Below are positions 1 to 64,000 of a DNA stretch of 64,000 nt, in pieces. Under the pieces are notes generated by a model. That model was not told the DNA's origin. It saw nothing but the letters and a program-made list of their open reading frames with translations, and ran no database searches. The position numbers and the translations under genes are program-made. Positions within the stretch are counted from its first letter, which is position 1. Each line of letters opens with the position of its first letter. Origin of the DNA: Brachybacterium vulturis (GTDB lineage: Bacteria > Actinomycetota > Actinomycetes > Actinomycetales > Dermabacteraceae); the NCBI RefSeq assembly GCF_002407185.1, contig NZ_CP023563.1, positions 1,426,001-1,490,000 of the forward strand, written 5' to 3'.

Positions 1-909
1 GATGCGGAGCTGGAGGAGCGCGAGCGCGATCGAGATGAGGAAGAAGACCATTGCGTTCGCCATCTGGTAGGCGTAGTCGCCGCCGTCGAACCCGCGGAAG
101 ATCGACATCGCCACGGATCGGGTGGCCACGCCCGGGCCGCCGTCGGTCAGGCCCACGATGATGTCGTAGGCGTTGAGGTAGTTCTTGAAGCCGAGGATCG
201 TGTTGATGACGATGAACCCGGAGACCAGCGGCAGGGTGATGTGCCGGATGCTCTGCCAGCCGGTGGCACCATCGATCGAACCGGCCTCATAGACCTCGGC
301 GGGAATGGTCACCAGCCCGGCGATGTAGATCAGCATCGTGCCGGGGATCGACTGCCAGGCGGTGACGATCACGATCGACAGCCAGGCCCAGTCGGGATCG
401 GCGAGGATCGTGGTGGACAGCGCGTCCGAGCCGATCGCCTGGCCGATGCCGGGCACGGTGTTGGCGAACAGGTACTGGAACACGAAGGCGATCACGATGC
501 CGGAGATGACCATCGGGATCACGAAGATCGTGCGCAGTGCGGAGGTGAAGCGGATCTTCGAGGTCAGGCCCAGGGCCAGCGCGAAGGCGAGGATGTTCAC
601 CACGATCACGGTGATCAGCGAGAAGCCGAGCGTGAAGGTGTACGACCCCAGGATCCCCTGGTCGCGGAACATCGCGACATAGTTGCGCAGGCCGATGAAC
701 TCCCAGTCACCGAAGCCGATGGAGTTCGTGAAGCTGTATCCGAAGCCCAGCAGCGCCGGCAGCGTGACCGCGAGGCTGAACAGCGCTAGGGAGGGGAACA
801 GGAACAGGTAGTAGAGGGGATCGATCCGCCGCTTGTGGTGGACGAGCGGGGAGCGGGTTCGGCTCTCGGCGTTCCTGGGAACAGCGGGCGATGGTGTCAT
901 CGTCGACAT
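1..909 (-). CDS. Sugar ABC transporter permease (MalF/UgpA type), 3' end outside window
   Basis: Inner-membrane permease of a CUT1-type carbohydrate ABC importer, partner of the binding lipoprotein just upstream. 303 codons are visible with no stop, so the C-terminus lies beyond base 1. The N-terminus is cytosolic and basic and is followed by about six hydrophobic segments. The stretch TLPLVSGFIVINTILGFKN fits the family region that ends in a permease cytoplasmic loop, and GGPGVATRSVAMSIF is typical of MalF/UgpA-like permeases. Start ATG at 909 has an AAGGAG site a few bases upstream. The 30-bp spacing from the binding-protein gene supports one operon; a second permease is expected outside the window. 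The substrate cannot be read from the sequence. Confidence 0.9.
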   Translation of the reverse strand, partial: MSTMTPSPAVPRNAESRTRSPLVHHKRRIDPLYYLFLFPSLALFSLAVTLPALLGFGYSFTNSIGFGDWEFIGLRNYVAMFRDQGILGSYTFTLGFSLITVIVVNILAFALALGLTSKIRFTSALRTIFVIPMVISGIVIAFVFQYLFANTVPGIGQAIGSDALSTTILADPDWAWLSIVIVTAWQSIPGTMLIYIAGLVTIPAEVYEAGSIDGATGWQSIRHITLPLVSGFIVINTILGFKNYLNAYDIIVGLTDGGPGVATRSVAMSIFRGFDGGDYAYQMANAMVFFLISIALALLQLRI

Positions 910-939
910 CGGGGCTCCTTGCTGAGACGTCATCTGTGA

Positions 940-2214
940 TCACTCCCGGAAGGCCAGGCGGGCCCAGTCGGCATCCATGCGCGCCAGGGTCTGCTCGGCG
1001 TCGGCGCCGCCGACGATCGACTGGAGGTAGTTCTGGGCCGGGATCGAGTTGGGGATGAACTGCGAGGCACCCATGTAGAAGCGTCCCTCGTCGTAGTACT
1101 GCTGCATCTCGGCGATCCGGTCGTCGGTGACCGGAGGGGCATTCTTCGTGCTGCCGAAGGCGAGGAAGGCGTCGTTGTACGAGTTCTGGATGTCGGGCTG
1201 CATGAGGAACTGCAACAGCTCCCGCGCCCCCTCCTGCTCGTTCGCGGCCTCCGGGATCCACAGCGACAGGTCGATGTTCACGCGGACCCTCAGATCGGCC
1301 GGATCAGCGGTCGCCGGCAGCGGGAAGGTGCCGAGATCCACCTCGGTGCCGGCCTTCTCGATCTCCCCCAGGGCCCAAGGCCCCTGGAAGTACATCGCGG
1401 CCTTCCCCTGGGCCATCGCCGTGTTGCCGTCGCCATAGGCCCGGCTGGGGGCATCGACGTTGTGGTACGGGATCAGCTCCAACATGCGTTCGACGGGCTC
1501 CAGCAGCGTGTTCTGAAAGGAGACCTCGGAGCCAGGGCCGACGTCCTCGCCGATCTCGTCCATCTGATCGTAGAAGCTGCGCACGTCGACCATCCCGCCG
1601 ACGGTGTAGTCGAACAGACCCTGGGCGATCGTCCACGGATCGAGGAAGGTCCCGTAGATGGGGGTGACATCCGCGGCCTGCAGCGTCTCGCAGACGCTCA
1701 GGAGCTCCTCCCAGGTGGTGGGGACCTCGAGCCCGTGCTCCTCGAAGATCTGCCGGTTGTAGATGACTGCGGCGGCGGTGACCGAATAGGGCAGCACGCT
1801 CGTGCGACCCTCATAGGTGGGGTACCAGTCGGCGAGCTCGGCGACGTCCTCGCGGATGGTCGCGGCCTCGGGGAGGTCGGAGAGGTCCGAGAGGGCGCCG
1901 CGCTCCATGAAGCGGCCCATCTCGAGGTTGTAGTTCTGGCAGCCGAGGTCCGGCGGGTTGTTGCGCACGAAGCTCGCCGAGAGGTTCGTGGCGATGTCGT
2001 GCTGGACCGTGAAGCGGTCCTGGGACCTGGAGAACTCCGCGGCGAGCCGGCTGAAGTACGAGATCGCCTCGGGCTTGGACTGGTAGAGCGTCAGCTCGGA
2101 CGGGCCGCTGTCACCGCAGGACGTCAGGGCGGTCGCCGCCAGGGCACCGCCCACGCCTGCCAGCAGCGTTCGTCGGGTGAGGGGGCCGGACAAGCCGGTT
2201 GAGGATGACACCAT
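940..2214 (-). CDS. Carbohydrate ABC transporter substrate-binding lipoprotein
   Basis: Extracellular solute-binding protein (family 1), 424 aa, tethered as a lipoprotein and delivering sugar to the permease encoded downstream. The N-terminus has twin arginines (LTRRTLLAGVGG), a hydrophobic stretch and lipobox LTSC. The body contains the family pattern GKAAMYFQGPWALGEIE and a C-terminal NSYNDAFLAF region. I chose ATG 2214, preceded by GAAGGAG, over an in-frame start 20 codons earlier that would bury the signal peptide. It is divergent from the ROK regulator at 2321, which probably controls it. Sugar specificity unknown. Confidence 0.9.
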   Translation of the reverse strand: MVSSSTGLSGPLTRRTLLAGVGGALAATALTSCGDSGPSELTLYQSKPEAISYFSRLAAEFSRSQDRFTVQHDIATNLSASFVRNNPPDLGCQNYNLEMGRFMERGALSDLSDLPEAATIREDVAELADWYPTYEGRTSVLPYSVTAAAVIYNRQIFEEHGLEVPTTWEELLSVCETLQAADVTPIYGTFLDPWTIAQGLFDYTVGGMVDVRSFYDQMDEIGEDVGPGSEVSFQNTLLEPVERMLELIPYHNVDAPSRAYGDGNTAMAQGKAAMYFQGPWALGEIEKAGTEVDLGTFPLPATADPADLRVRVNIDLSLWIPEAANEQEGARELLQFLMQPDIQNSYNDAFLAFGSTKNAPPVTDDRIAEMQQYYDEGRFYMGASQFIPNSIPAQNYLQSIVGGADAEQTLARMDADWARLAFRE

Positions 2215-2230
2215 CGTCTCCTTCGCGGAA

Positions 2231-2292
2231 GAGTGTGCAGACTCTCGGGATAGATGCGACCATAGATACATCAAGCCTTATATTTACGGCCT
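2231..2292. promoter_or_regulatory. Divergent control region with two candidate ROK operators
   Basis: The 106 bp between the sugar-uptake operon and the ROK gene hold a near-perfect 14-bp palindrome (GAGTGTGCAGACTC, 2231-2244, 12 of 14 positions symmetric) and an AT-rich imperfect inverted repeat, AAGCC-TTATATTTAC-GGCCT (2273-2292). Known ROK repressors (NagC/Mlc/XylR) bind AT-rich palindromes, so the second is the better operator candidate. The sequence shows the symmetry; binding is inference. Confidence 0.45.
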
Positions 2293-2320
2293 ATCGAAAG
2301 TATGGAGGTGGGTGGCTGCC

Positions 2321-3559
2321 ATGTCAACTGTCCCGGACCGCGGCGCAAGCTCCCCGCAGCTCCTGCGCCGGGCGAACCGCCAGGCGCTGCTTCAGCACGC
2401 TCTGGGGACGCGCCAGTTCACCGCATCCGACGCGATGGCGGCGACCGGCCTGACCCGCGCCACCGTGCTCGGCGTCTGCGGCGAGCTCGAGCAGGCCGGC
2501 TGGCTGCACGAGGTCTCTGGTGAGCGCGTGGAGGGGGCCGTGCAGCGTGGCCGCCCCGCACGTCACTACGCTCTGCGCGCGGAGGCTGCCGTCATCGTCG
2601 GAGTCGATGCGGGCCAGCACACAGTCATGGCGCGGGCCGTGGATCTGCGCGGGATGGAGCTCGCCGCTGCGCGGCGCGCGATCGACGGCGAGCTCGACGG
2701 GCGCGACGAGGACCAGTGCGCTGCGGCGGCGGAGTCCCGTGTCCAGGCCGTGCGCGACCTCGTCGACCTGGTCCTCGAGCAGGCGGGAGTCGGCACGAGG
2801 CGACGACTGCTGACGGTGGTCGGGGTGCCCGCCCCGGTGGACTCCGTCGGTCGTTCGCCGTCGGTCGACTCAGCCTTCTGGCCCGCCATGAACCCCGATC
2901 TCGTCGGCGCCCTCGACGGCGCGGTGCAGGTCGAGAACGATGCGAACCTCGCCGTGCTCGCCGAGCATGCGCTCACTGCACCGCATGCCAGGACCGAGCA
3001 TGTGGCGGCGCTGCTGATGGGGGAGCGCTTCGGCGCCGGGCTCATCGTCGACGGCCGACTGCTGCGCGGAACCGCCGGCGGCGCCGGCGAGATGCGCTTC
3101 CTGGACGACGTGCTCGGCGACTCCCGTGGAGCCGATGGTGTCGCCGCGCTCGCCCGCCGCTGGACGCTCGAAGCGCTCGCCGCCGGCCAGCCCTCTCCCG
3201 CTCTCGCGGCACTCCCGGTCGAGGCACTCAGCGCCGTCGACGTCTTCGCCGCCGCCCGCGACGGCGATCCCCTCGCCCAGGAGGTGCTGGACCGGATCGC
3301 CGCGCGCCTGGCCCGCATCGTCGCGATCCTCTCGAGCCTGCTCGGGGTCGAGAGGGTGGTCGTGGCCGGGGCGATCGCCGAGGCGATCGAGCCCGTCCTG
3401 GAGCGCTCTCGTCTCGAGCTGGCCGGAATCGCCGCCGCGCCCCTGCCGCAGCTGGTCGCCAGCACCCTGGGCCGGGACGTGGTGGTGCGTGGGGCGATTG
3501 AGCTCGCCCTCGCCCGCCTGCGCGAGGACCCGCTGGAATTGCTGGCGCCGGATGGCTGA
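2321..3559 (+). CDS. ROK-family transcriptional regulator
   Basis: 412 aa. N-terminal winged helix-turn-helix (residues ~20-75; FTASDAMAATGLTRATVLGVCGEL), then a ROK sugar-kinase-like fold (VGVDAGQHTVMARAVDL near residue 95; VENDANLAVLAEHAL; GERFGAGLIVDGRLLRGTAGG). The CxCGxxGC zinc motif usual after RGxxGxAGE is missing: the sequence runs GGAGEMRFLDDVLG. Probably represses or activates the divergent sugar ABC operon in response to a sugar. ATG 2321 was chosen because it precedes the HTH with a GGAGGTG upstream; the longer frame from 2177 runs into the divergent gene. Confidence 0.88.
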   Translation: MSTVPDRGASSPQLLRRANRQALLQHALGTRQFTASDAMAATGLTRATVLGVCGELEQAGWLHEVSGERVEGAVQRGRPARHYALRAEAAVIVGVDAGQHTVMARAVDLRGMELAAARRAIDGELDGRDEDQCAAAAESRVQAVRDLVDLVLEQAGVGTRRRLLTVVGVPAPVDSVGRSPSVDSAFWPAMNPDLVGALDGAVQVENDANLAVLAEHALTAPHARTEHVAALLMGERFGAGLIVDGRLLRGTAGGAGEMRFLDDVLGDSRGADGVAALARRWTLEALAAGQPSPALAALPVEALSAVDVFAAARDGDPLAQEVLDRIAARLARIVAILSSLLGVERVVVAGAIAEAIEPVLERSRLELAGIAAAPLPQLVASTLGRDVVVRGAIELALARLREDPLELLAPDG

Positions 3560-3667
3560 GGCCCCACGCCTCCCCGTCATCCCGCCACCTCTGGGCCCCC
3601 GACCCCGACAATCCACCGCACGATCAGCCATCCCGCACAGCATTCCGATCGGAAGGGACCACGCATC

Positions 3668-4774
3668 ATGAACGCAGCAGCACCGGAGGGCGGGCAGCGA
3701 CGACTGCGCGCCGGAGTGATCGGCCTGGGCTGGGCAGGCCAGCAGCATGTGGCCGCCTACGCCGCCGACCCCGCCGTCGACCTCGTCGCGCTCTCGGCGA
3801 TGGAGGAGCACCTGCTGGAGCGGTTCGGCACCGAGCACGACGTGCCCGGCCGCTACCGGGACTGGACGCAGATGATCGCCGAGGCCGAGCTCGACGTCGT
3901 CTCGATCGCCACCCCCACCTTCCTGCACGAGCCGATGGCGATCCATGCCCTCGGCGCCGGTGTGCACGTGCTCACCGAGAAGCCCATGGCCCAGACCGGC
4001 GAGGCCGCCGCTCGCATGGTCGCCGCCGCGCAGCAGGCGGGCCGCGTGCTGGATGTGTCCTTCAACCACCGCCAGCGCGGGGACGTCACGGCGCTGAAGG
4101 ACGTGGTGGACTCCGGCGTGCTGGGGAAGCTCTACTACGCCAAGACCGGATGGATCCGTCGGCAGGGGATCCCGGGGCTCGGCACGTGGTTCACCAAGGC
4201 GGAGAGCTCCGGCGGCGGCGCGCTGATGGATATCGGCATCCACATGCTCGACATGGCCCTGCACCTGCTGGGCGAGCCCGCGGTGACCGCCGCCTCCGCC
4301 TCCACCCATGCGGAGTTCGGGCCGCTGGGCCGCGGCGGCTCCGGCTTCGGCGTCTCGCAGGTCGAGGAGGGCGCCCCCTTCGAGGTCGAGGACCTCGCCA
4401 CCGCCTTCCTGCGCCTGGACGGGGGAGGCACCCTCCTGCTGGAGTCCAGCTGGGCCCAGTGGATCCCGCACGACCTCTGCTATGTCACCCTCTACGGGGC
4501 CGATGGCGGAGCCACCATCGAATGGGGTGGCGACCCTGCGCACCCGCATCAGGAGATCACCGTGTGGACCGAGGTCGCCGGCATGCCCGCGGAGCTGCAG
4601 CCCGTGGTCGGGGAGGACGGCCATCACGCCGCCGCGGTCGCGAGCTTCCTGCAGCACGTCGCCTCCGGGGACGCGGCGGCGCATGACGGTTCTCTCGCCC
4701 TGCGCCGCGCCCGGGTCCTCGACGCCTGCTACGCCTCGGCGAAGGCCGGGACCGAGGTCTCCGTCGCGCACTGA
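3668..4774 (+). CDS. Gfo/Idh/MocA-family NAD(P)-dependent oxidoreductase
   Basis: 368 aa soluble dehydrogenase acting on a sugar, inositol or sugar derivative. N-terminal Rossmann domain (GVIGLGWAGQQHV, residues ~18-30) and the family signature HVLTEKPMAQT with its Lys. The C-terminal GFO_IDH_MocA domain includes GGGALMDIGIHMLDMALHLLG, whose Asp and His fit the catalytic DxxxH pattern. It follows the ROK gene by 108 bp on the same strand, so it probably belongs to the same sugar-catabolic locus. A strong hairpin follows. The exact substrate cannot be deduced. Confidence 0.9.
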   Translation: MNAAAPEGGQRRLRAGVIGLGWAGQQHVAAYAADPAVDLVALSAMEEHLLERFGTEHDVPGRYRDWTQMIAEAELDVVSIATPTFLHEPMAIHALGAGVHVLTEKPMAQTGEAAARMVAAAQQAGRVLDVSFNHRQRGDVTALKDVVDSGVLGKLYYAKTGWIRRQGIPGLGTWFTKAESSGGGALMDIGIHMLDMALHLLGEPAVTAASASTHAEFGPLGRGGSGFGVSQVEEGAPFEVEDLATAFLRLDGGGTLLLESSWAQWIPHDLCYVTLYGADGGATIEWGGDPAHPHQEITVWTEVAGMPAELQPVVGEDGHHAAAVASFLQHVASGDAAAHDGSLALRRARVLDACYASAKAGTEVSVAH

Positions 4775-4785
4775 GCCTCGCACGA

Positions 4786-4826
4786 AGGACGGGCCGACCA
4801 CGACATGATCGTGGTCGGCCCGTCCT
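4786..4826. terminator. Strong convergent-gene terminator hairpin
   Basis: A perfect 18-bp inverted repeat (arms 4786-4803 and 4809-4826, loop CATGA) sits 12 bases after the oxidoreductase stop and before the end of the oppositely oriented proX. No long T-tract follows, which is common in GC-rich actinobacteria. It can serve both strands. Confidence 0.85.
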
Positions 4827-4882
4827 GTACGGCGGAGGCGGGCATCAGCCCGCCGGCCGGAGCGCGGGGGTCCGCGCCGAGG

Positions 4883-5839
4883 TCACTCGCCCGGCAGCGG
4901 GGCCAGGACGTCGGGGTTCTCCTCGAGCCACTTCTCGACCGCTTCGGCCTCCTGGCCGTCCTCGAACTGGTTGACGACCATGTCCTCGAGCGAGCCGAAC
5001 TCCTCGTCGGACAGCTTCATCTTCGAGATCCACTCCGCGGCCTCGGGGAACTCCTCGGAGAAGCCCTTGTGGCCCAGGTGGTGCAGCGCCTCCGGCTCGC
5101 CGAAGTGACCCTCCGGATCCTCGAGCGCCCGGACCGGGAAGGCGGTCATGGCCCAGAACGGGGACCACAGGGTCACGACGATGTCCTCCTCGGCATCGAT
5201 CTTGTTCTGCAGCTCGGTGAGCATCGCCGGGGTGGAGGACGTGACCAGCTCGAAGTCATCCAGGCCGTAGCCGGGGATCACGCTGTCCTGGGTGGCGCCG
5301 GTGATGCCGGCACCGGGCTCGATGCCATAGATCTTGCCGTCGAAGCGGTCGGCCTGGCCCTGCAGGTCCGCGATCGACTGGATGTCCTCCACGTACTCGG
5401 GGACGGAGAAGTTCAGCTTCGCCCCCTCGTAGTAGGCGACCAGGTCCTCGATGTTGTCGCCGTACTCCTCCATGTAGTCGGCGTGGGTGACCTCGGGCCA
5501 GGCCGAGGGGTACATGTTCACGTCCCCCTGGGCGAGACCCGCGTAGAGCAGGGCGGCCTCGGCGATGGTCTGGTGCTTGACCGTGTAGCCCATTGCGGTC
5601 AGGCGGTTGTCCAGCAGGTAGGCGGTGGACAGGCCATCGGTCCAGGAGGCGATGTAGCCGAGGGTGATGGTCTTGCCCTCGGGCCCGCCACCGCCGTTGC
5701 TGTCACCGCCGCTTCCGCCGCCGTCACCGCCGTCGCTGCCGCAGGCGGCCAGGCCGAGGCCCAGCAGGCCGGCGCCGCCCACCAGGGCGGAGCGGCGGGA
5801 GACGGAGTTCGGGGTCCAGAGCGAGTTGCGCTTGGTCAT
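4883..5839 (-). CDS. proX: Glycine betaine/choline-type ABC transporter binding lipoprotein
   Basis: 318 aa OpuAC/ProX-like periplasmic-type binding protein, last gene of a proV-proW-proX operon. Signal peptide with twin arginines (SVSRRSALVGGAGLLGLGLAAC), lipobox LAAC, then a Gly/Ser/Asp linker. The mature part begins KTITLGYIASWTDGLSTAYLL, the usual start of this family, and contains several Trp and Tyr residues of the kind that form the quaternary-ammonium aromatic cage. The ligand could be betaine, choline, proline betaine or ectoine. Proximity to the creatinine genes may be coincidence. Confidence 0.9.
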   Translation of the reverse strand: MTKRNSLWTPNSVSRRSALVGGAGLLGLGLAACGSDGGDGGGSGGDSNGGGGPEGKTITLGYIASWTDGLSTAYLLDNRLTAMGYTVKHQTIAEAALLYAGLAQGDVNMYPSAWPEVTHADYMEEYGDNIEDLVAYYEGAKLNFSVPEYVEDIQSIADLQGQADRFDGKIYGIEPGAGITGATQDSVIPGYGLDDFELVTSSTPAMLTELQNKIDAEEDIVVTLWSPFWAMTAFPVRALEDPEGHFGEPEALHHLGHKGFSEEFPEAAEWISKMKLSDEEFGSLEDMVVNQFEDGQEAEAVEKWLEENPDVLAPLPGE

Positions 5840-5883
5840 GATCGATCATCCTTTCCAGAGGTGTTCGTTGGTGTCGGGTGCGG

Positions 5884-6783
5884 TCAGGAAGTGGTGGCCG
5901 TGCGACGTCGTTTCAGCACGGCGACCAGCGAGGTCTTGTAATCGCCGGGGTTGCCCAGGGCCGCCGTGACGCGGTCCAGGAAGACCGCCAGGATGACGAC
6001 GCCGAGACCGGCCTCGACGCCGAGCGGAAGGTCCAGGGTCGCGATCGCCTGGACCACCAGCTTGCCGGAGCCCTCGGTCCCGGCCATGCCGGCGATCACG
6101 GCCATCGACAGGGCCAGCATGATCACCTGGTTGACGCCCGCCATGATGGTGGGGATGGCCAGGGGCAGCTGGATGCCGCGCAGGATCTGCCCGCGGGTGG
6201 CGCCGAAGGACTCTCCGGCCTCGACGGTCTCGGAGTCGACCTGCCGGATGCCGAGCTCCGTCATCCGGACCCCGGGTGGCAGGGCGAAGATGATGGTCGA
6301 GAACATGCCGGGCACCAGCCCGATCGAGAAGAAGGTGACCGCCGGGATCAGGTAGACGAAGGCGGGCATCGTCTGCATGAAGTCCATGATCGGTTTCACG
6401 ATGGCGCTCACTGAGGAGCTCATGGCGGCCAGGATGCCCAGCGGCACGGCGATGACCACCGCGAACAGGGTCGCGACGATCACCAGCGCCATGGTCTGGA
6501 GCATCGGTGTCCACTGGTCCATGGCCAGGACCGCGAGCATCATCACCAGGGTGCCGATGCCCATGCGCCAGGAGCGCGCCACCCAGGCGAGCAGTGCGAG
6601 CAGCGGGATCAGCACCAGCGCCGGCAGGAACAGCAGCCCCTCGGTGAGGTTCCCGACCAGGAACTCCATCAGCCAAGTGAAGGCGTCGAACAGCCAGGAG
6701 AGGTTGGCCTTCAGCCAATCGATGCCGCTCTCCGCCCAGTCGCCGATCGGGATGCGGGGCACGAGGCCGTCTTCGGGGTTCAT
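5884..6783 (-). CDS. proW: Compatible-solute ABC transporter permease (ProW/OpuAB type)
   Basis: 299 aa integral membrane protein with about six transmembrane helices and the permease loop GESFGATRGQILRGIQLPLAIPTIMAGVNQ, the ProW family's EAA-type motif that contacts the ATPase (two short pieces separated by residues GI). Its ATG overlaps the stop of proV by 4 bp (ATGA), indicating coupled translation; proX follows after 44 bp. With ProV and ProX it would import glycine betaine-like osmoprotectants. Confidence 0.92.
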   Translation of the reverse strand: MNPEDGLVPRIPIGDWAESGIDWLKANLSWLFDAFTWLMEFLVGNLTEGLLFLPALVLIPLLALLAWVARSWRMGIGTLVMMLAVLAMDQWTPMLQTMALVIVATLFAVVIAVPLGILAAMSSSVSAIVKPIMDFMQTMPAFVYLIPAVTFFSIGLVPGMFSTIIFALPPGVRMTELGIRQVDSETVEAGESFGATRGQILRGIQLPLAIPTIMAGVNQVIMLALSMAVIAGMAGTEGSGKLVVQAIATLDLPLGVEAGLGVVILAVFLDRVTAALGNPGDYKTSLVAVLKRRRTATTS

Positions 6784-8060
6784 CGGTCACCTCCGAGGGT
6801 GTCGTGGGTCGTGCCCGGCAGGGCATCGCCTCCGGCGGCGTCGGGTGAATTGACGGTCGTCACGGTCTCGCCGTTCTCGCCGTGCCCCGTCCCGGCGGCG
6901 GTCAGCAGCGTCACCCGGGGGATCACACCGAGGAACTTGCCGTCCTCATCGACCACGATCAACGGGTTGACGTGCTGGGCGGACGGTGCGAACAGGTCGG
7001 CGATCGGCGTGTCAAAGGAGACCACCGGCATCTCGCGGCCGGGCACCCAGGGCAGGTCGTCCCGACCCGCGCGGACAGCCTCGGCGACGTCCTCCTCCCA
7101 GAGGACGCCGAGCGGCGTGCGGTCCCGGTGCAGGGCGACCAGCCACGGGTTCTGGGTCTCGCGCAGCATGCGGTGCGCGGTGCGCGGGCCGTGGTCCTCG
7201 CCGAGGGTCTCGGAGGGGCGCTCGAGGATGTTCTCCGCCGTCATGACGCGGGAGCGGTCGACGTCCTGGATGAAGCGGGCGACGTAATCGTTGGCCGGCT
7301 CGTTGAGGATCTCGTCGGAGGTGCCGATCTGCTCGATCCGGCCGTCGCGCATCATGGCGATCCGGTCACCGATGCGCATGGCCTCGTTGAGGTCGTGGGT
7401 GATGAACAGGACAGTCTTGTCCAGCTTCTGCTGGAGCTCGATCAGCTGATCCTGCATGTCGCGACGGATCAGCGGGTCCAGCGCGGAGAACGCCTCGTCC
7501 ATGAGCATGATGTCGGTCCCTGCAGCCAGGGCGCGAGCCAGCCCCACGCGCTGTTTCATGCCACCGGAGAGGCTGTCGGGACGGTAACCGCCCCACCCCT
7601 TCAGACCGACCATCTCGAGCGCTTCGGTGGCCCGCTTCTCCCGCTCCGAACGGTTCAGGCCGCTGATCTCGAGCCCATAGGCGGCGTTCTCGCCGACGGT
7701 GCGATGGGGCAGCAGCGCGAAGTGCTGGAAGACCATGGAGACGCGCTTGCGGCGCACCTGGCGCACCTTGGCCGGGGACATGCTGGAGAGCACGTCGTCA
7801 CCGATCCGCAGCTCGCCGGCGCTCGCGGGGAGCAGTCCGTTGACCATGCGGATCAGCGTGGACTTCCCGGAGCCGGACAGGCCCATGACGACGAAGTTCT
7901 CGCCGGGCTCGACACTGAAGCTGGCGTCGATCACCGCGGCCGTGAGCCCCTCGTCGCGCAGCTCGACGCGCGTCTTTCCCTGCCGGAGGGCTTCGACCCC
8001 TCGGGCGGGTCGTCGACCGAAGACCTTGTACAGGCCGTCGGCGGTGATGACTGGTGGCAC
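6780..8060 (-). CDS. proV: Glycine betaine/L-proline-type ABC transporter ATPase
   Basis: 426 aa. ABC ATPase with Walker A GLSGSGKST, signature LSGGMKQRVGLARAL and Walker B DIMLMDEAFSALDP, plus the QxxMDEAFSALDPLIRRDMQ stretch typical of OpuAA/ProV. The C-terminus (from ~residue 275) carries tandem CBS domains, which sense ionic strength or cyclic dinucleotides in relatives. I chose GTG 8060, preceded by AAGGAG at 5 nt; the open frame extends 44 codons further upstream but that part has no resemblance to the family. First gene of the operon. Confidence 0.92.
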   Translation of the reverse strand: MPPVITADGLYKVFGRRPARGVEALRQGKTRVELRDEGLTAAVIDASFSVEPGENFVVMGLSGSGKSTLIRMVNGLLPASAGELRIGDDVLSSMSPAKVRQVRRKRVSMVFQHFALLPHRTVGENAAYGLEISGLNRSEREKRATEALEMVGLKGWGGYRPDSLSGGMKQRVGLARALAAGTDIMLMDEAFSALDPLIRRDMQDQLIELQQKLDKTVLFITHDLNEAMRIGDRIAMMRDGRIEQIGTSDEILNEPANDYVARFIQDVDRSRVMTAENILERPSETLGEDHGPRTAHRMLRETQNPWLVALHRDRTPLGVLWEEDVAEAVRAGRDDLPWVPGREMPVVSFDTPIADLFAPSAQHVNPLIVVDEDGKFLGVIPRVTLLTAAGTGHGENGETVTTVNSPDAAGGDALPGTTHDTLGGDR

Positions 8061-8413
8061 GGGGGCTCCTTCATCCGTAGGCGTCGGGTGGGCGCGGATC
8101 GGTTCGGCCCTGCGTTCCGATTCCTCGGGGTCGCACCGACCCGATGTTCTATCTTCGTCCTCCTGCTCGTGGGCAGCAAACCTCGCCCTCACCGGAAGTG
8201 TCGATTCTGACCTCGGCTTATGACTCTCAGCGAGGGCAGGTCATGGCGGCTGTGAGGCGGGAAAACGCTGTGCGCTGGGCTGACGAGCGGCCGACGGGGG
8301 AAGAGCTCCGCGGCGCGGACTGTCCGAAAATCTGGACATAACTATTCGGTCACGTGCGGTTGTGGACGTGACGGAGGGCTCTCCTGGGTGCTGAACCGGT
8401 GTGTTCGCTCGGC
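8061..8413. other. Intergenic region upstream of proV operon
   Basis: About 350 bp without a convincing gene. It must contain the proVWX promoter (minus strand). Visible structures are a GGGTCG-N4-CGACCC hairpin in the presumed leader (about 8129-8144) and an inverted repeat TGTCC-N8-GGACA at 8321-8338, about 265 bp before the proV start. No clear -35/-10 pair could be assigned. Confidence 0.4.
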
Positions 8414-8449
8414 CGGCTGAGCCGCTCGGACGCCGGCGCCGCTCAGCCG
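8414..8449 (-). terminator. Terminator hairpin of dienelactone hydrolase gene
   Basis: 9-bp perfect inverted repeat (CGGCTGAGC at 8414-8422, GCTCAGCCG at 8441-8449) overlapping the stop codon of the hydrolase gene, with an 18-nt GC-rich loop. There is no T-tract. Confidence 0.55.
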
Positions 8450-9192
8450 CGCGTGGGCAGCATCTCCGCGAGGAAGCCGACCGTCTGCTGCCAGGCGGCC
8501 TCGGCGGCCTCGTTGTGGTGGAGGCCGGGATGGGGGTTGTCGAAGGCGTGACCGGCGCCCTCGTGCAGGCAGAAGTGCACCTGCTCGCGGGTGCCGTCGG
8601 CGGTGACGGCGGCATGGATCTCCATGACCTGCTCCAGCGGGATGAAGGCGTCGGCCGTGCCGAAGTGGTGCAGGCTCGGCACCTCGACCCGCGCGGCCCG
8701 GTCCAGGAGCGTGGGCAGCGCGGATCCGTAGTAGCTGACCAGCACCGAGGGCGGGCGCTCCTCCGCAGCGGCGGCGGCGGTCGCGGCGACGGCGAGACCG
8801 CCTCCGTAGCAGAAGCCGACCAGGCCCACCTTCTCGGAGTCCACGGCGCCGTGCGCGCGCAGTGCGTTCAGGGCCGCCAGGGCGTCGGCCTCGGCGCGCT
8901 CCCAGGGCAGCTGTCCGGTCAGGGCCACGCCCTCGTCGAGCCAGGACTCGAGGTCGTCCCAGTCGTCCATCCCCACCAGCGGCGGGTCCAGACGGGCGAA
9001 CAGTTGCGGCGCCAGCACCGCATAGCCGAGCGCGGCGAGATCCGCGCAGCGCTGCTGCATGTACTCGGACAGGCCGAAGATCTCCTGCAGCACCACCAGG
9101 CCGGGCACCGGCTCCTCGAGGTCCTCGGGCAGCCAGAGCAGCCCCGGCAGGTCGCCGGCGTCGGTCGGGATGGGAAGCGTCGTCGCACTCAC
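8443..9192 (-). CDS. Dienelactone hydrolase family protein
   Basis: 249 aa cytosolic alpha/beta-hydrolase. Nucleophile elbow GFCYGGG supplies the Cys typical of dienelactone hydrolases; the catalytic Asp and His fit GTADAFIPLE and EGAGHAFDNP in the C-terminal third. The family hydrolyses carboxymethylenebutenolide or related lactones and esters; with no aromatic-degradation genes nearby the substrate is open. GTG start at 9192 has no Shine-Dalgarno but a TATGGT box 6 nt upstream (9199-9204), suggesting a leaderless transcript. Confidence 0.88.
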   Translation of the reverse strand: MSATTLPIPTDAGDLPGLLWLPEDLEEPVPGLVVLQEIFGLSEYMQQRCADLAALGYAVLAPQLFARLDPPLVGMDDWDDLESWLDEGVALTGQLPWERAEADALAALNALRAHGAVDSEKVGLVGFCYGGGLAVAATAAAAAEERPPSVLVSYYGSALPTLLDRAARVEVPSLHHFGTADAFIPLEQVMEIHAAVTADGTREQVHFCLHEGAGHAFDNPHPGLHHNEAAEAAWQQTVGFLAEMLPTRG

Positions 9193-9241
9193 GCCGCGAC
9201 CATACCGCGATCGAGTCGGCGACGGCCGCGGGACGGGCCGG

Positions 9242-10435
9242 TCAGCGAAAGAGCATGAGGGCGTAGACGCCGAACAGCAGCAGATGCACGGCCCCGTGGA
9301 GCGCGGTCATCCGCGGTGCGGCCGCCGAGATGGCGGCGACAGCGAGGGTCGCGGCCAGCAGCAGCAGGTTCGGCGGCGATGCCGCGAGCACCACCGGGGC
9401 GCCGGTGAGCAGACCGATCACCAGCACCGTCGGGATGGTCAGGGCGAGGGTCGAGACCAGCGCGCCGTGGCACAGGTTCACCACCCGCTGGACCTCGCCG
9501 GCCAGCGCTGCCCGCACCGCCGTGATCGACTCCGGGGTGAACACGATCAGGGCGATCAGCACCCCGCCGAGCGCGGCCGGGGCGCCGAGCCGAGCCGACG
9601 CGTCGTCGAGCAGGTCAGCCATGTGATGGGAGAGCAGCACGATCGGCAGCACCGTCGCGATCAGCAGTGCGGAGCGGGCCAGCAGCTCCGCGCGGTGCAC
9701 GGCCAGGAGCTGGCGCAGGGGCGGGGGCGCGGTGCCGTCGTCGGGCACGGGCGCGCGGCCGCCGGGAGCCCCAGCCGCCGGGACCGTGACCTCCTGGAAC
9801 TCAGCGGCCTGGGCGCCCGTCTGCCGCCAGAGGAAGACCGCGTACAGCGCCACCGTCAGGCCGGCGATCACGAGCGCCTGCGCCGGGGCGTAGCTGCCGC
9901 CCGCGCCGAGCGTCGCCGGCAGCGCGAAGGCGAGGGCCGAGAGCGCCACCAGCATCACCAGGTAGGCGGAGGTGCCCACGCGATGCGCAGCCAGCGAGCC
10001 GTGGCGCAGCCCGCCCACCAGCAGGCACAGCCCGAGCACCAGGTTCATGATGATCATCGAGACCGCCATCACCGAGTCCCGGGCGATGGTCGCGTGGTCC
10101 CCGGGCCCCTGCATCACCGCCGCGATCAGCACCACTTCGATCACCACGATCGACAGGGTGAGCACGAGCGTGCCGTAGGGGTCGCCGAGGCGGCGCGCGA
10201 GCGCCTCGGCCTGCTGGACCACGCCGCCGGCGGCCACGACGATCACCGCCACGATCGCGGCGAGCACCAGGACGAGCGCGGCGGAGGAGAGCGGGACGGC
10301 CAGCAGCGGGGCGGCGAGGGTGATCGCACCCACGGAGGCCCAGCCCAGGAGCAGGCGGACGATCGCCCCGCGGGTGAGGATCGCGGCGACCGGGCCACGG
10401 TCGCTCGGGGTGGGTGCGGCGGAGTGGGATGACAT
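9242..10435 (-). CDS. chaA: Calcium:proton antiporter (ChaA/Cax-like)
   Basis: 397 aa, about ten to eleven transmembrane segments. Two Na/Ca-exchanger repeats carry the acidic transport motifs: GDPYGTLVLTLSIVVIEV in the N-terminal half and VFTPESITAVRAAL in the C-terminal half, separated by an acidic/Pro-rich cytosolic loop (residues ~215-240). ARDSVMAVSMIIMNLVLGLC and GLRHG are hallmark ChaA stretches. Predicted to export Ca2+ (possibly Na+ or K+) in exchange for protons. AAGGA precedes the ATG; the gene appears monocistronic. Confidence 0.9.
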   Translation of the reverse strand: MSSHSAAPTPSDRGPVAAILTRGAIVRLLLGWASVGAITLAAPLLAVPLSSAALVLVLAAIVAVIVVAAGGVVQQAEALARRLGDPYGTLVLTLSIVVIEVVLIAAVMQGPGDHATIARDSVMAVSMIIMNLVLGLCLLVGGLRHGSLAAHRVGTSAYLVMLVALSALAFALPATLGAGGSYAPAQALVIAGLTVALYAVFLWRQTGAQAAEFQEVTVPAAGAPGGRAPVPDDGTAPPPLRQLLAVHRAELLARSALLIATVLPIVLLSHHMADLLDDASARLGAPAALGGVLIALIVFTPESITAVRAALAGEVQRVVNLCHGALVSTLALTIPTVLVIGLLTGAPVVLAASPPNLLLLAATLAVAAISAAAPRMTALHGAVHLLLFGVYALMLFR

Positions 10436-10612
10436 GGCGGGAGGGTCCTTCTGCGAGGCCGTCCTCCGGAGGATCCGCCGTCCGGGTCGTCCCGGCCGGG
10501 GTGTCGGCGGGGACCGCCCGACGCACCTGACACGATAGCCGTGCTCGGCGTGCTCGTGCCGCTGCTGGTGAGGGACCTGACCGTGCCCGGCGCCCGGCGA
10601 TCTGGTCAGGGA

Positions 10613-11521
10613 TCAGTCGTCGCTGGTGCGGTCGATCCCGACCAGCAGACCCTGGTCGTTGTCCACGTAGGTGCCGGGCGCGACCACCAGGTCCCAGGTG
10701 GTGCCGTCGGCGGTGGTCGCTGCGCAGTCCACGGTCTCGAACTGCGCGAAGTCGAGCCCGTCCTCGCAGGTGACGTCCTCCCAGTCGGCCATCTTGTCGA
10801 CCGGCACATAGGAGTTGTCCGAGGTCAGCGTCTGCAGCGTGCCCGCTGCGACGTCCTCAGCGCTGAGCGGGTCCATCCCGTAGACGGAGCCGAAGCCCAG
10901 GCCGGTCAGGGTGACGTCCTCGTCCAGCAGGTCCTCCGCCTCCTCCGGCAGTGCGGTGCCGGTGGAGAAGAGCACCGCGACGCTCGAGCCGTCCTGGAAG
11001 CCGGAGTCCGCGGGGACCATGACCACGTGGGCGACCCACTCCTGGGTGGGCTCGGTGCTCTCGATGCTCGCGGGGCCGAGGCAGTGGACGGGGGCGGCAC
11101 CCGGTGCGAGCACCAGCTCGGCCTCGCAGTCGGCGGTGCCGCCGAAGGGATCGGCGAGCAGTGCCGCCAGGGCGTCGCTGCCGAGCACGAGGGCGCCCTC
11201 ACCGCTGGTGTCATCGAGTCCCAGATCGGTGCTCAGCATGATCCGCGTGCGCTCGCCCGCACCCTCAGCGGCGTCCGTGCCGTCGCTCTGGTCTCCCTGA
11301 GCGTCCTGGTCATCGCCGCCTGCGTCCTCGGTGCCGTCCGATGTCGCCTCGCTGACGGGGTCCGGCTCCGCCTCCTGCGTCCCGCCGCCGTCAGAGCTCG
11401 CGGCGGGGGCGGACGGCGTCTCCTCGGTGTCCGCCCCGCAGGCGGTGAGTCCCAGCAGTGCGGCGCCGGCGACGAGCGCCATGGCGGAACGGGTGCGTCG
11501 TGCGATGCTCGCGGTCCTCAT
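10613..11521 (-). CDS. Hypothetical secreted lipoprotein
   Basis: 302 aa, no recognised domain. Signal peptide MRTASIARRTRSAMALVAGA with lipobox LTAC; then a 50-residue Ser/Glu/Asp/Gly-rich low-complexity linker and a predicted folded domain with four Cys that could form disulfides (near DCEAELVL, PVHCLGP, VTCEDGLD and VDCAATTAD). Start ATG 11521 has GGAAGGA upstream; an in-frame ATG nine codons earlier would leave the signal peptide off-centre. Surface-exposed; function unknown. Confidence 0.75.
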   Translation of the reverse strand: MRTASIARRTRSAMALVAGAALLGLTACGADTEETPSAPAASSDGGGTQEAEPDPVSEATSDGTEDAGGDDQDAQGDQSDGTDAAEGAGERTRIMLSTDLGLDDTSGEGALVLGSDALAALLADPFGGTADCEAELVLAPGAAPVHCLGPASIESTEPTQEWVAHVVMVPADSGFQDGSSVAVLFSTGTALPEEAEDLLDEDVTLTGLGFGSVYGMDPLSAEDVAAGTLQTLTSDNSYVPVDKMADWEDVTCEDGLDFAQFETVDCAATTADGTTWDLVVAPGTYVDNDQGLLVGIDRTSDD

Positions 11522-11669
11522 GATGGATCCTTCCCTCCCACCGCGCACGGCGGTGCCTCCCCGGCGGACCCGGTCACGATGCGGTCCTCACCACACCGTG
11601 CCAAAGGGTCAAGAGGGGGTCAAATCGTCGTCATGAGAAGTGCAGGAGATGCGCGCACCCGTCACGAGC

Positions 11670-11960
11670 TCAGTGATCCTGCCCCGATTCGCGGTCGCGG
11701 TGCTGCGGGCCCGGGTCCCCGTGCTCACGGCGATAGCGGTCATCGGCCTCATCCTCCGAGTTCGCCGCGCCGCCAGAGCGCCGAGGGTCACGGAACCCGA
11801 GGGCGACGCCGAGGGCGGTCCCGACGGCGAAGCCGATCAGTGCGCCGATGAAGAGGTTGCTGATCACCGCGAGACCCAGCCCGATCCCCACGGTGAAGCC
11901 GATCATCATGCCGAAGGGCAGCCAGGTGGCATCGAAGCGGCGACGGGTGCGTGGAGTCAT
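11670..11960 (-). CDS. Small glycine-rich membrane protein
   Basis: 96 aa, no recognised function. Residues ~12-57 are two closely spaced hydrophobic segments rich in Gly/Ala (GMMIGFTVGIGLGLAVI and GALIGFAVGTALGVALGF), a glycine-zipper-like arrangement; the C-terminal 40 residues are highly charged. Codon use matches the neighbours and the start is a clear ATG, which argues for a real gene. Convergent with nothing; a long hairpin at 12045 lies upstream. Confidence 0.6.
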   Translation of the reverse strand: MTPRTRRRFDATWLPFGMMIGFTVGIGLGLAVISNLFIGALIGFAVGTALGVALGFRDPRRSGGAANSEDEADDRYRREHGDPGPQHRDRESGQDH

Positions 11961-12044
11961 GGATCCTGTCCGATCGGGCGCCCGCGAGCGGGCCGAGGGG
12001 TGGGCCCCACCAGCCTAGCGCCGGCCTGAGCCACCGGTTTCCTG

Positions 12045-12093
12045 CCTCATATGACGGTGGAACGTCTGTACGCCGTTCCACCGTCACATGAGG
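12045..12093. terminator. Long perfect-type hairpin downstream of S9 peptidase
   Basis: 20-bp arms (12045-12064 and 12074-12093) match at 19 of 20 positions around a 9-nt loop. It lies 50 bp past the peptidase stop and 84 bp before the next start on the same strand, so terminator is the simplest reading. There is no T-tract, and both arms begin with the same word (CCTCATRTGACGG), so a mobile palindromic repeat is an alternative. Confidence 0.6.
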
Positions 12094-12143
12094 CGGAATT
12101 CTGGTGGCCGGGCCGGACCGGGGTGGGTGGGGGACACCCGCGC

Positions 12144-14180
12144 TCACCAGGGCAGGACCTCCGGGACCGGGTCCGCGCCCAGGACGTGCTGGTCGCAGAA
12201 GGCCAGCACCGCCTGGTTCCAGGCCAGGGCGTTGGACGGGGTGAGCACCCAGTGGTTCTCGCTGGTCAGCTGCAGGAAGCGGTGCGGCATGTCCTGCGGC
12301 TCGCCGTCCCAGGTGGACACGAGGTCCCACCACAGCCGCAGCGCCTCGCTGATCGGCACCCGGAAGTCCCGGTTGCCGTGGGTGACCAGCATCGGGGTGG
12401 TGATCGCATCGATCTCGTGGTGCGGGGAGAAGGCCCGGTACCAGTCCGGGTCCTCGTCCTCGTGGCGGTGCACCCGCATCTTCGAGGCGGCGGCGTCGGT
12501 GGTGCGGTGCTGCTGGTCCAGCGCCCACAGCCCCGCATGGGTGACGATCGCGTCGAAGCGCTCGGTGTGCCCGGCGATCCAGTTGGCCATGAACCCGCCG
12601 AAGGAGGCGCCGAGCATCGCGGTGCGCGAGGCGTCGAGCTCGGCCCGCTGAAGCACCGAGTCCAGGAGGGTCTCGCACTCGTGGAAGACCACGTCCGGCC
12701 GGCGCGGCCAGCCCCGGTTCAGCCCCGCGTCCCCGTACCCGGTGGACATCGCGGGATCCGGCATCAGCACCGCATAGCCGCGCTCGACCGCGAGCCACGG
12801 GCACCAGCGCCAGCTCCAGGCGTTGTAGGAGCCGTGCGGCCCGCCGTGGATCCACAGCATGACCGGGGCCGGCTCCTCGGCCGACGCCCCCGTGGGAAGG
12901 CACAGCCAGCCGCCCACGGTGAGCCCGTCGACGTCCGTCTCGACCCATTCCAGGGTGCCGGGCAGGGCATCGACCGCGCCCGGGGCGGGCAGCTCACGGA
13001 GCGCCGCGCCGTCCTCGATCCGCACCGGCCGGGGCGGGCCGGCGATATCGGACCGCAAGGCGAACAGCTCGCCTCCTGGGGTCGGCGCCGGCGCGGAGAA
13101 CACACCCCCTGCCGCCACCCCGGTCGCCTCGCCGGTCGCCGGGTCGACGCGCAGCACCGCGCCGGAGGAGTGCAGGTCACCGGTGACCAACAGGGTGCCG
13201 TCCGGAGCCCACTCGAGGTCGGTGAGGCTCAGATCGCCCAGCTGCGCGGTGACCGGGTCGCCGCCGCCGACCGGATGGATCTCCAGGCGGCTGTAGCTGG
13301 TGTCGGTGGGGGAGGAGGCGGTCGAGCGGATCACGGCCAGGTGCCGGCCATCGCGGGAGAACAGCGGGGAGCCGAACTGTGCGGTCTCGTCCGCCGCGCA
13401 CAGCACGCTGCGGCGCAGGGTCGCGGTGTCGATCAGAGTGATCGAGCTGCGGGTCTCGCCGCCGCGCACCCGCTGCGTCCACGAGGTCGCGACCGTCGAG
13501 CCGTCCGGGGAGAGATCCGCGGAGGCGGCATGGAGGGTCACGGTGCCGACGTCCGGGGTCAGATCGGTGAGGTCCCCGTCCGGGGTGACCAGCACCAGTC
13601 GTCGGCTCTCGTCGCCGATCTCGTGGTCCCACTGCCGGATCGGCATCCCGGTGTGCCAGATGGTGGTCTGCTTCGCGTCCTTGCGGGTCTTCCGGCGCTC
13701 GGCATCCTCCTCGAGGCTGCTGCCGGGCAGCACACTGGTGGCGGCGAGCATGGTGCCGTCCGCGGCGACGGAGAGCAGGGACAGTCCCGCCGCGGCGGAG
13801 GCGACCACCTGCGCCTCGCCGGTGCGGGGCAGGCGCCAGATCGCGGCGACCTCCTCGTCGGCACCGCCCTCCGGATCCGGGCGGGCGGAGCTGAACAGCA
13901 GCGTGCCGTCGGGGGCGAAGCGGGGGGAGCTCTCGCCCTTCGCGGAGAAGGTCAGCCGGCGCGCGGGCTCCCGGCCGGCCGGATCCAGCTCCCAGAGCGA
14001 GGAGACGAGCTTCGCGCCGGGCTCGTCGGCCTGCTGGATCGCGGCGACCACCCGTCCGTCCTCGCTCGCGGTCACGGAGGTCAGGCGCGGGATGCGCAGG
14101 AAGGCGTCGACGTCGGTGAAGTCGGAGAAGGTGGTGAACTCCGGGGAGTCGGTGAACGGTGCAGCTGCGGAGGAGGTCAT
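12144..14180 (-). CDS. S9-family serine peptidase (acylaminoacyl/prolyl oligopeptidase-like)
   Basis: 678 aa cytosolic peptidase: an N-terminal beta-propeller (residues ~20-400, repeated DG-rich blades) and a C-terminal alpha/beta-hydrolase. Catalytic Ser lies in GASFGGF, Asp in HGNRDFRVP, His in SENHWVL; MLWIHGGPHGSYNAW is the oxyanion-hole region. Removes short or acylated N-terminal peptides. ATG 14180 is chosen because TAACGT lies 7 nt upstream (14188-14193), a leaderless pattern; a GTG three codons earlier is in frame but would overlap this box. Confidence 0.92.
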   Translation of the reverse strand: MTSSAAAPFTDSPEFTTFSDFTDVDAFLRIPRLTSVTASEDGRVVAAIQQADEPGAKLVSSLWELDPAGREPARRLTFSAKGESSPRFAPDGTLLFSSARPDPEGGADEEVAAIWRLPRTGEAQVVASAAAGLSLLSVAADGTMLAATSVLPGSSLEEDAERRKTRKDAKQTTIWHTGMPIRQWDHEIGDESRRLVLVTPDGDLTDLTPDVGTVTLHAASADLSPDGSTVATSWTQRVRGGETRSSITLIDTATLRRSVLCAADETAQFGSPLFSRDGRHLAVIRSTASSPTDTSYSRLEIHPVGGGDPVTAQLGDLSLTDLEWAPDGTLLVTGDLHSSGAVLRVDPATGEATGVAAGGVFSAPAPTPGGELFALRSDIAGPPRPVRIEDGAALRELPAPGAVDALPGTLEWVETDVDGLTVGGWLCLPTGASAEEPAPVMLWIHGGPHGSYNAWSWRWCPWLAVERGYAVLMPDPAMSTGYGDAGLNRGWPRRPDVVFHECETLLDSVLQRAELDASRTAMLGASFGGFMANWIAGHTERFDAIVTHAGLWALDQQHRTTDAAASKMRVHRHEDEDPDWYRAFSPHHEIDAITTPMLVTHGNRDFRVPISEALRLWWDLVSTWDGEPQDMPHRFLQLTSENHWVLTPSNALAWNQAVLAFCDQHVLGADPVPEVLPW

Positions 14181-14222
14181 CCACGTCACGTTACCGGAGG
14201 CGCGGGCGGCGCAGAGCGCAGG

Positions 14223-15128
14223 TCAGGGGATGATCACGGTCTTCCCTCGGGAGTGGCCGGCCTCCACCGCGGCGAGCGCCTCGGCGGCCCGCACCAGCGG
14301 GACGGACTCCGTGACGTGCGGGTCCACGAGCCCGTCCCGGACGAGGGAGGTGACCGCCGCCAGCGCTCCCGCCGACTGCTCCCGGCCGGCGCCGCCGAGG
14401 GCGGCGGCAGTCTCGGCATCGGCCGCGGAAACGATCGCCGCCGGGCTCGTTGCCGCGGGGGCGAGCTCGCGCAGCGGCTCCCCGCCCACGAGGTCGGCCA
14501 GCAGGTCGACTCCCTCGGGCGCCGCCTCGCGGACGCGACCGGCGACCCCGGCCCCGGAGGGCACGAAGGCGGCGCCGGTCGCCTCGACCAGCACACGCTT
14601 GGACTCCGAGGCCACACCGATCACGGTGAGCCCGTGGGCTGCGGCCACCTGCAGCGCCAGGTGGCCCACGCCGCCGCCCGCGCCGAGCACCAGCACCGCC
14701 TGCCCCGCCGTGAGCCCGAGCTGGTGGATGAGGTCGTAGGCGGTGGTGCCGGCGACCGGGAGCGTCGCGGCGTCCGCGAAGGAGATCTCCGCGGGCTTCA
14801 CCACGGATCGGGAGGCGGTCAGCACGGTGTGCTCGGCGAAGGCGCCGAGACCGCGGGCGGGGGCGCCGAGCACCGCGTCCCCGACCGCGAAGCCCTCGGT
14901 GCCCTCGCCCACGGCGGTGACGACGCCGGAGGCCTCGAGCCCCATCGCCAGCGGTAGCCGGCCGCCGGTCCCGAACGCGCCCTCGCGACGCTTCCCGTCG
15001 GCGGGATTCACCCCGGCGGCCCGGACCTCGATGGCGATCTCCCCGGCCCGCGGGGCAGGAGCCTCACGCTCGGAGAGCTGCTGCCCCTCGGGGCCGCCGT
15101 AGGCGGTGACGACGAAGACTGTGGACAT
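14223..15128 (-). CDS. NADP-dependent zinc-less MDR oxidoreductase (quinone reductase-like)
   Basis: 301 aa medium-chain dehydrogenase/reductase. N-terminal GroES-like half without zinc-binding cysteines, then the Rossmann half with AVLVLGAGGGVGHLALQVA (residues ~145-165). Closest group by pattern is the quinone oxidoreductase/Zta1 type, which reduces quinones or enones with NADPH. ATG 15128 is preceded by GGAGGAG; the 39-residue upstream extension of the frame is not family-like. Lies 55 bp after the ATPase stop on the same strand, but a functional link is not evident. Confidence 0.88.
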   Translation of the reverse strand: MSTVFVVTAYGGPEGQQLSEREAPAPRAGEIAIEVRAAGVNPADGKRREGAFGTGGRLPLAMGLEASGVVTAVGEGTEGFAVGDAVLGAPARGLGAFAEHTVLTASRSVVKPAEISFADAATLPVAGTTAYDLIHQLGLTAGQAVLVLGAGGGVGHLALQVAAAHGLTVIGVASESKRVLVEATGAAFVPSGAGVAGRVREAAPEGVDLLADLVGGEPLRELAPAATSPAAIVSAADAETAAALGGAGREQSAGALAAVTSLVRDGLVDPHVTESVPLVRAAEALAAVEAGHSRGKTVIIP

Positions 15129-15183
15129 GGTGACTCCTCCGGTCGAGGCGCGGATGACGGTGTCGTGCGGGCGGGGGTGCCGT

Positions 15184-17184
15184 TCAGACAGTCTGCTCCT
15201 CCGGCGCTGTCCGTGGTGCCCGGACGGCGGGCCCTGCGGCGGCACCGCCCCCGCCCGCAGGCCGACGGTGGCGCAGCAGCCGCATCGCGTTGATGATCAC
15301 CAGCAGCACGGAGCCTTCGTGGACCAGCATGCCGATCGCCATCGTGACGCCGCCCGCGAACACGCCGACCAGCAGCGCCACCACCGTGATCAGAGCGATC
15401 GCGATGTTCTGGCGCATCACGGCCACGGTGCTGCGGGCCAGGCCGATGGCCTCGGGGAGCTTCAGCAGATCGTCCTTCATCAGGGCGATGTCGGCCGTCT
15501 CGATCGCGACCCCGGTACCAGCCGCGCCCATCGCCACGCCGATGTCGGCGGTGGCGAGCGCCGGGGCGTCGTTGACGCCGTCGCCGACCATCGCCACGGT
15601 GAAGCCCTCGCTCTGCAGCTGCGTGACCACGGCGAGCTTGTCCTCGGGCAGCAGCTGGGCGCGGACCTCGTCCACCCCGACCTCGGCGGCGACCGCCTCG
15701 GCCACCCGATGGTTGTCACCGGTGAGCATGATGACCTTCTTGACCCCGGTCGCATGGAGCCGGGAGATCATCTCCTTCGCATCGGTGTGGAGCCGGTCGG
15801 CGACTGCGACCACGCCGATCACGCGGCCGTCGAGGGTGACGACCATCGGGGTGCGTCCGAGGCCGGCGAGCCGGTCGACCTCGGCGGCCGCGCCGCGGTC
15901 CTCGACGATGTCCTCGGCCGCCAGCAGCGGCAGGTTGCCGACGGCGACCCGCCGGCCCTCGAGGGTGGCGACGATGCCCTTGCCGGGGACCGGCTGGGTG
16001 TGCTCGGGCAGACCGCCGGTGGGCAGACCCTCGGCTGCGGCGGCGTCGATGAGGGGACGTGCCAGCGGGTGCTCGGAGCCGGCCTCGGCGCGTGCAGCCC
16101 AGCCGAGCACGTCGGCACGGTCCATCGCAGGATCCAGGACGGTGACGTCGGTGAGGGTGGGCCGGCCCTCGGTGAGGGTGCCGGTCTTGTCCAGGGCCAC
16201 CGCGGTGATCTTCGCGCTGGTCTCGAGGTACTCGCCACCCTTGATGAGGATGCCGTCCCTGGCGCCGCGTCCGATGCCGGCCACGATCGCGACGGGGATG
16301 GAGATGACCAGCGCCCCGGGGCAGCCGATCACCAGCAGGGTCAGGGCCAGCACGACGTCACCGGTGACCAGTCCGGCCACCAGTGCGAGCAGGATGATGC
16401 CGGGGGTGTACCAGGTGGAGAACTTCTCCATGAAGCTCTGGGTGCGGGCCTTGGCGTCCTGGGCCTCCTCGACGCGGTGGATGATGCGGGCCAGGGTGGT
16501 GTCCGCGCCGATGCCGGTGGCGCGCACCTGGAGGAAGCCGCCGCCGGAGATGGTGCCGGCGAAGACCTGGTCGCCCGCGGACTTCTCGACGGGGATGGAC
16601 TCGCCGGTGATGGAGGCCTCGTCCAGGGCCCCGGTGCCGCCGATGACGATGCCGTCCACGGGGACCTTCGCACCGTTCTTGACCAGCACCGTCTCATCGG
16701 GCTGGACCTGGGCGGCGGAGATCTCCACCTGCTCGCCCTCCCGTATCACCACGGCGACGTCGGGGGCGACTGCCACGAGCTCGGCGAGCGCGGAGCGGGT
16801 GCGGTTCATGGTGCCGGCCTCGAGGGCGTGGCCGATCGCGAACAGGAACGTGACTGCAGCTGCTTCCCAGTACTGGCCGATGATCAGCGCACCCACTGCG
16901 GCGATGGCGACCAGCAGATCGATGGCGATGACCTTGACCAGCAGTGCGCGCACGGCCTTGAGGATGATCGGGATGCCGGCGACCAGAGCCGCGGCGACCA
17001 TGAGCAGGTCGGAGGCGACCAGAGCGGTAGGCCCGTCCAGCGAGAGGCCGAGGCCGTGCTGGTGACCGGCGCCGAAGGGGTTCACCCCGATGGACAGAGA
17101 GAGGATCGCGGCGATGACGATGAGCAGACCCGAGATGATCGGGGTACCCCACGGACCGCGCAGCCAACGGGTCGTAGCGGACAT
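15184..17184 (-). CDS. Heavy-metal P1B-type ATPase with CPG motif
   Basis: 666 aa membrane metal pump without an N-terminal HMA domain. Actuator TGES (residue ~193), phosphorylation loop DKTGTLTEG (Asp332), nucleotide-domain histidine region SEHPLARPL and hinge GDGVNDAPAL are all intact. The transmembrane metal site reads CPG (residues ~288-290, GCPGALVISIPVA) rather than the usual CPC. His-rich HQH near residue 41. A separate HMA chaperone and a Crp/Fnr regulator sit upstream. Likely exports Cu, Zn, Cd or another soft metal; the CPG variant makes the ion uncertain. ATG 17184 has GAAAGG upstream. Confidence 0.9.
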   Translation of the reverse strand: MSATTRWLRGPWGTPIISGLLIVIAAILSLSIGVNPFGAGHQHGLGLSLDGPTALVASDLLMVAAALVAGIPIILKAVRALLVKVIAIDLLVAIAAVGALIIGQYWEAAAVTFLFAIGHALEAGTMNRTRSALAELVAVAPDVAVVIREGEQVEISAAQVQPDETVLVKNGAKVPVDGIVIGGTGALDEASITGESIPVEKSAGDQVFAGTISGGGFLQVRATGIGADTTLARIIHRVEEAQDAKARTQSFMEKFSTWYTPGIILLALVAGLVTGDVVLALTLLVIGCPGALVISIPVAIVAGIGRGARDGILIKGGEYLETSAKITAVALDKTGTLTEGRPTLTDVTVLDPAMDRADVLGWAARAEAGSEHPLARPLIDAAAAEGLPTGGLPEHTQPVPGKGIVATLEGRRVAVGNLPLLAAEDIVEDRGAAAEVDRLAGLGRTPMVVTLDGRVIGVVAVADRLHTDAKEMISRLHATGVKKVIMLTGDNHRVAEAVAAEVGVDEVRAQLLPEDKLAVVTQLQSEGFTVAMVGDGVNDAPALATADIGVAMGAAGTGVAIETADIALMKDDLLKLPEAIGLARSTVAVMRQNIAIALITVVALLVGVFAGGVTMAIGMLVHEGSVLLVIINAMRLLRHRRPAGGGGAAAGPAVRAPRTAPEEQTV

Positions 17185-17272
17185 GATGTGGTGCCTTTCA
17201 AGTCGGTGCGGCGCAGGACGCGGAGCAGGATCCGGGGAAGGCGGCCGGCCCGCGGGGCCCGGCCACCCGGGG

Positions 17273-17512
17273 TCACAGGGCCGACAGCGCAGATTCGTAG
17301 CCTGCCGTGCCGATCGCATCGACGATGTCGTCGGTGCTGGTCACGGCGGTGTCGTGGTCGACCTCGACGCGGCCGGAGGCGAACTTCACGCTGACGCTGC
17401 TGACGCCCTCCAGCCGGCCCACCCGCTTCTCGATCTTGGCGACGCAGGAGGGGCAGCTGAAGCCCTTGGTACGGAAGAGGGAATGGGTGATGGTGGCGGG
17501 GGTGGCGGTCAT
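17273..17512 (-). CDS. HMA-domain metal chaperone (CopZ-like)
   Basis: 79 aa single ferredoxin-like HMA domain. The metal-binding motif is GFSCPSC (residues ~17-23); VSVKFASGRVEVDHD and the C-terminal GTAGYES are standard for the fold. Probably delivers or receives the ion for the P1B ATPase 88 bp downstream, replacing the HMA domain that the pump lacks. GGACGG upstream of ATG 17512. Divergent from the Crp/Fnr gene. Confidence 0.9.
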   Translation of the reverse strand: MTATPATITHSLFRTKGFSCPSCVAKIEKRVGRLEGVSSVSVKFASGRVEVDHDTAVTSTDDIVDAIGTAGYESALSAL

Positions 17513-17617
17513 GGTGAGCCGTCCTTCCGGTGTGTGGTCCTCGAGGGGCCCTCCCTCGATGTGCTCTCAACCTAGAAGGGTCCGCGTCGCGGTGGCATGA
17601 CGGGGATCAATCGCCTG

Positions 17618-17645
17618 CTCATCACCTCTGAACAGGAGTGATGAG
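17618..17645. promoter_or_regulatory. Palindromic operator between metal chaperone and Crp/Fnr genes
   Basis: CTCATCAC at 17618-17625 is mirrored by GTGATGAG at 17638-17645, giving a 28-bp inverted repeat (10 of 12 paired positions) that ends 6 bp before the -10 box TAGAGT of the regulator. Crp/Fnr proteins bind palindromes of this size, so autoregulation and control of the divergent copZ-ATPase unit are likely. Inference from position and symmetry. Confidence 0.55.
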
Positions 17646-17663
17646 GCGGGATAGAGTCGAGCC

Positions 17664-18449
17664 ATGACCATCTCGCAGCCGCCCGCCGGGACCGGGTCGC
17701 AGGGCCGGCGCACGATCCCGCTCACGGAGATCACGCTGCCGCACGAGTGCCCGCGGCCGGTGCGGCGGTACGTGCTGTCCAGGGCGCCCTATTTCCGCGG
17801 ACTGGATGAGGAGGAGCTGGACCGCATCGATGCGCGGATGAGCACCCGGTCCTACGCCCCCGAGGCCCCGATCTTCCGTGCGGGGGAGGAGGCGGATTCG
17901 CTCTACGTGGTCGCCGAGGGCCGGGTGAAGCTGTCCCAGGTCACCGCCGGTGGGACCGGGACCGTCACCGATCTGCTGGTCCCCGGTGAGCTGTTCGGGG
18001 CCATGAGCACGCTCGGCGAGAGCATCCACCACCAGACCGCATCGGCGCTGGTGGGTACCTGTGTGCTGCGCATCGGCCAGGACGAGTTCCGTGCGGTCCT
18101 GGCCGAGCAGCCGCGCATCGCCCTGCGGGTCCTCGACGACGTCGCGGCCCGCCTCACGCGGGCGGAGGCCGACGTCGGCTCCCACGGCTCCGCGACCGTC
18201 GAGCAGCGGGTCGCGAGCACCCTGCTGCGCCTGGCGGACAAGCTCGGCGAGGACCGCGGCAGCCAGGGGATAATGCTCGAGGTGCCGCTGTCCCGCGCGG
18301 ACCTTGCGGGGCTCGCCCGCTCCACCCCGGAATCGGTCTCGCGGGTGATGAGCCGGTGGAAGAAGCAGGGCCTGATCGACTCGGGTCGGCGCTGGACCGC
18401 GCTGAAGGAGACGGCTCGGCTCGAGGCGCTGCGGGACGCGGCGGGGTGA
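17664..18449 (+). CDS. Crp/Fnr-family transcriptional regulator
   Basis: 261 aa. Cyclic-nucleotide-binding-like beta-roll (residues ~45-150, YVVAEGRVKLSQV and GELFGAMSTLGE) and C-terminal winged HTH (LSRADLAGLARSTPESVSRV, residues ~205-225). No Cys cluster for an Fe-S centre is seen in the N-terminus. Divergent from the HMA chaperone/ATPase and next to a 28-bp palindrome, so it probably senses a metal, redox or nucleotide signal for that unit. TAGAGT at 17652-17657 lies 6 nt from the ATG, suggesting a leaderless mRNA. Confidence 0.9.
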   Translation: MTISQPPAGTGSQGRRTIPLTEITLPHECPRPVRRYVLSRAPYFRGLDEEELDRIDARMSTRSYAPEAPIFRAGEEADSLYVVAEGRVKLSQVTAGGTGTVTDLLVPGELFGAMSTLGESIHHQTASALVGTCVLRIGQDEFRAVLAEQPRIALRVLDDVAARLTRAEADVGSHGSATVEQRVASTLLRLADKLGEDRGSQGIMLEVPLSRADLAGLARSTPESVSRVMSRWKKQGLIDSGRRWTALKETARLEALRDAAG

Positions 18450-18459
18450 CCCGGGGCGG

Positions 18460-19890
18460 TCAGCACTCGGGGACGTTCACCGCCACGTTCACGGCCAGGC
18501 CGCCCAGCGAGGTCTCCTTGTACTTCGCCATCATGTCCCGCCCGGTGTCCCGCATCGTGCGGATCGCGTCGTCGAGGGAGACCCGGTGGCTGCCGTCCCC
18601 GGCCAGCGCGAGCCGTGCCGCGTTGATCGCCTTCACCGAGGCGATGGCGTTGCGCTCGATGCAGGGGATCTGCACCAGTCCGGCGATCGGGTCGCAGGTC
18701 AGCCCCAGGTTGTGCTCGAGACCGATCTCGGCCGCGTTCTCCACCTGGGCCGGGGTGCCGCCGAGAACGGCGCACAGCCCGGCCGCCGCCATCGAGCAGG
18801 CCGAGCCCACCTCGCCCTGACAGCCGACATCCGCGCCGGAGATCGAGGCGTTGCGCTTGAACAGCATGCCCACCGCGCCCGCGGTGAGCAGGAACTCGAG
18901 CACCTGCTCCTGGACGGCGGCGGGATCCGAGGCGCCGTGCAGGAAGCGGATCGCGTAGTGGAGCACCGCGGGGATGATCCCGGCCGCCCCGTTGGTCGGG
19001 GCGGTGACCACGCGGCCGCCCGAGGCGTTCTCCTCGTTCACGGCCAGAGCGTAGAGGTTCACCCACTCGAGCTCCGCGAGCGTGCCGTGCTCGCCGAGCC
19101 CCGGCCCCGCGGCCTCCGCCTCCCGCAGCCGGCGCCGCAGCGCCGGGGCCCGTCGCTTCGTCTGCAGCGGTCCGGGCAGTGACTCCTCGCCGCGGGTGCA
19201 GCCGTTCTCCACGCATTCCTGCATCACGTCCCAGACGTCCAGCAGCGCCGTGCGGACCTCCTCGTCCGAGTGCCGGGTGCGCTCGTTCGCCTGCATCACC
19301 TCGGCGATCGAGAGGCCCGTGGTCGCACAGTGCTCCAGCAGCTCGGCGCCGTCCGCGAAGGGGAAGGGCTCCGGGGTCTGGGGAGCATCCGGCACGGGAT
19401 TGTCCAGCTCGTCGGCGGTGACCACGAACCCGCCGCCGACGGAGTAGTACTCCTGGGAGACCAGCACCTCCCCCTCGGCGTCCAGTGCGCTCAGGCGCAT
19501 CCCGTTGGGGTGGCCGGGCAGCGAGCTGCCCTGGTGCAGCAGCACATCGCGCTCCCGCACGAAGTCGATGTCGTGGCTGCCGTCCAGGGGGAGGCGCCCG
19601 GACTCCTCGACCTCGCGGACCACCTCCGGTGCCTCCAGGGCACCGACCGTCTCGGGGTCCCGGCCCGCCAGGCCCAGCACCACCGCGGTGTCGGAGCCGT
19701 GCCCGATCCCGGTCGCCGCGAGCGAGCCGTAGAACTCGGCCCGCACGCCCGCGGTGCCGGTCAGGGTCCCGCCCTCGTCCAGTGCACCCAGCTCGCGGGC
19801 GAACCGGCGGGCGGCCCGCATGGGGCCGACCGTGTGGGACGAGGACGGGCCCAGCCCGATGGAGAACAGGTCCAGCACGCTCAGGCTCAT
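18460..19890 (-). CDS. sdaA: L-serine ammonia-lyase (iron-sulfur, single chain)
   Basis: 476 aa; converts L-serine to pyruvate and ammonia with a [4Fe-4S] cluster. Alpha and beta domains are fused, as usual for this length. The beta domain starts [21 protein letters not shown]; the alpha domain has [19 protein letters not shown] and [20 protein letters not shown], holding the cluster cysteines. Last gene of glyA-soxB-soxD-soxA-soxG-sdaA, its ATG overlapping the soxG stop by 4 bp. In this setting it finishes creatinine/sarcosine breakdown by turning the serine made by GlyA into pyruvate. The gene ends 10 bp from the convergent Crp/Fnr gene. Confidence 0.95.
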
Positions 19891-20582
19891 GGGATCGCCT
19901 CGCTCCCGAACTCCTCCATGCCGTCCAGCAGCCAGCGCACCAGGAAGTCCGCGAAGGAGGCCCGCGGGAGGATCCGGAAGGTCTCCTCGGCGCTGCGGTG
20001 GAGGATCACCGGGACGGTGCCGAGCGCGGTGACGATCGCGGTGCCGATGGTGAACTCCCGCGGGTGCAGGTCCGCGTGGCAGCTCTTCTCCAGCACCTCA
20101 CGGGCGCTGTGCCCGCTCAGCTCCAGGACGGTGCGGTTGCCCGAGAGGTCGACGGCGAGCCCCGGCTTCCCCTCGAGCGCCGCGGCGCACCGCTGCTCGT
20201 CGCCGGTGCGCTGGGCCCGGGAGACGTCGACGGCGAGGAAGTCGTCCGGCGCGAGCCAGAGCACGTGGAGGCCGTCGGCATCGCCGGTGGTGCTGCCGTG
20301 GTGCGGGGGGAGCTCGAGCCCCAGCTCGCTCTCCAGCGCCCGGGCCGAGGGGGAGCCGATCTCGGCGCGCAGCCCGATCTGGACGGTGAACGGGAGCTCG
20401 CGCAGGGCGACGGAGCGCTCGCCGGTGACCTCGGCGGCGGCCATCGCCTCGGCGAGGTGGGCGACGGGGGAGCGGCGCAGCTCGTCCGCGGGGCGGGATG
20501 CCAGCAGTGCGGTGGCCTCGCCGGTGCTCAGCACCGGGTCGGCCTGTGCGGCGGTGTACGGGGACAGGGTGCGATCAGCCAT
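19887..20582 (-). CDS. soxG: Sarcosine oxidase gamma subunit
   Basis: 231 aa; smallest large-subunit partner of heterotetrameric sarcosine oxidase, with a partial GcvT-like fold. [36 protein letters not shown] and [21 protein letters not shown] are characteristic stretches, each short and separated. Slightly longer than the usual ~200 residues. ATG 20582 lies 8 bp inside the end of soxA; the upstream in-frame ATG at 20606 would overlap more. Stop overlaps sdaA start (ATGA). Confidence 0.9.
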
Positions 20583-23484
20583 CACGGCGCTTCCCTTCGG
20601 GGTCAAAGAGGATATGGGAGGTGATCTCGGCGTCCACCAACTGGTCGCCGAGCGGGGCGCGGACGATGTCGCCGATGCGCTGGTGGCCGTCCTCGATCAG
20701 GGCGAGGGCGAAGGTCCGATCCAGCACCGCGGAGCGGTACGAGGAGGTGACCTGGCCGATCATCGGCACCGGTCCGCGGTCGGGGGTGACCGGGGTGTCG
20801 GCCTCGATGATCTGGACCCCCTCCGGCAGCTTCGAGGTGCGGTCCACCGGCAGCAGGCCCACCAGCTGCTTGCGGTCGCTGCGGGCGGTGTCCTGGCGCT
20901 GGAAGGAGCGCTTGCCCAGGAAGTCCTTGAACTTCGAGACCGCCCAGGCCATGCCCGCGTCCTGCGGGGTGACGGTGCCGTCGGTGTCCTGGCCGACGAT
21001 GACCAGACCCTTCTCGGCCCGCAGCACGTGCATCGTCTCGGTGCCGTAGGGGGTGATGTCGAACTCCGCCCCCGCCTCGGCGACGGCCTCCCACACGGCG
21101 AGCCCAAAGAACGCCTCGACGTTGATCTCGAAGGCGAGCTCCCCGGAGAAGGAGATGCGGCAGATCCGCGCCGGGATCCCGGAGGCCAGGGTCGACTCCT
21201 TGAACTCCATGAAGCCGAAGGCGTCATTGCTGACATCCAGTCCGGGAGCGAGCTTCGCGATCACGTCGCGGGAGCGCGGACCGACCACCGCGATGGTGGT
21301 CCACTGCTCGGTGACCGAGGTGAAGGTGACGTCGAGCTCGGGCCACTCCGTCTGGTGCCACTGCTCGAGCCAGTCGAGCACCTTCGCCGCGCCACCGGTG
21401 GTGGTGGTCATGAAGAAGTGGTCCTCGGCCAGGCGCATCGTCACCCCGTCGTCGAACAGCATGCCGTCCTCGGTGCACATCAGCCCGTAGCGGCCCTTGC
21501 CGACGGCCAGCTTCTTGAAGCCGTTGGTGTAGACGCGGCCCAGGAAGTCGGCGGCGTCGGCCCCGCGGATCTCGATCTTCCCCAGCGTGGTGCCGTCCAG
21601 GAAGCCGACCGACGTGCGCACCGCGGCGCATTCGCGCAGCACGGCGGCGTCCATGTCCTCGCCGGGTCGGGGGAAGAACCAGGGGCGCTTCCACTGGCCG
21701 ACGTCCTCGAACACGGCGCCGTGGGCGACGTGCCAGGGGTGGACGGCGGTGAGCCGGGCCGCATCGTAGAGCGCGCCGCGGCGCCTGCCCGCCAGCGCCG
21801 CGAAGCCGACCGGGGCGTATGGCGGGCGGAACCCGGAGCTGCCCACCTCGGCCGGGCCCTCGTGCCCCAGCAGCGCCGCGATCACGGCGGAGGCGTTGAC
21901 GCCGCTGGTCTTGCCCTGGTCGTTCGCGGTGGAGATCGAGGTATAGCGCTTGACGTGCTCGACGGAGTGCATCCCCGCGCCGATCGCGCGGGCCACGTCG
22001 GCGACGGTCTGATCGCGCTGCAGATCCACGAAGTGGGTGGTCCAGGCCTCCGGCCCGCCCTCGGGCCCCGCCACCATCCACAGCGGGCGGACGCTGCCCA
22101 CCTCTGCGGGAGGAGCGTCCGGGGCCGGAAGCGAGGAGGAGAAGCCGGTGGCCTCCGCCGCCCGGATGCCCGCCGCGGTGCCGTCGGCCAGGGTGGAGGC
22201 GAGGGTCCAGGCACCGGTGGCCGCGCCGGCCATCTGCTGACCGCGGACGGTGTCCACCGGCAGCCAGGCCGCGAGGCCCTCGTCCCAGTCGAGCCGGCCC
22301 TGGCGCTGGCTGTGCAGGTGCACCACCGGGGAGAACCCGCCGGAGACGGCCAGCAGATCGGCGTCGATCCGCTCGCTCGCGCCCTGGGGTGCGCCGTCCG
22401 CGTCGAGGGAGCGGACGTCGACCGCGCTGAGGTGGCCGTCGGATCCGTCGCCCGCGGTCCCGACCACGGCGGCGCCGGGGATGGACCGCACCCCGGTCGC
22501 ATCGAGCACGGCCTGCGCGGACGCGGAGAGCTCGGGTCGGGAGTCGATCACGGCGGCGACCTCGAGACCGGCCAGCACCAGATCCTCGACCAGGGTGTAG
22601 GCGCTGTCGTTCGTGGTCGCGACGACGGTGCGGGAGCCGCAGGCGGTCGCATAGCGGTTGAGGTAGGTGCGCACCGCGCCCGCGAGCATGATGCCGGGGC
22701 GGTCGTTGTCGGCGAACACCAGCGGACGCTCGTGGGTGCCGGTGGCCAGCACCACCCGAGCGGCGCGGATGTGGTGGACCCGCTGCCGGGAGACGCCGGG
22801 GCGGTCCGCGGCGGGCAGGTGGTCGGTGCGATGCTGCACCGCGACCACGAAGTTGCTGTCATAGCTGCCGACGGCGATGGTGCGCGGCAGGTAGGTGAAC
22901 TCCTCGGCGGCGGCCAGCCGCTGCATGGTCTGCTCCACCCAGGTGAGCGCGTCGCCGCCGTCGATGGTGGCGGAGCGGGCACCGAGCAGGGAGCCCCCGG
23001 CGCGGGCCTGGTCGTCGACCAGGAGTGTGCGGGCACCGCTCGCGGCGGCCGCCCGGGCGGCGGCCAGACCGGCCGGTCCGGCACCGACGACCAGCACGTC
23101 GGTGTGCACGTACCGATGGTCGTACAGCGCCTCGTCGGTGCGGGGGTCGAGCACGCCCATGCCCTGGAGGTGCTCGGCCTCGAGTCCCTCGCGGACGCCG
23201 ACGGTGGTGGCCGGGAGCATCGACTCGTCGACCTCCCCGGCACGGGTGCCACGCACCCGCAGCAGGGCATTGGGCTCCTCGAGACCGGCGGTGAGCACGC
23301 CGCGCGGACGCTTCAGGTAGAGGGAGGGGCCGCAGCCCGGGCGTCCGGCGGCGAGCAGGGCGCTGGCGACGGTGTCGCCCTCATAGCCCGTGAGCTCGGT
23401 GCCGTCGACGCGGAAGGTGACCTCGCGGTCACGGTCGATGCCGTGCCCCGGGGCACGGGTGGGATCCAGGCGGGTGGTGGTCAC
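20575..23484 (-). CDS. soxA: Sarcosine oxidase alpha subunit
   Basis: 969 aa, the usual length for the heterotetrameric enzyme. N-terminal 2Fe-2S-ferredoxin-like fold without cluster (residues ~20-100), NAD-binding domain with [16 protein letters not shown] (~135-150) and a C-terminal GcvT/THF-binding domain (~600-960), which receives the methylene group from sarcosine oxidation to make 5,10-methylene-THF. Start is GTG 23484, overlapping the soxD stop (GTGA) with AAGGAG 7 nt upstream; the upstream frame extension belongs to soxD. Together with SoxB, D and G it oxidises sarcosine to glycine with H2O2. Confidence 0.95.
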
Positions 23485-23792
23485 GGCTGCACTCCTTCGT
23501 GCGAGGTGGGGCCCGGCCCGGTGGCGGGGCGTGCGGAGCCGGCCGGATAGGTGGCACGGAACTCGTAGGTGGCGGTGTCGCGGATGGCGTTGAACCACTT
23601 CCGGCAGCCGCCGGTGTGGTGCCAGCGCTCGGCGTAGTCGCCACGGGGGTTGTCACGGTAGAAGAGGTACTCGGCCCACTCGCGGTCGTCCAGCGCGTAG
23701 GGGTCCTCCGGCCGGGCCACATGGGCCTGGCCGCCGTAGGCGTACTCGACCTCGTTGCGGGGTCCGCAGTGGGGGCAGTCGATGAGCAGCAC
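23481..23792 (-). CDS. soxD: Sarcosine oxidase delta subunit
   Basis: 103 aa small zinc-binding subunit. The N-terminus [17 protein letters not shown] gives the CPxC pair; the remaining ligands fit the [11 protein letters not shown] segment (His and Cys, residues ~57-67). [18 protein letters not shown] is diagnostic of the family. Placed 13 bp after soxB and overlapping soxA by 4 bp, the standard soxBDAG order. Confidence 0.95.
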
Positions 23793-23805
23793 GGGTGCTC
23801 CTTCC

Positions 23806-25023
23806 TCAGTGGGCGACGGCGGCGGCGCCGTGCTCGTCGATCAGATGGCCGGTCTCGAAGCGCTCGAGCGTGAACGCCTCGTTCAGGGGGTGGGGCGAGC
23901 CGGTGGCGATGGTGTGGGCGAAGGTCATGCCCGCCGCCGGAGTGGCCTTGAACCCGCCGGTGCCCCAGCCGCAGTTGACGAAGAGATCGTCGATCGGCGT
24001 GGTGGAGATGATGGGGGAGGCGTCCAGGGTGGTGTCGACGATCCCGCCCCAGGTGCGCAGCACGTGCGCGCGGGCGAAGATCGGGAACAGCTCGACCGCG
24101 GCGGCCATCTGCTCCTCGATGACGTGGAAGGAGCCGCGCTGGCCGTACCCGTTGTAGGTGTCGACCCCGGCCCCCATGACCAGCTCGCCCTTGTGCGCCT
24201 GGGAGACGTACACGTGCACGTGGTTGGACATCACCACGGTGGGGTGGACCGGCTCGAACAGCTCCGAGACCAGCGCCTGCAGCGGATGGGACTGGATCGG
24301 CAGGCGGAACCCCGCCATGTCGGCCAGCAGGGAGGAGCTGCCGGCGGCGGCGAGCCCGACCTTGCCCGCGTTGATGCGCCCACGGCTGGTCTCCACGCCG
24401 ACGACCCGGTCGCCGTCCTTGACGAACCCGGTGACCTCGCAGTTCTGGATGATGTCCACGCCCATCTCATCGCACTTGCGGGCCAGCGCCCAGGCGACAT
24501 GATCGTGCTTGGCGATGCCTGCGCGGGGCTGATAGGTGCCACCGAGGACGGGGTAGCGGATGTCGTCGGCGACGTTGAGGATCGGGCAGACCTCCTGCGC
24601 CTCCTGCGGGCTCAGCCACTGCGAGTCGATCCCGTTGAGCCGGTTGGCGTACACGCGCCGCTCGGAGTCGCGCACGTCCTGCAGCGTGTGGGCGAGGTTC
24701 ATGACGCCGCGCTGGGAGAACAGGAAGTCGTACTCGAGCTCCTCGGGCCATCCCTCCCACAGCTTCAGGGCCTTCTCGTAGATCCCGGCGGACTCGTCCC
24801 AGAGGTAGTTCGAGCGGATGATCGTGGTGTTGCGGGCCATGTTCCCGCCGGCCAGCCAGCCCTTCTCGAGGATCGCCACATTGGTGATCCCGTGGACGCT
24901 GGCCAGGTAGTAGGCGGTGGCGAGGCCATGGCCGCCGCCGCCGACGATGACGACGTCGTAGCCGGCGGCGGGCTCGGGGTTGCGCCACAGGAACTCGGGG
25001 TGCTCGGGAAGCAGCTCGGCCAT
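23806..25023 (-). CDS. soxB: Sarcosine oxidase beta subunit
   Basis: 405 aa catalytic subunit with FAD and covalent FMN. Dinucleotide-binding [18 protein letters not shown] is at residues ~24-41. [13 protein letters not shown] puts a His exactly at residue 173, the residue known to carry covalent FMN in the Corynebacterium enzyme. The C-terminus ([16 protein letters not shown]) completes the FAD domain. Oxidises sarcosine to glycine and passes electrons to O2. ATG 25023 is 1 bp after the glyA stop, so translation is coupled. Confidence 0.96.
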
Positions 25024-25024
25024 G

Positions 25025-26374
25025 TCAGGCTCCCATCTCGGTGAGGTCGGGGTACAGGGGGTGGGCGGCGGCCAGGCCGCGGGCACGGTCGCGCAGGCCG
25101 GACAGCACCGCGTCGTCCACGGAGGCCTCCTCATCGGCTGCGGCGCGGGCGCCGGCGATCAGGGTCTCGGCGATGAGGTCGGCGACCTCACGGAAGTCGT
25201 CGTCGTCGAATCCGCGGCTGGCGAGGGCGGGGGTCCCGATGCGGAGCCCCGAGGTGACCATCGGCGGACGCGGGTCGAAGGGCACCGCGTTGCGGTTGAC
25301 GGTGATGTCGACGGCGGCCAGCAGATCCTCTCCCTGCTGCCCGTTCAGCGGCGAGTCGCGCAGGTCCACGAGCACCAGGTGCACGTCGGTGCCGCCGGTG
25401 AGCACCGTGATCCCGTGCTCGGCGACGTCCGGTCGGGTGAGGCGTTCGGCGAGGAGGGCGGCACCGGTGAGGGTGCGCTGCTGGCGATCACGGAAGTCGT
25501 CGGTCGCGGCGATCTTGAAGGCCACCGCCTTGCCGGCGATCACGTGCTCGAGCGGACCGCCCTGCTGGCCGGGGAAGACGGCCGAGCGCACCTTCTTGGC
25601 GATCTCCGGTTCGTTGGTGAGGATGAGTCCGCCGCGGGGGCCGGCGAGGGTCTTGTGGGTGGTGGAGGTGACCACGTGCGCATGGGGGACCGGGGAGGGG
25701 TGCAGCCCGGTGGCGACCAGGCCGGCGAAGTGCGCCATGTCCACCATCAGGTAGGCGCCCACCTCATCGGCGATCTCCCGGAATCGGGCGAAGTCGAGCT
25801 GCCGCGGGTAGGCGGACCAGCCGGCGATGATCAGCTTGGGGCGGTGCTCGCGCGCCAGGCGTGCGACCTCGTCCATGTCCACGCGGTGCGTGGTCTCGTC
25901 CACCCCGTAGGCCGCGATGTCGTAGAGGCGCCCGGAGAAGTTGATCCGCATGCCGTGGGTCAGGTGGCCGCCGTGCGCCAGCTCCAGGCCCAGGACCTTG
26001 TCCCCGGGCCGGATCAGCGCATGCATCACCGAGGCGTTGGCCTGGGCCCCGGAGTGGGGCTGGACGTTCGCGAACGCGGCACCGAACAGGGCCTTCGCCC
26101 GCTCGATCGCGAGCGTCTCGATGGCGTCGACGTGCTCGCAGCCGCCGTAGTACCGCTTGCCGGGGTAGCCCTCGGCGTACTTGTTGGTCAGCACCGAGCC
26201 CTGTGCCTGCATCACGGCCGCGGCGGTGTGGTTCTCGGAGGCGATCATCTCCAGGCCGCCGCGCTGGCGGGCCAGCTCGGCGTCGATGTGGCCGGCGATC
26301 TCGGGGTCGAGCTCGGCGAGCGTGCGGGTCAGCTCGGCCGGTACGGTCCCGGTGGGGGCAGTGGTCTGCGTCAT
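25025..26374 (-). CDS. glyA: Serine hydroxymethyltransferase
   Basis: 449 aa PLP enzyme interconverting glycine + 5,10-methylene-THF and serine. The PLP lysine is in [30 protein letters not shown] and [16 protein letters not shown] are conserved substrate/cofactor segments. First gene of the sarcosine operon, so it probably recycles both SoxBDAG products into serine for SdaA; a housekeeping copy may lie elsewhere. ATG 26374 has CAGGAG at 5 nt; the longer frame from 26404 would run into the operator. Confidence 0.96.
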
Positions 26375-26403
26375 TGCAACTCCTGAAGTACCTGTCATGA
26401 ACA

Positions 26404-26456
26404 ACTGATATATCAGTTACGAGCACACCGTATGATGGGGTTCGCGCGACGTCAAC
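26404..26456 (-). promoter_or_regulatory. Promoter and GntR-type operator of the glyA-soxBDAG-sdaA operon
   Basis: On the minus strand TTGACG (26451-26456) and TACGGT (26428-26433) are separated by exactly 17 bp. Eight bases downstream, over the expected transcription start, lies the perfect 16-bp palindrome AACTGATATATCAGTT (26404-26419). Its position fits a repressor site, and the divergent FCD-type GntR gene at 26508 is the obvious candidate regulator. Sequence features are certain; the pairing is inference. Confidence 0.7.
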
Positions 26457-26507
26457 CCCTGCGGCGTCCTCTCGTCCCCGATTGTCCGCTCCTGAGGAAG
26501 GACTGCG

Positions 26508-27167
26508 ATGACCTCCTTGCCCGTGCATGCCGATCCCGCGCTCTCGCTCGCCGAGCGGGCGTACCGCACGCTGCGGGATCGCCTGGTCGTGCTCGACATC
26601 GCTCCGGGCGATCCCCTGCAGGAGAGTCGCCTCGCCGTGGAGCTCGACGTCGGCCGCACTCCGCTGCGGGAGGCGATCAAGCGGCTCGAGGTGGATCGGC
26701 TCGTGGTCTCCTACCCGCGCCGCGGAACCTTTGCGACCGGGGTGGACATCACCGAGTTGGCGACGGTGTCCGAGGTGCGTGAGCTGCTGGAGCCCCTCGC
26801 CGCGCGCAAGGCGGCCCTGCGTGCCGACCCCGAGGTGCGGGACGCGCTGCGCGAGGCGCACGAGGGGGTCGAGAGCCTGGTGGACGGCTCCCCCTGGCGC
26901 GAGGCGATGGCCGCGGATCTGGCCGTGCACCGCCTGATCTACCGCGCCGCGGGCAATCCTCACCTCGAGGACTCCCTGATCCGGCTCGACAACCTCGCCA
27001 CCCGCATCTGGAGCGTCATGGTCGACCGGCTCCCGGACGTGTCCGCGCACGTCCGGGAGCACCTCGCGCTGCTGGAGGCGATCCTCGCCGGCGATGCCGA
27101 CCGGGCCGAGGAGCTGACCCTCGCTCACATCCACCACTTCGACGCGATGGTCCGCCAGGTCATCTGA
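26508..27167 (+). CDS. GntR-family (FCD domain) regulator of the sarcosine operon
   Basis: 219 aa. N-terminal winged HTH (LAERAYRTLRDRLVVLDIAPG, RTPLREAIKRLEVDRLV; residues ~15-80) and an all-helical FCD ligand domain (~85-215) with the metal-binding pattern Asp in ADLAVHRLIY plus His residues in the last helices (HIHHFDAM). Divergent from glyA with a perfect palindrome between them. Likely senses a carboxylate such as sarcosine, glycine or serine; ligand inferred only from context. GAGGAAGGA precedes ATG 26508. Confidence 0.9.
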   Translation: MTSLPVHADPALSLAERAYRTLRDRLVVLDIAPGDPLQESRLAVELDVGRTPLREAIKRLEVDRLVVSYPRRGTFATGVDITELATVSEVRELLEPLAARKAALRADPEVRDALREAHEGVESLVDGSPWREAMAADLAVHRLIYRAAGNPHLEDSLIRLDNLATRIWSVMVDRLPDVSAHVREHLALLEAILAGDADRAEELTLAHIHHFDAMVRQVI

Positions 27168-27242
27168 GGATTCGCCGCGTCCTCGGGTCCGCTGGGCCCG
27201 GTGGGCGGGCGGTGGGCGCGGAGAACTCGTCCCGCCGATCCC

Positions 27243-27300
27243 TTGACGTCGGTCCCGTACGCACCTAGGTTCTATGCAACCCAGTTGCACACAAGGCAAC
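27243..27300 (+). promoter_or_regulatory. Promoter with GCAAC box upstream of MFS transporter
   Basis: -35 TTGACG (27243-27248), 17-bp spacer, -10 TAGGTT (27266-27271). Four bases later comes the three-part box GCAAC-N3-GTTGC-N7-GCAAC (27276-27300), which covers the expected start site. The same geometry recurs at 30248 and 33015. Confidence 0.75.
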
Positions 27301-27320
27301 CGATAGAGAGGCGGACGACG

Positions 27321-28703
27321 ATGTCCACTGCTTCCCAGGACGCAGCCACCCCGGCCGACGGTTCCCCCGACGCGGAATCCCAGAGCATGAGCGGGCGCTC
27401 GCGGGCCAACGACGGCACCGGCGTCACCCCGCAGACGCGACGCAAGGTGGTCGTCGCCAGCTTCATCGGCAACTTCGTCGAATGGTTCGACTACGCCGTC
27501 TACGGCTATCTCGCCACCACGATCGCTGTCGTCTTCTTCCCGGAGAGCGACCCGCGCGTCGCCCTGCTGTCCACCTACGCGCTGTTCGCGATCTCCTTCC
27601 TCATCCGTCCCATCGGCGGCTTCTTCTGGGGCAACCTGGGGGACCGGGTCGGTCGGCGGACGGCGCTCGCCTGGTCGATCCTGATCATGTCCGGCGCGAC
27701 CTTCCTCATCGCCCTGCTGCCCTCGTATCAGGCCGTGGGGTTCTTCGCCCCGCTGCTCCTGCTCGTGCTGCGCCTCGTGCAGGGCTTCTCCGCCGCCGGT
27801 GAGTACGCCGGCAGCTCCGCCTTCCTCGTGGAGTACGCACCGCCGCGCCGACGGGGCATGTATGCCGCGGTGGTCCCGGCGTCCACCGCCTCGGGCCTCC
27901 TCCTCGGCTCGCTGATCGCCTCGCTGCTGAGCGTGACGCTGACCGATCCCCAGATGGAGTCGTGGGGATGGCGCCTGCCGTTCCTGCTCGCAGCGCCGAT
28001 GGGCCTGATCGGCCGGTACATCCGGAACAAGCTCGAGGACACCCCCGAGTTCCAGGCCCTGGCGAAGGGCGACGACGTCGTGAAGGCGCCGACCAAGCAG
28101 CTGCTGGTCACCTACTGGCGCACCGGGCTGCTCGCCTCCGGCGCGGTCCTGCTCAACGCCGTCGGCTTCTACATGATCCTCAGCTACATGCCGGTGTACA
28201 TGTCGACCGAGCTCGGCCTGAGCGATACCCGCGCCTACATCGCCACCACGGTCGCGCTGTTCACCTATATCGGTTTCATCTTCCTCACCGGCCTGCTCTC
28301 GGACCGCTTCGGGCGGCGGAAGGTGCTGATCAGCGCCTCGGTGAGCTTCATCGTGCTCACCGTGCCGGCGTTCTTCCTGCTGGAGACCGATTCCTTCCTG
28401 GTGATCCTGCTGGTGCAGGTGCTGCTGGGCGCGATGCTCACCCTCAACGACGGCACGCTGCCCAGCTTCCTCGCCGAGCTGTTCCCCACCGAGGTCCGGT
28501 ATTCCGGCTTCGCCGTCAGCTTCAACCTGTCCAATGCGATCTTCGGCGGCACGGCTCCGTTCGTCGCCACGCTGCTGATCGGGATGACCGGCAGCACGAT
28601 CGCCCCCGCGTGGTATCTCATGGCCGCGGCCGCGGTCTCCCTGATCGCGGTGCTCATCGCGCGCGAGACCGCCCACCACGACCTGCGGCGTCAGGCCGCC
28701 TGA
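27321..28703 (+). CDS. MFS metabolite:H+ symporter (MHS family)
   Basis: 460 aa, 12 predicted transmembrane helices after a ~45-residue polar N-terminus. ASFIGNFVEWFDYAVYGYLA is the MHS (ProP/ShiA/KgtP) family start, and GNLGDRVGRRTALAWSI carries the MFS loop 2-3 motif; RLVQGFSAAGEYAGSSAFLVE is motif-typical. Such proteins import organic acids, betaines or related solutes. Sharing the GCAAC box with creatininase and creatinase genes suggests it carries creatinine, creatine or sarcosine. ATG 27321 is preceded by GAGAGGCGG. Confidence 0.88.
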   Translation: MSTASQDAATPADGSPDAESQSMSGRSRANDGTGVTPQTRRKVVVASFIGNFVEWFDYAVYGYLATTIAVVFFPESDPRVALLSTYALFAISFLIRPIGGFFWGNLGDRVGRRTALAWSILIMSGATFLIALLPSYQAVGFFAPLLLLVLRLVQGFSAAGEYAGSSAFLVEYAPPRRRGMYAAVVPASTASGLLLGSLIASLLSVTLTDPQMESWGWRLPFLLAAPMGLIGRYIRNKLEDTPEFQALAKGDDVVKAPTKQLLVTYWRTGLLASGAVLLNAVGFYMILSYMPVYMSTELGLSDTRAYIATTVALFTYIGFIFLTGLLSDRFGRRKVLISASVSFIVLTVPAFFLLETDSFLVILLVQVLLGAMLTLNDGTLPSFLAELFPTEVRYSGFAVSFNLSNAIFGGTAPFVATLLIGMTGSTIAPAWYLMAAAAVSLIAVLIARETAHHDLRRQAA

Positions 28704-28804
28704 TCCCCGCTGGTGCGGCCCGCCGCGTCCCCTGAGGGCTTCCATCGCGCGGCGGTTCTCGAGAGGATCGGGGGAACCAGAGGATCCGATCCGGGGAGGC
28801 GCAG

Positions 28805-29542
28805 ATGAGCACGCCGCTCACGAACGCCGACATCCCGACCTGGGTCACGGGCATCGCGATCGTGTCCCTCGCGCTCGCGATCATGTGCGCCGGCTGGGTC
28901 GCCGTCGACGTCGTGCGCAGACCCCAGCAGATGGGCGTGATGAACGTCGTGTGGCCGGTGGTGATGCTGTTCGGCAGCGTCGCCTGGCTGGCGTTCTATC
29001 TCCGGTTCGCGCGGGAGGGCTCGTCCCCGCGGGCCTCGGAGCAGGAGCACGAGGGGCAGGGGCGGGGCCGCGCCGCGCGGATCGTCTCCACCGCGACCGG
29101 GACCAACCACTGCGGTGCGGGCTGCACGCTGGGCGACCTGGCCGCCGATGTCCTGATGGCGCTGTTCCCCGCGCTCGTACCGGTCGCGCTGCTGCATCAC
29201 GAGGTCTACGGGGGCTGGATCGTCGGCACGGTCCTGGCCTTCGCCTTCGGGGTGGTCCTGCAGTACTTCGCGATCGCCCCCATGCGCCAGCTGGGTCTCG
29301 CCCAGGGGCTCCTCGCGGCGCTGAAGGCGGACGCGGCATCGATCGCCGCCTGGCAGGTCGGGATGATCGGGTTCATGGCGATCGTCCAGCTCGCCGTGCT
29401 GCCGCTATGGCTCGGCGGGCATGCGCCGCCGTCGACCCCCGCCTACTGGTTCTTCATGCAGATCGCGATGGTGATCGGCTTCCTGTGCAGCTACCCGGTC
29501 AATGCGTGGCTGATCCGACGAGGGGTCAAGGAGCCCATGTGA
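28805..29542 (+). CDS. DUF4396 membrane protein
   Basis: 245 aa integral membrane protein, about six helices. The segment TGTNHCGAGCTLGDLAAD (residues ~98-115) with its paired Cys and the N-terminal MNVVWPVVMLFGS are the signature of DUF4396 proteins; the Cys/His pair could bind a metal. Function unknown. Sits between the MFS transporter and the BCCT operon, on the same strand, with GGGAGGC before the ATG. Confidence 0.8.
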   Translation: MSTPLTNADIPTWVTGIAIVSLALAIMCAGWVAVDVVRRPQQMGVMNVVWPVVMLFGSVAWLAFYLRFAREGSSPRASEQEHEGQGRGRAARIVSTATGTNHCGAGCTLGDLAADVLMALFPALVPVALLHHEVYGGWIVGTVLAFAFGVVLQYFAIAPMRQLGLAQGLLAALKADAASIAAWQVGMIGFMAIVQLAVLPLWLGGHAPPSTPAYWFFMQIAMVIGFLCSYPVNAWLIRRGVKEPM

Positions 29543-29668
29543 GCGCCGCGGCCGCCCCGGCGGAGGCGCCGCTGGACAGCCGCCCCGTTCTGCGGCAGGG
29601 TCATCTGCAGTGACGCCGTGGACGGCATCCGGGCGCGCGAGCGGTCGTGGAGCGGAGGAGATGCGGCG

Positions 29669-30127
29669 ATGCCGAGACGAACGACCGGCACGACCGCGCA
29701 GGCGGGTCTCTACGTCCGCGAGCTGCGCAGGTCGCTGCGGAACAACTCCGGCGCCTTCGGCTACTCGGTCATGATCACCAGCACCATGGCGATGCTCAGC
29801 AGCATCGAGGGCAGCCCGCGACCCACCCACATCGTGCTCTTCCTGCTGGGCGCCGTCGCGAGCTTCGCCCTGATCGAAGCCGTCGCGACCCGCGCGTTCA
29901 CGCGCTCCCTGGAGGACGAGGACACCGCGGTCATCGCTCTCGGGGCCTCGTTGAACCTGTTCTCGATCGCGGGAGGCGTGGGCGTGGCGGCCGGACTCGC
30001 CGTCCTGCTCCCGGAGACCGCCTCGTGGCTGCTCGCCCCGTTCGCGGCGTCGGTCACCTACGTGCTGGTCACCGCGGTCGAGATGGCTGTCGCGCGACGC
30101 ATCGAGGAGAGGCGCCGGGTCGAGTGA
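29669..30127 (+). CDS. Hypothetical membrane protein
   Basis: 152 aa with about four hydrophobic segments (around residues 30-45, 55-75, 90-115 and 120-140) and a basic C-terminal tail (RRIEERRRVE). No recognised domain. ATG 29669 has GGAGGAG upstream; the frame also has an ATG 17 codons earlier. Located between the DUF4396 gene and the GCAAC-box promoter of the BCCT gene, so it is not clearly part of the creatinine regulon. Confidence 0.65.
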   Translation: MPRRTTGTTAQAGLYVRELRRSLRNNSGAFGYSVMITSTMAMLSSIEGSPRPTHIVLFLLGAVASFALIEAVATRAFTRSLEDEDTAVIALGASLNLFSIAGGVGVAAGLAVLLPETASWLLAPFAASVTYVLVTAVEMAVARRIEERRRVE

Positions 30128-30213
30128 GCGCCGGGGCGCCCGGATCCCGACGGGCGCTCTCCCCTCGGCCGGGGCCGAGTCGTCGACGATCGTGCAGGGG
30201 GGCCGGCGACGGG

Positions 30214-30272
30214 TTGACCGTGAGGCCGGTCACTGCGAGGATGTGCCGCAACCAAGTTGCCCATGATGCAAC
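30214..30272 (+). promoter_or_regulatory. Promoter with GCAAC box upstream of BCCT-creatininase operon
   Basis: -35 TTGACC (30214-30219), 17-bp spacer, -10-like GAGGAT (30237-30242), then after 5 bases GCAAC-N3-GTTGC-N7-GCAAC (30248-30272). Layout is the same as at 27276 and 33015. About 75 bases of leader follow before the BCCT start. Confidence 0.72.
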
Positions 30273-30346
30273 AGTTCGTCGGAAAGAGCTGCGTCCCGTC
30301 CCCTCCGAGGCGCCAGCCCACAACAGCGCCGTTGGAGGACGTCCAG

Positions 30347-32164
30347 ATGTCTACATCCGATTCCACAGACCACGAGAGCTCTCCGCCCGACGGCGACCGG
30401 GAGTCGGTCGAGACCGGGCCCGCCGCCACGGCCACCGAGGAGGGTTCCGAGGCCGAGCGCGGCAGCACCGTCGTCCTCCCGCGCTTCCGGGGCCGGCTGA
30501 TCCCGCCGCTGGACCGCGGGATCATCATGGTGCTGCCACCGCTGCTGATCCTCGCCGCGGTGATCGCGGTGATCGTGGACCCGGACGGCGCCGCCGCGGT
30601 CATCGGCCGCCTGCGCACCTTCGTCACCGGCGGCTTCACCTGGTGGTTCGTCGCCTATTCGCTGCTCGCCTTCGGCGTGTGCACCTGGCTGTGCCTCAGC
30701 CGGATGGGCTCGATCCGGCTGGGCGGTCCCAAGGCCCGGCCCGAGCACGGCAAGTTCGCCTGGTACTCCATGCTCTTCGCCTGCGGCCAGGGGATCGGCC
30801 TGATCTTCTGGTCGATCGCCGAGCCGATCCTGCTGCGCGAGGGCGCCCCGGTGGTCGAGGAGGCCGGCAACCCCGGCCAGGCCGGCATCGTGTGGACGTA
30901 CTTCCACTGGGGGCTGACGGCCTGGGCCATGTACTGCGTGGTCGCCATCTGCCTGGCCTACTCCCATCACAACCTCGGCAAGACCCTCACCTTCCGTGAG
31001 GCGACCGTGGACCTGCTCCCGGTCCGCGTCCAGCGGCCCGCCGGTGTCGTGATCGAGCTGCTGGCGATCATCGCCACCGTGCTGGGCCTGGCGACCTCCT
31101 TCGGCTTCGCCGCCATGCAGTTCAGCTCCGGCCTCACCTCCTTCACCGGGATCCTCTCCGGCCCCACCGTCTGGTTCGTCGTCATCGTGGTCCTCGGCGG
31201 GCTCACCGCCCTCTCTGCGTTCCTGGGCGTGAACAAGGGGATGAAGCGCATCAGCGAGCTGAACTCGGTGCTGAGCATCGTGCTGGTCATCGGGGTGTTC
31301 GTCTTCGGCCCCACCGTGTACATCCTGTCGAACCTCTCCCAGACCTTCGGGTCCTTCTTCACCAGCTTCATCCCGATGAGCTTCTGGACCGGCGCGGAGG
31401 GCGCCGCCGCGCCGCTCGGGGACTGGTCGGAGAGCTGGAACGGGATCTGGACGGTCTTCATCTGGTGCTGGGTGATCGCGTTCTCGCCCTTCGTGGCCGG
31501 ATTCATCGCCCGCATCTCCCGCGGCCGGACGATCCGCGAGTTCGTGCTGGGCGTGACGATCATCCCCACCCTGATCGTGATGGTCTGGGTGGCCGTGATC
31601 GGCTCGGCCGGCATCTACTACGACGACCGCTCCGGCGGCAGCGTCTCCGCCGACGTCGCCGAGAACACCTCCGCCGGTCTCTTCTCGATGATCGAGATGA
31701 TCCCCGTGGTCGGCGGCCCGCTGCTGGTGATCGCGACGATCCTGGTGGCCACCTACTACGTCACCAGCCTCGACTCGGGCACCTACGCCCTCGCCGAGTT
31801 CGTCTCGGCCCCGAAGAAGTCCGGTCCCCTGTTCCGGGTGGTCCTGGTCGCCAGCATCGGCACCGTCGCGGTCCTGCTGCTCGCGCTCGGCGGCGTGAAC
31901 GTCGTCGACACCGTCCAGACCGGCACCATCATCGGCGCCTTCCCCTTCTCCTTCGTGATCCTGCTGATGATCATCAACCTCGTCCGCCGCCTGCGCTCCC
32001 GCAACAAGTCCGTGCGCCAGCTGGAGAAGGACATCAACGATCCGGGCCATCGCGCGGAGGACGAGACCATCGACTCCGACGGGATCCCCCGCCCCGACCC
32101 GCGTCGCGGCGTCGGAGCGGGCACCCTCACCGAGCCCCAGAGCCCCTATGCGAGAAAACCCTGA
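30347..32164 (+). CDS. BCCT-family transporter
   Basis: 605 aa, 12 predicted transmembrane helices with charged N- and C-terminal cytosolic tails (first ~55 and last ~70 residues). The family's aromatic motif region matches KTLTFREATVDL/IVWTYFHWGLTAWAMYC and WTVFIWCWVIAFSPFVAGFIARISRGRT (parts separated by variable residues). BCCT carriers import quaternary-ammonium and related zwitterions. Seventeen bases before creatininase and under a GCAAC box, it most likely imports creatinine or creatine here; betaine or sarcosine is the alternative. GGAGG lies 8 nt before ATG 30347. Confidence 0.92.
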   Translation: MSTSDSTDHESSPPDGDRESVETGPAATATEEGSEAERGSTVVLPRFRGRLIPPLDRGIIMVLPPLLILAAVIAVIVDPDGAAAVIGRLRTFVTGGFTWWFVAYSLLAFGVCTWLCLSRMGSIRLGGPKARPEHGKFAWYSMLFACGQGIGLIFWSIAEPILLREGAPVVEEAGNPGQAGIVWTYFHWGLTAWAMYCVVAICLAYSHHNLGKTLTFREATVDLLPVRVQRPAGVVIELLAIIATVLGLATSFGFAAMQFSSGLTSFTGILSGPTVWFVVIVVLGGLTALSAFLGVNKGMKRISELNSVLSIVLVIGVFVFGPTVYILSNLSQTFGSFFTSFIPMSFWTGAEGAAAPLGDWSESWNGIWTVFIWCWVIAFSPFVAGFIARISRGRTIREFVLGVTIIPTLIVMVWVAVIGSAGIYYDDRSGGSVSADVAENTSAGLFSMIEMIPVVGGPLLVIATILVATYYVTSLDSGTYALAEFVSAPKKSGPLFRVVLVASIGTVAVLLLALGGVNVVDTVQTGTIIGAFPFSFVILLMIINLVRRLRSRNKSVRQLEKDINDPGHRAEDETIDSDGIPRPDPRRGVGAGTLTEPQSPYARKP

Positions 32165-32181
32165 CGAGAGGATGCAAGAGC

Positions 32182-32985
32182 GTGTCTGACACCGCAGCGC
32201 AGCAGCCGGTCCGACTGGCCCATCTGGATGCCCACCGCTATCGCGACTGGGTGGCCCGGGGCGGGGCGACCGTGATCGTGCCGGCCGGGGCCTTCGAGCA
32301 GCACGGCCCCCATCTGCCGATGGGGACCGACGCCCTGCTCTCCACGACGATCGCCGAGGCGGTGGCGGGCAGGACCGGGGCGAAGGTCGCCGAGCCCTTC
32401 GCCTACGGCTACAAGTCCCAGCAGAAGTCCGGCGGAGGCGACCACCTCCCCGGCACCATCAGCCTGGACGCCGCCGCCCTCATCGCGCAGGCGCGCTGCG
32501 TGCTCGCGGGCTTCCTGTCCCAGGGCGTGGAGAACCTGGTCGTGCTCAACGGGCACTTCGAGAACTACCAGTTCCTCTACGAGGCGGCGGATCTCGCGCT
32601 CGGCGACGTCCGGGCGGCCGGGGGCGGGGGAGGGGCGGCGCCGTCGGTGCTGCTGCTGTCCTACTGGGACTTCGTCTCCGAGGAGACCCTGGCAGAGGTG
32701 TACCCCGGCGGATTCCCCGGCTGGGACATCGAGCACGGCGGCGTCCTGGAGACCTCGCTGATGCTGCACCTGCGCCCCGAGCTGGTGGACATGGAGCGCG
32801 CCGTGAGCCATCCGGCGGCGAGCCTGCCGCGCTTCGATCGGCTGCCGGTCGTCGCCGAGCGCACCCCGGAGACCGGGTGCCTCTCCGCCCCCGACGGCTC
32901 CGATGCCCGCAAGGGGGAGCTCCTGTTCGAGCAGGTCACCGAGGATCTCGCGACGGATCTGCGCCGGGAGCTCGGCACCTCTTGA
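32182..32985 (+). CDS. crnA: Creatininase (creatinine amidohydrolase)
   Basis: 267 aa; interconverts creatinine and creatine. The metal ligands align with the Pseudomonas enzyme: Glu39 and His41 in AFEQHGPH, Asp50 in MGTDALL, His125 and Glu127 in NGHFENYQF. YGYKSQQKSGGGDHLPGT and SYWDFV...GWDIEHGGVLETSLML are near-identical to true creatininase rather than the broader MftE/FAPy-deformylase family. GTG start at 32182 follows a weak GAGAGGA. Cotranscribed with BCCT; the creatinase promoter overlaps its stop codon. Confidence 0.95.
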   Translation: MSDTAAQQPVRLAHLDAHRYRDWVARGGATVIVPAGAFEQHGPHLPMGTDALLSTTIAEAVAGRTGAKVAEPFAYGYKSQQKSGGGDHLPGTISLDAAALIAQARCVLAGFLSQGVENLVVLNGHFENYQFLYEAADLALGDVRAAGGGGGAAPSVLLLSYWDFVSEETLAEVYPGGFPGWDIEHGGVLETSLMLHLRPELVDMERAVSHPAASLPRFDRLPVVAERTPETGCLSAPDGSDARKGELLFEQVTEDLATDLRRELGTS

Positions 32986-33039
32986 CGTGACCCGCCGCAC
33001 GGCACACAATGAGTGCAACACGGTTGCGCTGAATGCAAT
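32982..33039 (+). promoter_or_regulatory. Promoter with GCAAC box upstream of creatinase
   Basis: -35 TTGACG (32982-32987, containing the creatininase stop codon), 17-bp spacer, -10 CACAAT (33005-33010), then after 4 bases GCAAC-N3-GTTGC-N7-GCAAT (33015-33039). Third copy of the box with identical spacing. Confidence 0.75.
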
Positions 33040-33112
33040 TCAGGAGCTGTGAGGCAAAGACGCCACCGCACCCGATGGCCGCCCACCGGCGGCACCCCGA
33101 TAGGAGCACCCC

Positions 33113-34369
33113 ATGACCACCACCCCCGCCACCGCGAGCTCCGTCTCCGAGCTGGAGCGCCTGAAGACCCTGCACATCGGCGAGAAGCAGCAGCTGACGT
33201 TCTCCGACGCCGAGTTCGAGCGCCGGCTGGGCGGGCTGCGCCGGATCATGGCCGAGAAGGACCTCGACGCCGTGATCCTCACCAGCTACCAGGGCATCAA
33301 GTACTACTCGGACTTCCTGTTCACCTACTTCGGTCGCAACTACGGCATGGTCGTCACCGCCGACGACACCTGCACCATCAGCGCCAACATCGACGCCGGG
33401 ATGCCCTGGCGCACCAGCTACGGCGAGAACCTCGTCTACACCGACTGGCAGCGCGACAACTTCTACTACGCGCTCCAGCAGGCCCTCGCCCAGCGCGGCG
33501 TGAGGAACCCCGGGCGACTGGGCATCGAGGACGACACCGTCCCGCAGCTCACTCGCCAGCAGCTCCAGGACACCTTCCCCGGCGCGGCGCTGGTGGACGT
33601 CTCCCAGGCCGCCATGCGCCAGCGGATGCTCAAGTCCGACGAGGAGATCGCCGTGATCCGCGAGAGCGCCCGGATCGGCGACATCGGCGGCCAGGCCATC
33701 AAGGACGCGATCCACGCCGGGGTCAAGGAGTTCGAGGTGGCGCTGGCCGGCACCCAGGCGATGACCCACGAGATCGCCCGGGCCTTCCCGCACCGCGAGA
33801 TCCGGGACACCTGGGTCTGGTTCCAGTCCGGCATCAACACCGACGGCGCCCACAACTGGGCCACCACCCGGGAGGTCCAGGAGCACGACATCCTGTCCCT
33901 GAACGCCTTCCCGATGCCCACCGGCTACTACACGGCCCTGGAGCGCACGCTCTTCTTCGGCGAGCCCGATGCGGAGTCCCTGCGGATGTGGAACGTCAAC
34001 GTCGAGGTGCACCGCGCCGGCCTCGAGCTGATCAGGCCCGGAGCGGTGTGCAAGGACATCGCCGCGGCGCTCAACGAGATCTACATCGGCTACGGCCTGC
34101 TGCCCAACCGCACCTTCGGCTACGGCCACTCCTTCGGCGTCCTGTCCCACTACTACGGCCGTGAGGCGGGCCTCGAGCTGCGCGAGGACATCGACACCGT
34201 GCTCGAGCCCGGCATGGTGGTCTCGATGGAGCCGATGATCACCGTGCCCGAGGGGCAGCCCGGTGCCGGCGGCTACCGCGAGCACGACATCCTCGTGGTC
34301 GGCGAGGACGGCGTCGAGAACATCACGAAGTTCCCCTTCGGCCCCGAGCACAACATCATCCCGGCCTGA
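33113..34369 (+). CDS. Creatinase (creatine amidinohydrolase)
   Basis: 418 aa, M24 'pita-bread' fold. Hydrolyses creatine to sarcosine and urea. It is creatinase and not an aminopeptidase: metal ligands of M24 peptidases are absent while creatine-binding residues of the Pseudomonas putida enzyme are kept with a constant offset (Phe73, Arg75, His247 in SGINTDGAHN, Glu277 in TALERTLFF, Glu373 in SMEPM). FGYGHSFGVLSHYYGREAG is near-identical. Own promoter with a GCAAC box; a hairpin follows. Feeds sarcosine to SoxBDAG. Confidence 0.96.
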   Translation: MTTTPATASSVSELERLKTLHIGEKQQLTFSDAEFERRLGGLRRIMAEKDLDAVILTSYQGIKYYSDFLFTYFGRNYGMVVTADDTCTISANIDAGMPWRTSYGENLVYTDWQRDNFYYALQQALAQRGVRNPGRLGIEDDTVPQLTRQQLQDTFPGAALVDVSQAAMRQRMLKSDEEIAVIRESARIGDIGGQAIKDAIHAGVKEFEVALAGTQAMTHEIARAFPHREIRDTWVWFQSGINTDGAHNWATTREVQEHDILSLNAFPMPTGYYTALERTLFFGEPDAESLRMWNVNVEVHRAGLELIRPGAVCKDIAAALNEIYIGYGLLPNRTFGYGHSFGVLSHYYGREAGLELREDIDTVLEPGMVVSMEPMITVPEGQPGAGGYREHDILVVGEDGVENITKFPFGPEHNIIPA

Positions 34370-34376
34370 CCGGGCA

Positions 34377-34423
34377 GGGACGACGGCGGAGTCCGGTCGA
34401 GCTGCCGGGCCCGCCGTCGTCCC
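34377..34423 (+). terminator. Hairpin terminator after creatinase
   Basis: Perfect 13-bp arms (34377-34389 and 34411-34423) around a 21-nt loop, starting 7 bases after the creatinase stop. It separates creatinase from the cupin gene, whose Shine-Dalgarno follows 20 bases later, so some read-through is plausible. Confidence 0.75.
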
Positions 34424-34453
34424 CGGAGGCAGCGATACCTCAGGAGGCAGTCC

Positions 34454-34870
34454 ATGGATCCCGTCGACCGTCGAGGCCGGTACGCCGTCGAGTTCGCGAT
34501 GCACGAGGGGCGGGGGCCGCTGAGCGTCGAGCACCACTTCGCGGGTGACTCGCAGCTCATGGCCGCCGTCCAGACCTGGACGCTCGGGCCCGGTGCCTGC
34601 GAGGGCATGCACGCCCACGACGACCCGCCCCTCGAGGAGCTCTACCTGGTCATGGAGGGCCGGGCCCGGATCCGTCAGGACGGCGAGAGCTTCGAGCTGG
34701 GCCCCGGCGACAGTCTCCGCAGCCCGGCGGGAACCCCGCACGACCTCGCGAACCCCGGCGAGGGACCGCTGCGGGTGGTGGTGATCTGGGGGCCTCCGGG
34801 GACCTTCGACCAGAGCGGCTTCGGCTCCTTTCGGCGGGCGCTCGAGGCCCGTCGCGCGGCGGACGCGTAG
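34454..34870 (+). CDS. Cupin-domain protein
   Basis: 138 aa single double-stranded beta-helix. First cupin motif GACEGMHAHDDPPLEELYLVMEG (two His and Glu ligands spread over it), second motif SPAGTPHDLANPG. Metal-binding small enzyme or sensor; substrate unknown. CAGGAGG precedes ATG 34454. Between creatinase and the IclR gene on the same strand, so it may process a side product or bind an effector of the pathway. Confidence 0.85.
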   Translation: MDPVDRRGRYAVEFAMHEGRGPLSVEHHFAGDSQLMAAVQTWTLGPGACEGMHAHDDPPLEELYLVMEGRARIRQDGESFELGPGDSLRSPAGTPHDLANPGEGPLRVVVIWGPPGTFDQSGFGSFRRALEARRAADA

Positions 34871-34911
34871 GATCCACGGACATCCAGCAGGTCACACGGA
34901 GAGCAGAGGCG

Positions 34912-35679
34912 ATGGTCAGCACCACCGGGAACGAGAGCCCCGTGCGCAGCGGGTCCCCCGTCGCGACCGCGATGGCGATCCTGCGCTGCTTCACGGCCCA
35001 GCACCCGGTTCTCGGCGTGGTCGACATCGCCGAGCAGGTCGGGCTGCACAAGTCCTCGGTCTCTCGGATGCTGCCCACCCTCGAGGCGGAGGGCCTGGTC
35101 GAGCGCGACCCCTACTCCCAGAAGTACCGTCTCAGTCTCGGCCTGCTGCACATCGCGGGATCGCTGCTGTCCGATCTGGACATCCGCCGCGCCGCCGCGC
35201 CGGTTCTCGCCGAGGTCACCGAGGCGACAGGGGAGACCAGTTCGCTGCTGCTGTGGGACGGTGAGGCGGCGGTGACTGTGGAGCAGGTGCCCTCGAAGCG
35301 GGCTGTCAAGCACGCTGTCGAGCTGGGAACCCGGTACCAGACCCTTGCCTCCAGCTCGGTGCGGATCCTGGTGAGGGAACTCGCCGCCGGCGACCGTGCC
35401 GCGCTGCTGGAGCGTCTGAACACGAGCGAGGAGGCACTGGCGGAGCTCTCGCGCGAAGACGACGAGCGCACCACCGTCAATGACGGCCTCACAGTGCCCG
35501 ACGAGGTGGGCGTCGCCGCGGCCGTCCGCGACCATCGTGGCCTCCTGGTGGGAGCGATGATGATCGCCGCGCCCCGCTATCGGGTGGACGCCACCCGGCG
35601 TGCCGAGCTCCGCACGGCCTGCGCCGACGCGGCGGCGGCCACCACGAGCCGGCTCGGGGGCGTCCCGCACGCGAGCTGA
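34912..35679 (+). CDS. IclR-family transcriptional regulator
   Basis: 255 aa. N-terminal winged HTH (LGVVDIAEQVGLHKSSVSRML, residues ~35-55; LVERDPYSQKYRLSLGLL) and C-terminal IclR effector domain with GAMMIAAP near residue 220. It lies at the end of the BCCT-creatininase-creatinase-cupin series and is the best candidate to read the GCAAC boxes; its own upstream region has no such box. Ligand could be creatinine or creatine. GGAGAGCAGAG lies before ATG 34912. Confidence 0.9.
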   Translation: MVSTTGNESPVRSGSPVATAMAILRCFTAQHPVLGVVDIAEQVGLHKSSVSRMLPTLEAEGLVERDPYSQKYRLSLGLLHIAGSLLSDLDIRRAAAPVLAEVTEATGETSSLLLWDGEAAVTVEQVPSKRAVKHAVELGTRYQTLASSSVRILVRELAAGDRAALLERLNTSEEALAELSREDDERTTVNDGLTVPDEVGVAAAVRDHRGLLVGAMMIAAPRYRVDATRRAELRTACADAAAATTSRLGGVPHAS

Positions 35680-35776
35680 GGGGTGGGGCCGCAGCCGGCG
35701 CCGCGGACCCCGCGAAGTTCGCCCTCGCCGACCACCGGCTGTTCGTCAACGCCTTCCGGAGCGGATCGACGTCGAT

Positions 35777-36496
35777 CTAGGTATGGGGCGACCGGGAGCC
35801 GTCGCCGATGACGGCCACGTCGCCCTGCCTGGCCACTGCTGCGAAGGGCGAGAGCCTGAGCCACTGCGGGAGCACCCGCTGAGCCTCGGCCGACCCCTCC
35901 AGCCACAGATCGCCGTCGCGCAGGGCCGTCGCCCAGCGAAGGTCGCCGCGCCACACGTGCACCATGGTCGGCAGAGCGCTGACCACTGTGACGGTGACCG
36001 GGAAGCCGGGATCGGCGTCGCACACGTCCACCAGGTCACTGCTCTCGGCGATGATCCACCACTCCCGGTGCGCGGGTTCGACGTCGGGGAACCGGAAGGC
36101 CAGCACCACCCGCCCGTCGGGCATCGCGTCATGGTCGAGGTTGCGGTGCATGTCCCACATCAGCAGCGAGGGGTCGTAGTCCTCCTCGCCGAGCTGGCTG
36201 CGCCATTGCACTCCCCACTCGCCCAGGGCACTGATCACCGGAGCCAGCGCTCTGCCGCCCGGAGTCAGCTCGTAGCGGGTGCGGTTGCCGTCGTCCAGGC
36301 GCAGCACGATTCCCGCCTTGGCCAGGCTGCGAAGTCGTTTGGAGAGCAGCGCGGGCGACATCTTGGGCACACCGCGGCGCAACTCGTTGAAGTGGTGGCT
36401 CCCGCACAGCAGCTCTCGCACGACGAGCACGGTCCACCGCTCGTCGAGCACCTCCATCGTCTTCGCGATGGGACAGAACTGGCCATATCCCGTCAT
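35777..36496 (-). CDS. HxlR-family transcriptional regulator
   Basis: 239 aa. N-terminal HxlR winged HTH starting with the characteristic FCPIAKTMEVLDERWTVLVVREL (Cys10 region) and HFNELRRGVPKMSPALLSKRLRSL; followed by an extra ~120-residue C-terminal domain of unknown role (SCP2-like position). ATG 36496 is preceded by GGAGGAG; the longer frame would overlap the operator. Divergent from the small cupin gene with a three-part GGTACA operator between them. Confidence 0.9.
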   Translation of the reverse strand: MTGYGQFCPIAKTMEVLDERWTVLVVRELLCGSHHFNELRRGVPKMSPALLSKRLRSLAKAGIVLRLDDGNRTRYELTPGGRALAPVISALGEWGVQWRSQLGEEDYDPSLLMWDMHRNLDHDAMPDGRVVLAFRFPDVEPAHREWWIIAESSDLVDVCDADPGFPVTVTVVSALPTMVHVWRGDLRWATALRDGDLWLEGSAEAQRVLPQWLRLSPFAAVARQGDVAVIGDGSRSPHT

Positions 36497-36551
36497 GGGA
36501 CCCGCCTCCTCCGATGGGATCGACACTACCCGCACGCTCCGGACCCCGCCA

Positions 36552-36579
36552 GGTACACATCCTGTACCAGGCCGGTACA
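36552..36579. promoter_or_regulatory. HxlR operator: three phased GGTACA half-sites
   Basis: GGTACA (36552-36557), TGTACC (36563-36568) and GGTACA (36574-36579) with identical 5-bp spacers, so each half-site is 11 bp from the next on one face of the helix. HxlR regulators bind GTAC-type palindromes. Located between the divergent HxlR and cupin genes. Confidence 0.75.
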
Positions 36580-36648
36580 CACCGCGAACTATCGGACGGC
36601 GCGGGTCAGGGCGGATTCTGAGGGGACCAGCACCCAAGGAGGCGCATC

Positions 36649-37038
36649 ATGTCCATCCACCTCGACGACATGCCCGTGGAGATCGACCAAGGCGACTTGC
36701 AGACCCGCTATCTGGAGCTGGGCGGGATGTCCATCCGGTACGTGCGCGTCCCGGCGGGGGCCGATATGGCTCCGCTCCTGAAGGGCCTGCCCGACGACCG
36801 CTGTCCGAGCCCCCACTGGGGGATCGTCCTCACGGGTGCGCTGAACGTGGTGCACGGGGACGGCAGCACCGAGACGGCCACCGCTGGGAGCGTCTACTAC
36901 TGGCCCCCGGGTCACACGGCCACGACCGAGGAACCGGCCGAGTTCATCGAGGTCGGCCCCGTCGAGGAGATGCGCCAGTTCTACCAGCACGTGCGGGCGA
37001 TGTTCTCGACGCATGAGGAATACGAGGAAAGGTCATGA
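36649..37038 (+). CDS. Small cupin-like protein
   Basis: 129 aa, cupin-fold pattern (PHWGIVLTGALNVVHGDG, then AGSVYYWPPGHTATT). Of the usual metal ligands only His in PHWG and His in PPGHT are visible, so metal binding is uncertain. AAGGAGG precedes ATG 36649. Under the HxlR operator; its stop overlaps the start of a decayed methyltransferase (GTCATGAC), so the two were once one operon. No function assigned. Confidence 0.8.
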   Translation: MSIHLDDMPVEIDQGDLQTRYLELGGMSIRYVRVPAGADMAPLLKGLPDDRCPSPHWGIVLTGALNVVHGDGSTETATAGSVYYWPPGHTATTEEPAEFIEVGPVEEMRQFYQHVRAMFSTHEEYEERS

Positions 37039-37750
37039 CCACCGCGAGAACAAGCCCCTCGAACCAGGCTCCCCACGCAGGGTACTGCGGCCCCACTGTC
37101 CCCGAGCAGGGCGGCGTCGTGCTGAACTACCTGGCCGGATACATGGCCACCCGGGTGATCCAGATCGGCATGGAGTCGGGTCTGCTGCGCGGCATCAGAA
37201 CCTCACCCGGTGCCACTGCGGACGGGCTCGCTGGATCACGGCCGTGGAGGGCACGGGGCGTCCCTTCCCCACGCGCCTGATAGCCTCCGGGCTCCCGCAG
37301 GTGCCCTGACTGGAGGAGACGCTGCAGTCCGGCGGACGCATCCTCGACTCCGCATGCGGTACTGGTGCGGGCGCGATCCGACTGGCGACCACCTACCCCT
37401 CCGCGTGCGTCGTCGGCATCGACGGGGGTGCGCACTGGACCCAGCAGGCGCGGGTCGCGGTGGCCGACGCGGGACTGGACGACCGGATCGCCGAGCGCGT
37501 CGTCGCGGCCCTGCGGCCGGGCGGATGGTTCGTCATCTCGGACTTCCCGTTCCCGGTCTCCGATGAGGGGCTGCGATCAGTGCCGGGTCGGCTGATGTCG
37601 GGGGTGCAGTTCTTCGAGGCCCAGATCGACGACCAGCTGCTGCCCCGGACCGCGTACGACGACCTGCTGAGGCGGCATGACTTCACAGACCTGGGCTGGA
37701 TCCAGCTGACTGCCGCCCACGCGGTGACGTTCGGGCGTCGGGCCGGGTGA
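37035..37750 (+). pseudogene. SAM-dependent methyltransferase remnant
   Basis: An intact-looking N-terminus (PEQGGVVLNYLAGYMATRVIQIGMES, split over two stretches) is followed by a frame change near 37230. A TGA at about 37308 then precedes the SAM-binding motif ILDSACGTGAGAIRLATTYP in another frame. The C-terminal part (VAALRPGGWFVISDFPFPVSDEG ... AHAVTFGRR) is directly joined to DDRIAERV, so the middle of the Rossmann domain is deleted. Two or more lesions make a functional protein unlikely. Partner of the HxlR-controlled cupin gene. Confidence 0.8.
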
Positions 37751-37847
37751 GATCGAGATGGTGCGGGTCGCCAGGCCGCGGCCGATGGTGACGCTGCGGA
37801 CCCGGGCCGGCCGGCGCAGGGATGCGTGGACGTGCAGGTCGAGTTCG

Positions 37848-37920
37848 TGCCCCCGGCGCGATTCGAACGCGCGACACCCGCTTTAGGAGAGCGGTGCTCT
37901 ATCCCCTGAGCTACGGGGGC
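37848..37920 (-). tRNA. tRNA-Arg (anticodon CCT)
   Basis: 73-nt cloverleaf on the minus strand: acceptor GCCCCCG pairs with CGGGGGC, D-arm GCTC/GAGC, anticodon stem CCGCT/AGCGG with loop CTCCTAA (anticodon CCT, reads AGG), T-arm GCGCG-TTCGAAT-CGCGC, discriminator A. CCA is not encoded. AGG is a rare codon in such genomes. Confidence 0.95.
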
Positions 37921-37992
37921 GATGCGGCCCGGACGCGCGATGCCGCGACGAAGGGCCTCGAACATGGTAGCGCGCCGTGGCAGGATCTCAGT

Positions 37993-39426
37993 ATGTCCAG
38001 CCAGCTGCACGAGACCTCCGCCACCGTCGCCGCGATCATCCTGGCCGGGGGTGCGTCCTCGCGCCTCGGCGGCACCGACAAGACCCGTCTGCCGATCGCC
38101 GGCGCGAGCGCGCTGGAGCGGGTGCTGCGCGCCGCGCCCGTCGGCCGCCGCATCGTGGTGGGACCCAGCGGCGAGGACGGCGACGTGCTCGCCGCACGCC
38201 ACGGCGCCCGCTTCGTGCTCGAGGACCCGCCGCGGTCGGGTCCGCTGGCCGCGCTCGAGCGGGGGGTCGCCGAGTTCTCCGAGGGGCCCGACGAGGCGAC
38301 CGTGCTGGTGCTCGGCGGGGACATGCCGATGCTGCGCCCCGAGACCCTCGCGGCGCTCGCCGCCGCCAGCGCCGAGAGCTCGCGCGTCACCGCCCTGGAG
38401 GCCGAGGACGGCCACCTCCAGTTCCTCGGCGCCGCCTGGCCGCTGGGGCGGCTGCGCGCGGCACTGGCTGCGGTCGAGCACCCGGGCGGCGGCTGGGCCG
38501 ATCTCAGCCTGCGCCGGCTGTACGCGCAGCTGGCCGATCACGAGCTGGTGACGCTGCCGGCCACCGGCGCGGAAGGCGCGGACATCGACACCCCGGATGC
38601 CCTCGCGCAGGTGCGGCGGGTGGCCGGCCCGCGCATTGCGCTGGCCCAGATCGAGGTCTCCGAGGAGCTGGCAGCCACCCTCGACACGGTGCGCACGGCG
38701 GTGGCCGAGGCGGCCGAGGAGGGTGCCCACCTGGTGCTGCTGCCGGAGGCGACCCTCACCCCCTTCGGCACGGACCTGCGCGCGGCCGCCGTCGCGCACC
38801 ATGAGGACTTCGCCCAGCTGGTCCAGGAGCTCGCCGAGGACCATGGGGTGGTGGTGGTCGCCGGTTCCTTCACCCCCACCGACGACGGCCGGGTCCACAA
38901 CACCGTGATCGTGCGCGGCCCGAACTGGGACCCCCACCTCGACTACCGCAAGATCCACCTCTTCGACGCCTTCGGTGCGGATGAGTCCCGCACCGTCGCG
39001 CCGGGCGATGAGCTGATCACCTTCGATCTGGCCGGCACCCGGTTCGGGGTGGCGACCTGCTACGACGTGCGCTTCCCGGAGCAGTTCACGGCGCTCGCCC
39101 GGCACGGCGCCCAGGCGATCCTGCTCCCGCTGGCCTGGAAGGACGGACCCGGCAAGCGCGAACAGCTCCAGCTGCTGCTGCGCGCCCGCGCCCTGGACTC
39201 CACCACCGTCGTCCTCGCCACGGACCAGTCGCCGCCTCCGGGCTACTCCGGCGGAGCCGCCCGGGGGATCGGCCGCAGCGCCGTCGTCGGCCCGCTGGGC
39301 CGGATCCGCCAGGAACTCGGCCGGGAGCCCGGGCTGCTGCTGGTGGACCTCGACCTCGAGGAGGTCGAGGCCGCGCGTGCCGCGCTGCCGGTGCTGCGCC
39401 ACCATGTGGAGCTGCCCCGGCTGTGA
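37993..39426 (+). CDS. Fused MobA-like nucleotidyltransferase and nitrilase-family amidohydrolase
   Basis: 477 aa, two domains normally separate. Residues ~1-200: MobA-type NTP transferase (IILAGGASSRLGGTDKTRLP, metal site GGDMPML), which attaches GMP to molybdopterin or activates a related group. Residues ~210-477: carbon-nitrogen hydrolase with triad Glu (LLPEATLTP), Lys (DYRKIHLFD) and Cys (VATCYDVRFPE). Frame is continuous through the junction. ATG 37993 is the first start after the tRNA. No other molybdenum-cofactor genes are in view. Which reactions are coupled is unknown. Confidence 0.88.
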   Translation: MSSQLHETSATVAAIILAGGASSRLGGTDKTRLPIAGASALERVLRAAPVGRRIVVGPSGEDGDVLAARHGARFVLEDPPRSGPLAALERGVAEFSEGPDEATVLVLGGDMPMLRPETLAALAAASAESSRVTALEAEDGHLQFLGAAWPLGRLRAALAAVEHPGGGWADLSLRRLYAQLADHELVTLPATGAEGADIDTPDALAQVRRVAGPRIALAQIEVSEELAATLDTVRTAVAEAAEEGAHLVLLPEATLTPFGTDLRAAAVAHHEDFAQLVQELAEDHGVVVVAGSFTPTDDGRVHNTVIVRGPNWDPHLDYRKIHLFDAFGADESRTVAPGDELITFDLAGTRFGVATCYDVRFPEQFTALARHGAQAILLPLAWKDGPGKREQLQLLLRARALDSTTVVLATDQSPPPGYSGGAARGIGRSAVVGPLGRIRQELGREPGLLLVDLDLEEVEAARAALPVLRHHVELPRL

Positions 39427-39472
39427 GCGGAGGCACGGATCCGTGCCCGGAGAGCTGGCGTAGCCTGCTGGG

Positions 39473-40126
39473 GTGACCTCAGTGATCAGTCGTCCCGCAG
39501 CCCGTTCCACCTCCGCGCTCGCCGTGTGCGTCGCCCTGCTGTGCGCCGTGATGCTCGCGCTGCCGGCGCCCGCGCAGGCGCATGACACCCTGCTCAGCAC
39601 CGATCCGGCCGACGGCTCCACGCTGGAGACGTCCCCCGAGGCGGTCGTCTTCACCTTCTCCTCCGACATCCTCGACGTCAGCCCGCTGGTGCGGGTCTCC
39701 GACGAGTCCGGGGAGCAGGTCGCCGAGATCACCCCGACCGTCGAGGGCCCCACTGCCACCGCGACCCTGCCCGAGCCGCTGGCGGCCGGCACCTACGACA
39801 TCCAGTGGCGCGTCGTCTCGGGCGACGGCCACCCCATCGAGGGCACCCTGACCCTCACCGTCGAGCAGGGCCCGGCCCCGGAGGAGGACGCTCCCGCGGC
39901 GCCGAGCGACGGCGAGAGCGCGGAGGATGCGGAGGAATCCCCGCAGGAGCTTCCCACCGCCACCGGTCCTGTGGAAGCGCAGGGCGAGTCCGAGCCCACG
40001 GCGGAGGCGGCGGAGTCGTCCCAGCAGGAGGGCGGCCTGTCGATGCCGGTGCTGCTCGGCGGCCTCGCGGTGATCGTCCTCGCCGTCGTGGTCGTGGGCT
40101 TCGTGATAATGCGCCGCCGCGACTGA
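39473..40126 (+). CDS. CopC-domain secreted, membrane-anchored protein
   Basis: 217 aa. Sec signal peptide cleaved after PAQA to expose HDTLLSTDPADGSTL, the N-terminal His of CopC copper-binding domains; DGHPIEGTLTLTV closes the domain (residue ~125). Then an acidic linker, and a C-terminal transmembrane helix (VLLGGLAVIVLAVVVVGFV) with RRRD tail. Probably binds Cu2+ outside the membrane; no CopD partner adjoins. GTG start with TAGCCT 6 nt upstream (39461-39466) looks leaderless. Confidence 0.88.
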   Translation: MTSVISRPAARSTSALAVCVALLCAVMLALPAPAQAHDTLLSTDPADGSTLETSPEAVVFTFSSDILDVSPLVRVSDESGEQVAEITPTVEGPTATATLPEPLAAGTYDIQWRVVSGDGHPIEGTLTLTVEQGPAPEEDAPAAPSDGESAEDAEESPQELPTATGPVEAQGESEPTAEAAESSQQEGGLSMPVLLGGLAVIVLAVVVVGFVIMRRRD

Positions 40127-40171
40127 CCGCTCCGGGGCTGATCCGATCCGACTCGGTATCGGGGCCCGGGA

Positions 40172-40215
40172 CAGGCAGGAGGCCCCCGACGATCGCGTCG
40201 GGGGCCTCCTGCCTG
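40172..40215. terminator. Bidirectional terminator hairpin
   Basis: Perfect 20-bp stem (40172-40191 with 40196-40215) and ATCG loop between the convergent CopC-like and antitoxin-like genes. Clear terminator geometry for both strands. Confidence 0.9.
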
Positions 40216-40236
40216 CTCAGTCGCGAGGACCGGGGC

Positions 40237-40443
40237 TCAGCTGCCCTGGTTCTCCTCGCCCTCGCCGCCGTCGAGGCCGAACTTGTCGCGGGCGGCGTCC
40301 AGGCCGGAGTCGACCTGACCGTCGACATTGTCCGGGGTGCGCTCCTTGATCTGCTCACCGGCGGCGTCGAGCATCTGCTCGGCCTGCTCGGGGTTCTCGG
40401 AGGCGAGGTTCTTGGCCTTGTTCAGCGCGTCATCGAAACCCAT
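40237..40443 (-). CDS. Rv0909-like antitoxin family protein, orphan
   Basis: 68 aa, helical and acidic. MGFDDALNKAKNLASENPEQ and the tail pattern VDSGLDAARDKFG resemble the MT0933/Rv0909 antitoxin family (short amphipathic repeats with Asp/Lys). No toxin (SRPBCC-type Rv0910) gene adjoins on either side, so a toxin-antitoxin role is doubtful; many actinobacterial copies are orphans. ATG 40443 has GGAAGGACATCC upstream. Confidence 0.72.
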   Translation of the reverse strand: MGFDDALNKAKNLASENPEQAEQMLDAAGEQIKERTPDNVDGQVDSGLDAARDKFGLDGGEGEENQGS

Positions 40444-40608
40444 GGCGGATGTCCTTCCGTTCGCGGAACCGCCCCGTGTCCGGAGCGACGGGGTCAACGT
40501 ATGACGAGGTGGCCTCGTGTCTCAATTGTGATCCCCGCACAATCGGAATATTGACGGTTCTTGCGCGGAATCGCCCCGATTCATGACAGAGTGCGCAATA
40601 CTGACTGC

Positions 40609-41463
40609 GTGAATCTGCGTAATCCAAGAACTGACGAAAAGGGGGCGGTGGTCCCCGGGGTCCGCACCGCGCCCAAGGATCGCAGTGCTCGGTGGGATCA
40701 CGTGCTCACCCTGCTCGCCTCGACCAAGCGCCTCAGCGTCGCCGATGTCGCACGAGAGCTGGAGGTCAGCGAGTCCACCGTGCGGCGCGACTTCATGGAG
40801 ATGGAGCGCGCCCAGCTCGCCCGGCGCACCCACGGCGGGATCGTCGCGGTCGACGTCGCCTATTCCCTGGCGACCGTTCCCCGCCGTGCCGACGAGGACT
40901 CCGCGCAGCGTGAGCGCGTCGCCGAACGGGCCGCCACGATGGTCGAGCCCGGGCAGATCATCGGCTTCAACGGTGGCCGCAGCACCACCGCGACCGCACG
41001 CCGCACGGTCGCCCGCCCGGATCTCGATGTCCGGGACGGCGTTCCCGGGCTGACCGTCGTCTGCGCGGCCCTGAACATCGCCACCGAAGCCGTGCTGCGC
41101 CCGTCCGTGCGCACCGTCGTCCTCGGCGGTGTCGCCGAGCCGTACTCCTTCGAGCTGACCGGACCGCTCGCCACCGCCACCATGCGCGACCTCTGGTTGG
41201 ACACCATGTTCGTCGGCACCGTGGGTCTCGATGTCCATGCGGGGCTGACCTGCAACTCGGATGCTGAGGCCGGGGTCACCCGGATCATGATCGGCCACTC
41301 CCGCCGGGTGGTGGGGCTCGCCACCGCCGACAAGATCGGCCACCGCGCGCTCGCCGGCATCTGCCCGGTCTCGGTGCTCACCGACCTGGTGATGGCCGGT
41401 CCCGTCCCGGACGCGCTGCGCGCCCATCTCGAGGAGACCTCGGTGAGGCTGCACGAGGTCTGA
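40609..41463 (+). CDS. DeoR-family transcriptional regulator
   Basis: 284 aa. DeoR HTH RLSVADVARELEVSESTVRRDF (read as two parts) at residues ~42-63 with the family's THGGI; C-terminal sugar-phosphate-binding domain (NGGRSTTATARRTV, AADKIG-like TADKIGHRAL). Start is uncertain: GTG 40609 lies 6 nt after an AATACT box, while GTG 40648 follows AAGGGGG too closely. Target probably a sugar pathway; no candidate operon adjoins in this window. Confidence 0.82.
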   Translation: MNLRNPRTDEKGAVVPGVRTAPKDRSARWDHVLTLLASTKRLSVADVARELEVSESTVRRDFMEMERAQLARRTHGGIVAVDVAYSLATVPRRADEDSAQRERVAERAATMVEPGQIIGFNGGRSTTATARRTVARPDLDVRDGVPGLTVVCAALNIATEAVLRPSVRTVVLGGVAEPYSFELTGPLATATMRDLWLDTMFVGTVGLDVHAGLTCNSDAEAGVTRIMIGHSRRVVGLATADKIGHRALAGICPVSVLTDLVMAGPVPDALRAHLEETSVRLHEV

Positions 41464-41567
41464 GCTCCCGCGCCGGGCGCAGTGCCCGGCAGATGTGAGC
41501 AGGCCGGGCAGGGACGTGCGGCACGCCTGCACGGACCGGGGTCCGCGCGCCGGTAGCGTGGGTGCCC

Positions 41568-44500
41568 ATGTGGAGTTTCCTGCGTGGGAAGAAGCGGTCG
41601 GAGCGTCCGGGTGAGGACGCGGCCCCTCGTCACGACGCCCTGTCGAGACTGGCGAGCGAGCGCCGTGAGGACCGGGCCGGGGCCGCACGAGCAACCGCGG
41701 ATCAGCGCACCGCCGCCGAGGACACCGGGGGCCGCGACGACGACACCGCCCTCCGGGCCTCCCGCGCCGGCTCCGAGACGGCACGGGCGCCCGGTGGCTA
41801 CGAGGTGGTCCTGGATCCGCACGCCGAGGAGATCGGTGCCGGGATCGCCCCCGGTCAGGACGAGGACGATCTGCCGGCCACGCCGCACGAGCATCGCCCG
41901 CTGAGCCGGGAGGACCGCGTCGCCGACGCGCTGGACCGCTGGTCCCAGCAGATCACCGGCGGGGTCCACGCCCCCTCCTTCCTCACCCAGATCCGGGCCG
42001 GAGGAGTGGTGCTGGACCTGACCCACTCCCATCCCTCGGGCCTGGCCCAGCTGCTCGCCGGCCGCGGCCCCACCCGTCTCTCCTCGCTGGTGCGCGAGGT
42101 CGGTGCGCTGGCCGACGCCCGCGCCCACGCCCGCTCGATCCGGGAGATCGCCGAGCGTCACGCGGAGGAGGTGGGCCTGACCACCTGCCATCTCGGCATC
42201 GGCGAGGCCGTCTGGTACCCCGAGGACGGCTCCGCACCGGTCCACGCCCCCGTCCTGGTCCGGCCGATCACCCTGCGTCTGCGCGGGAACGCCCGCGAGG
42301 ACGTCGACCTCGAGGTCGACGCCACCGCCGACCTCAACCCGGTGCTGCTGCGCGCCCTGCGGGAGGCCGGGGTCGCGGTCGACGCCCGGGCACTGCTGGC
42401 CACCACCGACGGCTCCCACGGCTTCGACCCCAACCCGGTGCTCGATGCCTTCCGCTCCCTCGGCCAGCCCCTGCCCGGCTTCCGCGTGCTCCACGCCCTG
42501 GTGGTCGGGAACCTGATGGACGCCGCCGGCTCCGTCGCCGAGGACCTGGACGCCGATCGCGGCGACTGGTCGGCCTCCCCGCTGGTGGCCGCGCTCGCCG
42601 GGGACGAGACCGCCCGGGCCGTGGTCCGCGGTCAGGACTCCGAGCAGGCGGTGCCCGAGGTCCCCGAGCAGGAGCTGGTCTCCGCGGTGGACCCCGGCCA
42701 CCGCGCCGTGCTGGCCCGGGTGCTCGCCGGTCAGGACCTCGCCGTCGCCACCCCGCCGGGCACCACCAGCCTCGATCTCGTGATCGACCTCGCCGAGGAG
42801 CTCAACGCCCGCGGCCGCTCCGTCCTGATCGTCTCCCAGCGTCGGCGCAATCTGGCCCAGCTGGTCGAGATCGCGAATCGTCGTGACCTCGACGAGCTCG
42901 TCTTCGACCTCTCACCGGATCCGTCCCTGCAGCGCAACGCCTCCGCGGCCCTGCTGCGCAGCCTGCGCCGCGCCGGCTCCCACGGTCTGGGCCCCGACGA
43001 CACCGCCCCCGAGGAGCTCGGCGAGAGCCGCGACATCCTGGTGGGGCACGTCGAGGCGATGCACCGCCTCCAGCACCCCTGGGACGCCTCCGCGCACGAT
43101 GCGATCTCGGCCCTGGCGGCACTGACGCGCCTGCACCCGGCGCCGTGCACCCGGGTGCGCCTGCGGGCCGACGTCGCCGCGCAGATGATCGGCACCGATC
43201 GGGACCGCTTCGCCGCGGCGCTGCGCGAAGCGGCCGAGGTCGGGGTGCTCAGCAGCGGGCCGGAGGTGACGGCCTGGTACGGCGCACCCATCAGCAGCGA
43301 CACCCAGGCCGCCCGCGCCCAGGAGCTCGTCGCCGAGCTGCGCGAGGTGGTGCTGCCGCAGCTGCACCGGGCCTGCGCCCGCAGCGGTGGGGCGCTCGGC
43401 CTCACCGAGCCCACCAGCCTGCACCAGCTGCAGGACCGCCTCGCCCTGCTCGACCGGGTCCGCAGCCTGCTGACCACGTTCCAGCCCGCGGTGTTCTCCG
43501 CCCCGCTGGCGGATCTCGTCGCCGCCACCGCGGACAAGCGCTGGCGCGAGGAGCGCGGTGTGACCATGGGCTTCGGCATGCGTCGACGCCTGCGCAAGGA
43601 CGCCGCCGCCCTGCAGCGCCCGGCAGCGCTCTCCCCGGACCTGCACCAGGACCTCGCCGAGGCCCGGCGGGTCGCCGACGACTGGCGGCGGGAGACGCTC
43701 GGCGAGGAGCCGGAGCAGGGTGCCCGCGAGGAGGCGCCGACCCTGTCGCGCCCCGCGCTGCCGGACGACCTCGACGCCGTCCATCGCGCTGCGGCCCGCT
43801 CGGAGAAGGTGCTCGACGAGCTCGCCGTGCTGCTGGACGGCACGACGTCGGGCGCGGACCTGACCCGCACCGAGCTGAGCGAGCTCGGCCACCGCATCGA
43901 GGCCCTGCACACCGATCGCGGCGATCTGGAGACCCTCCCGCGCCGCACCGAGCTGCTGCGCCGGCTCAGCTTCGACGGGCTCGGCGAGCTGGTCGAGGAC
44001 CTCCGCGCCCGCCGCGTCGACCTGGAGCTGGTCGGCGCCGAGCTCGAGCTGGCCTGGTGGGGCAGCGTCCTCGAGCTGATCGCGGGTGCCGAGCCGACCA
44101 TCTCGCAGTACGACGGGACCTCGCTGTCGCAGGTCGCCGAGCGGTTCCGGCGGCTGGACGCGGAGCACATCGCCCGCGCTTCCGCCCGGGTGCACGCTGC
44201 CGCCGATGGCACCAGGGTCGAGACCATGAAGGCCTATCCGGACACCTCCCGTTCCGCGATCGCGGAGCTCGCCCGGTCCTCGACGGTCTCCATCCGGGAC
44301 CTCGCCGCGAAGTACGAGGACATCCTGTTCGCGGCCCGCCCGGCGTGGCTCGCCTCCCCCTACCTGGTGCCGCAGGTGATCCCGCGCGGTCGGCACTTCG
44401 ACGTGGTGATCGTCGCTGACGGCGGGCGCCTGCCCACCGCCGCCGCCCTGCCCTCGATCGTCCGCGGCGAGCAGACCGTCGTGGTCGGTGACCCGCTCGA

Positions 44501-46241
44501 GTACGGCGGGGACTCCGCGCCGAGCCTGCTGGACGACATGCTGCAGATCGCTCCGCACGCCGAGATCCTGCGGGATCCGCACCCCGCCGCCGAAGGGCTG
44601 CGCGGATTCGCCCAGCGCCGCGCCCTGGCGGGCGAGGTCATCGCCGTCCCCAGCCCCGTCGCGCCCGAGCAGGACCGGCTGGTCGTGGTCGAGAACGGGC
44701 GGGGCCTGGTCACCGAGGGCATGGAGTACGTCGAGAGCACGGAGGCCGAGCTGCGCCGGGTGACCGATCTGGTCATCGAGCACGCCCGCACCCGCCCGGA
44801 GCGCTCGTTGGCGGTGCTGACCTTCACCGAGGACCATGCGCGCCGTCTGATGGAGCGGATCATGAACACCGTCTCGGTGATCCCTGCGCTGCGCGAGTAC
44901 TTCGATCCCGGGGCGAAGGAGGTCTTCACCGTCCTGCCGGCGGACCAGGCCACCGCCGTCCTGCGTGATGACATCATCGTCTCGATCGGCTTCGGCAAGA
45001 CCCCGCACGGGCGGCTGCTGCACCGCTTCGGCCCGCTCTCCGAGGCCGGCGGGCGCAAGGCGCTGGCCACCGTGATCACCCGCGCTCGCGGCCGTACCAC
45101 CGTGGTCTCCGCGATCGGGGTGCAGGACCTCGACCACGCCCGGCTGCGCTCCGACGGCGCCCGTGACCTGCGCGCCATGCTCTGGGTGCTCCAGGGGGGT
45201 CCCGACGTCCCGGTGGTGCCGCACGTCGCCGCGCTCACGGGCAGCGAGGACGAGATCGCCCCGCCCGAGCTCCAGGACGCGCGTCTCTCGCCGGCCGCCG
45301 CGATCCCGCAGGAGCCGGCCGCGCCGGCAGCGCCGGCAGCGCCCACCGAGGCGGAGCCGCAGACCGGGGGCGATCCGGAGATGTCCGACGAGGACCTGGA
45401 CGCCGCGATCGAGGCCGCGATGGCCCGGCGGTCCGCCGGTTCCCCGGAGAGCGCCGACCCGGCCGGCGCGGAGGCACCGGCCGAGGAGGCACCGGACGGC
45501 GAGGCACCGGCCGCCGACAAGCAGGCCGTTGACGAGCAGGCCGTGGCCGCTGACACCCCGGCCGACGGCACCGCGGCCGACGACACCGATGCCGACGACC
45601 CCGATGTCGATGCCGCCCCGGAGCCCAGGGAGCCGCGCGTCCTGGAGACCGACGCCCTGGTGCAGGACCTCGCCGACCGTCTCTTCCGTCTCGGGCTGCT
45701 GGTCGAGCGCGATTTCGGGCTGTCCGGCGACCGCATCGAGCTGGCGCTCGGCCATCCGGACATGCCCGGCCGCCTGCTGCTGGCGGTCGACACCGATGGG
45801 TCGCACTACGTCGACACCCCCAGCCAGCGCGAGCGCGACCGGCTGCGGGCCGAGCGTCTGGAGGCCGCGGGCTGGGCCACGGAGCGGGTGTGGTCGTGGG
45901 CGCTGTTCATCGACCCCGATGGCGAGGCCGAGCGGATCCGTCGCGCCGTGGACCGGGCGCTGCGCCTGGTCCAGGCCGAGGAGAGCTCGGACTCCCCGAC
46001 CGGCGTGGGCACCATCCGCCACCGCCTGCCGAGACCGCAGATCCCGGCCGGCCACCCGCTGTCCTTCTACTCCAGCGACGACTTCGACGCGGTGGTGGAG
46101 TACATCTGCTCCGACGGCCGGGCCCGCCTCGAGGAGCACCTGGCCACCGAGGTGCGCAGCTTCCTCGGCTTCGAGCAGCGCTCGGTGCTGCTGGACGTCT
46201 CCGTCTCCAGCGCCATCCGCCGCTACCAGGAGCGGCAGTGA
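41568..46241 (+). CDS. Giant degenerate SF1-helicase-like protein with C-terminal MTES-type nuclease domain
   Basis: 1,557 aa. DUF4011-like N-terminal region (~110-400), helicase core with decayed catalytic motifs: Walker A reads VATPPGTTSLDL (~residue 392; GKT lost), Walker B reads VVIVADGGRLP (~945; DE lost), yet motif VI region RFGPLSEAGGRKALATVITRAR (~1152, split) persists. An Ala/Glu/Asp-rich linker (~1270-1355) leads to a restriction-endonuclease-like domain (~1358-1470: IELALGHPD, LLAVDTDGSHYVD). Relatives act on DNA in repair or phage defence. TAGCGT 8 nt before ATG 41568 suggests leaderless. Confidence 0.8.
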   Translation: MWSFLRGKKRSERPGEDAAPRHDALSRLASERREDRAGAARATADQRTAAEDTGGRDDDTALRASRAGSETARAPGGYEVVLDPHAEEIGAGIAPGQDEDDLPATPHEHRPLSREDRVADALDRWSQQITGGVHAPSFLTQIRAGGVVLDLTHSHPSGLAQLLAGRGPTRLSSLVREVGALADARAHARSIREIAERHAEEVGLTTCHLGIGEAVWYPEDGSAPVHAPVLVRPITLRLRGNAREDVDLEVDATADLNPVLLRALREAGVAVDARALLATTDGSHGFDPNPVLDAFRSLGQPLPGFRVLHALVVGNLMDAAGSVAEDLDADRGDWSASPLVAALAGDETARAVVRGQDSEQAVPEVPEQELVSAVDPGHRAVLARVLAGQDLAVATPPGTTSLDLVIDLAEELNARGRSVLIVSQRRRNLAQLVEIANRRDLDELVFDLSPDPSLQRNASAALLRSLRRAGSHGLGPDDTAPEELGESRDILVGHVEAMHRLQHPWDASAHDAISALAALTRLHPAPCTRVRLRADVAAQMIGTDRDRFAAALREAAEVGVLSSGPEVTAWYGAPISSDTQAARAQELVAELREVVLPQLHRACARSGGALGLTEPTSLHQLQDRLALLDRVRSLLTTFQPAVFSAPLADLVAATADKRWREERGVTMGFGMRRRLRKDAAALQRPAALSPDLHQDLAEARRVADDWRRETLGEEPEQGAREEAPTLSRPALPDDLDAVHRAAARSEKVLDELAVLLDGTTSGADLTRTELSELGHRIEALHTDRGDLETLPRRTELLRRLSFDGLGELVEDLRARRVDLELVGAELELAWWGSVLELIAGAEPTISQYDGTSLSQVAERFRRLDAEHIARASARVHAAADGTRVETMKAYPDTSRSAIAELARSSTVSIRDLAAKYEDILFAARPAWLASPYLVPQVIPRGRHFDVVIVADGGRLPTAAALPSIVRGEQTVVVGDPLEYGGDSAPSLLDDMLQIAPHAEILRDPHPAAEGLRGFAQRRALAGEVIAVPSPVAPEQDRLVVVENGRGLVTEGMEYVESTEAELRRVTDLVIEHARTRPERSLAVLTFTEDHARRLMERIMNTVSVIPALREYFDPGAKEVFTVLPADQATAVLRDDIIVSIGFGKTPHGRLLHRFGPLSEAGGRKALATVITRARGRTTVVSAIGVQDLDHARLRSDGARDLRAMLWVLQGGPDVPVVPHVAALTGSEDEIAPPELQDARLSPAAAIPQEPAAPAAPAAPTEAEPQTGGDPEMSDEDLDAAIEAAMARRSAGSPESADPAGAEAPAEEAPDGEAPAADKQAVDEQAVAADTPADGTAADDTDADDPDVDAAPEPREPRVLETDALVQDLADRLFRLGLLVERDFGLSGDRIELALGHPDMPGRLLLAVDTDGSHYVDTPSQRERDRLRAERLEAAGWATERVWSWALFIDPDGEAERIRRAVDRALRLVQAEESSDSPTGVGTIRHRLPRPQIPAGHPLSFYSSDDFDAVVEYICSDGRARLEEHLATEVRSFLGFEQRSVLLDVSVSSAIRRYQERQ

Positions 46242-46474
46242 GCACCGCCGGCCCCTCCCGACCGCGGCGCCGCGTGGTGATCTCCTCGATCACCGGTGAG
46301 CCGATCCCCTGGGACGAGTCCGAGGACCCGCCGCGGGGCGGGACCGCCGCGCAGGACCGTCGGCCGATCCTCCCCGATCGCGTCGCGGAGGACGCTCCGG
46401 AGCCCGGGACCGACGAGTCCAACGACGCCCGCATCGCCGGTGACGTGCCCCCGCACTGGGGCCGCGGCGGCTGA
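46238..46474 (+). CDS. Small protein coupled to helicase-like gene
   Basis: 78 aa, no recognised domain. GTG start overlaps the helicase-like stop (GTGA), indicating translational coupling. Arg-rich start (PSRPRRRVVISSITGEPIPW) and a polar, Pro/Asp/Glu-rich disordered-looking body ending PPHWGRGG. The coding frame has the same GC bias as neighbours. May be a partner of the large protein. Confidence 0.6.
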   Translation: MSTAGPSRPRRRVVISSITGEPIPWDESEDPPRGGTAAQDRRPILPDRVAEDAPEPGTDESNDARIAGDVPPHWGRGG

Positions 46475-46545
46475 ACCGCGCATGCCGGACCCGCACGGGA
46501 CGGGAGCCGAGCGGGCTTCCAGGGAGTGCTCCGTAGATTGGGGCC

Positions 46546-47499
46546 ATGACCGACGCTGCTGCCACCTCCTCCCGTGCCCCGGTGCTCCCGCGCCGCAACC
46601 CGCTGGGCATTCTGCTGCGCGGTGCGCTGATCGGCATCGTGGAGACCGTGCCCGGTGTCAGCGGAGGCACGGTCGCACTGGTCACCGGGATCTACGACGA
46701 TCTGATCGGCGCCGGCCATCACGCCGCAGCGGCGGCCCGGGTCCTGCTCACCGGCCCGGACCGGCTCGCCGGCGCCCGGAAGGAGCTGGTCGCCGTCCCC
46801 TGGCGCCTGGTGATCCCGCTGCTGATCGGGATGGTCGCGGCGGTGCTCACCGTCGCCGGGCCCATCGGGCGCCTGGTCGAGACGCATCCGCAGACGATGC
46901 GCGCGCTGTTCTTCGGCCTCGTGGCGGGGTCGGTGCTGGTGCCTGTACGGCTGTCCGGCGGCGCGTGGCGGCGGGCGGAGCTCCTCCGCTTCGGGGCCGG
47001 TGCGCTCGGGGGACTGCTGCTCAGCTCGCTGCCGGTGACCGCGCTCGAGCCGAGCCCGTGGATCGTCGCCCCCGCCGCCGCGATCGCGGTGTGCGCGCTC
47101 GTGCTGCCGGGTGTCTCCGGTTCGTTCCTCCTGCTCAGCTTCGGGCTCTACCAGCCCACGCTGCAGGCCGTCGACGAGCGCGACCTGGGGTACATCGCCT
47201 GGTTCGGGCTCTGGGCGCTCGTGGGCCTGGTGGTGATGGTGCGTCTGATGCGGCACCTGCTGGTGCGCCACCACCGCGGGACGATGGTGGTGCTGGCCGG
47301 CGTGATGATCGGTGCGCTGCGCAGCCTGTGGCCCTGGCAGGACGCGTCCGGAGGCCTGCAGGGGCCGGGAGCGCAGTGGCTTTCGCTGCTGGCCGTCGCG
47401 GTGATCGGCGTGCTCGCGGTGCAGCTGCTGGTGCTGCTGGAGGCACGGCGGGCGCCCGACCAGGCGGCGGCCGACGGCACCGACGACGCACACCGCTGA
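46546..47499 (+). CDS. DUF368 polyprenyl-phosphate translocase (PopT-like)
   Basis: 317 aa, eight to ten transmembrane helices. Signature VETVPGVSGGTVALVTGIYD (residues ~26-45) and the repeat LVLPGVSGSFLLLSFGLY (~186-203) define DUF368. Members were shown to recycle undecaprenyl phosphate across the membrane for cell-wall synthesis; the assignment rests on family membership. TAGATT lies 6 nt before ATG 46546 (leaderless pattern). Confidence 0.85.
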   Translation: MTDAAATSSRAPVLPRRNPLGILLRGALIGIVETVPGVSGGTVALVTGIYDDLIGAGHHAAAAARVLLTGPDRLAGARKELVAVPWRLVIPLLIGMVAAVLTVAGPIGRLVETHPQTMRALFFGLVAGSVLVPVRLSGGAWRRAELLRFGAGALGGLLLSSLPVTALEPSPWIVAPAAAIAVCALVLPGVSGSFLLLSFGLYQPTLQAVDERDLGYIAWFGLWALVGLVVMVRLMRHLLVRHHRGTMVVLAGVMIGALRSLWPWQDASGGLQGPGAQWLSLLAVAVIGVLAVQLLVLLEARRAPDQAAADGTDDAHR

Positions 47500-47524
47500 G
47501 CGCAGCTCCCGTACCCTGGTGAGC

Positions 47525-48418
47525 ATGGCTGACACCACTGCGCAGAACCCCGATGCGACCACCCCACCGGCGTCCGGACCGGGCACCGAGCCGGGCTCGG
47601 GACCGGACCTCGCCGGGGTGCGGGTGGCCGTCATCGGAGCCGGGAACATGGGCGGTCCTGTCGTCCGCACCCTGCTCGCGGCCGGGGTGCGGGCCGAGGA
47701 CCTGCGGATCGCGAACTCGAGCACGGCCAGCAGCGAGCGCGCGGCCGAGGAGCTCGGCGCGACCGCCGCCCGGACGCGCGAGGCGGCCGTCGCCGCCGCC
47801 GATGTCGTGGTGCTCGGCGTCAAGCCGTACCAGGTCCTCGACCTGCTCGCCGAGATCCGGGAGGAGCTGCCCTCCGACGCCCTGGTGATCTCCCTGGCCG
47901 CCGGCATCACCCTCGCCCAGCTCCAGCAGGCCCTGCCCGCGCAGAGCGCCGTTCTCCGGGCCATGCCCAACACCCCGATCTCGGTGGGGGAGGGCGCGGT
48001 CGGCCTCATGCGCGGCGCGGCCGTCACCGACGCGCAGCATGCGCTGGTCCACGCCCTGTTCTCCCGCGCGGGAGTCGTCGTCGACATCACCGAGGACCAG
48101 GTGCACGCCTTCATCGCCGCTGCCGGCTCGCTGGCCGGATTCGTGTTCGCGATCATCGAGGCGATGACCGAGGAGGCGGTGCGGCAGGGACTGAAGCGCG
48201 ATCTCGCCGACTCCCTCGTCCAGCAGACGATCCGCGGTGCGGCCACGATGCTCCTGGAGTCCGGCACGCATCCGGCCCTCGCCAAGGCCGGGGTGTGCAG
48301 CCCCGGCGGGACCACGGCGGAGGGCTACGCGGCCTTCGAGCGGGCGGGGGTGCGCGCGGGCCTCGCCGCGACGATGTCCGCCGCCGCCGAGCGGTCACGG
48401 GAGCTCTCGCAGAGCTGA
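47525..48418 (+). CDS. proC: Pyrroline-5-carboxylate reductase
   Basis: 297 aa; last step of proline synthesis, NAD(P)H-dependent. Rossmann VAVIGAGNMGGPVVRTLL (~residue 37), VVLGVKPYQVLDLL, RAMPNTPISVGEGAVGL and the C-terminal dimerisation segment SPGGTTAEGYAAFER are all conserved. N-terminus has a ~35-residue polar extension. TACCCT lies 7 nt before ATG 47525, a leaderless pattern. Confidence 0.96.
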   Translation: MADTTAQNPDATTPPASGPGTEPGSGPDLAGVRVAVIGAGNMGGPVVRTLLAAGVRAEDLRIANSSTASSERAAEELGATAARTREAAVAAADVVVLGVKPYQVLDLLAEIREELPSDALVISLAAGITLAQLQQALPAQSAVLRAMPNTPISVGEGAVGLMRGAAVTDAQHALVHALFSRAGVVVDITEDQVHAFIAAAGSLAGFVFAIIEAMTEEAVRQGLKRDLADSLVQQTIRGAATMLLESGTHPALAKAGVCSPGGTTAEGYAAFERAGVRAGLAATMSAAAERSRELSQS

Positions 48419-48647
48419 GCGGTCCGCGCCGCGACCAGCGCTCGGCCGGTGCCGGGCCGGTGCCGGGCCGGGCTGGTGCTGGGTCGGGCCGGTGCCGGGT
48501 CGGGCTGGTGCTGGGTCGGGCTGGTCGAGTACGGGTGTGGGGGCGATGGCTATGCCATATGCGCCGCAGTCCTCGCTCTCACGCCCGTACCTGACCACCG
48601 CCCTCACCGCGGCGCCGCGGGGAGGCGGCTATGCGCTCGGGGAGGGG
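48419..48647. other. Intergenic region between proC and ktrA
   Basis: 229 bp between convergent genes. It holds the 16-bp tandem repeats at 48454-48525 and no credible ORF. No clean terminator hairpin was found beyond the GC-rich repeats, which may serve that role. Confidence 0.5.
48454..48525. repeat. 16-bp tandem repeat array
   Basis: Four and a half copies of GGGCYGGTGCYGGGYC: units begin at 48454, 48470, 48486 and 48502, with a partial unit to 48525. Units alternate between a C-rich and a T-rich version, suggesting expansion of a 32-bp pair. Confidence 0.8.
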
Positions 48648-49313
48648 CTACGCGCGATGCGAGAACTTCTCGATCAGCTCGGTGCGCCCGGAGACGATCA
48701 GCAGGTCATGCGCGGCCACCATCGTCTCGGGCACCGCATAGGTGAAGTCCTTGCCCGGCGACTTCACGCCCACCACGGTCACACCGAACTGCTGGCGGAT
48801 GTCGGACTGCGCGAGCGTCTTGCCGTGCACCTCGTGCGGCGGGCGCATCTTCACGATCGCGAAGTCGTCGTCGAACTCGATGAAGTCCATCAGGCGCCCG
48901 TTGACCAGGTGCGCGACCCGCTTGCCGGCATCGGCCTCGGGGTAGACCACGTGGTGGCAGCCGATGCGCTGCAGGATCCTGCCGTGCGCGGCGGAGATCG
49001 CCTTCGCCCAGATCACCGGCTTGCCCAGGTCCACGAGGTTCGCCGCGATCAGCACGCTCGCCTCGATGGTGGTGCCCACCCCGACCACGGCGATCGAGAA
49101 GTTGGCGGCGCCCACCTGGTCCAGCACCTCGGGCTGGGAGGCGTCGGCCCGCACCACATGCGTGAGCTGGCCGGAGTACTTCTGGACCAGCTCCTCATCG
49201 GGGTCGATCGCGAGCACCTGGGTGCCCAGCTTCTCGAGCGTGAGGGCGATCGAGGCGCCGAAGCGGCCCAGGCCGATCACCAGCACCCCCTCATCGCGCG
49301 CGCTGCGTGGCAT
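48648..49313 (-). CDS. ktrA: Potassium uptake regulator (TrkA-N/TrkA-C, KtrA)
   Basis: 221 aa cytosolic RCK gate of the Ktr channel. RCK_N Rossmann VLVIGLGRFGASIALTL (residues ~10-26) with acidic ID at the strand end for NAD/ATP binding, and an RCK_C domain from ~140 on. Forms a ring under KtrB and is nucleotide-controlled. Encoded 95 bp downstream of ktrB on the same strand; GAGGAG before ATG 49313. Confidence 0.93.
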   Translation of the reverse strand: MPRSARDEGVLVIGLGRFGASIALTLEKLGTQVLAIDPDEELVQKYSGQLTHVVRADASQPEVLDQVGAANFSIAVVGVGTTIEASVLIAANLVDLGKPVIWAKAISAAHGRILQRIGCHHVVYPEADAGKRVAHLVNGRLMDFIEFDDDFAIVKMRPPHEVHGKTLAQSDIRQQFGVTVVGVKSPGKDFTYAVPETMVAAHDLLIVSGRTELIEKFSHRA

Positions 49314-49408
49314 GTCTGCTCCTCAGGAACGGGCCCGCGGGGCTCCGCGAGCCGGGCGGGCACAGTCTAGAGCCTCGCTCGCCGGACCCGATGCTGCGAT
49401 GCCGGTAC

Positions 49409-50824
49409 TCAGCCGACGATCGGGCGCTCGTACGGGAGCTGGATCATCCGCACCCGGGAGCGGACGGCGAGCGCCGCGCCCAAGGTCATCGGCCCCAGAC
49501 GCCCGACGTACATGCACACGATCAGCACCCACTTCGCCTCGTCCGGCAGGGAGGTGGTGATCCCGGTGGACAGCCCCACGGTGCCGAAGGCGGACAGCGT
49601 CTCGAACAGGGTCTGATCCAGCGTGTACGGAGTCATCCGCAGCAGCAGGAAGGTCGCCAGGAACACCACGGAGGCGCTCATGACCAGCACACCGATGGCC
49701 TGGCGGATCGTCTCGACCGGGATGCGCCGGTGGAAGACCTCCACATCCGGGTTGCCGCGGATCTCCGCCCAGATCGCGAGCATCAGTAGGGCGAAGGTGG
49801 TCACGCGGATACCACCCGCGGTGGAGCCGGAGCCGCCGCCGATGAACATCAGCAGATCGGTGAGCACCCGGGACTCGGCGGTCATCTGGCCCACGTCGAT
49901 CGTGGAGAAGCCTCCCGAGCGGGGCATCACCGCCGCGAACCCGGCGCCGATCAGCTTCGTGCCCAGCGAACGGTCGCCGAGCGTCGCGGGATTCGACCAC
50001 TCCAGGCCCAGGAAGCCGAAGAAGGCGATGAGGAAGAGCAGCACGGTGGTGGTCAGCGTGAGCTTCGCATGCACGCTCCACCTCCGGGGCGTGCGCAGCT
50101 TGCGCACCACCACCAGGATCACCGGGAACCCCAGCGACCCCACGAACACGGCCAGCGCGATCGGGATGGTGAAGAAGGGGTCGCCGACGTACTGCGCGGT
50201 CCCGGCCGCCTCGGGCACGAAGCCCGCGTTGTTGAAGGCGCTGATCGCGTAGAACAGGCCCAGGAACAGCGACGCCCCGATCCCGTGCTCGGTGATCACC
50301 ATGTAGGGGGTCAGCGCCACGAAGGTCGCGAGCTCGAAGACGGTCGAGGAGATGAGGATGATCCTCAGCACCCCGCCGACCTCGGCGAGCCGCTCGGCCC
50401 GGGTCTCCTGGGCGGTGATCACGCGCTGGGCGAGCCCCAGGCGGTGCATCACCGACAGGCTCAGCAGCGAGGCGACGGTCATCAGGCCGAGCCCGCCGAG
50501 CTTGATCGCGATCATGATCACGGTGAGGCCGAAGCCGGACCAGTGGACGCCGGTCTCGACCGTGACCAGACCGGTCACGCAGATCGCGGAGACGGCGGTG
50601 AACAGGGCGTCGGTGAGGTCGGTGCGCACCCCGTCGGCGGTCGCGGCGGGCAGCGACAGCAGAGCGGTGAACGCCCCGATCATCCCCGTGAACACGGCCA
50701 GCGCGATCCGCGCCGGGGTGGCTCGGGTGAGCGCATGCAGCACCTGGCGCCCCGCGGTCGGCTGCTTCGGGGCGCCGAACGACCGGGTGCGCCGCCGGGT
50801 GGCGCGTCTGCCGGGTGTGCTCAT
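49409..50824 (-). CDS. ktrB: Potassium transporter subunit KtrB (TrkH family)
   Basis: 471 aa, four M1-P-M2 repeats. Filter-region glycines appear in SAICVTGLVTVET, SAFNNAGFVPEA, GSGSTAGGIRVTTF and SAFGTVGLSTGIT. N-terminus is basic and Arg-rich (residues 1-40). Na+- or H+-dependent K+ uptake with KtrA, for osmotic and pH balance. GAGGAGC precedes ATG 50824. Confidence 0.94.
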   Translation of the reverse strand: MSTPGRRATRRRTRSFGAPKQPTAGRQVLHALTRATPARIALAVFTGMIGAFTALLSLPAATADGVRTDLTDALFTAVSAICVTGLVTVETGVHWSGFGLTVIMIAIKLGGLGLMTVASLLSLSVMHRLGLAQRVITAQETRAERLAEVGGVLRIILISSTVFELATFVALTPYMVITEHGIGASLFLGLFYAISAFNNAGFVPEAAGTAQYVGDPFFTIPIALAVFVGSLGFPVILVVVRKLRTPRRWSVHAKLTLTTTVLLFLIAFFGFLGLEWSNPATLGDRSLGTKLIGAGFAAVMPRSGGFSTIDVGQMTAESRVLTDLLMFIGGGSGSTAGGIRVTTFALLMLAIWAEIRGNPDVEVFHRRIPVETIRQAIGVLVMSASVVFLATFLLLRMTPYTLDQTLFETLSAFGTVGLSTGITTSLPDEAKWVLIVCMYVGRLGPMTLGAALAVRSRVRMIQLPYERPIVG

Positions 50825-50967
50825 GCTGCTCCTCGTGCGGTGGACCGTGACCGGCGGTCATGGTGCGCGGCAGTCTACGGCGGTTCGTCGGCCGTGCCCG
50901 CGCGGCTCACGGACACGGCGGAGATCGCGGAGGGCGGAGCGCGGGAAGCCTGGGTACCCTTTCGACC

Positions 50968-52260
50968 ATGCCCGATGCTGCGCAGCCCTCGCCCCCCGCC
51001 GGCCCGGCCCCCCTCGGTCCGGTCGACGGGGCCGCCCCGACGGTGCCCACCGGGATCGTGTGGGACGACGCGCTGTGCGAGTACGACTTCGGGCCCTACC
51101 ATCCGATGGCTCCGATCCGCCTCGCCCTCACCCGGGAGCTCGCCCGCAGCGCCGGCCTGCTGGAGCGGCCGGGCGTGGAGATCCTGTCGGCACCCGTCGC
51201 CAGCGACGCGCAGCTCGCGCAGGTGCACGATCCCGCGTACATCGACGCCGTCCGCCGGGCCTCGCGGCCGCTCGAGGAGATGAGCGCGGAGGAGCTCGAC
51301 GAGCTGATCCGCTTCGGTCTGGGCGGTGATGACGTCCCGGTGTTCCCCGGGATGCACACCGCCTCGGCCAGGATCGTCGGCGGCTCCCTGAGCGCCCTCG
51401 AGGCGATCCGCTCCGGCCGGGTGCGGCGGGCGGTGCACTTCGCCGGCGGGCTGCACCACGCGAAGTCGTCGTCGGCCTCCGGCTTCTGCGTCTACAACGA
51501 TGCGGCCGTCGCGATCCGCCACGCCCTGGACGCGGGGGAGGAGCGGGTGATGTACGTCGACGTCGACGTGCACCACGGCGACGGCGTGGAGCGGATGCTG
51601 TGGGACGAGCCCCGCGCGATCACGCTCTCCGTCCACGAGACCGGGGAGCGGCTGTTCCCCGGCACCGGCTTCGTCCAGGACTCCGGGGGTCCCGGCGCCC
51701 CGGGCACCGCGATCAACGTGCCCCTGCCCTCGCGCACCACGGCCGACGGGTGGGTGCGCGCGATCCGCGCCACCGTCCCCGCGCTGGTGCGGGCGGTGCG
51801 GCCCACGCTGCTGGTCACCCAGCACGGCGCGGACAGCCACCGCCTGGACCCGCTGGCGGACCTCTCGGTCTCGCTCGAGGCGCAGCGCGAGGTGATGCTG
51901 CTGATGCGGGAGCTGGCCGACGAGGTCTGCGGGGGCCGCTGGCTCGCTCTCGGCGGCGGCGGGTACGCGGTGATCGACGTGGTGCCGCGCTCCTGGGCGC
52001 ATCTGGTCGCGATCGTCACCGGTGCGCCGATCGAGGCCACGGCGCCGCTGCCGGAGGCCTTCCTCGCGGCGGCCGAGGCCGCCCGCGCGGAGCACGGTCT
52101 CTCCCCGGAACCGGGGATCCTCACCTTCGGCGACGGGCATCCCGTGGCGGCGGGGGACTGGTCGCGGGGCTTCGATCCGGGGGACCCCCTGGATCGGGCG
52201 GTCCAGGCGGTGCGCCGGGCCGTCTTCCCCGACTGGGGTCTGGATCCGTACCTGGACTGA
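50968..52260 (+). CDS. acuC: AcuC-like deacetylase (histone deacetylase fold)
   Basis: 430 aa zinc hydrolase. AGGLHHAKSSSASGFCVYND and YVDVDVHHGDGVE hold the catalytic His pair and the Asp/His zinc ligands; the second Asp is in QHGADSHRLDPLADL, and GGGGYAV contains the active-site region. In Bacillus AcuC deacetylates acetyl-CoA synthetase; here the target is unknown. TACCCT lies 7 nt before ATG 50968 (leaderless pattern). N-terminal 25 residues are Pro/Ala-rich. Confidence 0.92.
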   Translation: MPDAAQPSPPAGPAPLGPVDGAAPTVPTGIVWDDALCEYDFGPYHPMAPIRLALTRELARSAGLLERPGVEILSAPVASDAQLAQVHDPAYIDAVRRASRPLEEMSAEELDELIRFGLGGDDVPVFPGMHTASARIVGGSLSALEAIRSGRVRRAVHFAGGLHHAKSSSASGFCVYNDAAVAIRHALDAGEERVMYVDVDVHHGDGVERMLWDEPRAITLSVHETGERLFPGTGFVQDSGGPGAPGTAINVPLPSRTTADGWVRAIRATVPALVRAVRPTLLVTQHGADSHRLDPLADLSVSLEAQREVMLLMRELADEVCGGRWLALGGGGYAVIDVVPRSWAHLVAIVTGAPIEATAPLPEAFLAAAEAARAEHGLSPEPGILTFGDGHPVAAGDWSRGFDPGDPLDRAVQAVRRAVFPDWGLDPYLD

Positions 52261-52348
52261 TCCTCCCGGAGGCCGTTCACGCCGGCCCCTGCGTCTCCTC
52301 CTGCCACAATGACGCACGAGACACGTGCGCATCGATCGAGGGGCAGAC

Positions 52349-54103
52349 ATGACGACTGGGACCACCGCCGTCCTCGAGGCGTTCGCCGCGCATCTGCGCG
52401 CCCTCGAACTGCCGCTGCCCGTCGAGGGCGCCGAACAGGCCCGGGAGGAGACCGGTGCGGCGCTCTCCCAGCTCGGCGACCACGTGGTCCCGCGCCTGGA
52501 CTCGCTGGACGCCCCCCTGCTGGTGGTGATCGGCGGCTCCACCGGCGCCGGCAAATCCACCCTGGTCAACGCGATGGTCGGCCACCCCGTGAGCCGTTCC
52601 GGGGCGATCCGCCCCACCACGCGGCGCCCGGTGCTGCTGCACCATCCCCTCGACGAGGCCTGGTTCACCGGCACCCGGATCCTGCCCGGCCTCGCCCGCG
52701 TCCATGCCGGCCAGCGGCGGGATCCCGAGGCGCCCCACAGCGGGGACACCACCGGCGACCTCGACCCGGCGACCTCCCTCGAGCTGCACGGCGAGGAGCG
52801 GATCCCGCAGGGCCTCGCGCTGCTGGACGCCCCGGACATCGACTCCGTCGCCGTGGGGAACCGGGAGCTGGCCCGGCAGCTGCTGCGGGCCGCGGACCTG
52901 TGGCTGTTCGTCACCACCGCCAACCGCTACGCGGACGCCGTGCCCTGGGAGGTGCTGCGCACCGCCGCCGAGCGCGACGTGACCGTGGACGTGGTGATGA
53001 ACCGCATCCCCGCTCGCGAGGGCGTCGCCGAGGAGCTCGCCGACGATCTGCGCGGCATGCTCGAGCGACAGGGGGTGGAGGTGGATCGGCTGTTCCTGGT
53101 CCCCGAGACGGAGCTCGACGCCGCGGGGATGCTGCCCCCCGCGGTGGTCACCGAGCTGCAGCAGCACTTCGCCCGCCTCGCCGCCGACGGGGAGGGGCGC
53201 GGCCGGATCGCGCGCCGCACCCTGGCCGGAGCGATCGACGGCCTGGCCGGCTCCGCGACCCGGATCGCCGAGCACGCCGCCCTGCAGGACGCCGAGCGAC
53301 AGCGCCTTCGCGAGCAGGCGGTCACCGCCTTCTCCGGGGCCCGGGAGCGGATCGACGACGCCCTCGGGGACGGCTCGCTGCTGCGCGGTGAGGTGCTGGC
53401 CCGCTGGCAGGACGTGGTGGGCACCGGGGAATTCTTCCGCGGGGTCGAGTCCCTGGTGACCCGCGCCCGTGACCGCCTCGGCCAGCTGGTCGGCGGGAAG
53501 CCCGCCCCGGCGATCGCCGCCGAGCAGGCGCTGGGCACCGGCCTGGTGCACGTGGTCATCGACGAGACGGCCCGTGGCGCAGAGCGGGCCGACGCCGCCT
53601 GGCGGGCCGCCCCCGCCGGCCGACAGCTCGCCGAGGGCCAGGACCTCTCCCGCCTCCCCGACGGCTATGGCGAGGAGGTCAACGCCGAGATCCGCGCCTG
53701 GCAGGGGGATGTGCTGGAGCTGGTCCGCGCCGAGGGCGCCGATCGTCGTACGAAGGCCCGCCTGCTCTCGCTGGGCGTCAACGCGGTGGGCGTGGCCCTG
53801 ATGGTGGTGGTGTTCGCCTCCACCGCCTTCGTGCCCACCGGTCTCGAGGTCGGGGCCGGTGCCGCGACCGCCGTCGTCGGACAGAAGCTGCTGGAGACGA
53901 TCTTCGGCGACGAGGCCGTGCGCCGCATGGCGGCCCTGGCCCGCAAGCGGCTCACCGACCGGCTCGATGCGCTGGTCGCAGGACGCTGCGAGCTCTTCCT
54001 CGACCGGCTGGACGCCCTCGCCGCGGAGGGCTCCGCGGCGCAGCTGCACGCCGACGCCGCGGCCCTCGCCCAGCTCGCCCGCGACATCCGGGAGGACGTA
54101 TGA
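52349..54103 (+). CDS. Dynamin-like GTPase, first of a pair
   Basis: 584 aa. G1 P-loop GGSTGAGKST (residues ~62-71), G3 LLDAPDIDSV (~167), G4-like VVMNRIP; long helical stalk and a hydrophobic patch near residues 475-500 (VGVALMVVVFASTAFVP) that may enter membrane. Similar paired genes in Streptomyces (DynA/DynB) encode membrane-remodelling proteins acting at the division septum. ATG 52349; stop overlaps the next gene by 4 bp. Confidence 0.85.
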   Translation: MTTGTTAVLEAFAAHLRALELPLPVEGAEQAREETGAALSQLGDHVVPRLDSLDAPLLVVIGGSTGAGKSTLVNAMVGHPVSRSGAIRPTTRRPVLLHHPLDEAWFTGTRILPGLARVHAGQRRDPEAPHSGDTTGDLDPATSLELHGEERIPQGLALLDAPDIDSVAVGNRELARQLLRAADLWLFVTTANRYADAVPWEVLRTAAERDVTVDVVMNRIPAREGVAEELADDLRGMLERQGVEVDRLFLVPETELDAAGMLPPAVVTELQQHFARLAADGEGRGRIARRTLAGAIDGLAGSATRIAEHAALQDAERQRLREQAVTAFSGARERIDDALGDGSLLRGEVLARWQDVVGTGEFFRGVESLVTRARDRLGQLVGGKPAPAIAAEQALGTGLVHVVIDETARGAERADAAWRAAPAGRQLAEGQDLSRLPDGYGEEVNAEIRAWQGDVLELVRAEGADRRTKARLLSLGVNAVGVALMVVVFASTAFVPTGLEVGAGAATAVVGQKLLETIFGDEAVRRMAALARKRLTDRLDALVAGRCELFLDRLDALAAEGSAAQLHADAAALAQLARDIREDV

Positions 54104-55806
54104 GAGAGCTGCTGAGCCGTTCCGCGACGGGGTCGGCCCCACTGGCCGCACGGATCGAGGCGCTCGAGCGCGCCACCACCCTGCTCGAGGGGGTCGCCCC
54201 CGGCGGGGCCGTCGTGGCCTCGCGGGACGTGCTGGACCGCATCGACGGCCGCCGCGCGCTCTCGGCCGAGCACACCGTCATCGGCCTGTTCGGCGCCACC
54301 GGTTCCGGCAAGTCCTCTCTGGTCAATGCTCTGGTCGGGGCCGAGATCACCCGGGCCGCGGTGCGCCGCCCCACGACCTCCGCGCCCGTCGCCGCCGTGG
54401 TCGGGGAGCGGGGCAGCGACGCCCTGCTGGACTGGCTCGAGGTCGAGCAGCGCCACCACCTCGAGGGCACCGACACCGCGCTGATCGAGGCCGCCTCCCG
54501 GCCGCCGGCCGGCCGGCGCGCCCGCCGGGAGGCGGCCCAGGCCGGTCCCGGCACGGGCACCCCGGGCATCGTGCTGCTGGATCTGCCGGACCTCGACTCG
54601 GTCGAGAGCGCCAATCGCACCGTCGCCGAACGGATGACCGGACTGGTCGACGTGATCGTGTGGGTCACCGATCCGCAGAAGTACGCCGATGCCGTGATCC
54701 ATCAGGAGTTCGTGCGCCCCTTCGCCGGGCACGACGCGGTCACCGTGCTGGTGCTCAATCAGATCGACCTGATCCGCGAGGACGAGCAGGAGCCGGTGCT
54801 CGCCTCCCTGACCGCCCTCGCCCATGCCGACGGCCTCGACCAGGCCCCCGTGCTCGCCACCTCCGCGAGCACCGGCGACGGGGTCGTGGAGCTGCGCGAG
54901 CACCTGCTCCAGATCGCCCGCAGTCGGGAGGCGATCGCCTCCCGGCACCGTGCCGACGTGCGCGGGGCCGCAGAGTCCCTGCAGGAGGCGGCGGATCCGA
55001 CGGGCATGGCCGAGCAGCCCGCGCCCGCGGACATCGATGCCCTGGTCGAGGACCTCGCCACCGCCGCCCGGGTGGAGCCGGTGGCCCGCGCCGTCGGCGC
55101 CTCCTACCGCTTCCGCGCCGCCGGGAAGGTGGGCTGGCCGCCGCTGCGCTGGGTCCGCCGCGTCCGCCCGGACCCGCTGGGCCGCCTCGGCATCGGTCGG
55201 GGCCGCGACGGGGAGGGGCTGGAGCGCACCTCGCTGCCGGAGCCGGATGCCGCCGCCCGTGCCCGCGCCTCGGGCGGGGTGCGCCGTTTCGCCGACGCCG
55301 CCTCCGAGGGGGGCAGCGATCCCTGGCGGGCCGCCGTGCGCACCGCCGCCCGGTCCGGGCAGGACCAGCTGCCGGATGCGCTCGACCAGGCGGTCGCCGG
55401 CGCCGATCTGCGCGCGAGGACCACCTCCTGGTGGTGGCCGGTGCTGGACGTGCTGCAGTGGCTGGCGCTGCTGACCTGGGTGGTGGGGCTGGGTTGGCTG
55501 GCGCTGAACGCCCTGCTGGCCTTCCTCGGTGTGCCGCCGCCGCCGATGCCGATGGTCCAGGAGCTGTGGATCCCGATCCCGCTGCCCACGGTGCTGGTGG
55601 TGCTGGGGATCGCCGCCGGGCTGCTGATAGGCCTGGCCGGAGGGGTGATCGCGGCACTGATCGGGGCCTGGCACCGCTCCCGGGCCCGCCGGGTGCTGAC
55701 CGCCCGGGTGCGTGCGGTGGCCGAGGACCACGTGGTCTCCGCGGTGTCCGAGGAGCTCGCCCTCGCCCGGAATGCTGCGAGAGATCTCGCACTCGCGCAC
55801 GGCTGA
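54100..55806 (+). CDS. Dynamin-like GTPase, second of a pair
   Basis: 568 aa. G1 FGATGSGKSS (residues ~64-73), G3 LLDLPDLDSVES, G4 LVLNQIDLI (NQID rather than NKxD). Two transmembrane helices near residues 445-475 and 490-525 (VLQWLALLTWVVGLGWLAL and a second set), then a basic cytosolic tail. Translationally coupled (ATGA) to the first GTPase, suggesting a hetero-oligomer. A septum or membrane-stress role is inferred from Streptomyces relatives. Confidence 0.85.
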   Translation: MRELLSRSATGSAPLAARIEALERATTLLEGVAPGGAVVASRDVLDRIDGRRALSAEHTVIGLFGATGSGKSSLVNALVGAEITRAAVRRPTTSAPVAAVVGERGSDALLDWLEVEQRHHLEGTDTALIEAASRPPAGRRARREAAQAGPGTGTPGIVLLDLPDLDSVESANRTVAERMTGLVDVIVWVTDPQKYADAVIHQEFVRPFAGHDAVTVLVLNQIDLIREDEQEPVLASLTALAHADGLDQAPVLATSASTGDGVVELREHLLQIARSREAIASRHRADVRGAAESLQEAADPTGMAEQPAPADIDALVEDLATAARVEPVARAVGASYRFRAAGKVGWPPLRWVRRVRPDPLGRLGIGRGRDGEGLERTSLPEPDAAARARASGGVRRFADAASEGGSDPWRAAVRTAARSGQDQLPDALDQAVAGADLRARTTSWWWPVLDVLQWLALLTWVVGLGWLALNALLAFLGVPPPPMPMVQELWIPIPLPTVLVVLGIAAGLLIGLAGGVIAALIGAWHRSRARRVLTARVRAVAEDHVVSAVSEELALARNAARDLALAHG

Positions 55807-55945
55807 GCGTTCGGCATGGCAGTGTAGAATGGCTGGTCGACCGTGGCGTCGGGCCCGCACGAGTTCCGTGCAGTCTCCGCGGGCCGCGCATACCTGATCC
55901 GCTGCACCATCCCGCAGGCGTGAGCCTGCAGAACAGAGGCAACCT

Positions 55946-56044
55946 ATGGGTTCTGTCGTCAAGAAGCGACGCAAGCGCATGTCCAAGAAGAAGCACCGCA
56001 AGCTGCTTCGCAAGACCCGCCACCAGCGTCGCAACAAGAAGTGA
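55946..56044 (+). CDS. Ribosomal protein bS22 (AURKAIP1/COX24 domain)
   Basis: 32 aa, almost wholly basic: starts [19 protein letters not shown] and ends RRNKK. Matches the very short actinobacterial 30S protein bS22 seen in mycobacterial ribosomes. A TAGAAT box at 55824-55829 would give a leader of about 110 bases. Strong hairpin follows at 56060. Confidence 0.93.
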
Positions 56045-56059
56045 TCGCTGCGTGACGCA

Positions 56060-56091
56060 CATCGGCCCCCGCCAACTGGCGGGGGCCGATG
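56060..56091 (+). terminator. Terminator of bS22 gene
   Basis: GC-rich perfect inverted repeat, CATCGGCCCCCGCC paired with GGCGGGGGCCGATG around AACT, starting 16 bases after the bS22 stop. Confidence 0.9.
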
Positions 56092-56159
56092 CATGTCACG
56101 GGGCTGTCCGCTGGCGCGGGGGGCGCCGCCCGTGGGCCGCTCGAGGGCCGTCCCGGGCG

Positions 56160-56465
56160 TCAGGCGCGGCCGGTCAGGCGGCGCCACCAGGGCCGACGCG
56201 CGAGCGCCGTCCGCAGCTGCTGGGCCTCGACGCGGTACTTCGCATGGACCGCTCCGTCCACGATGATCACCGGCACGTCGTAGTCCCAGTCGGCGCGCAG
56301 TCGCTCGTCCTCGTCGATGTCCCGCACCTCCACGGTGGAGCCGACGCGGTCGGCCTCGGCCCGCACCACCGGCAGGGCCTCCTCGCACAGATGGCAGCCC
56401 TCGCGCGTGAGGTAGAGGACGCGGGCGTCCGGGTCACGGGGGGAGGGGATGCGCGGAGCGGTCAT
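56160..56465 (-). CDS. Glutaredoxin-family protein (DUF836)
   Basis: 101 aa thioredoxin fold. Active site CHLC in LYLTREGCHLCEEAL (residues ~17-31), cis-Pro in YDVPVIIVDG. Likely a thiol-disulfide reductase. Start ATG 56465 has TAGGGT 7 nt upstream (leaderless pattern) and no Shine-Dalgarno. Lies 62 bp after the yceI stop. Confidence 0.88.
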   Translation of the reverse strand: MTAPRIPSPRDPDARVLYLTREGCHLCEEALPVVRAEADRVGSTVEVRDIDEDERLRADWDYDVPVIIVDGAVHAKYRVEAQQLRTALARRPWWRRLTGRA

Positions 56466-56527
56466 GGGGCGAACCCTATCGGCGGTGGCGAGGCCATCGT
56501 GCGGCGCCGACCGCTGGGGAGCGGAGC

Positions 56528-57058
56528 TCAGGCGGAGACGGGAGCGGTGAACTCGGCCTCGATGAGGATCTTGACGTCGTCGCCGACCATCACGCCGCCG
56601 GCCTCGAGGGCCGCGTTCCAGGTGAGGCCGAACTCCTTGCGGGAGATCGAGGTCTCGCCGGTGAAGCCCGCGCGGTAGACGCCGAAGGGATCGGTGGCCG
56701 CACCCTCGTAGGTGAAGTCCAGCTCGACCGACCTGGTGATGTCGCGGATGGTGAGGTCACCGGTGAGGGCGTCCCCCTCGACCGCGGTGGAGACGAAGCG
56801 GATCTCCGGGAAGTTCTCCGCGTCGAAGAAGTCGCTGCTGCGCAGATGGTCGTCGCGGTCCGGCTGGGCGGTGTTGATCGACTCGGTCCTCAGGGTGGTG
56901 GTGAAGGAGAGGTTCTTTCCGGCCTCGCCGACCTCGAGGACTCCGCTGATGTCCTGGAACTGGCCGCGGGCCTTGGAGATGCCGGCGTGGCGCACGGTGA
57001 ACGCCGCGGAGGTGTGGGCGGGGTCGAGGGTCCAGGTGCCGGGGGTGAGGTCGTTCAT
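56528..57058 (-). CDS. YceI-family lipid-binding protein
   Basis: 176 aa lipocalin-like barrel without signal peptide: GTWTLDPAHTSAAFTVRHAG at the start, DFFDAENFPEIRF and the closing FGLTWNAALEAGGVMVGDDV region are family patterns (second is split). YceI proteins bind isoprenoid or lipid amides. AAGGAG lies 7 nt before ATG 57058. Divergent from a MarR regulator, which probably controls it. Confidence 0.92.
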   Translation of the reverse strand: MNDLTPGTWTLDPAHTSAAFTVRHAGISKARGQFQDISGVLEVGEAGKNLSFTTTLRTESINTAQPDRDDHLRSSDFFDAENFPEIRFVSTAVEGDALTGDLTIRDITRSVELDFTYEGAATDPFGVYRAGFTGETSISRKEFGLTWNAALEAGGVMVGDDVKILIEAEFTAPVSA

Positions 57059-57182
57059 CAGAGGTCTCCTTGAGATGATCGGGGCGGGGTGGCACGCGGG
57101 GCGACCACCGGGCTTATGCTTGAAACGTAAACTACACTGGGCGATGATGGCAAGCATCAGCCCCAGGACAGAGGAGAGCGTG

Positions 57183-57731
57183 ATGGATGACACAGTGTCA
57201 AGTGCTGAGGACAGGGCGTCGACGCCGGAGGACCTCTGGCTGACGAGCACGGAGCAGGAGGCATGGCGCACCTTCCTGTACGCCACCACCCTGCTCGCCG
57301 ATCGTTTCGGGGAGGCGCTGCAGTCCGATCCGGAGATCGACCTGACCCTCGGTGAGTACGAGATCCTGGTGCGCCTGTCCGAGGCGGAGAACGGGTTCCT
57401 GCGCATGTCGGAGCTCGCCGACCAGGTCGTCCACTCCCGCTCCCGCCTCACCCACACCATCGGCCGGATGGAGAGGCGCGGGCTGGTGGAGCGGGTGCGC
57501 TGCACGGACGACGGTCGCGGTCGGCAGGCGCAGCTGACCGAGGCCGGGGAGGCGATGCTGGTGCGCGCCGCTCCCACGCACGTGCGCTCCGTGCGTGAGC
57601 GGCTGCTGGACGTCATCGGCCACGACGATCTGCTCGAGCTGGGCCGGATCCTGGGCAAGACCCTCGCCGTGGACGCCCCCGTCGCCGTCTCATGTCCGGA
57701 TGCTCACCAGGAGGTCGCCGCTCCCCGCTGA
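57183..57731 (+). CDS. MarR-family transcriptional regulator
   Basis: 182 aa. Winged HTH with MSELADQVVHSRSRLTHTIG and wing RRGLVERVRCTDDGRGRQAQLT (residues ~70-120), the standard MarR layout. Divergent from yceI; the intergenic stretch contains an AT-rich segment (57112-57135) and no perfect palindrome. Start ATG 57183 has GAGGAGA upstream; the frame is open further but runs into yceI. Confidence 0.9.
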   Translation: MDDTVSSAEDRASTPEDLWLTSTEQEAWRTFLYATTLLADRFGEALQSDPEIDLTLGEYEILVRLSEAENGFLRMSELADQVVHSRSRLTHTIGRMERRGLVERVRCTDDGRGRQAQLTEAGEAMLVRAAPTHVRSVRERLLDVIGHDDLLELGRILGKTLAVDAPVAVSCPDAHQEVAAPR

Positions 57732-57807
57732 CGCGGAGGTTGGATTGGTACCGTGAGGCGGCTCGTGTCCGAGCCCGCAGTGCCAGAGCAGGAGAGAGAA
57801 CCGCCCC

Positions 57808-58455
57808 ATGACCACCACCACGGTCCACCTCGTCCGTCACGGCGAGGTGCACAACCCCGAGCGCATCCTGTACGGACGCCTGCCCGGGTACCGACTCAGC
57901 GACCGTGGTGAGCAGATGGCCGCGCTGGTCGGCGACCACCTCGCCGACTCCGACGTCGCCCTGGTGCGCTCCTCCCCGCTGCTGCGCGCCCAGCAGACCG
58001 CCGCCCCGATCGCGGGCCCGCACGGGCTCGAGATCGTCACCGACCAGCGGCTGGTCGAATCGGGCAACCACTTCGAGGGCCAGCGGATGGGCCACGGCGA
58101 GGCGAAGCTCAGCGACCCGCGCAACTGGCGCTGGTTCACCAATCCGTTCCGCCCCTCCTGGGGTGAGCCCTACCGCGAGCAGGTCGCCCGCGTGGTCTCC
58201 GCCGTCCACGACGCGCGCGCCGCGGCCGAGGGCCGGGAAGCGGTGCTGGTGCTGCACCAGCTGCCGATCTGGGTCACCCGGCTCAGCGCCGAGGGCAAGC
58301 CCCTGTTCCACGATCCCCGCCGCCGGCAGTGCGGACTGTGCTCGGTCACCAGCCTGCGGTTCGTCGGCCCCCACCTGGCGGGCGTGGACTACGCCGAGCC
58401 GGCCGCCGCGCTCTACGCCGGGGCGGTCGACGCCACCGGGGGCACGCTGACGTGA
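57808..58455 (+). CDS. Histidine phosphatase family protein
   Basis: 215 aa, phosphoglycerate-mutase-like. Catalytic LVRHGEV (His11), then RSSPLLRAQQTAAPIA and the second His in VLVLHQLPIWV; the usual motif is GVRH/GHQ. Immediately upstream of and overlapping the TlpA gene, an order also seen in Mycobacterium (Rv0525-Rv0529), so it may assist cytochrome assembly, but this is unproven. AGGAGAGA before ATG 57808. Confidence 0.88.
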   Translation: MTTTTVHLVRHGEVHNPERILYGRLPGYRLSDRGEQMAALVGDHLADSDVALVRSSPLLRAQQTAAPIAGPHGLEIVTDQRLVESGNHFEGQRMGHGEAKLSDPRNWRWFTNPFRPSWGEPYREQVARVVSAVHDARAAAEGREAVLVLHQLPIWVTRLSAEGKPLFHDPRRRQCGLCSVTSLRFVGPHLAGVDYAEPAAALYAGAVDATGGTLT

Positions 58456-59057
58456 GCGCCCGTTCCCTGCCCGGTCGACCCACCCGTCGGGCGCTGCTCG
58501 GCGGCGTCGGCGGACTCTCCGCCGCCCTCCTGCTGGCCGCCTGCGGGACCGACACCAGCGACCGCTACAGCTCCGGGGACTCCGGGTACGTCTCGGGCAA
58601 CGGCGTGGCCACCGAGATCCCGCCCGCAGATCGCGGCGAGCCGCTCGAGGTCGTCGGCACCACCTACGACGGGGAGGAGTTCTCCTCCCTCGAGCATCGC
58701 GGCGAGGTGCTCGTGCTCAACGTCTGGTACGCCTCCTGCCCGCCCTGCCGCGAGGAGGCCCCGCACCTGCAGGCCATCCATGAGGAGTACCAGGACCAGG
58801 GCGTGTTCTTCATCGGGGTCAACGTGCGCGACTCCGCCGGGCCCGCGGCCGCCTTCGAGGAGACCTACGGGATCACCTACCCCTCGATGCCGGACCCCGA
58901 CGCCGAGATCATGTACTCCCTGCGCGGACAGGTCGCCCCCAATGCGGTGCCCTCCACCCTGGTCATCGACCGGCAGGGCCGGGTCGCGGCCCGGATCTCC
59001 GGCGCCGCCGATCCCTCCGTGCTGCGCGCGATGATCGATGCGGTGGTCGCCGAATGA
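58452..59057 (+). CDS. TlpA/ResA-like thioredoxin lipoprotein
   Basis: 201 aa. Signal with twin Arg (PTRRALLGGVGG), lipobox LAAC, then a thioredoxin domain with YASCPPCREEAPHL (residues ~97-110). Extracytoplasmic reductant that keeps apocytochrome c thiols reduced, itself reduced by CcdA. GTG start overlaps the phosphatase stop (GTGA); its stop overlaps ccdA (ATGA). Confidence 0.93.
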   Translation: MSARSLPGRPTRRALLGGVGGLSAALLLAACGTDTSDRYSSGDSGYVSGNGVATEIPPADRGEPLEVVGTTYDGEEFSSLEHRGEVLVLNVWYASCPPCREEAPHLQAIHEEYQDQGVFFIGVNVRDSAGPAAAFEETYGITYPSMPDPDAEIMYSLRGQVAPNAVPSTLVIDRQGRVAARISGAADPSVLRAMIDAVVAE

Positions 59058-59845
59058 CCCCCGGTGACCTCGGAGCGGCCTTCCAGGCCACGGCGCTGTC
59101 CGGCTCCCTGCTGCCCGCGCTCGCCGTCGCCGCGGCCGCCGGCCTGGTGGCCTTCCTCTCGCCCTGCGTGCTGCCCGTGGTGCCCGGGTACCTCGGGTAT
59201 GTCTCCGGCCTCGCCGGCCAGAGCGCCACCGCCCCGGGAGCGAAGCGCTCCCGGCCCGCCACCGGGCGCATGCTGGCCGGCAGCGCGCTGTTCGTGGCCG
59301 GATTCGCCGTCGTGTTCATGATCCTCGGCGGCTTCGCCGGGATGCTGGGCTATCTGCTCCAGGAGCACGCGCTGTGGATCAACCGCATCGCCGGCGCCGT
59401 GGTGATCCTCATGGGCCTGGTGTTCATGGGGGTCTTCCCCCGCGTGTCGGTCACCCGCCCGGTCTCCTCGAAGAAGCCCGACGCGGGCCTGCTCGGCGCC
59501 CCGCTGATGGGGCTGATCTTCGGCCTGAGCTGGACCCCCTGCATCGGCCCCACCTACGCGGCGATCCTCGCGCTGTCATTGGACGGCGGTGACGGCGGGG
59601 TGCTGCGCGGCGGGGTCCTCTCGCTGGCGTACTCGCTGGGCCTGGGCATCCCCTTCGTGCTGTTCGCGCTGCTGTTCGAGCGCGCGCTGGGCCTGAGCAA
59701 GAAGCTCTCCGCCCACCGCCGCACCATCGGCCTGCTCTCCGGGGCGCTGCTGATCGCGATCGGCGTGCTGCTGATGACCGGGGTGTGGGCGACCTGGATG
59801 AGTCACCTGCAGGGCATGGTCGCGACCTTCGAGCCGGTGGTGTGA
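59054..59845 (+). CDS. ccdA: Cytochrome c biogenesis protein CcdA
   Basis: 263 aa, six transmembrane helices. Catalytic Cys in FLSPCVLPVVPGYL (residues ~34-47) and GLSWTPCIGPTYAAIL. Moves electrons from cytosolic thioredoxin to the TlpA-like protein. Start and stop both overlap neighbours, so strictly coupled. Confidence 0.95.
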   Translation: MTPGDLGAAFQATALSGSLLPALAVAAAAGLVAFLSPCVLPVVPGYLGYVSGLAGQSATAPGAKRSRPATGRMLAGSALFVAGFAVVFMILGGFAGMLGYLLQEHALWINRIAGAVVILMGLVFMGVFPRVSVTRPVSSKKPDAGLLGAPLMGLIFGLSWTPCIGPTYAAILALSLDGGDGGVLRGGVLSLAYSLGLGIPFVLFALLFERALGLSKKLSAHRRTIGLLSGALLIAIGVLLMTGVWATWMSHLQGMVATFEPVV

Positions 59846-61563
59846 TGACCGAGAAGCGTACGAGCACTCCTGCGGACGCGGGCGAGGCGGCGGAGAGCAG
59901 CGCCTGGAGCAGCAAACCGGAGATCGATCGCAAGCGCCCGCCCAGCGCCCCTTCCCTCGGCCTGCGCGGCACCCTGCTGTTCCTCTGGCGGCAGCTGACC
60001 AGCATGCAGACCGCCCTGGTCCTGCTGATGCTGCTCGCGATCGCGGCCGTGCCCGGTTCCCTGTACCCGCAGCGCAGCGTGAATCCGGCGCTGACCGAGC
60101 AGTTCCTCGAGGAGAACGGCCGCTGGGGCGAGATCCTGGACGCCCTGGGGTTCTTCGACGTCTTCTCCTCGCCCTGGTTCTCCGCGATCTACCTGCTGCT
60201 GTTCATCTCGCTGATCGGCTGCATCGTGCCGCGCGTCGGCGTGCACCTGAAGCAGCTGCGGGCGAGACCGCCGCGCACCCCCTCCCGGCTGACTCGCTTC
60301 ACCGGGTACACCCGGGTCGAGCTGGCCGGCGCCGACGGCGACGCCGATGCGCTCATCGAGCGCGCCCGCCGCTCCCTGCGCCGCTCGCGCTATCGCACCG
60401 AGGTCCGTGAGGAGGCGGGCGCCCGCTCCGTCAGCGCCGAGCGCGGACTGCTGCGCGAGTCCGGCAACCTCGCCTTCCACATCGCGCTGGTGGGCGTGCT
60501 GATCTGCATCGCCGGCGGCCAGCTGACCAGCTACCGCGGGCAGATCACCGTCATCGAGGGCGAGGGCTTCGCGAACTCGCTGACCCAGTACGACTCCTTC
60601 GAGTCCGGGGCCTGGTTCGATGAGACCGAGATGCCGGACTTCCGCTTCACCCTCGAGGACTTCCGCGCCACCTACGTCCAGCCCGGGGAGGGCGGGAGCG
60701 TGGGGGAGCCGCGCTCCTTCGAGGCCGACGTCCAGGTGACCACTCCCGGCCAGGAGATCTCCAGGACCGTGCAGGTCAACAAGCCGCTGCACGTCAAGGG
60801 CGCGTCGATGTACCTGCTCGGCAACGGGTACGCCCCCGCGATCACGGTGACCGATCCCGAGGGGGACGTCGTCGCCGAGGGGCCCGTGATCACGGTGCCG
60901 ATGGGGGATGTGGGCTACACCTCGCAGGTGGTCATCAAGGCCCCCGACGCCCGGCCCGAGCAGACCGCGGTGGTCGGCTTCTTCCTGCCCACCGGCACCA
61001 TCGACGAGCAGGGCCCGCACTCGCTGTTCCCCGATGCGCTGGATCCCCAGCTCGCGCTGACCGTCCACCAGGGCGATCTGGGACTGGACTCCGGCATCCC
61101 GCAGAACGCCTACGAGGTCGACCTCACCACCCTGACCCCGGTGGTCGGCCAGGACGGTGCCCCGGTGCTGATCCGCCTCTACCCCGGTCAGGAGTTCGAG
61201 CTCCCGGACGGGACCACCGTCAGCTTCGACGGTCTGCGCCGCTACGCCGCCTTCGACATCGCCCACAACCCCTTCGAGCGCTGGATCCTGCTCAGCGCGC
61301 TGGTCGCCGTCGGCGGGCTGATCCTCTCCCTCTTCGTGCCCCGAAGGCGCGTCTGGGTGCGGGTGCGCGAGAGCGTCGACGGCACCGTGCTCGAGGTGGC
61401 CGGGCTCGCCCGCAGCGACGACCCGGCGCTCGAGGACGACGTCCGAGCCCTGGCCTCCTCGCTCACGGAGGCGCAGGATGGGACCTCGGACGGTCCGCAC
61501 GACCCCCACCAAGCACGGCCCGGACGGGCCGCGGAACATCCCTCCGAAGGAAGTGCACAGTGA
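59845..61563 (+). CDS. resB: Cytochrome c biogenesis protein ResB
   Basis: 572 aa. N-terminal polar region (~45 residues), then transmembrane helices around residues 55-75, 110-130, 210-230 and a last near 480-500, with a large outer domain between the last two. SLYPQRSVNP and GVLICIAGGQL are typical. Half of the System II haem lyase with CcsB. ATG 59845 overlaps the ccdA stop by 1 bp. Confidence 0.95.
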   Translation: MTEKRTSTPADAGEAAESSAWSSKPEIDRKRPPSAPSLGLRGTLLFLWRQLTSMQTALVLLMLLAIAAVPGSLYPQRSVNPALTEQFLEENGRWGEILDALGFFDVFSSPWFSAIYLLLFISLIGCIVPRVGVHLKQLRARPPRTPSRLTRFTGYTRVELAGADGDADALIERARRSLRRSRYRTEVREEAGARSVSAERGLLRESGNLAFHIALVGVLICIAGGQLTSYRGQITVIEGEGFANSLTQYDSFESGAWFDETEMPDFRFTLEDFRATYVQPGEGGSVGEPRSFEADVQVTTPGQEISRTVQVNKPLHVKGASMYLLGNGYAPAITVTDPEGDVVAEGPVITVPMGDVGYTSQVVIKAPDARPEQTAVVGFFLPTGTIDEQGPHSLFPDALDPQLALTVHQGDLGLDSGIPQNAYEVDLTTLTPVVGQDGAPVLIRLYPGQEFELPDGTTVSFDGLRRYAAFDIAHNPFERWILLSALVAVGGLILSLFVPRRRVWVRVRESVDGTVLEVAGLARSDDPALEDDVRALASSLTEAQDGTSDGPHDPHQARPGRAAEHPSEGSAQ

Positions 61564-62636
61564 TCAATGAGCAGCTGGCGGAGGTGTCGAACCTCGCCCT
61601 CGTGGTGACGATCGTCCTCTATGTGCTCGCCCTGATCGGCTTCGGCGCCGATCTCGCGTCCTCCTCGCAGCGCCGCAGCGATGCGCGCCTGGCCGCCCGT
61701 GAGCGGCAGCCCGGCGCGCGCACGCTCCAGACCGCGACGGTCGCCGCCGGCGGGGGAGCAGGCGCAGAGGGCGGGGCCATGGCCGCCGGGGCTGACGGCC
61801 GGAGCCTGCCTCCCTCCGAGGGTCCCGGGCACCGGAGGGGCACCATGAGCGCACAGCGCTTCGCCTTCCTCCTGACCGGGGCCGCGACCGTGCTGCACGT
61901 GGTGGGGGTGCTGACCCGTGCCCTGGCCACCCAGCGGGTGCCGTGGGCGAACATGTACGAGTTCGCGACCACCAGCACCGCCGTGGTGATGCTCGCGTTC
62001 CTCGTCTTCAGCATCAAGCGTGCGGAGCTGCGGGCGCTGGGCACCTTCGTGGTCGGCCCCGTGCTGCTGGTGCTGCTGCTCGCGCAGACCTTCTGGATCG
62101 TGCCGGCCGCGAACCTCACCCCCAGCCTGCAGAACTCGCACTGGATCTACATCCACATCGGGGTGGCCATCATCGCCACCTCCCTGTCGATCCTGGGCGC
62201 CGTGGTCGCCGGCATGCAGCTGCTGCAGGCTCGCCACGAACGTGCCCTGGGGGAGCTGACGTCCGCGGGGCAGGAGCATCCCGAGCACTGGGGTCGTTTC
62301 GGCCATGTGCTGGACCGCCTGCCGTCCTCGACGGTGCTGGAGGCGCTGAGCTTCCGCATCCACTCGGTGGCGTTCGTGTGCTGGACCTTCACCCTGATCT
62401 TCGGCGCGATCTGGGCCCGTGAGGCCTGGGGCCGCTTCTGGGGCTGGGATCCCAAGGAGGTGTGGACCTTCATCATCTGGGTGATCTACGCGGCCTACCT
62501 CCACGCCCGGGCGACCGGCGGATTCCGCGGCAGTCGTGCCGCCGGGCTCGCCCTGGCCGGCTTCGTGGCCGTGGTCTTCAACTACACCATCGTCAACACG
62601 GTGATCAACGGACTGCACTCCTACTCGGGGCTCTGA
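61560..62636 (+). CDS. ccsB: Cytochrome c biogenesis protein CcsB (CcsA/ResC type)
   Basis: 358 aa, eight transmembrane helices; Ala/Gly-rich cytosolic loop near residues 35-90. Tryptophan-rich haem-binding WGWDPKEVWTFIIWVIY and conserved His (TVLHVVGVL, SFRIHSVAF, YLHARAT) define the family. Delivers and attaches haem to apocytochrome c with ResB. GTG start overlaps the resB stop. Confidence 0.95.
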   Translation: MINEQLAEVSNLALVVTIVLYVLALIGFGADLASSSQRRSDARLAARERQPGARTLQTATVAAGGGAGAEGGAMAAGADGRSLPPSEGPGHRRGTMSAQRFAFLLTGAATVLHVVGVLTRALATQRVPWANMYEFATTSTAVVMLAFLVFSIKRAELRALGTFVVGPVLLVLLLAQTFWIVPAANLTPSLQNSHWIYIHIGVAIIATSLSILGAVVAGMQLLQARHERALGELTSAGQEHPEHWGRFGHVLDRLPSSTVLEALSFRIHSVAFVCWTFTLIFGAIWAREAWGRFWGWDPKEVWTFIIWVIYAAYLHARATGGFRGSRAAGLALAGFVAVVFNYTIVNTVINGLHSYSGL

Positions 62637-62643
62637 GCCCCGG
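62625..62643 (+). terminator. Short hairpin at ccsB stop
   Basis: CGGGGC (62626-62631) and GCCCCG (62637-62642) around TCTGA, overlapping the stop codon. Weak, no T-tract. Confidence 0.4.
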
Positions 62644-62654
62644 GAGACCCCTAG

Positions 62655-63185
62655 GGCTTGTCTCCAGAGCAGGTGGAGCCACCGGATGATGGCTCGGAGG
62701 CCGGCTCCGACGCGCACGGTCAGGCCGAGGTCGTCGTCGCGGGTTGCCGGACCGCTCCATTGCTCCACGTCGCTGCAGCCGCGGTCGATCACATTGCGGC
62801 CGCGATACCCCTCGGTGTCGAAGGCGACGGAGCGGCCACCGGATGAGCCGCGATCTCGATGGTGCTGCTGCTGTTCACGAGGCTCGGGGATCACTGCCCT
62901 GAGGGCTCGACGCCGCAGACCCCGCCGGATCGCGCGAGATGAGCTCTCCTTGTCGCCGCGCAGCATGTCGGGTCTCGTCCGCGGCCGGCCGGGGCCTTTG
63001 CGGGCGACGGACAGGCCATCCGGCAGCGTGCCCAGCACCGGCGAGTCTCCCCCTACCCAGGTCCGCAGAGGATCGCCAGCGGCAGATCATGGCCGTCGAC
63101 GAGCTGATGAGCTTTGTCGAGAGCCCGCCGCGGGAGCGCCTCAGCGCGTGATCAGCTGGCTCATCGCGCAGATTCTTGCGTTTCC
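62655..63185 (-). pseudogene. IS5-type transposase remnant
   Basis: Reading the minus strand: LWKRKNLRDEPADHAL (about 63185-63140), then stop and frame changes, then a continuous C-terminal part from 63038: VARKGPGRPRTRPDMLRGDK, AVIPEPREQQQHHRDRGS, FDTEGYRGRNVIDRGCSDVE and GLRAIIRWLHLL, all typical of IS5 (IS427-group) DDE transposases. The catalytic N-terminal third is missing. At the 3' end the word CTAG (62651-62654), the preferred target, is followed by GGCTTGTCTCC, an IS5-like terminal repeat. Not functional. Confidence 0.8.
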
Positions 63186-63330
63186 ACAGTGCGCCCTGTG
63201 GTGCGCTCCAGGTGGTGACCTGCTGTTGAGCGCGGGGCAGACGAACAGTTCGGTGGGAATGAGTCTTTAATTCTCTCTTCGTGACTCTCTAAAGTCCTGG
63301 TTGAGTCAACAACAAAGGAGTTATTGCCCC
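63186..63330 (+). promoter_or_regulatory. Upstream region of lyase gene
   Basis: Less GC-rich than its surroundings. Contains TAAAGT (63290-63295) as a possible -10 and the perfect 11-bp palindrome GTTGAGTCAAC (63300-63310), a plausible operator, 10 bases before the AAAGGAG Shine-Dalgarno. Confidence 0.45.
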
Positions 63331-64000
63331 ATGACTGATTTTCCAATTGCGAACCGGCGTGCAGCCGATTCGTCCGGTTGCGGCGCGACCACGCACGCAC
63401 ACCCTGCCGAGAAGCAAGCGATGGGCATGGCGCTCTCGCGCCGAGGTGTACTGCGTGGAGCCGCAGTCCTCGCGGGAACGGCCGCGATCGCGCCGTACAC
63501 GACGACCATCGCCGGCGCGGCTCCGGCCGAACCGGTGAGTGCGGCCGTCCTCGAGACGCAATTGCTCGGGCTGGACAAGCCCATCTATTTGCTCGAGACG
63601 ACGGTGCCGAGCACGTTCAGCGTCTCCGCCGGTGCAATGGAGATTTCGGGTGCGCATGCCAAAGTGGGACGACACTCGCTGCGCTGGGACTACCGGCCAG
63701 GTGCACGACTGAGCGTGCAGAACCGTCTTCACCTCGGTACAGCGGAACCCACAGAGGTCGACCACTTCGCCGTGTGGCTCTACAACGAGACGGCCGTCGA
63801 TGGCCGGTTGCGCCTGCAGTTCGGGCGCGATAGTCGAGTCGATGCGTGGAAGGACGTCCACCTCGACTTCAGCGGATGGCGCACCGTATGGCTGCGGTAC
63901 GACCGGGACCTCGAAGGTGATCCGCACCAAGACATGAACCGCATCTGGCTCGTGGCCCCGAATGAATCCGGCACGATCTGGATCGATCAGCTCGCGCCCA
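63331..64000 (+). CDS. Chondroitinase-family polysaccharide lyase, N-terminal part
   Basis: 223 codons visible; the catalytic part lies outside the window. Tat signal SRRGVLRGAAVLAGTAAIAP (residues ~34-53) then the chondroitin ABC lyase N-terminal beta-sandwich (Lyase_N): FAVWLYNETAVDGRLRLQFG, LDFSGWRTVWLRYDRDLEG and a closing APNESGTIWIDQL (each separate). Predicted exported enzyme of PL8 type that would bind or cleave glycosaminoglycans. More A/T at third codon positions (TTTCCAATTGCG, CAATTGCTC) than neighbours and beside an IS remnant, so probably acquired. Confidence 0.85.
   Translation, partial: MTDFPIANRRAADSSGCGATTHAHPAEKQAMGMALSRRGVLRGAAVLAGTAAIAPYTTTIAGAAPAEPVSAAVLETQLLGLDKPIYLLETTVPSTFSVSAGAMEISGAHAKVGRHSLRWDYRPGARLSVQNRLHLGTAEPTEVDHFAVWLYNETAVDGRLRLQFGRDSRVDAWKDVHLDFSGWRTVWLRYDRDLEGDPHQDMNRIWLVAPNESGTIWIDQLAP

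Follow-up and report, generated by a model that had tools for sequence, protein, structure and literature searches.

Genes and boxes of the locus

The window, a stretch of 64,000 nucleotides of Brachybacterium vulturis (contig NZ_CP023563.1, positions 1,426,001 to 1,490,000), contains transporter, enzyme and regulator genes of the creatinine and creatine pathway. Genes were named from Pfam and NCBIfam matches. The genes, and the boxes GCAAC-N3-GTTGC-N7-GCAAY that precede some of them, are as follows:

26508–27167, plus strand: GntR/FCD regulator (Pfam GntR and FCD), not regarded as the protein that binds the box
27276–27300, plus strand: box 1, GCAAC-N3-GTTGC-N7-GCAAC, exact match, preceding the MFS transporter gene
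27321–28703, plus strand: MFS transporter of the metabolite/H+ symporter type (Pfam MFS_1; the best NCBIfam model, TIGR00883, scores below its cut-off), putative target of box 1
30248–30272, plus strand: box 2, GCAAC-N3-GTTGC-N7-GCAAC, exact match, preceding the BCCT transporter and creatininase genes
30347–32164, plus strand: BCCT transporter (Pfam BCCT, E 1.5e-136), first gene after box 2
32182–32985, plus strand: creatininase (NCBIfam TIGR04448, above cut-off), second gene after box 2
33015–33039, plus strand: box 3, third half-site GCAAT, exact to GCAAY and with one mismatch to GCAAC, preceding creatinase
33113–34369, plus strand: creatinase (Pfam Creatinase_N and Peptidase_M24), first gene after box 3
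34454–34870, plus strand: cupin protein between creatinase and iclR (Pfam Cupin_2)
34912–35679, plus strand: IclR-family regulator (Pfam HTH_IclR and IclR_C), the probable box binder by co-occurrence, probably in the creatinase operon

The creatinase matched no NCBIfam model above cut-off, and its name rests on the Pfam domains and the gene context. Between the MFS and BCCT genes (28805–30127) lie genes for a DUF4396 protein and for a protein without a Pfam match at E 1e-5, and no box precedes either.

The IclR protein carries the IclR helix-turn-helix domain PF09339 (55.0 bits, cut-off 22) and the effector domain PF01614 (52 bits, cut-off 24). Its best NCBIfam model is the PcaR/PcaU/PobR subfamily, TIGR02431, at 84.3 bits, far below the cut-off of 284.75, and on this score the protein is not assigned to that subfamily. 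Among solved structures its closest relative is 3obf, an IclR-family protein whose function is not named. Creatinase and cupin are separated by 84 bp and cupin and iclR by 41 bp, and no terminator-like site turned up between the three genes in a simple scan. The iclR gene is probably transcribed from the box 3 promoter, within a creatinase-cupin-iclR operon. This would explain why iclR has no box of its own; as the first-pass annotation had said, there is none in front of iclR or glyA within this window. The regulator thus seems to be autoregulated through the creatinase operon.

Sequence, rarity and geometry of the box

All three boxes reported by the first-pass annotation, at 27276, 30248 and 33015, were found there on the plus strand. 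Their description as identical holds for the GCAAY pattern but not for box 3, which ends in GCAAT. The scan of the genome that the annotation had suggested gave exactly three matches to GCAAC-N3-GTTGC-N7-GCAAY in 3,796,663 bases, all of them in the window, and the same pattern read backwards, used as a control, gave none. A first-order Markov model estimated from the window predicts ∼0.002 copies per genome; the box is rare. When up to three mismatches to the GCAAC form were allowed, the genome yielded the three boxes (0, 0 and 1 mismatches), one site with two mismatches and then background, the totals being 46 matches for the box pattern and 54 for the backwards control. On the copy number, the control counts and the Markov estimate, chance or a common genomic repeat was rejected as the origin of the box. 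In its own genome the box stands before three operons, in keeping with the probable regulon proposed earlier. The window holds no further site within two mismatches, and hence no upstream auxiliary box at that limit.

Half-sites 1 and 2 are inverted relative to each other with 3 bp between them, half-sites 2 and 3 likewise with 7 bp between them, and half-sites 1 and 3 make up a direct repeat at 20 bp, about two helical turns. The conserved spacing had been taken as a sign of a protein-binding site, and the collected loci bear this out. A search for GCAAC-x-GTTGC-y-GCAAC (x from 0 to 12, y from 0 to 20) in loci L014–L093 and L132–L164 returned 79 triples, 76 of which were spaced 3,7, and the result was unchanged once repeats were removed by flank. 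A fourth half-site was sought in the column profile of the boxes, where no downstream column rose above the 0.35-bit display limit. Individual boxes do have a fourth half-site (e.g. L019).

This geometry is that of a known type of operator. In its main text, PMC8222616 describes two types of IclR motif, GTT-11-AAC (group 1) and GRAAC-N3/4-GTTYC (group 2), and 32 orthologous groups predicted to have three boxes that alternate in direction, in which there is one pair of each type; its named three-box precedents are PcaU, PobR and HmgR. By these definitions the alternating half-sites and the 3,7 spacing of the window and of the 76/79 triples have the geometry of a three-box IclR operator: the 3-bp pair fits group 2, the 7-bp pair is the GTT-11-AAC of group 1, and the window regulator has IclR domains. 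The half-site GCAAC/GTTGC departs from the consensus GRAAC/GTTYC there at one position, the R/Y. Half-site sequences vary within the family (Table 1 of PMC8222616), and we read GCAAC as a variant of the family consensus. Besides the half-site, the differences from the operators in that text are the creatine/creatinine target pathway and the fixed placement over the expected start.

Placement of the box relative to the promoter

Each box follows a promoter-like sequence:

27243–27271, plus strand: TTGACG-N17-TAGGTT, 4 bp before box 1, assigned by eye and missed by a strict sigma-70 consensus scan
30214–30242, plus strand: TTGACC-N17-GAGGAT, 5 bp before box 2, assigned by eye and missed by the strict scan
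32982–33010, plus strand: TTGACG-N17-CACAAT, 4 bp before box 3, with 9/12 consensus bases in the strict scan

The TTGAC(G/C) element resembling a −35 starts 33, 34 and 33 bp before boxes 1, 2 and 3, respectively, and the −10 hexamers were assigned by eye, assuming 17-bp spacers. The first-pass annotation had placed the box 4–5 bp after the −10 of a promoter with TTGAC(G/C) and a 17-bp spacer. The placement stands; the creatinase promoter alone passes the strict scan, and the −10 elements of the other two are weak by themselves. What argues for the reality of these two elements is that the offset is conserved in relatives.

In the relatives, 98 different promoter-proximal boxes (67 exact and 31 at 14/15) were collected from 73 loci; the boxes that entered the offset and pairing counts had been chosen beforehand at ≥14/15 fixed bases, and gene starts are tblastn ends rather than mapped starts. 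In 88 of the 98 the best-scoring sigma-70-like −10 starts 9, 10 or 11 bases before the box, so that the box begins 3–5 bp after it, and TTG is found at −34 to −32 in 87. No single offset exceeds about 4 in shuffled controls. Transcription is assumed to start 6–8 bp after the −10. The earlier suggestion that the box lies over the start site is supported by these 88 boxes. In a third set, made up of 21 boxes that overlap, are reversed or have no query gene close by, the usual offset is seen one time, at −9.

There are also 12 boxes located upstream of another one, four of them with a −10 at the usual offset and two with TTG, and most of these 12 look like auxiliary sites. In some relatives, many of them Arthrobacter-type, a second box is found roughly 100–170 bp upstream of the promoter box (L041:8399 with 8542; L063:9759 with 9880). 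A role of the distal box in looping, or as an auxiliary operator, is possible; by eye, no helical period is apparent in the double-box distances of the Arthrobacter-type loci (about 96–168 bp).

A position just downstream of the −10 and over the expected start, as in those 88 of 98 promoter-proximal cases, is that of a repressor. Nevertheless, PcaU, close in type to the window regulator, is an activator, so that repression by the IclR protein is not a given, and the 12 distal boxes suggest more than a simple roadblock in the relatives that have them. We therefore considered that the same protein, bound to the same box, is chiefly an activator that depends on the effector, or alternates between the two modes. 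Its nearest named family is PcaR/PcaU/PobR, though with a score below cut-off, the use of three half-sites is shared with PcaU, PobR and HmgR (main text of PMC8222616), and distal upstream boxes do occur in some relatives. Against this stand the repressor position of the boxes and the lack in the window of an upstream auxiliary box within two mismatches, and we regard an activator as unlikely here. The reading as a repressor is kept below.

The placement also raises the idea that the box acts as RNA, since pairing of half-sites 1 and 2 could give a hairpin of 5 bp with a loop of 3 nt and the box starts close to where transcription is expected to begin, right at the 5′ end of the messages. However, among 131 boxes (655 base-pair cells) there were no compensated double changes, 19 one-sided wobbles and 29 broken pairs. 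The third half-site, dispensable for a hairpin, shows the same conservation as the other two (in boxes preselected at ≥14/15), and there are boxes that run opposite to the nearest gene or sit upstream of a further box. The hairpin was rejected on the pairing counts, the reversed boxes and the distal boxes, which leave it scarcely credible; a DNA site is the better reading.

Co-occurrence of the box with the IclR regulator

Creatinase loci from other genomes were scored for a box with at least 14 of the 15 fixed bases. Among the best 80 of 590 confirmed loci, less 11 dropped for a short flank, 48 had both box and IclR, 18 had neither, two had the box only and one had IclR only (Fisher P = 2e-13; here and below, Fisher P values overstate the evidence, as the loci share ancestry and are not independent). 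Both box-only loci (L058 and L065) come from genomes with a full-length IclR homologue elsewhere and a box near it, and the best site of the IclR-only locus (L072) matches at 13/15. The 18 loci lacking both comprise six from Firmicutes, six proteobacterial, one from Binatia and five actinobacterial (L021, L049, L054, L074 and L083). In L021, from Glutamicibacter creatinolyticus, the IclR gene of the creatinase cluster is broken into two frames (13750–14170) and the cluster has no site reaching 13/15; another cluster of the same genome has an intact IclR homologue and three exact boxes, before two MFS transporter genes and creatinase.

The association was also seen in genomes not chosen by creatinase. 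A survey of 297 genomes of the order, in most of which the nine best first-look candidates for IclR were scored, found the exact box in 21, an IclR homologue (E ≤ 1e-30) in 32 and both in 20; a homologue was thus present in 20 of the 21 genomes with the exact box and in 12 of the 276 others (Fisher P = 7e-22). Eight of these 12 have a 14/15 box near an IclR gene (G020, G066, G083, G164, G205, G218, G300 and G309), and the remaining four (G089, G112, G131 and G176) have no 14/15 box in the stretch covered. In the one genome that has the exact box but lacks IclR at E ≤ 1e-30 (G056, locus L164), the stretch covered around the box shows no homologue of any of the 13 query proteins from the window, and the contig ends about 900 bp away. 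This box is probably a chance match, because the backwards control also matched once in the 297 genomes. Within the genus Brachybacterium the box is patchy, an exact GCAAY box being found in 4 of 35 other genomes. Taken across these loci, the box marks a predicted regulon present in many actinobacteria.

The GntR protein and its own palindrome

The first-pass annotation had named the IclR protein as the best candidate for the box binder, and the counts agree, co-occurrence with the box being near-complete for IclR and weak for GntR. The GntR gene adjoins the MFS gene and a homologue is present in many of the same loci, which would favour binding of the box by the GntR/FCD protein (26508). However, a GntR homologue is missing from 28 of the 50 box loci in the stretch covered, two loci have GntR without the box, and the P value for box and GntR, whose co-occurrence falls short of that expected of an operator and its regulator, is 0.011, versus 2e-13 for box and IclR. 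A good GntR homologue is present in two of the box-less actinobacterial loci, L021 and L049, and the presence of GntR is therefore not enough to bring the box.

GntR has, moreover, a candidate operator of its own between glyA and the GntR gene:

26403–26418, plus strand: palindrome AACTGATATATCAGTT, probable GntR operator

This is the sole copy in the genome within two mismatches. In relatives with divergent glyA and GntR genes, ACTGATATATCAGT is present at ≥12/14 bases in 28 of 30 different intergenic regions (29 of 31 if one genome, L056/L155, is counted twice), and the exact core GATATATC in 15 of the 31; shuffled regions almost never reach 12/14, although the consensus itself was derived from these same regions. 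On the co-occurrence counts and the palindrome of its own (TGATATATCA), GntR was rejected as the box binder, a role that we rate as highly improbable. GntR probably controls glyA and the sarcosine oxidase genes (glyA-sox), the sarcosine step, through its own operator. In two relatives (L039:8361 and L042:2610) the divergent glyA gene starts about 50 bp away from a box, and there, unlike in the window, the IclR regulon may include glyA-sox.

A sister IclR clade and the second creatinine route

In a tree of 96 IclR rows the creatinase-linked proteins fell into several groups, with open forks and unsettled bootstrap values, and the starred 10-row sister clade alone was used. Within the stretch covered, nine of its 10 rows have an N-carbamoylsarcosine amidohydrolase gene, and seven an N-methylhydantoinase gene as well; the exception, L028, has neither. 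The protein identities in L034 rest on PDB entries 1nba (E 4e-158) and 7hk5 (2512 bits). An exact (15/15) box lies between the divergent N-methylhydantoinase and amidohydrolase genes of L160 (5649–5673), 14/15 boxes lie beside the amidohydrolase gene in L034 (14010–14318), L146 (5062) and L159 (5583), and 13/15 sites occur in L028, L133, L136 and L156. No box was found in L150, nor beside the amidohydrolase of L051. L136 is a Pseudonocardia genome, otherwise an apparent exception, which joins the sister clade with weaker support. In this clade the box goes with the regulator and not with creatinase.

These loci allow a broader scheme, which we put forward tentatively and consider rather doubtful. 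Two sister IclR clades would read a single code, the GCAAC three-box, which would control both creatinine routes, that through creatinase and that through N-methylhydantoinase and N-carbamoylsarcosine amidohydrolase. The half-sites would allow two alternative dimer arrangements, on the 3-bp or the 7-bp pair, with the effector choosing one, and the box itself would be the switch over the start site.

Discussion

The box, its rarity and spacing, its promoter offset and its co-occurrence with IclR were read directly from the genomes, and from them we infer binding, repression, an effector and the operon structure. It is likely, in our view, that the IclR protein (34912) is a repressor that sits on the box over the start site of three operons and is released by a pathway metabolite. 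The regulator would recognize the GCAAC half-sites, with the box as its operator. With transcription assumed to start 6–8 bp after the −10, the bound protein would cover the start and block RNA polymerase at the MFS, BCCT-creatininase and creatinase-cupin-iclR operons. Binding of a pathway metabolite to the effector domain would lift the block, and the position of iclR inside a repressed operon would limit the level of the regulator itself. A separate protein, GntR, would act through its own operator on glyA-sox and the sarcosine step.

Creatininase was found in 15 of the 50 loci with box and IclR, within the stretch covered, and the remaining genomes could carry it at another place. As most box loci of other genomes show creatinase and no creatininase in the stretch covered, our guess is that creatine is the likelier effector for the creatinase-linked IclR clade.

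In Bacillus thuringiensis, sarcosine oxidase genes are reportedly under SoxR/sigma-54 control, a system that is alike in controlling the downstream sarcosine step and unlike in regulator, sigma factor and organism. The creatine genes of Corynebacterium glutamicum ATCC 14067 are under AmtR, of the TetR family (PMC8864220, main text). As proposed here, actinobacterial creatinine/creatine transporter and enzyme genes are governed by a DNA-binding regulator; the regulator family is another one and the signal is nitrogen starvation, and the term IclR is absent from that main text. The main text of PMC8222616 contains none of creatin-, hydantoin, sarcosine or Arthrobacter. Our literature search, which stopped short of the PMC8222616 supplement and RegPrecise, found no paper on IclR control of creatine or creatinine genes. 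We regard the regulon as new and well-supported, with a known type of operator. The observation in the first-pass annotation was right, and its interpretation is very probably right too.

For the breakdown of creatine and creatinine in actinobacteria, the analysis provides a concrete candidate pair of regulator and operator. The box, short and rare, has a fixed place at the promoter, and the IclR-box pair could become a sensor for creatine or creatinine. The 98 promoter-proximal boxes of one geometry also form a natural set with which to ask why some IclR proteins use three half-sites.
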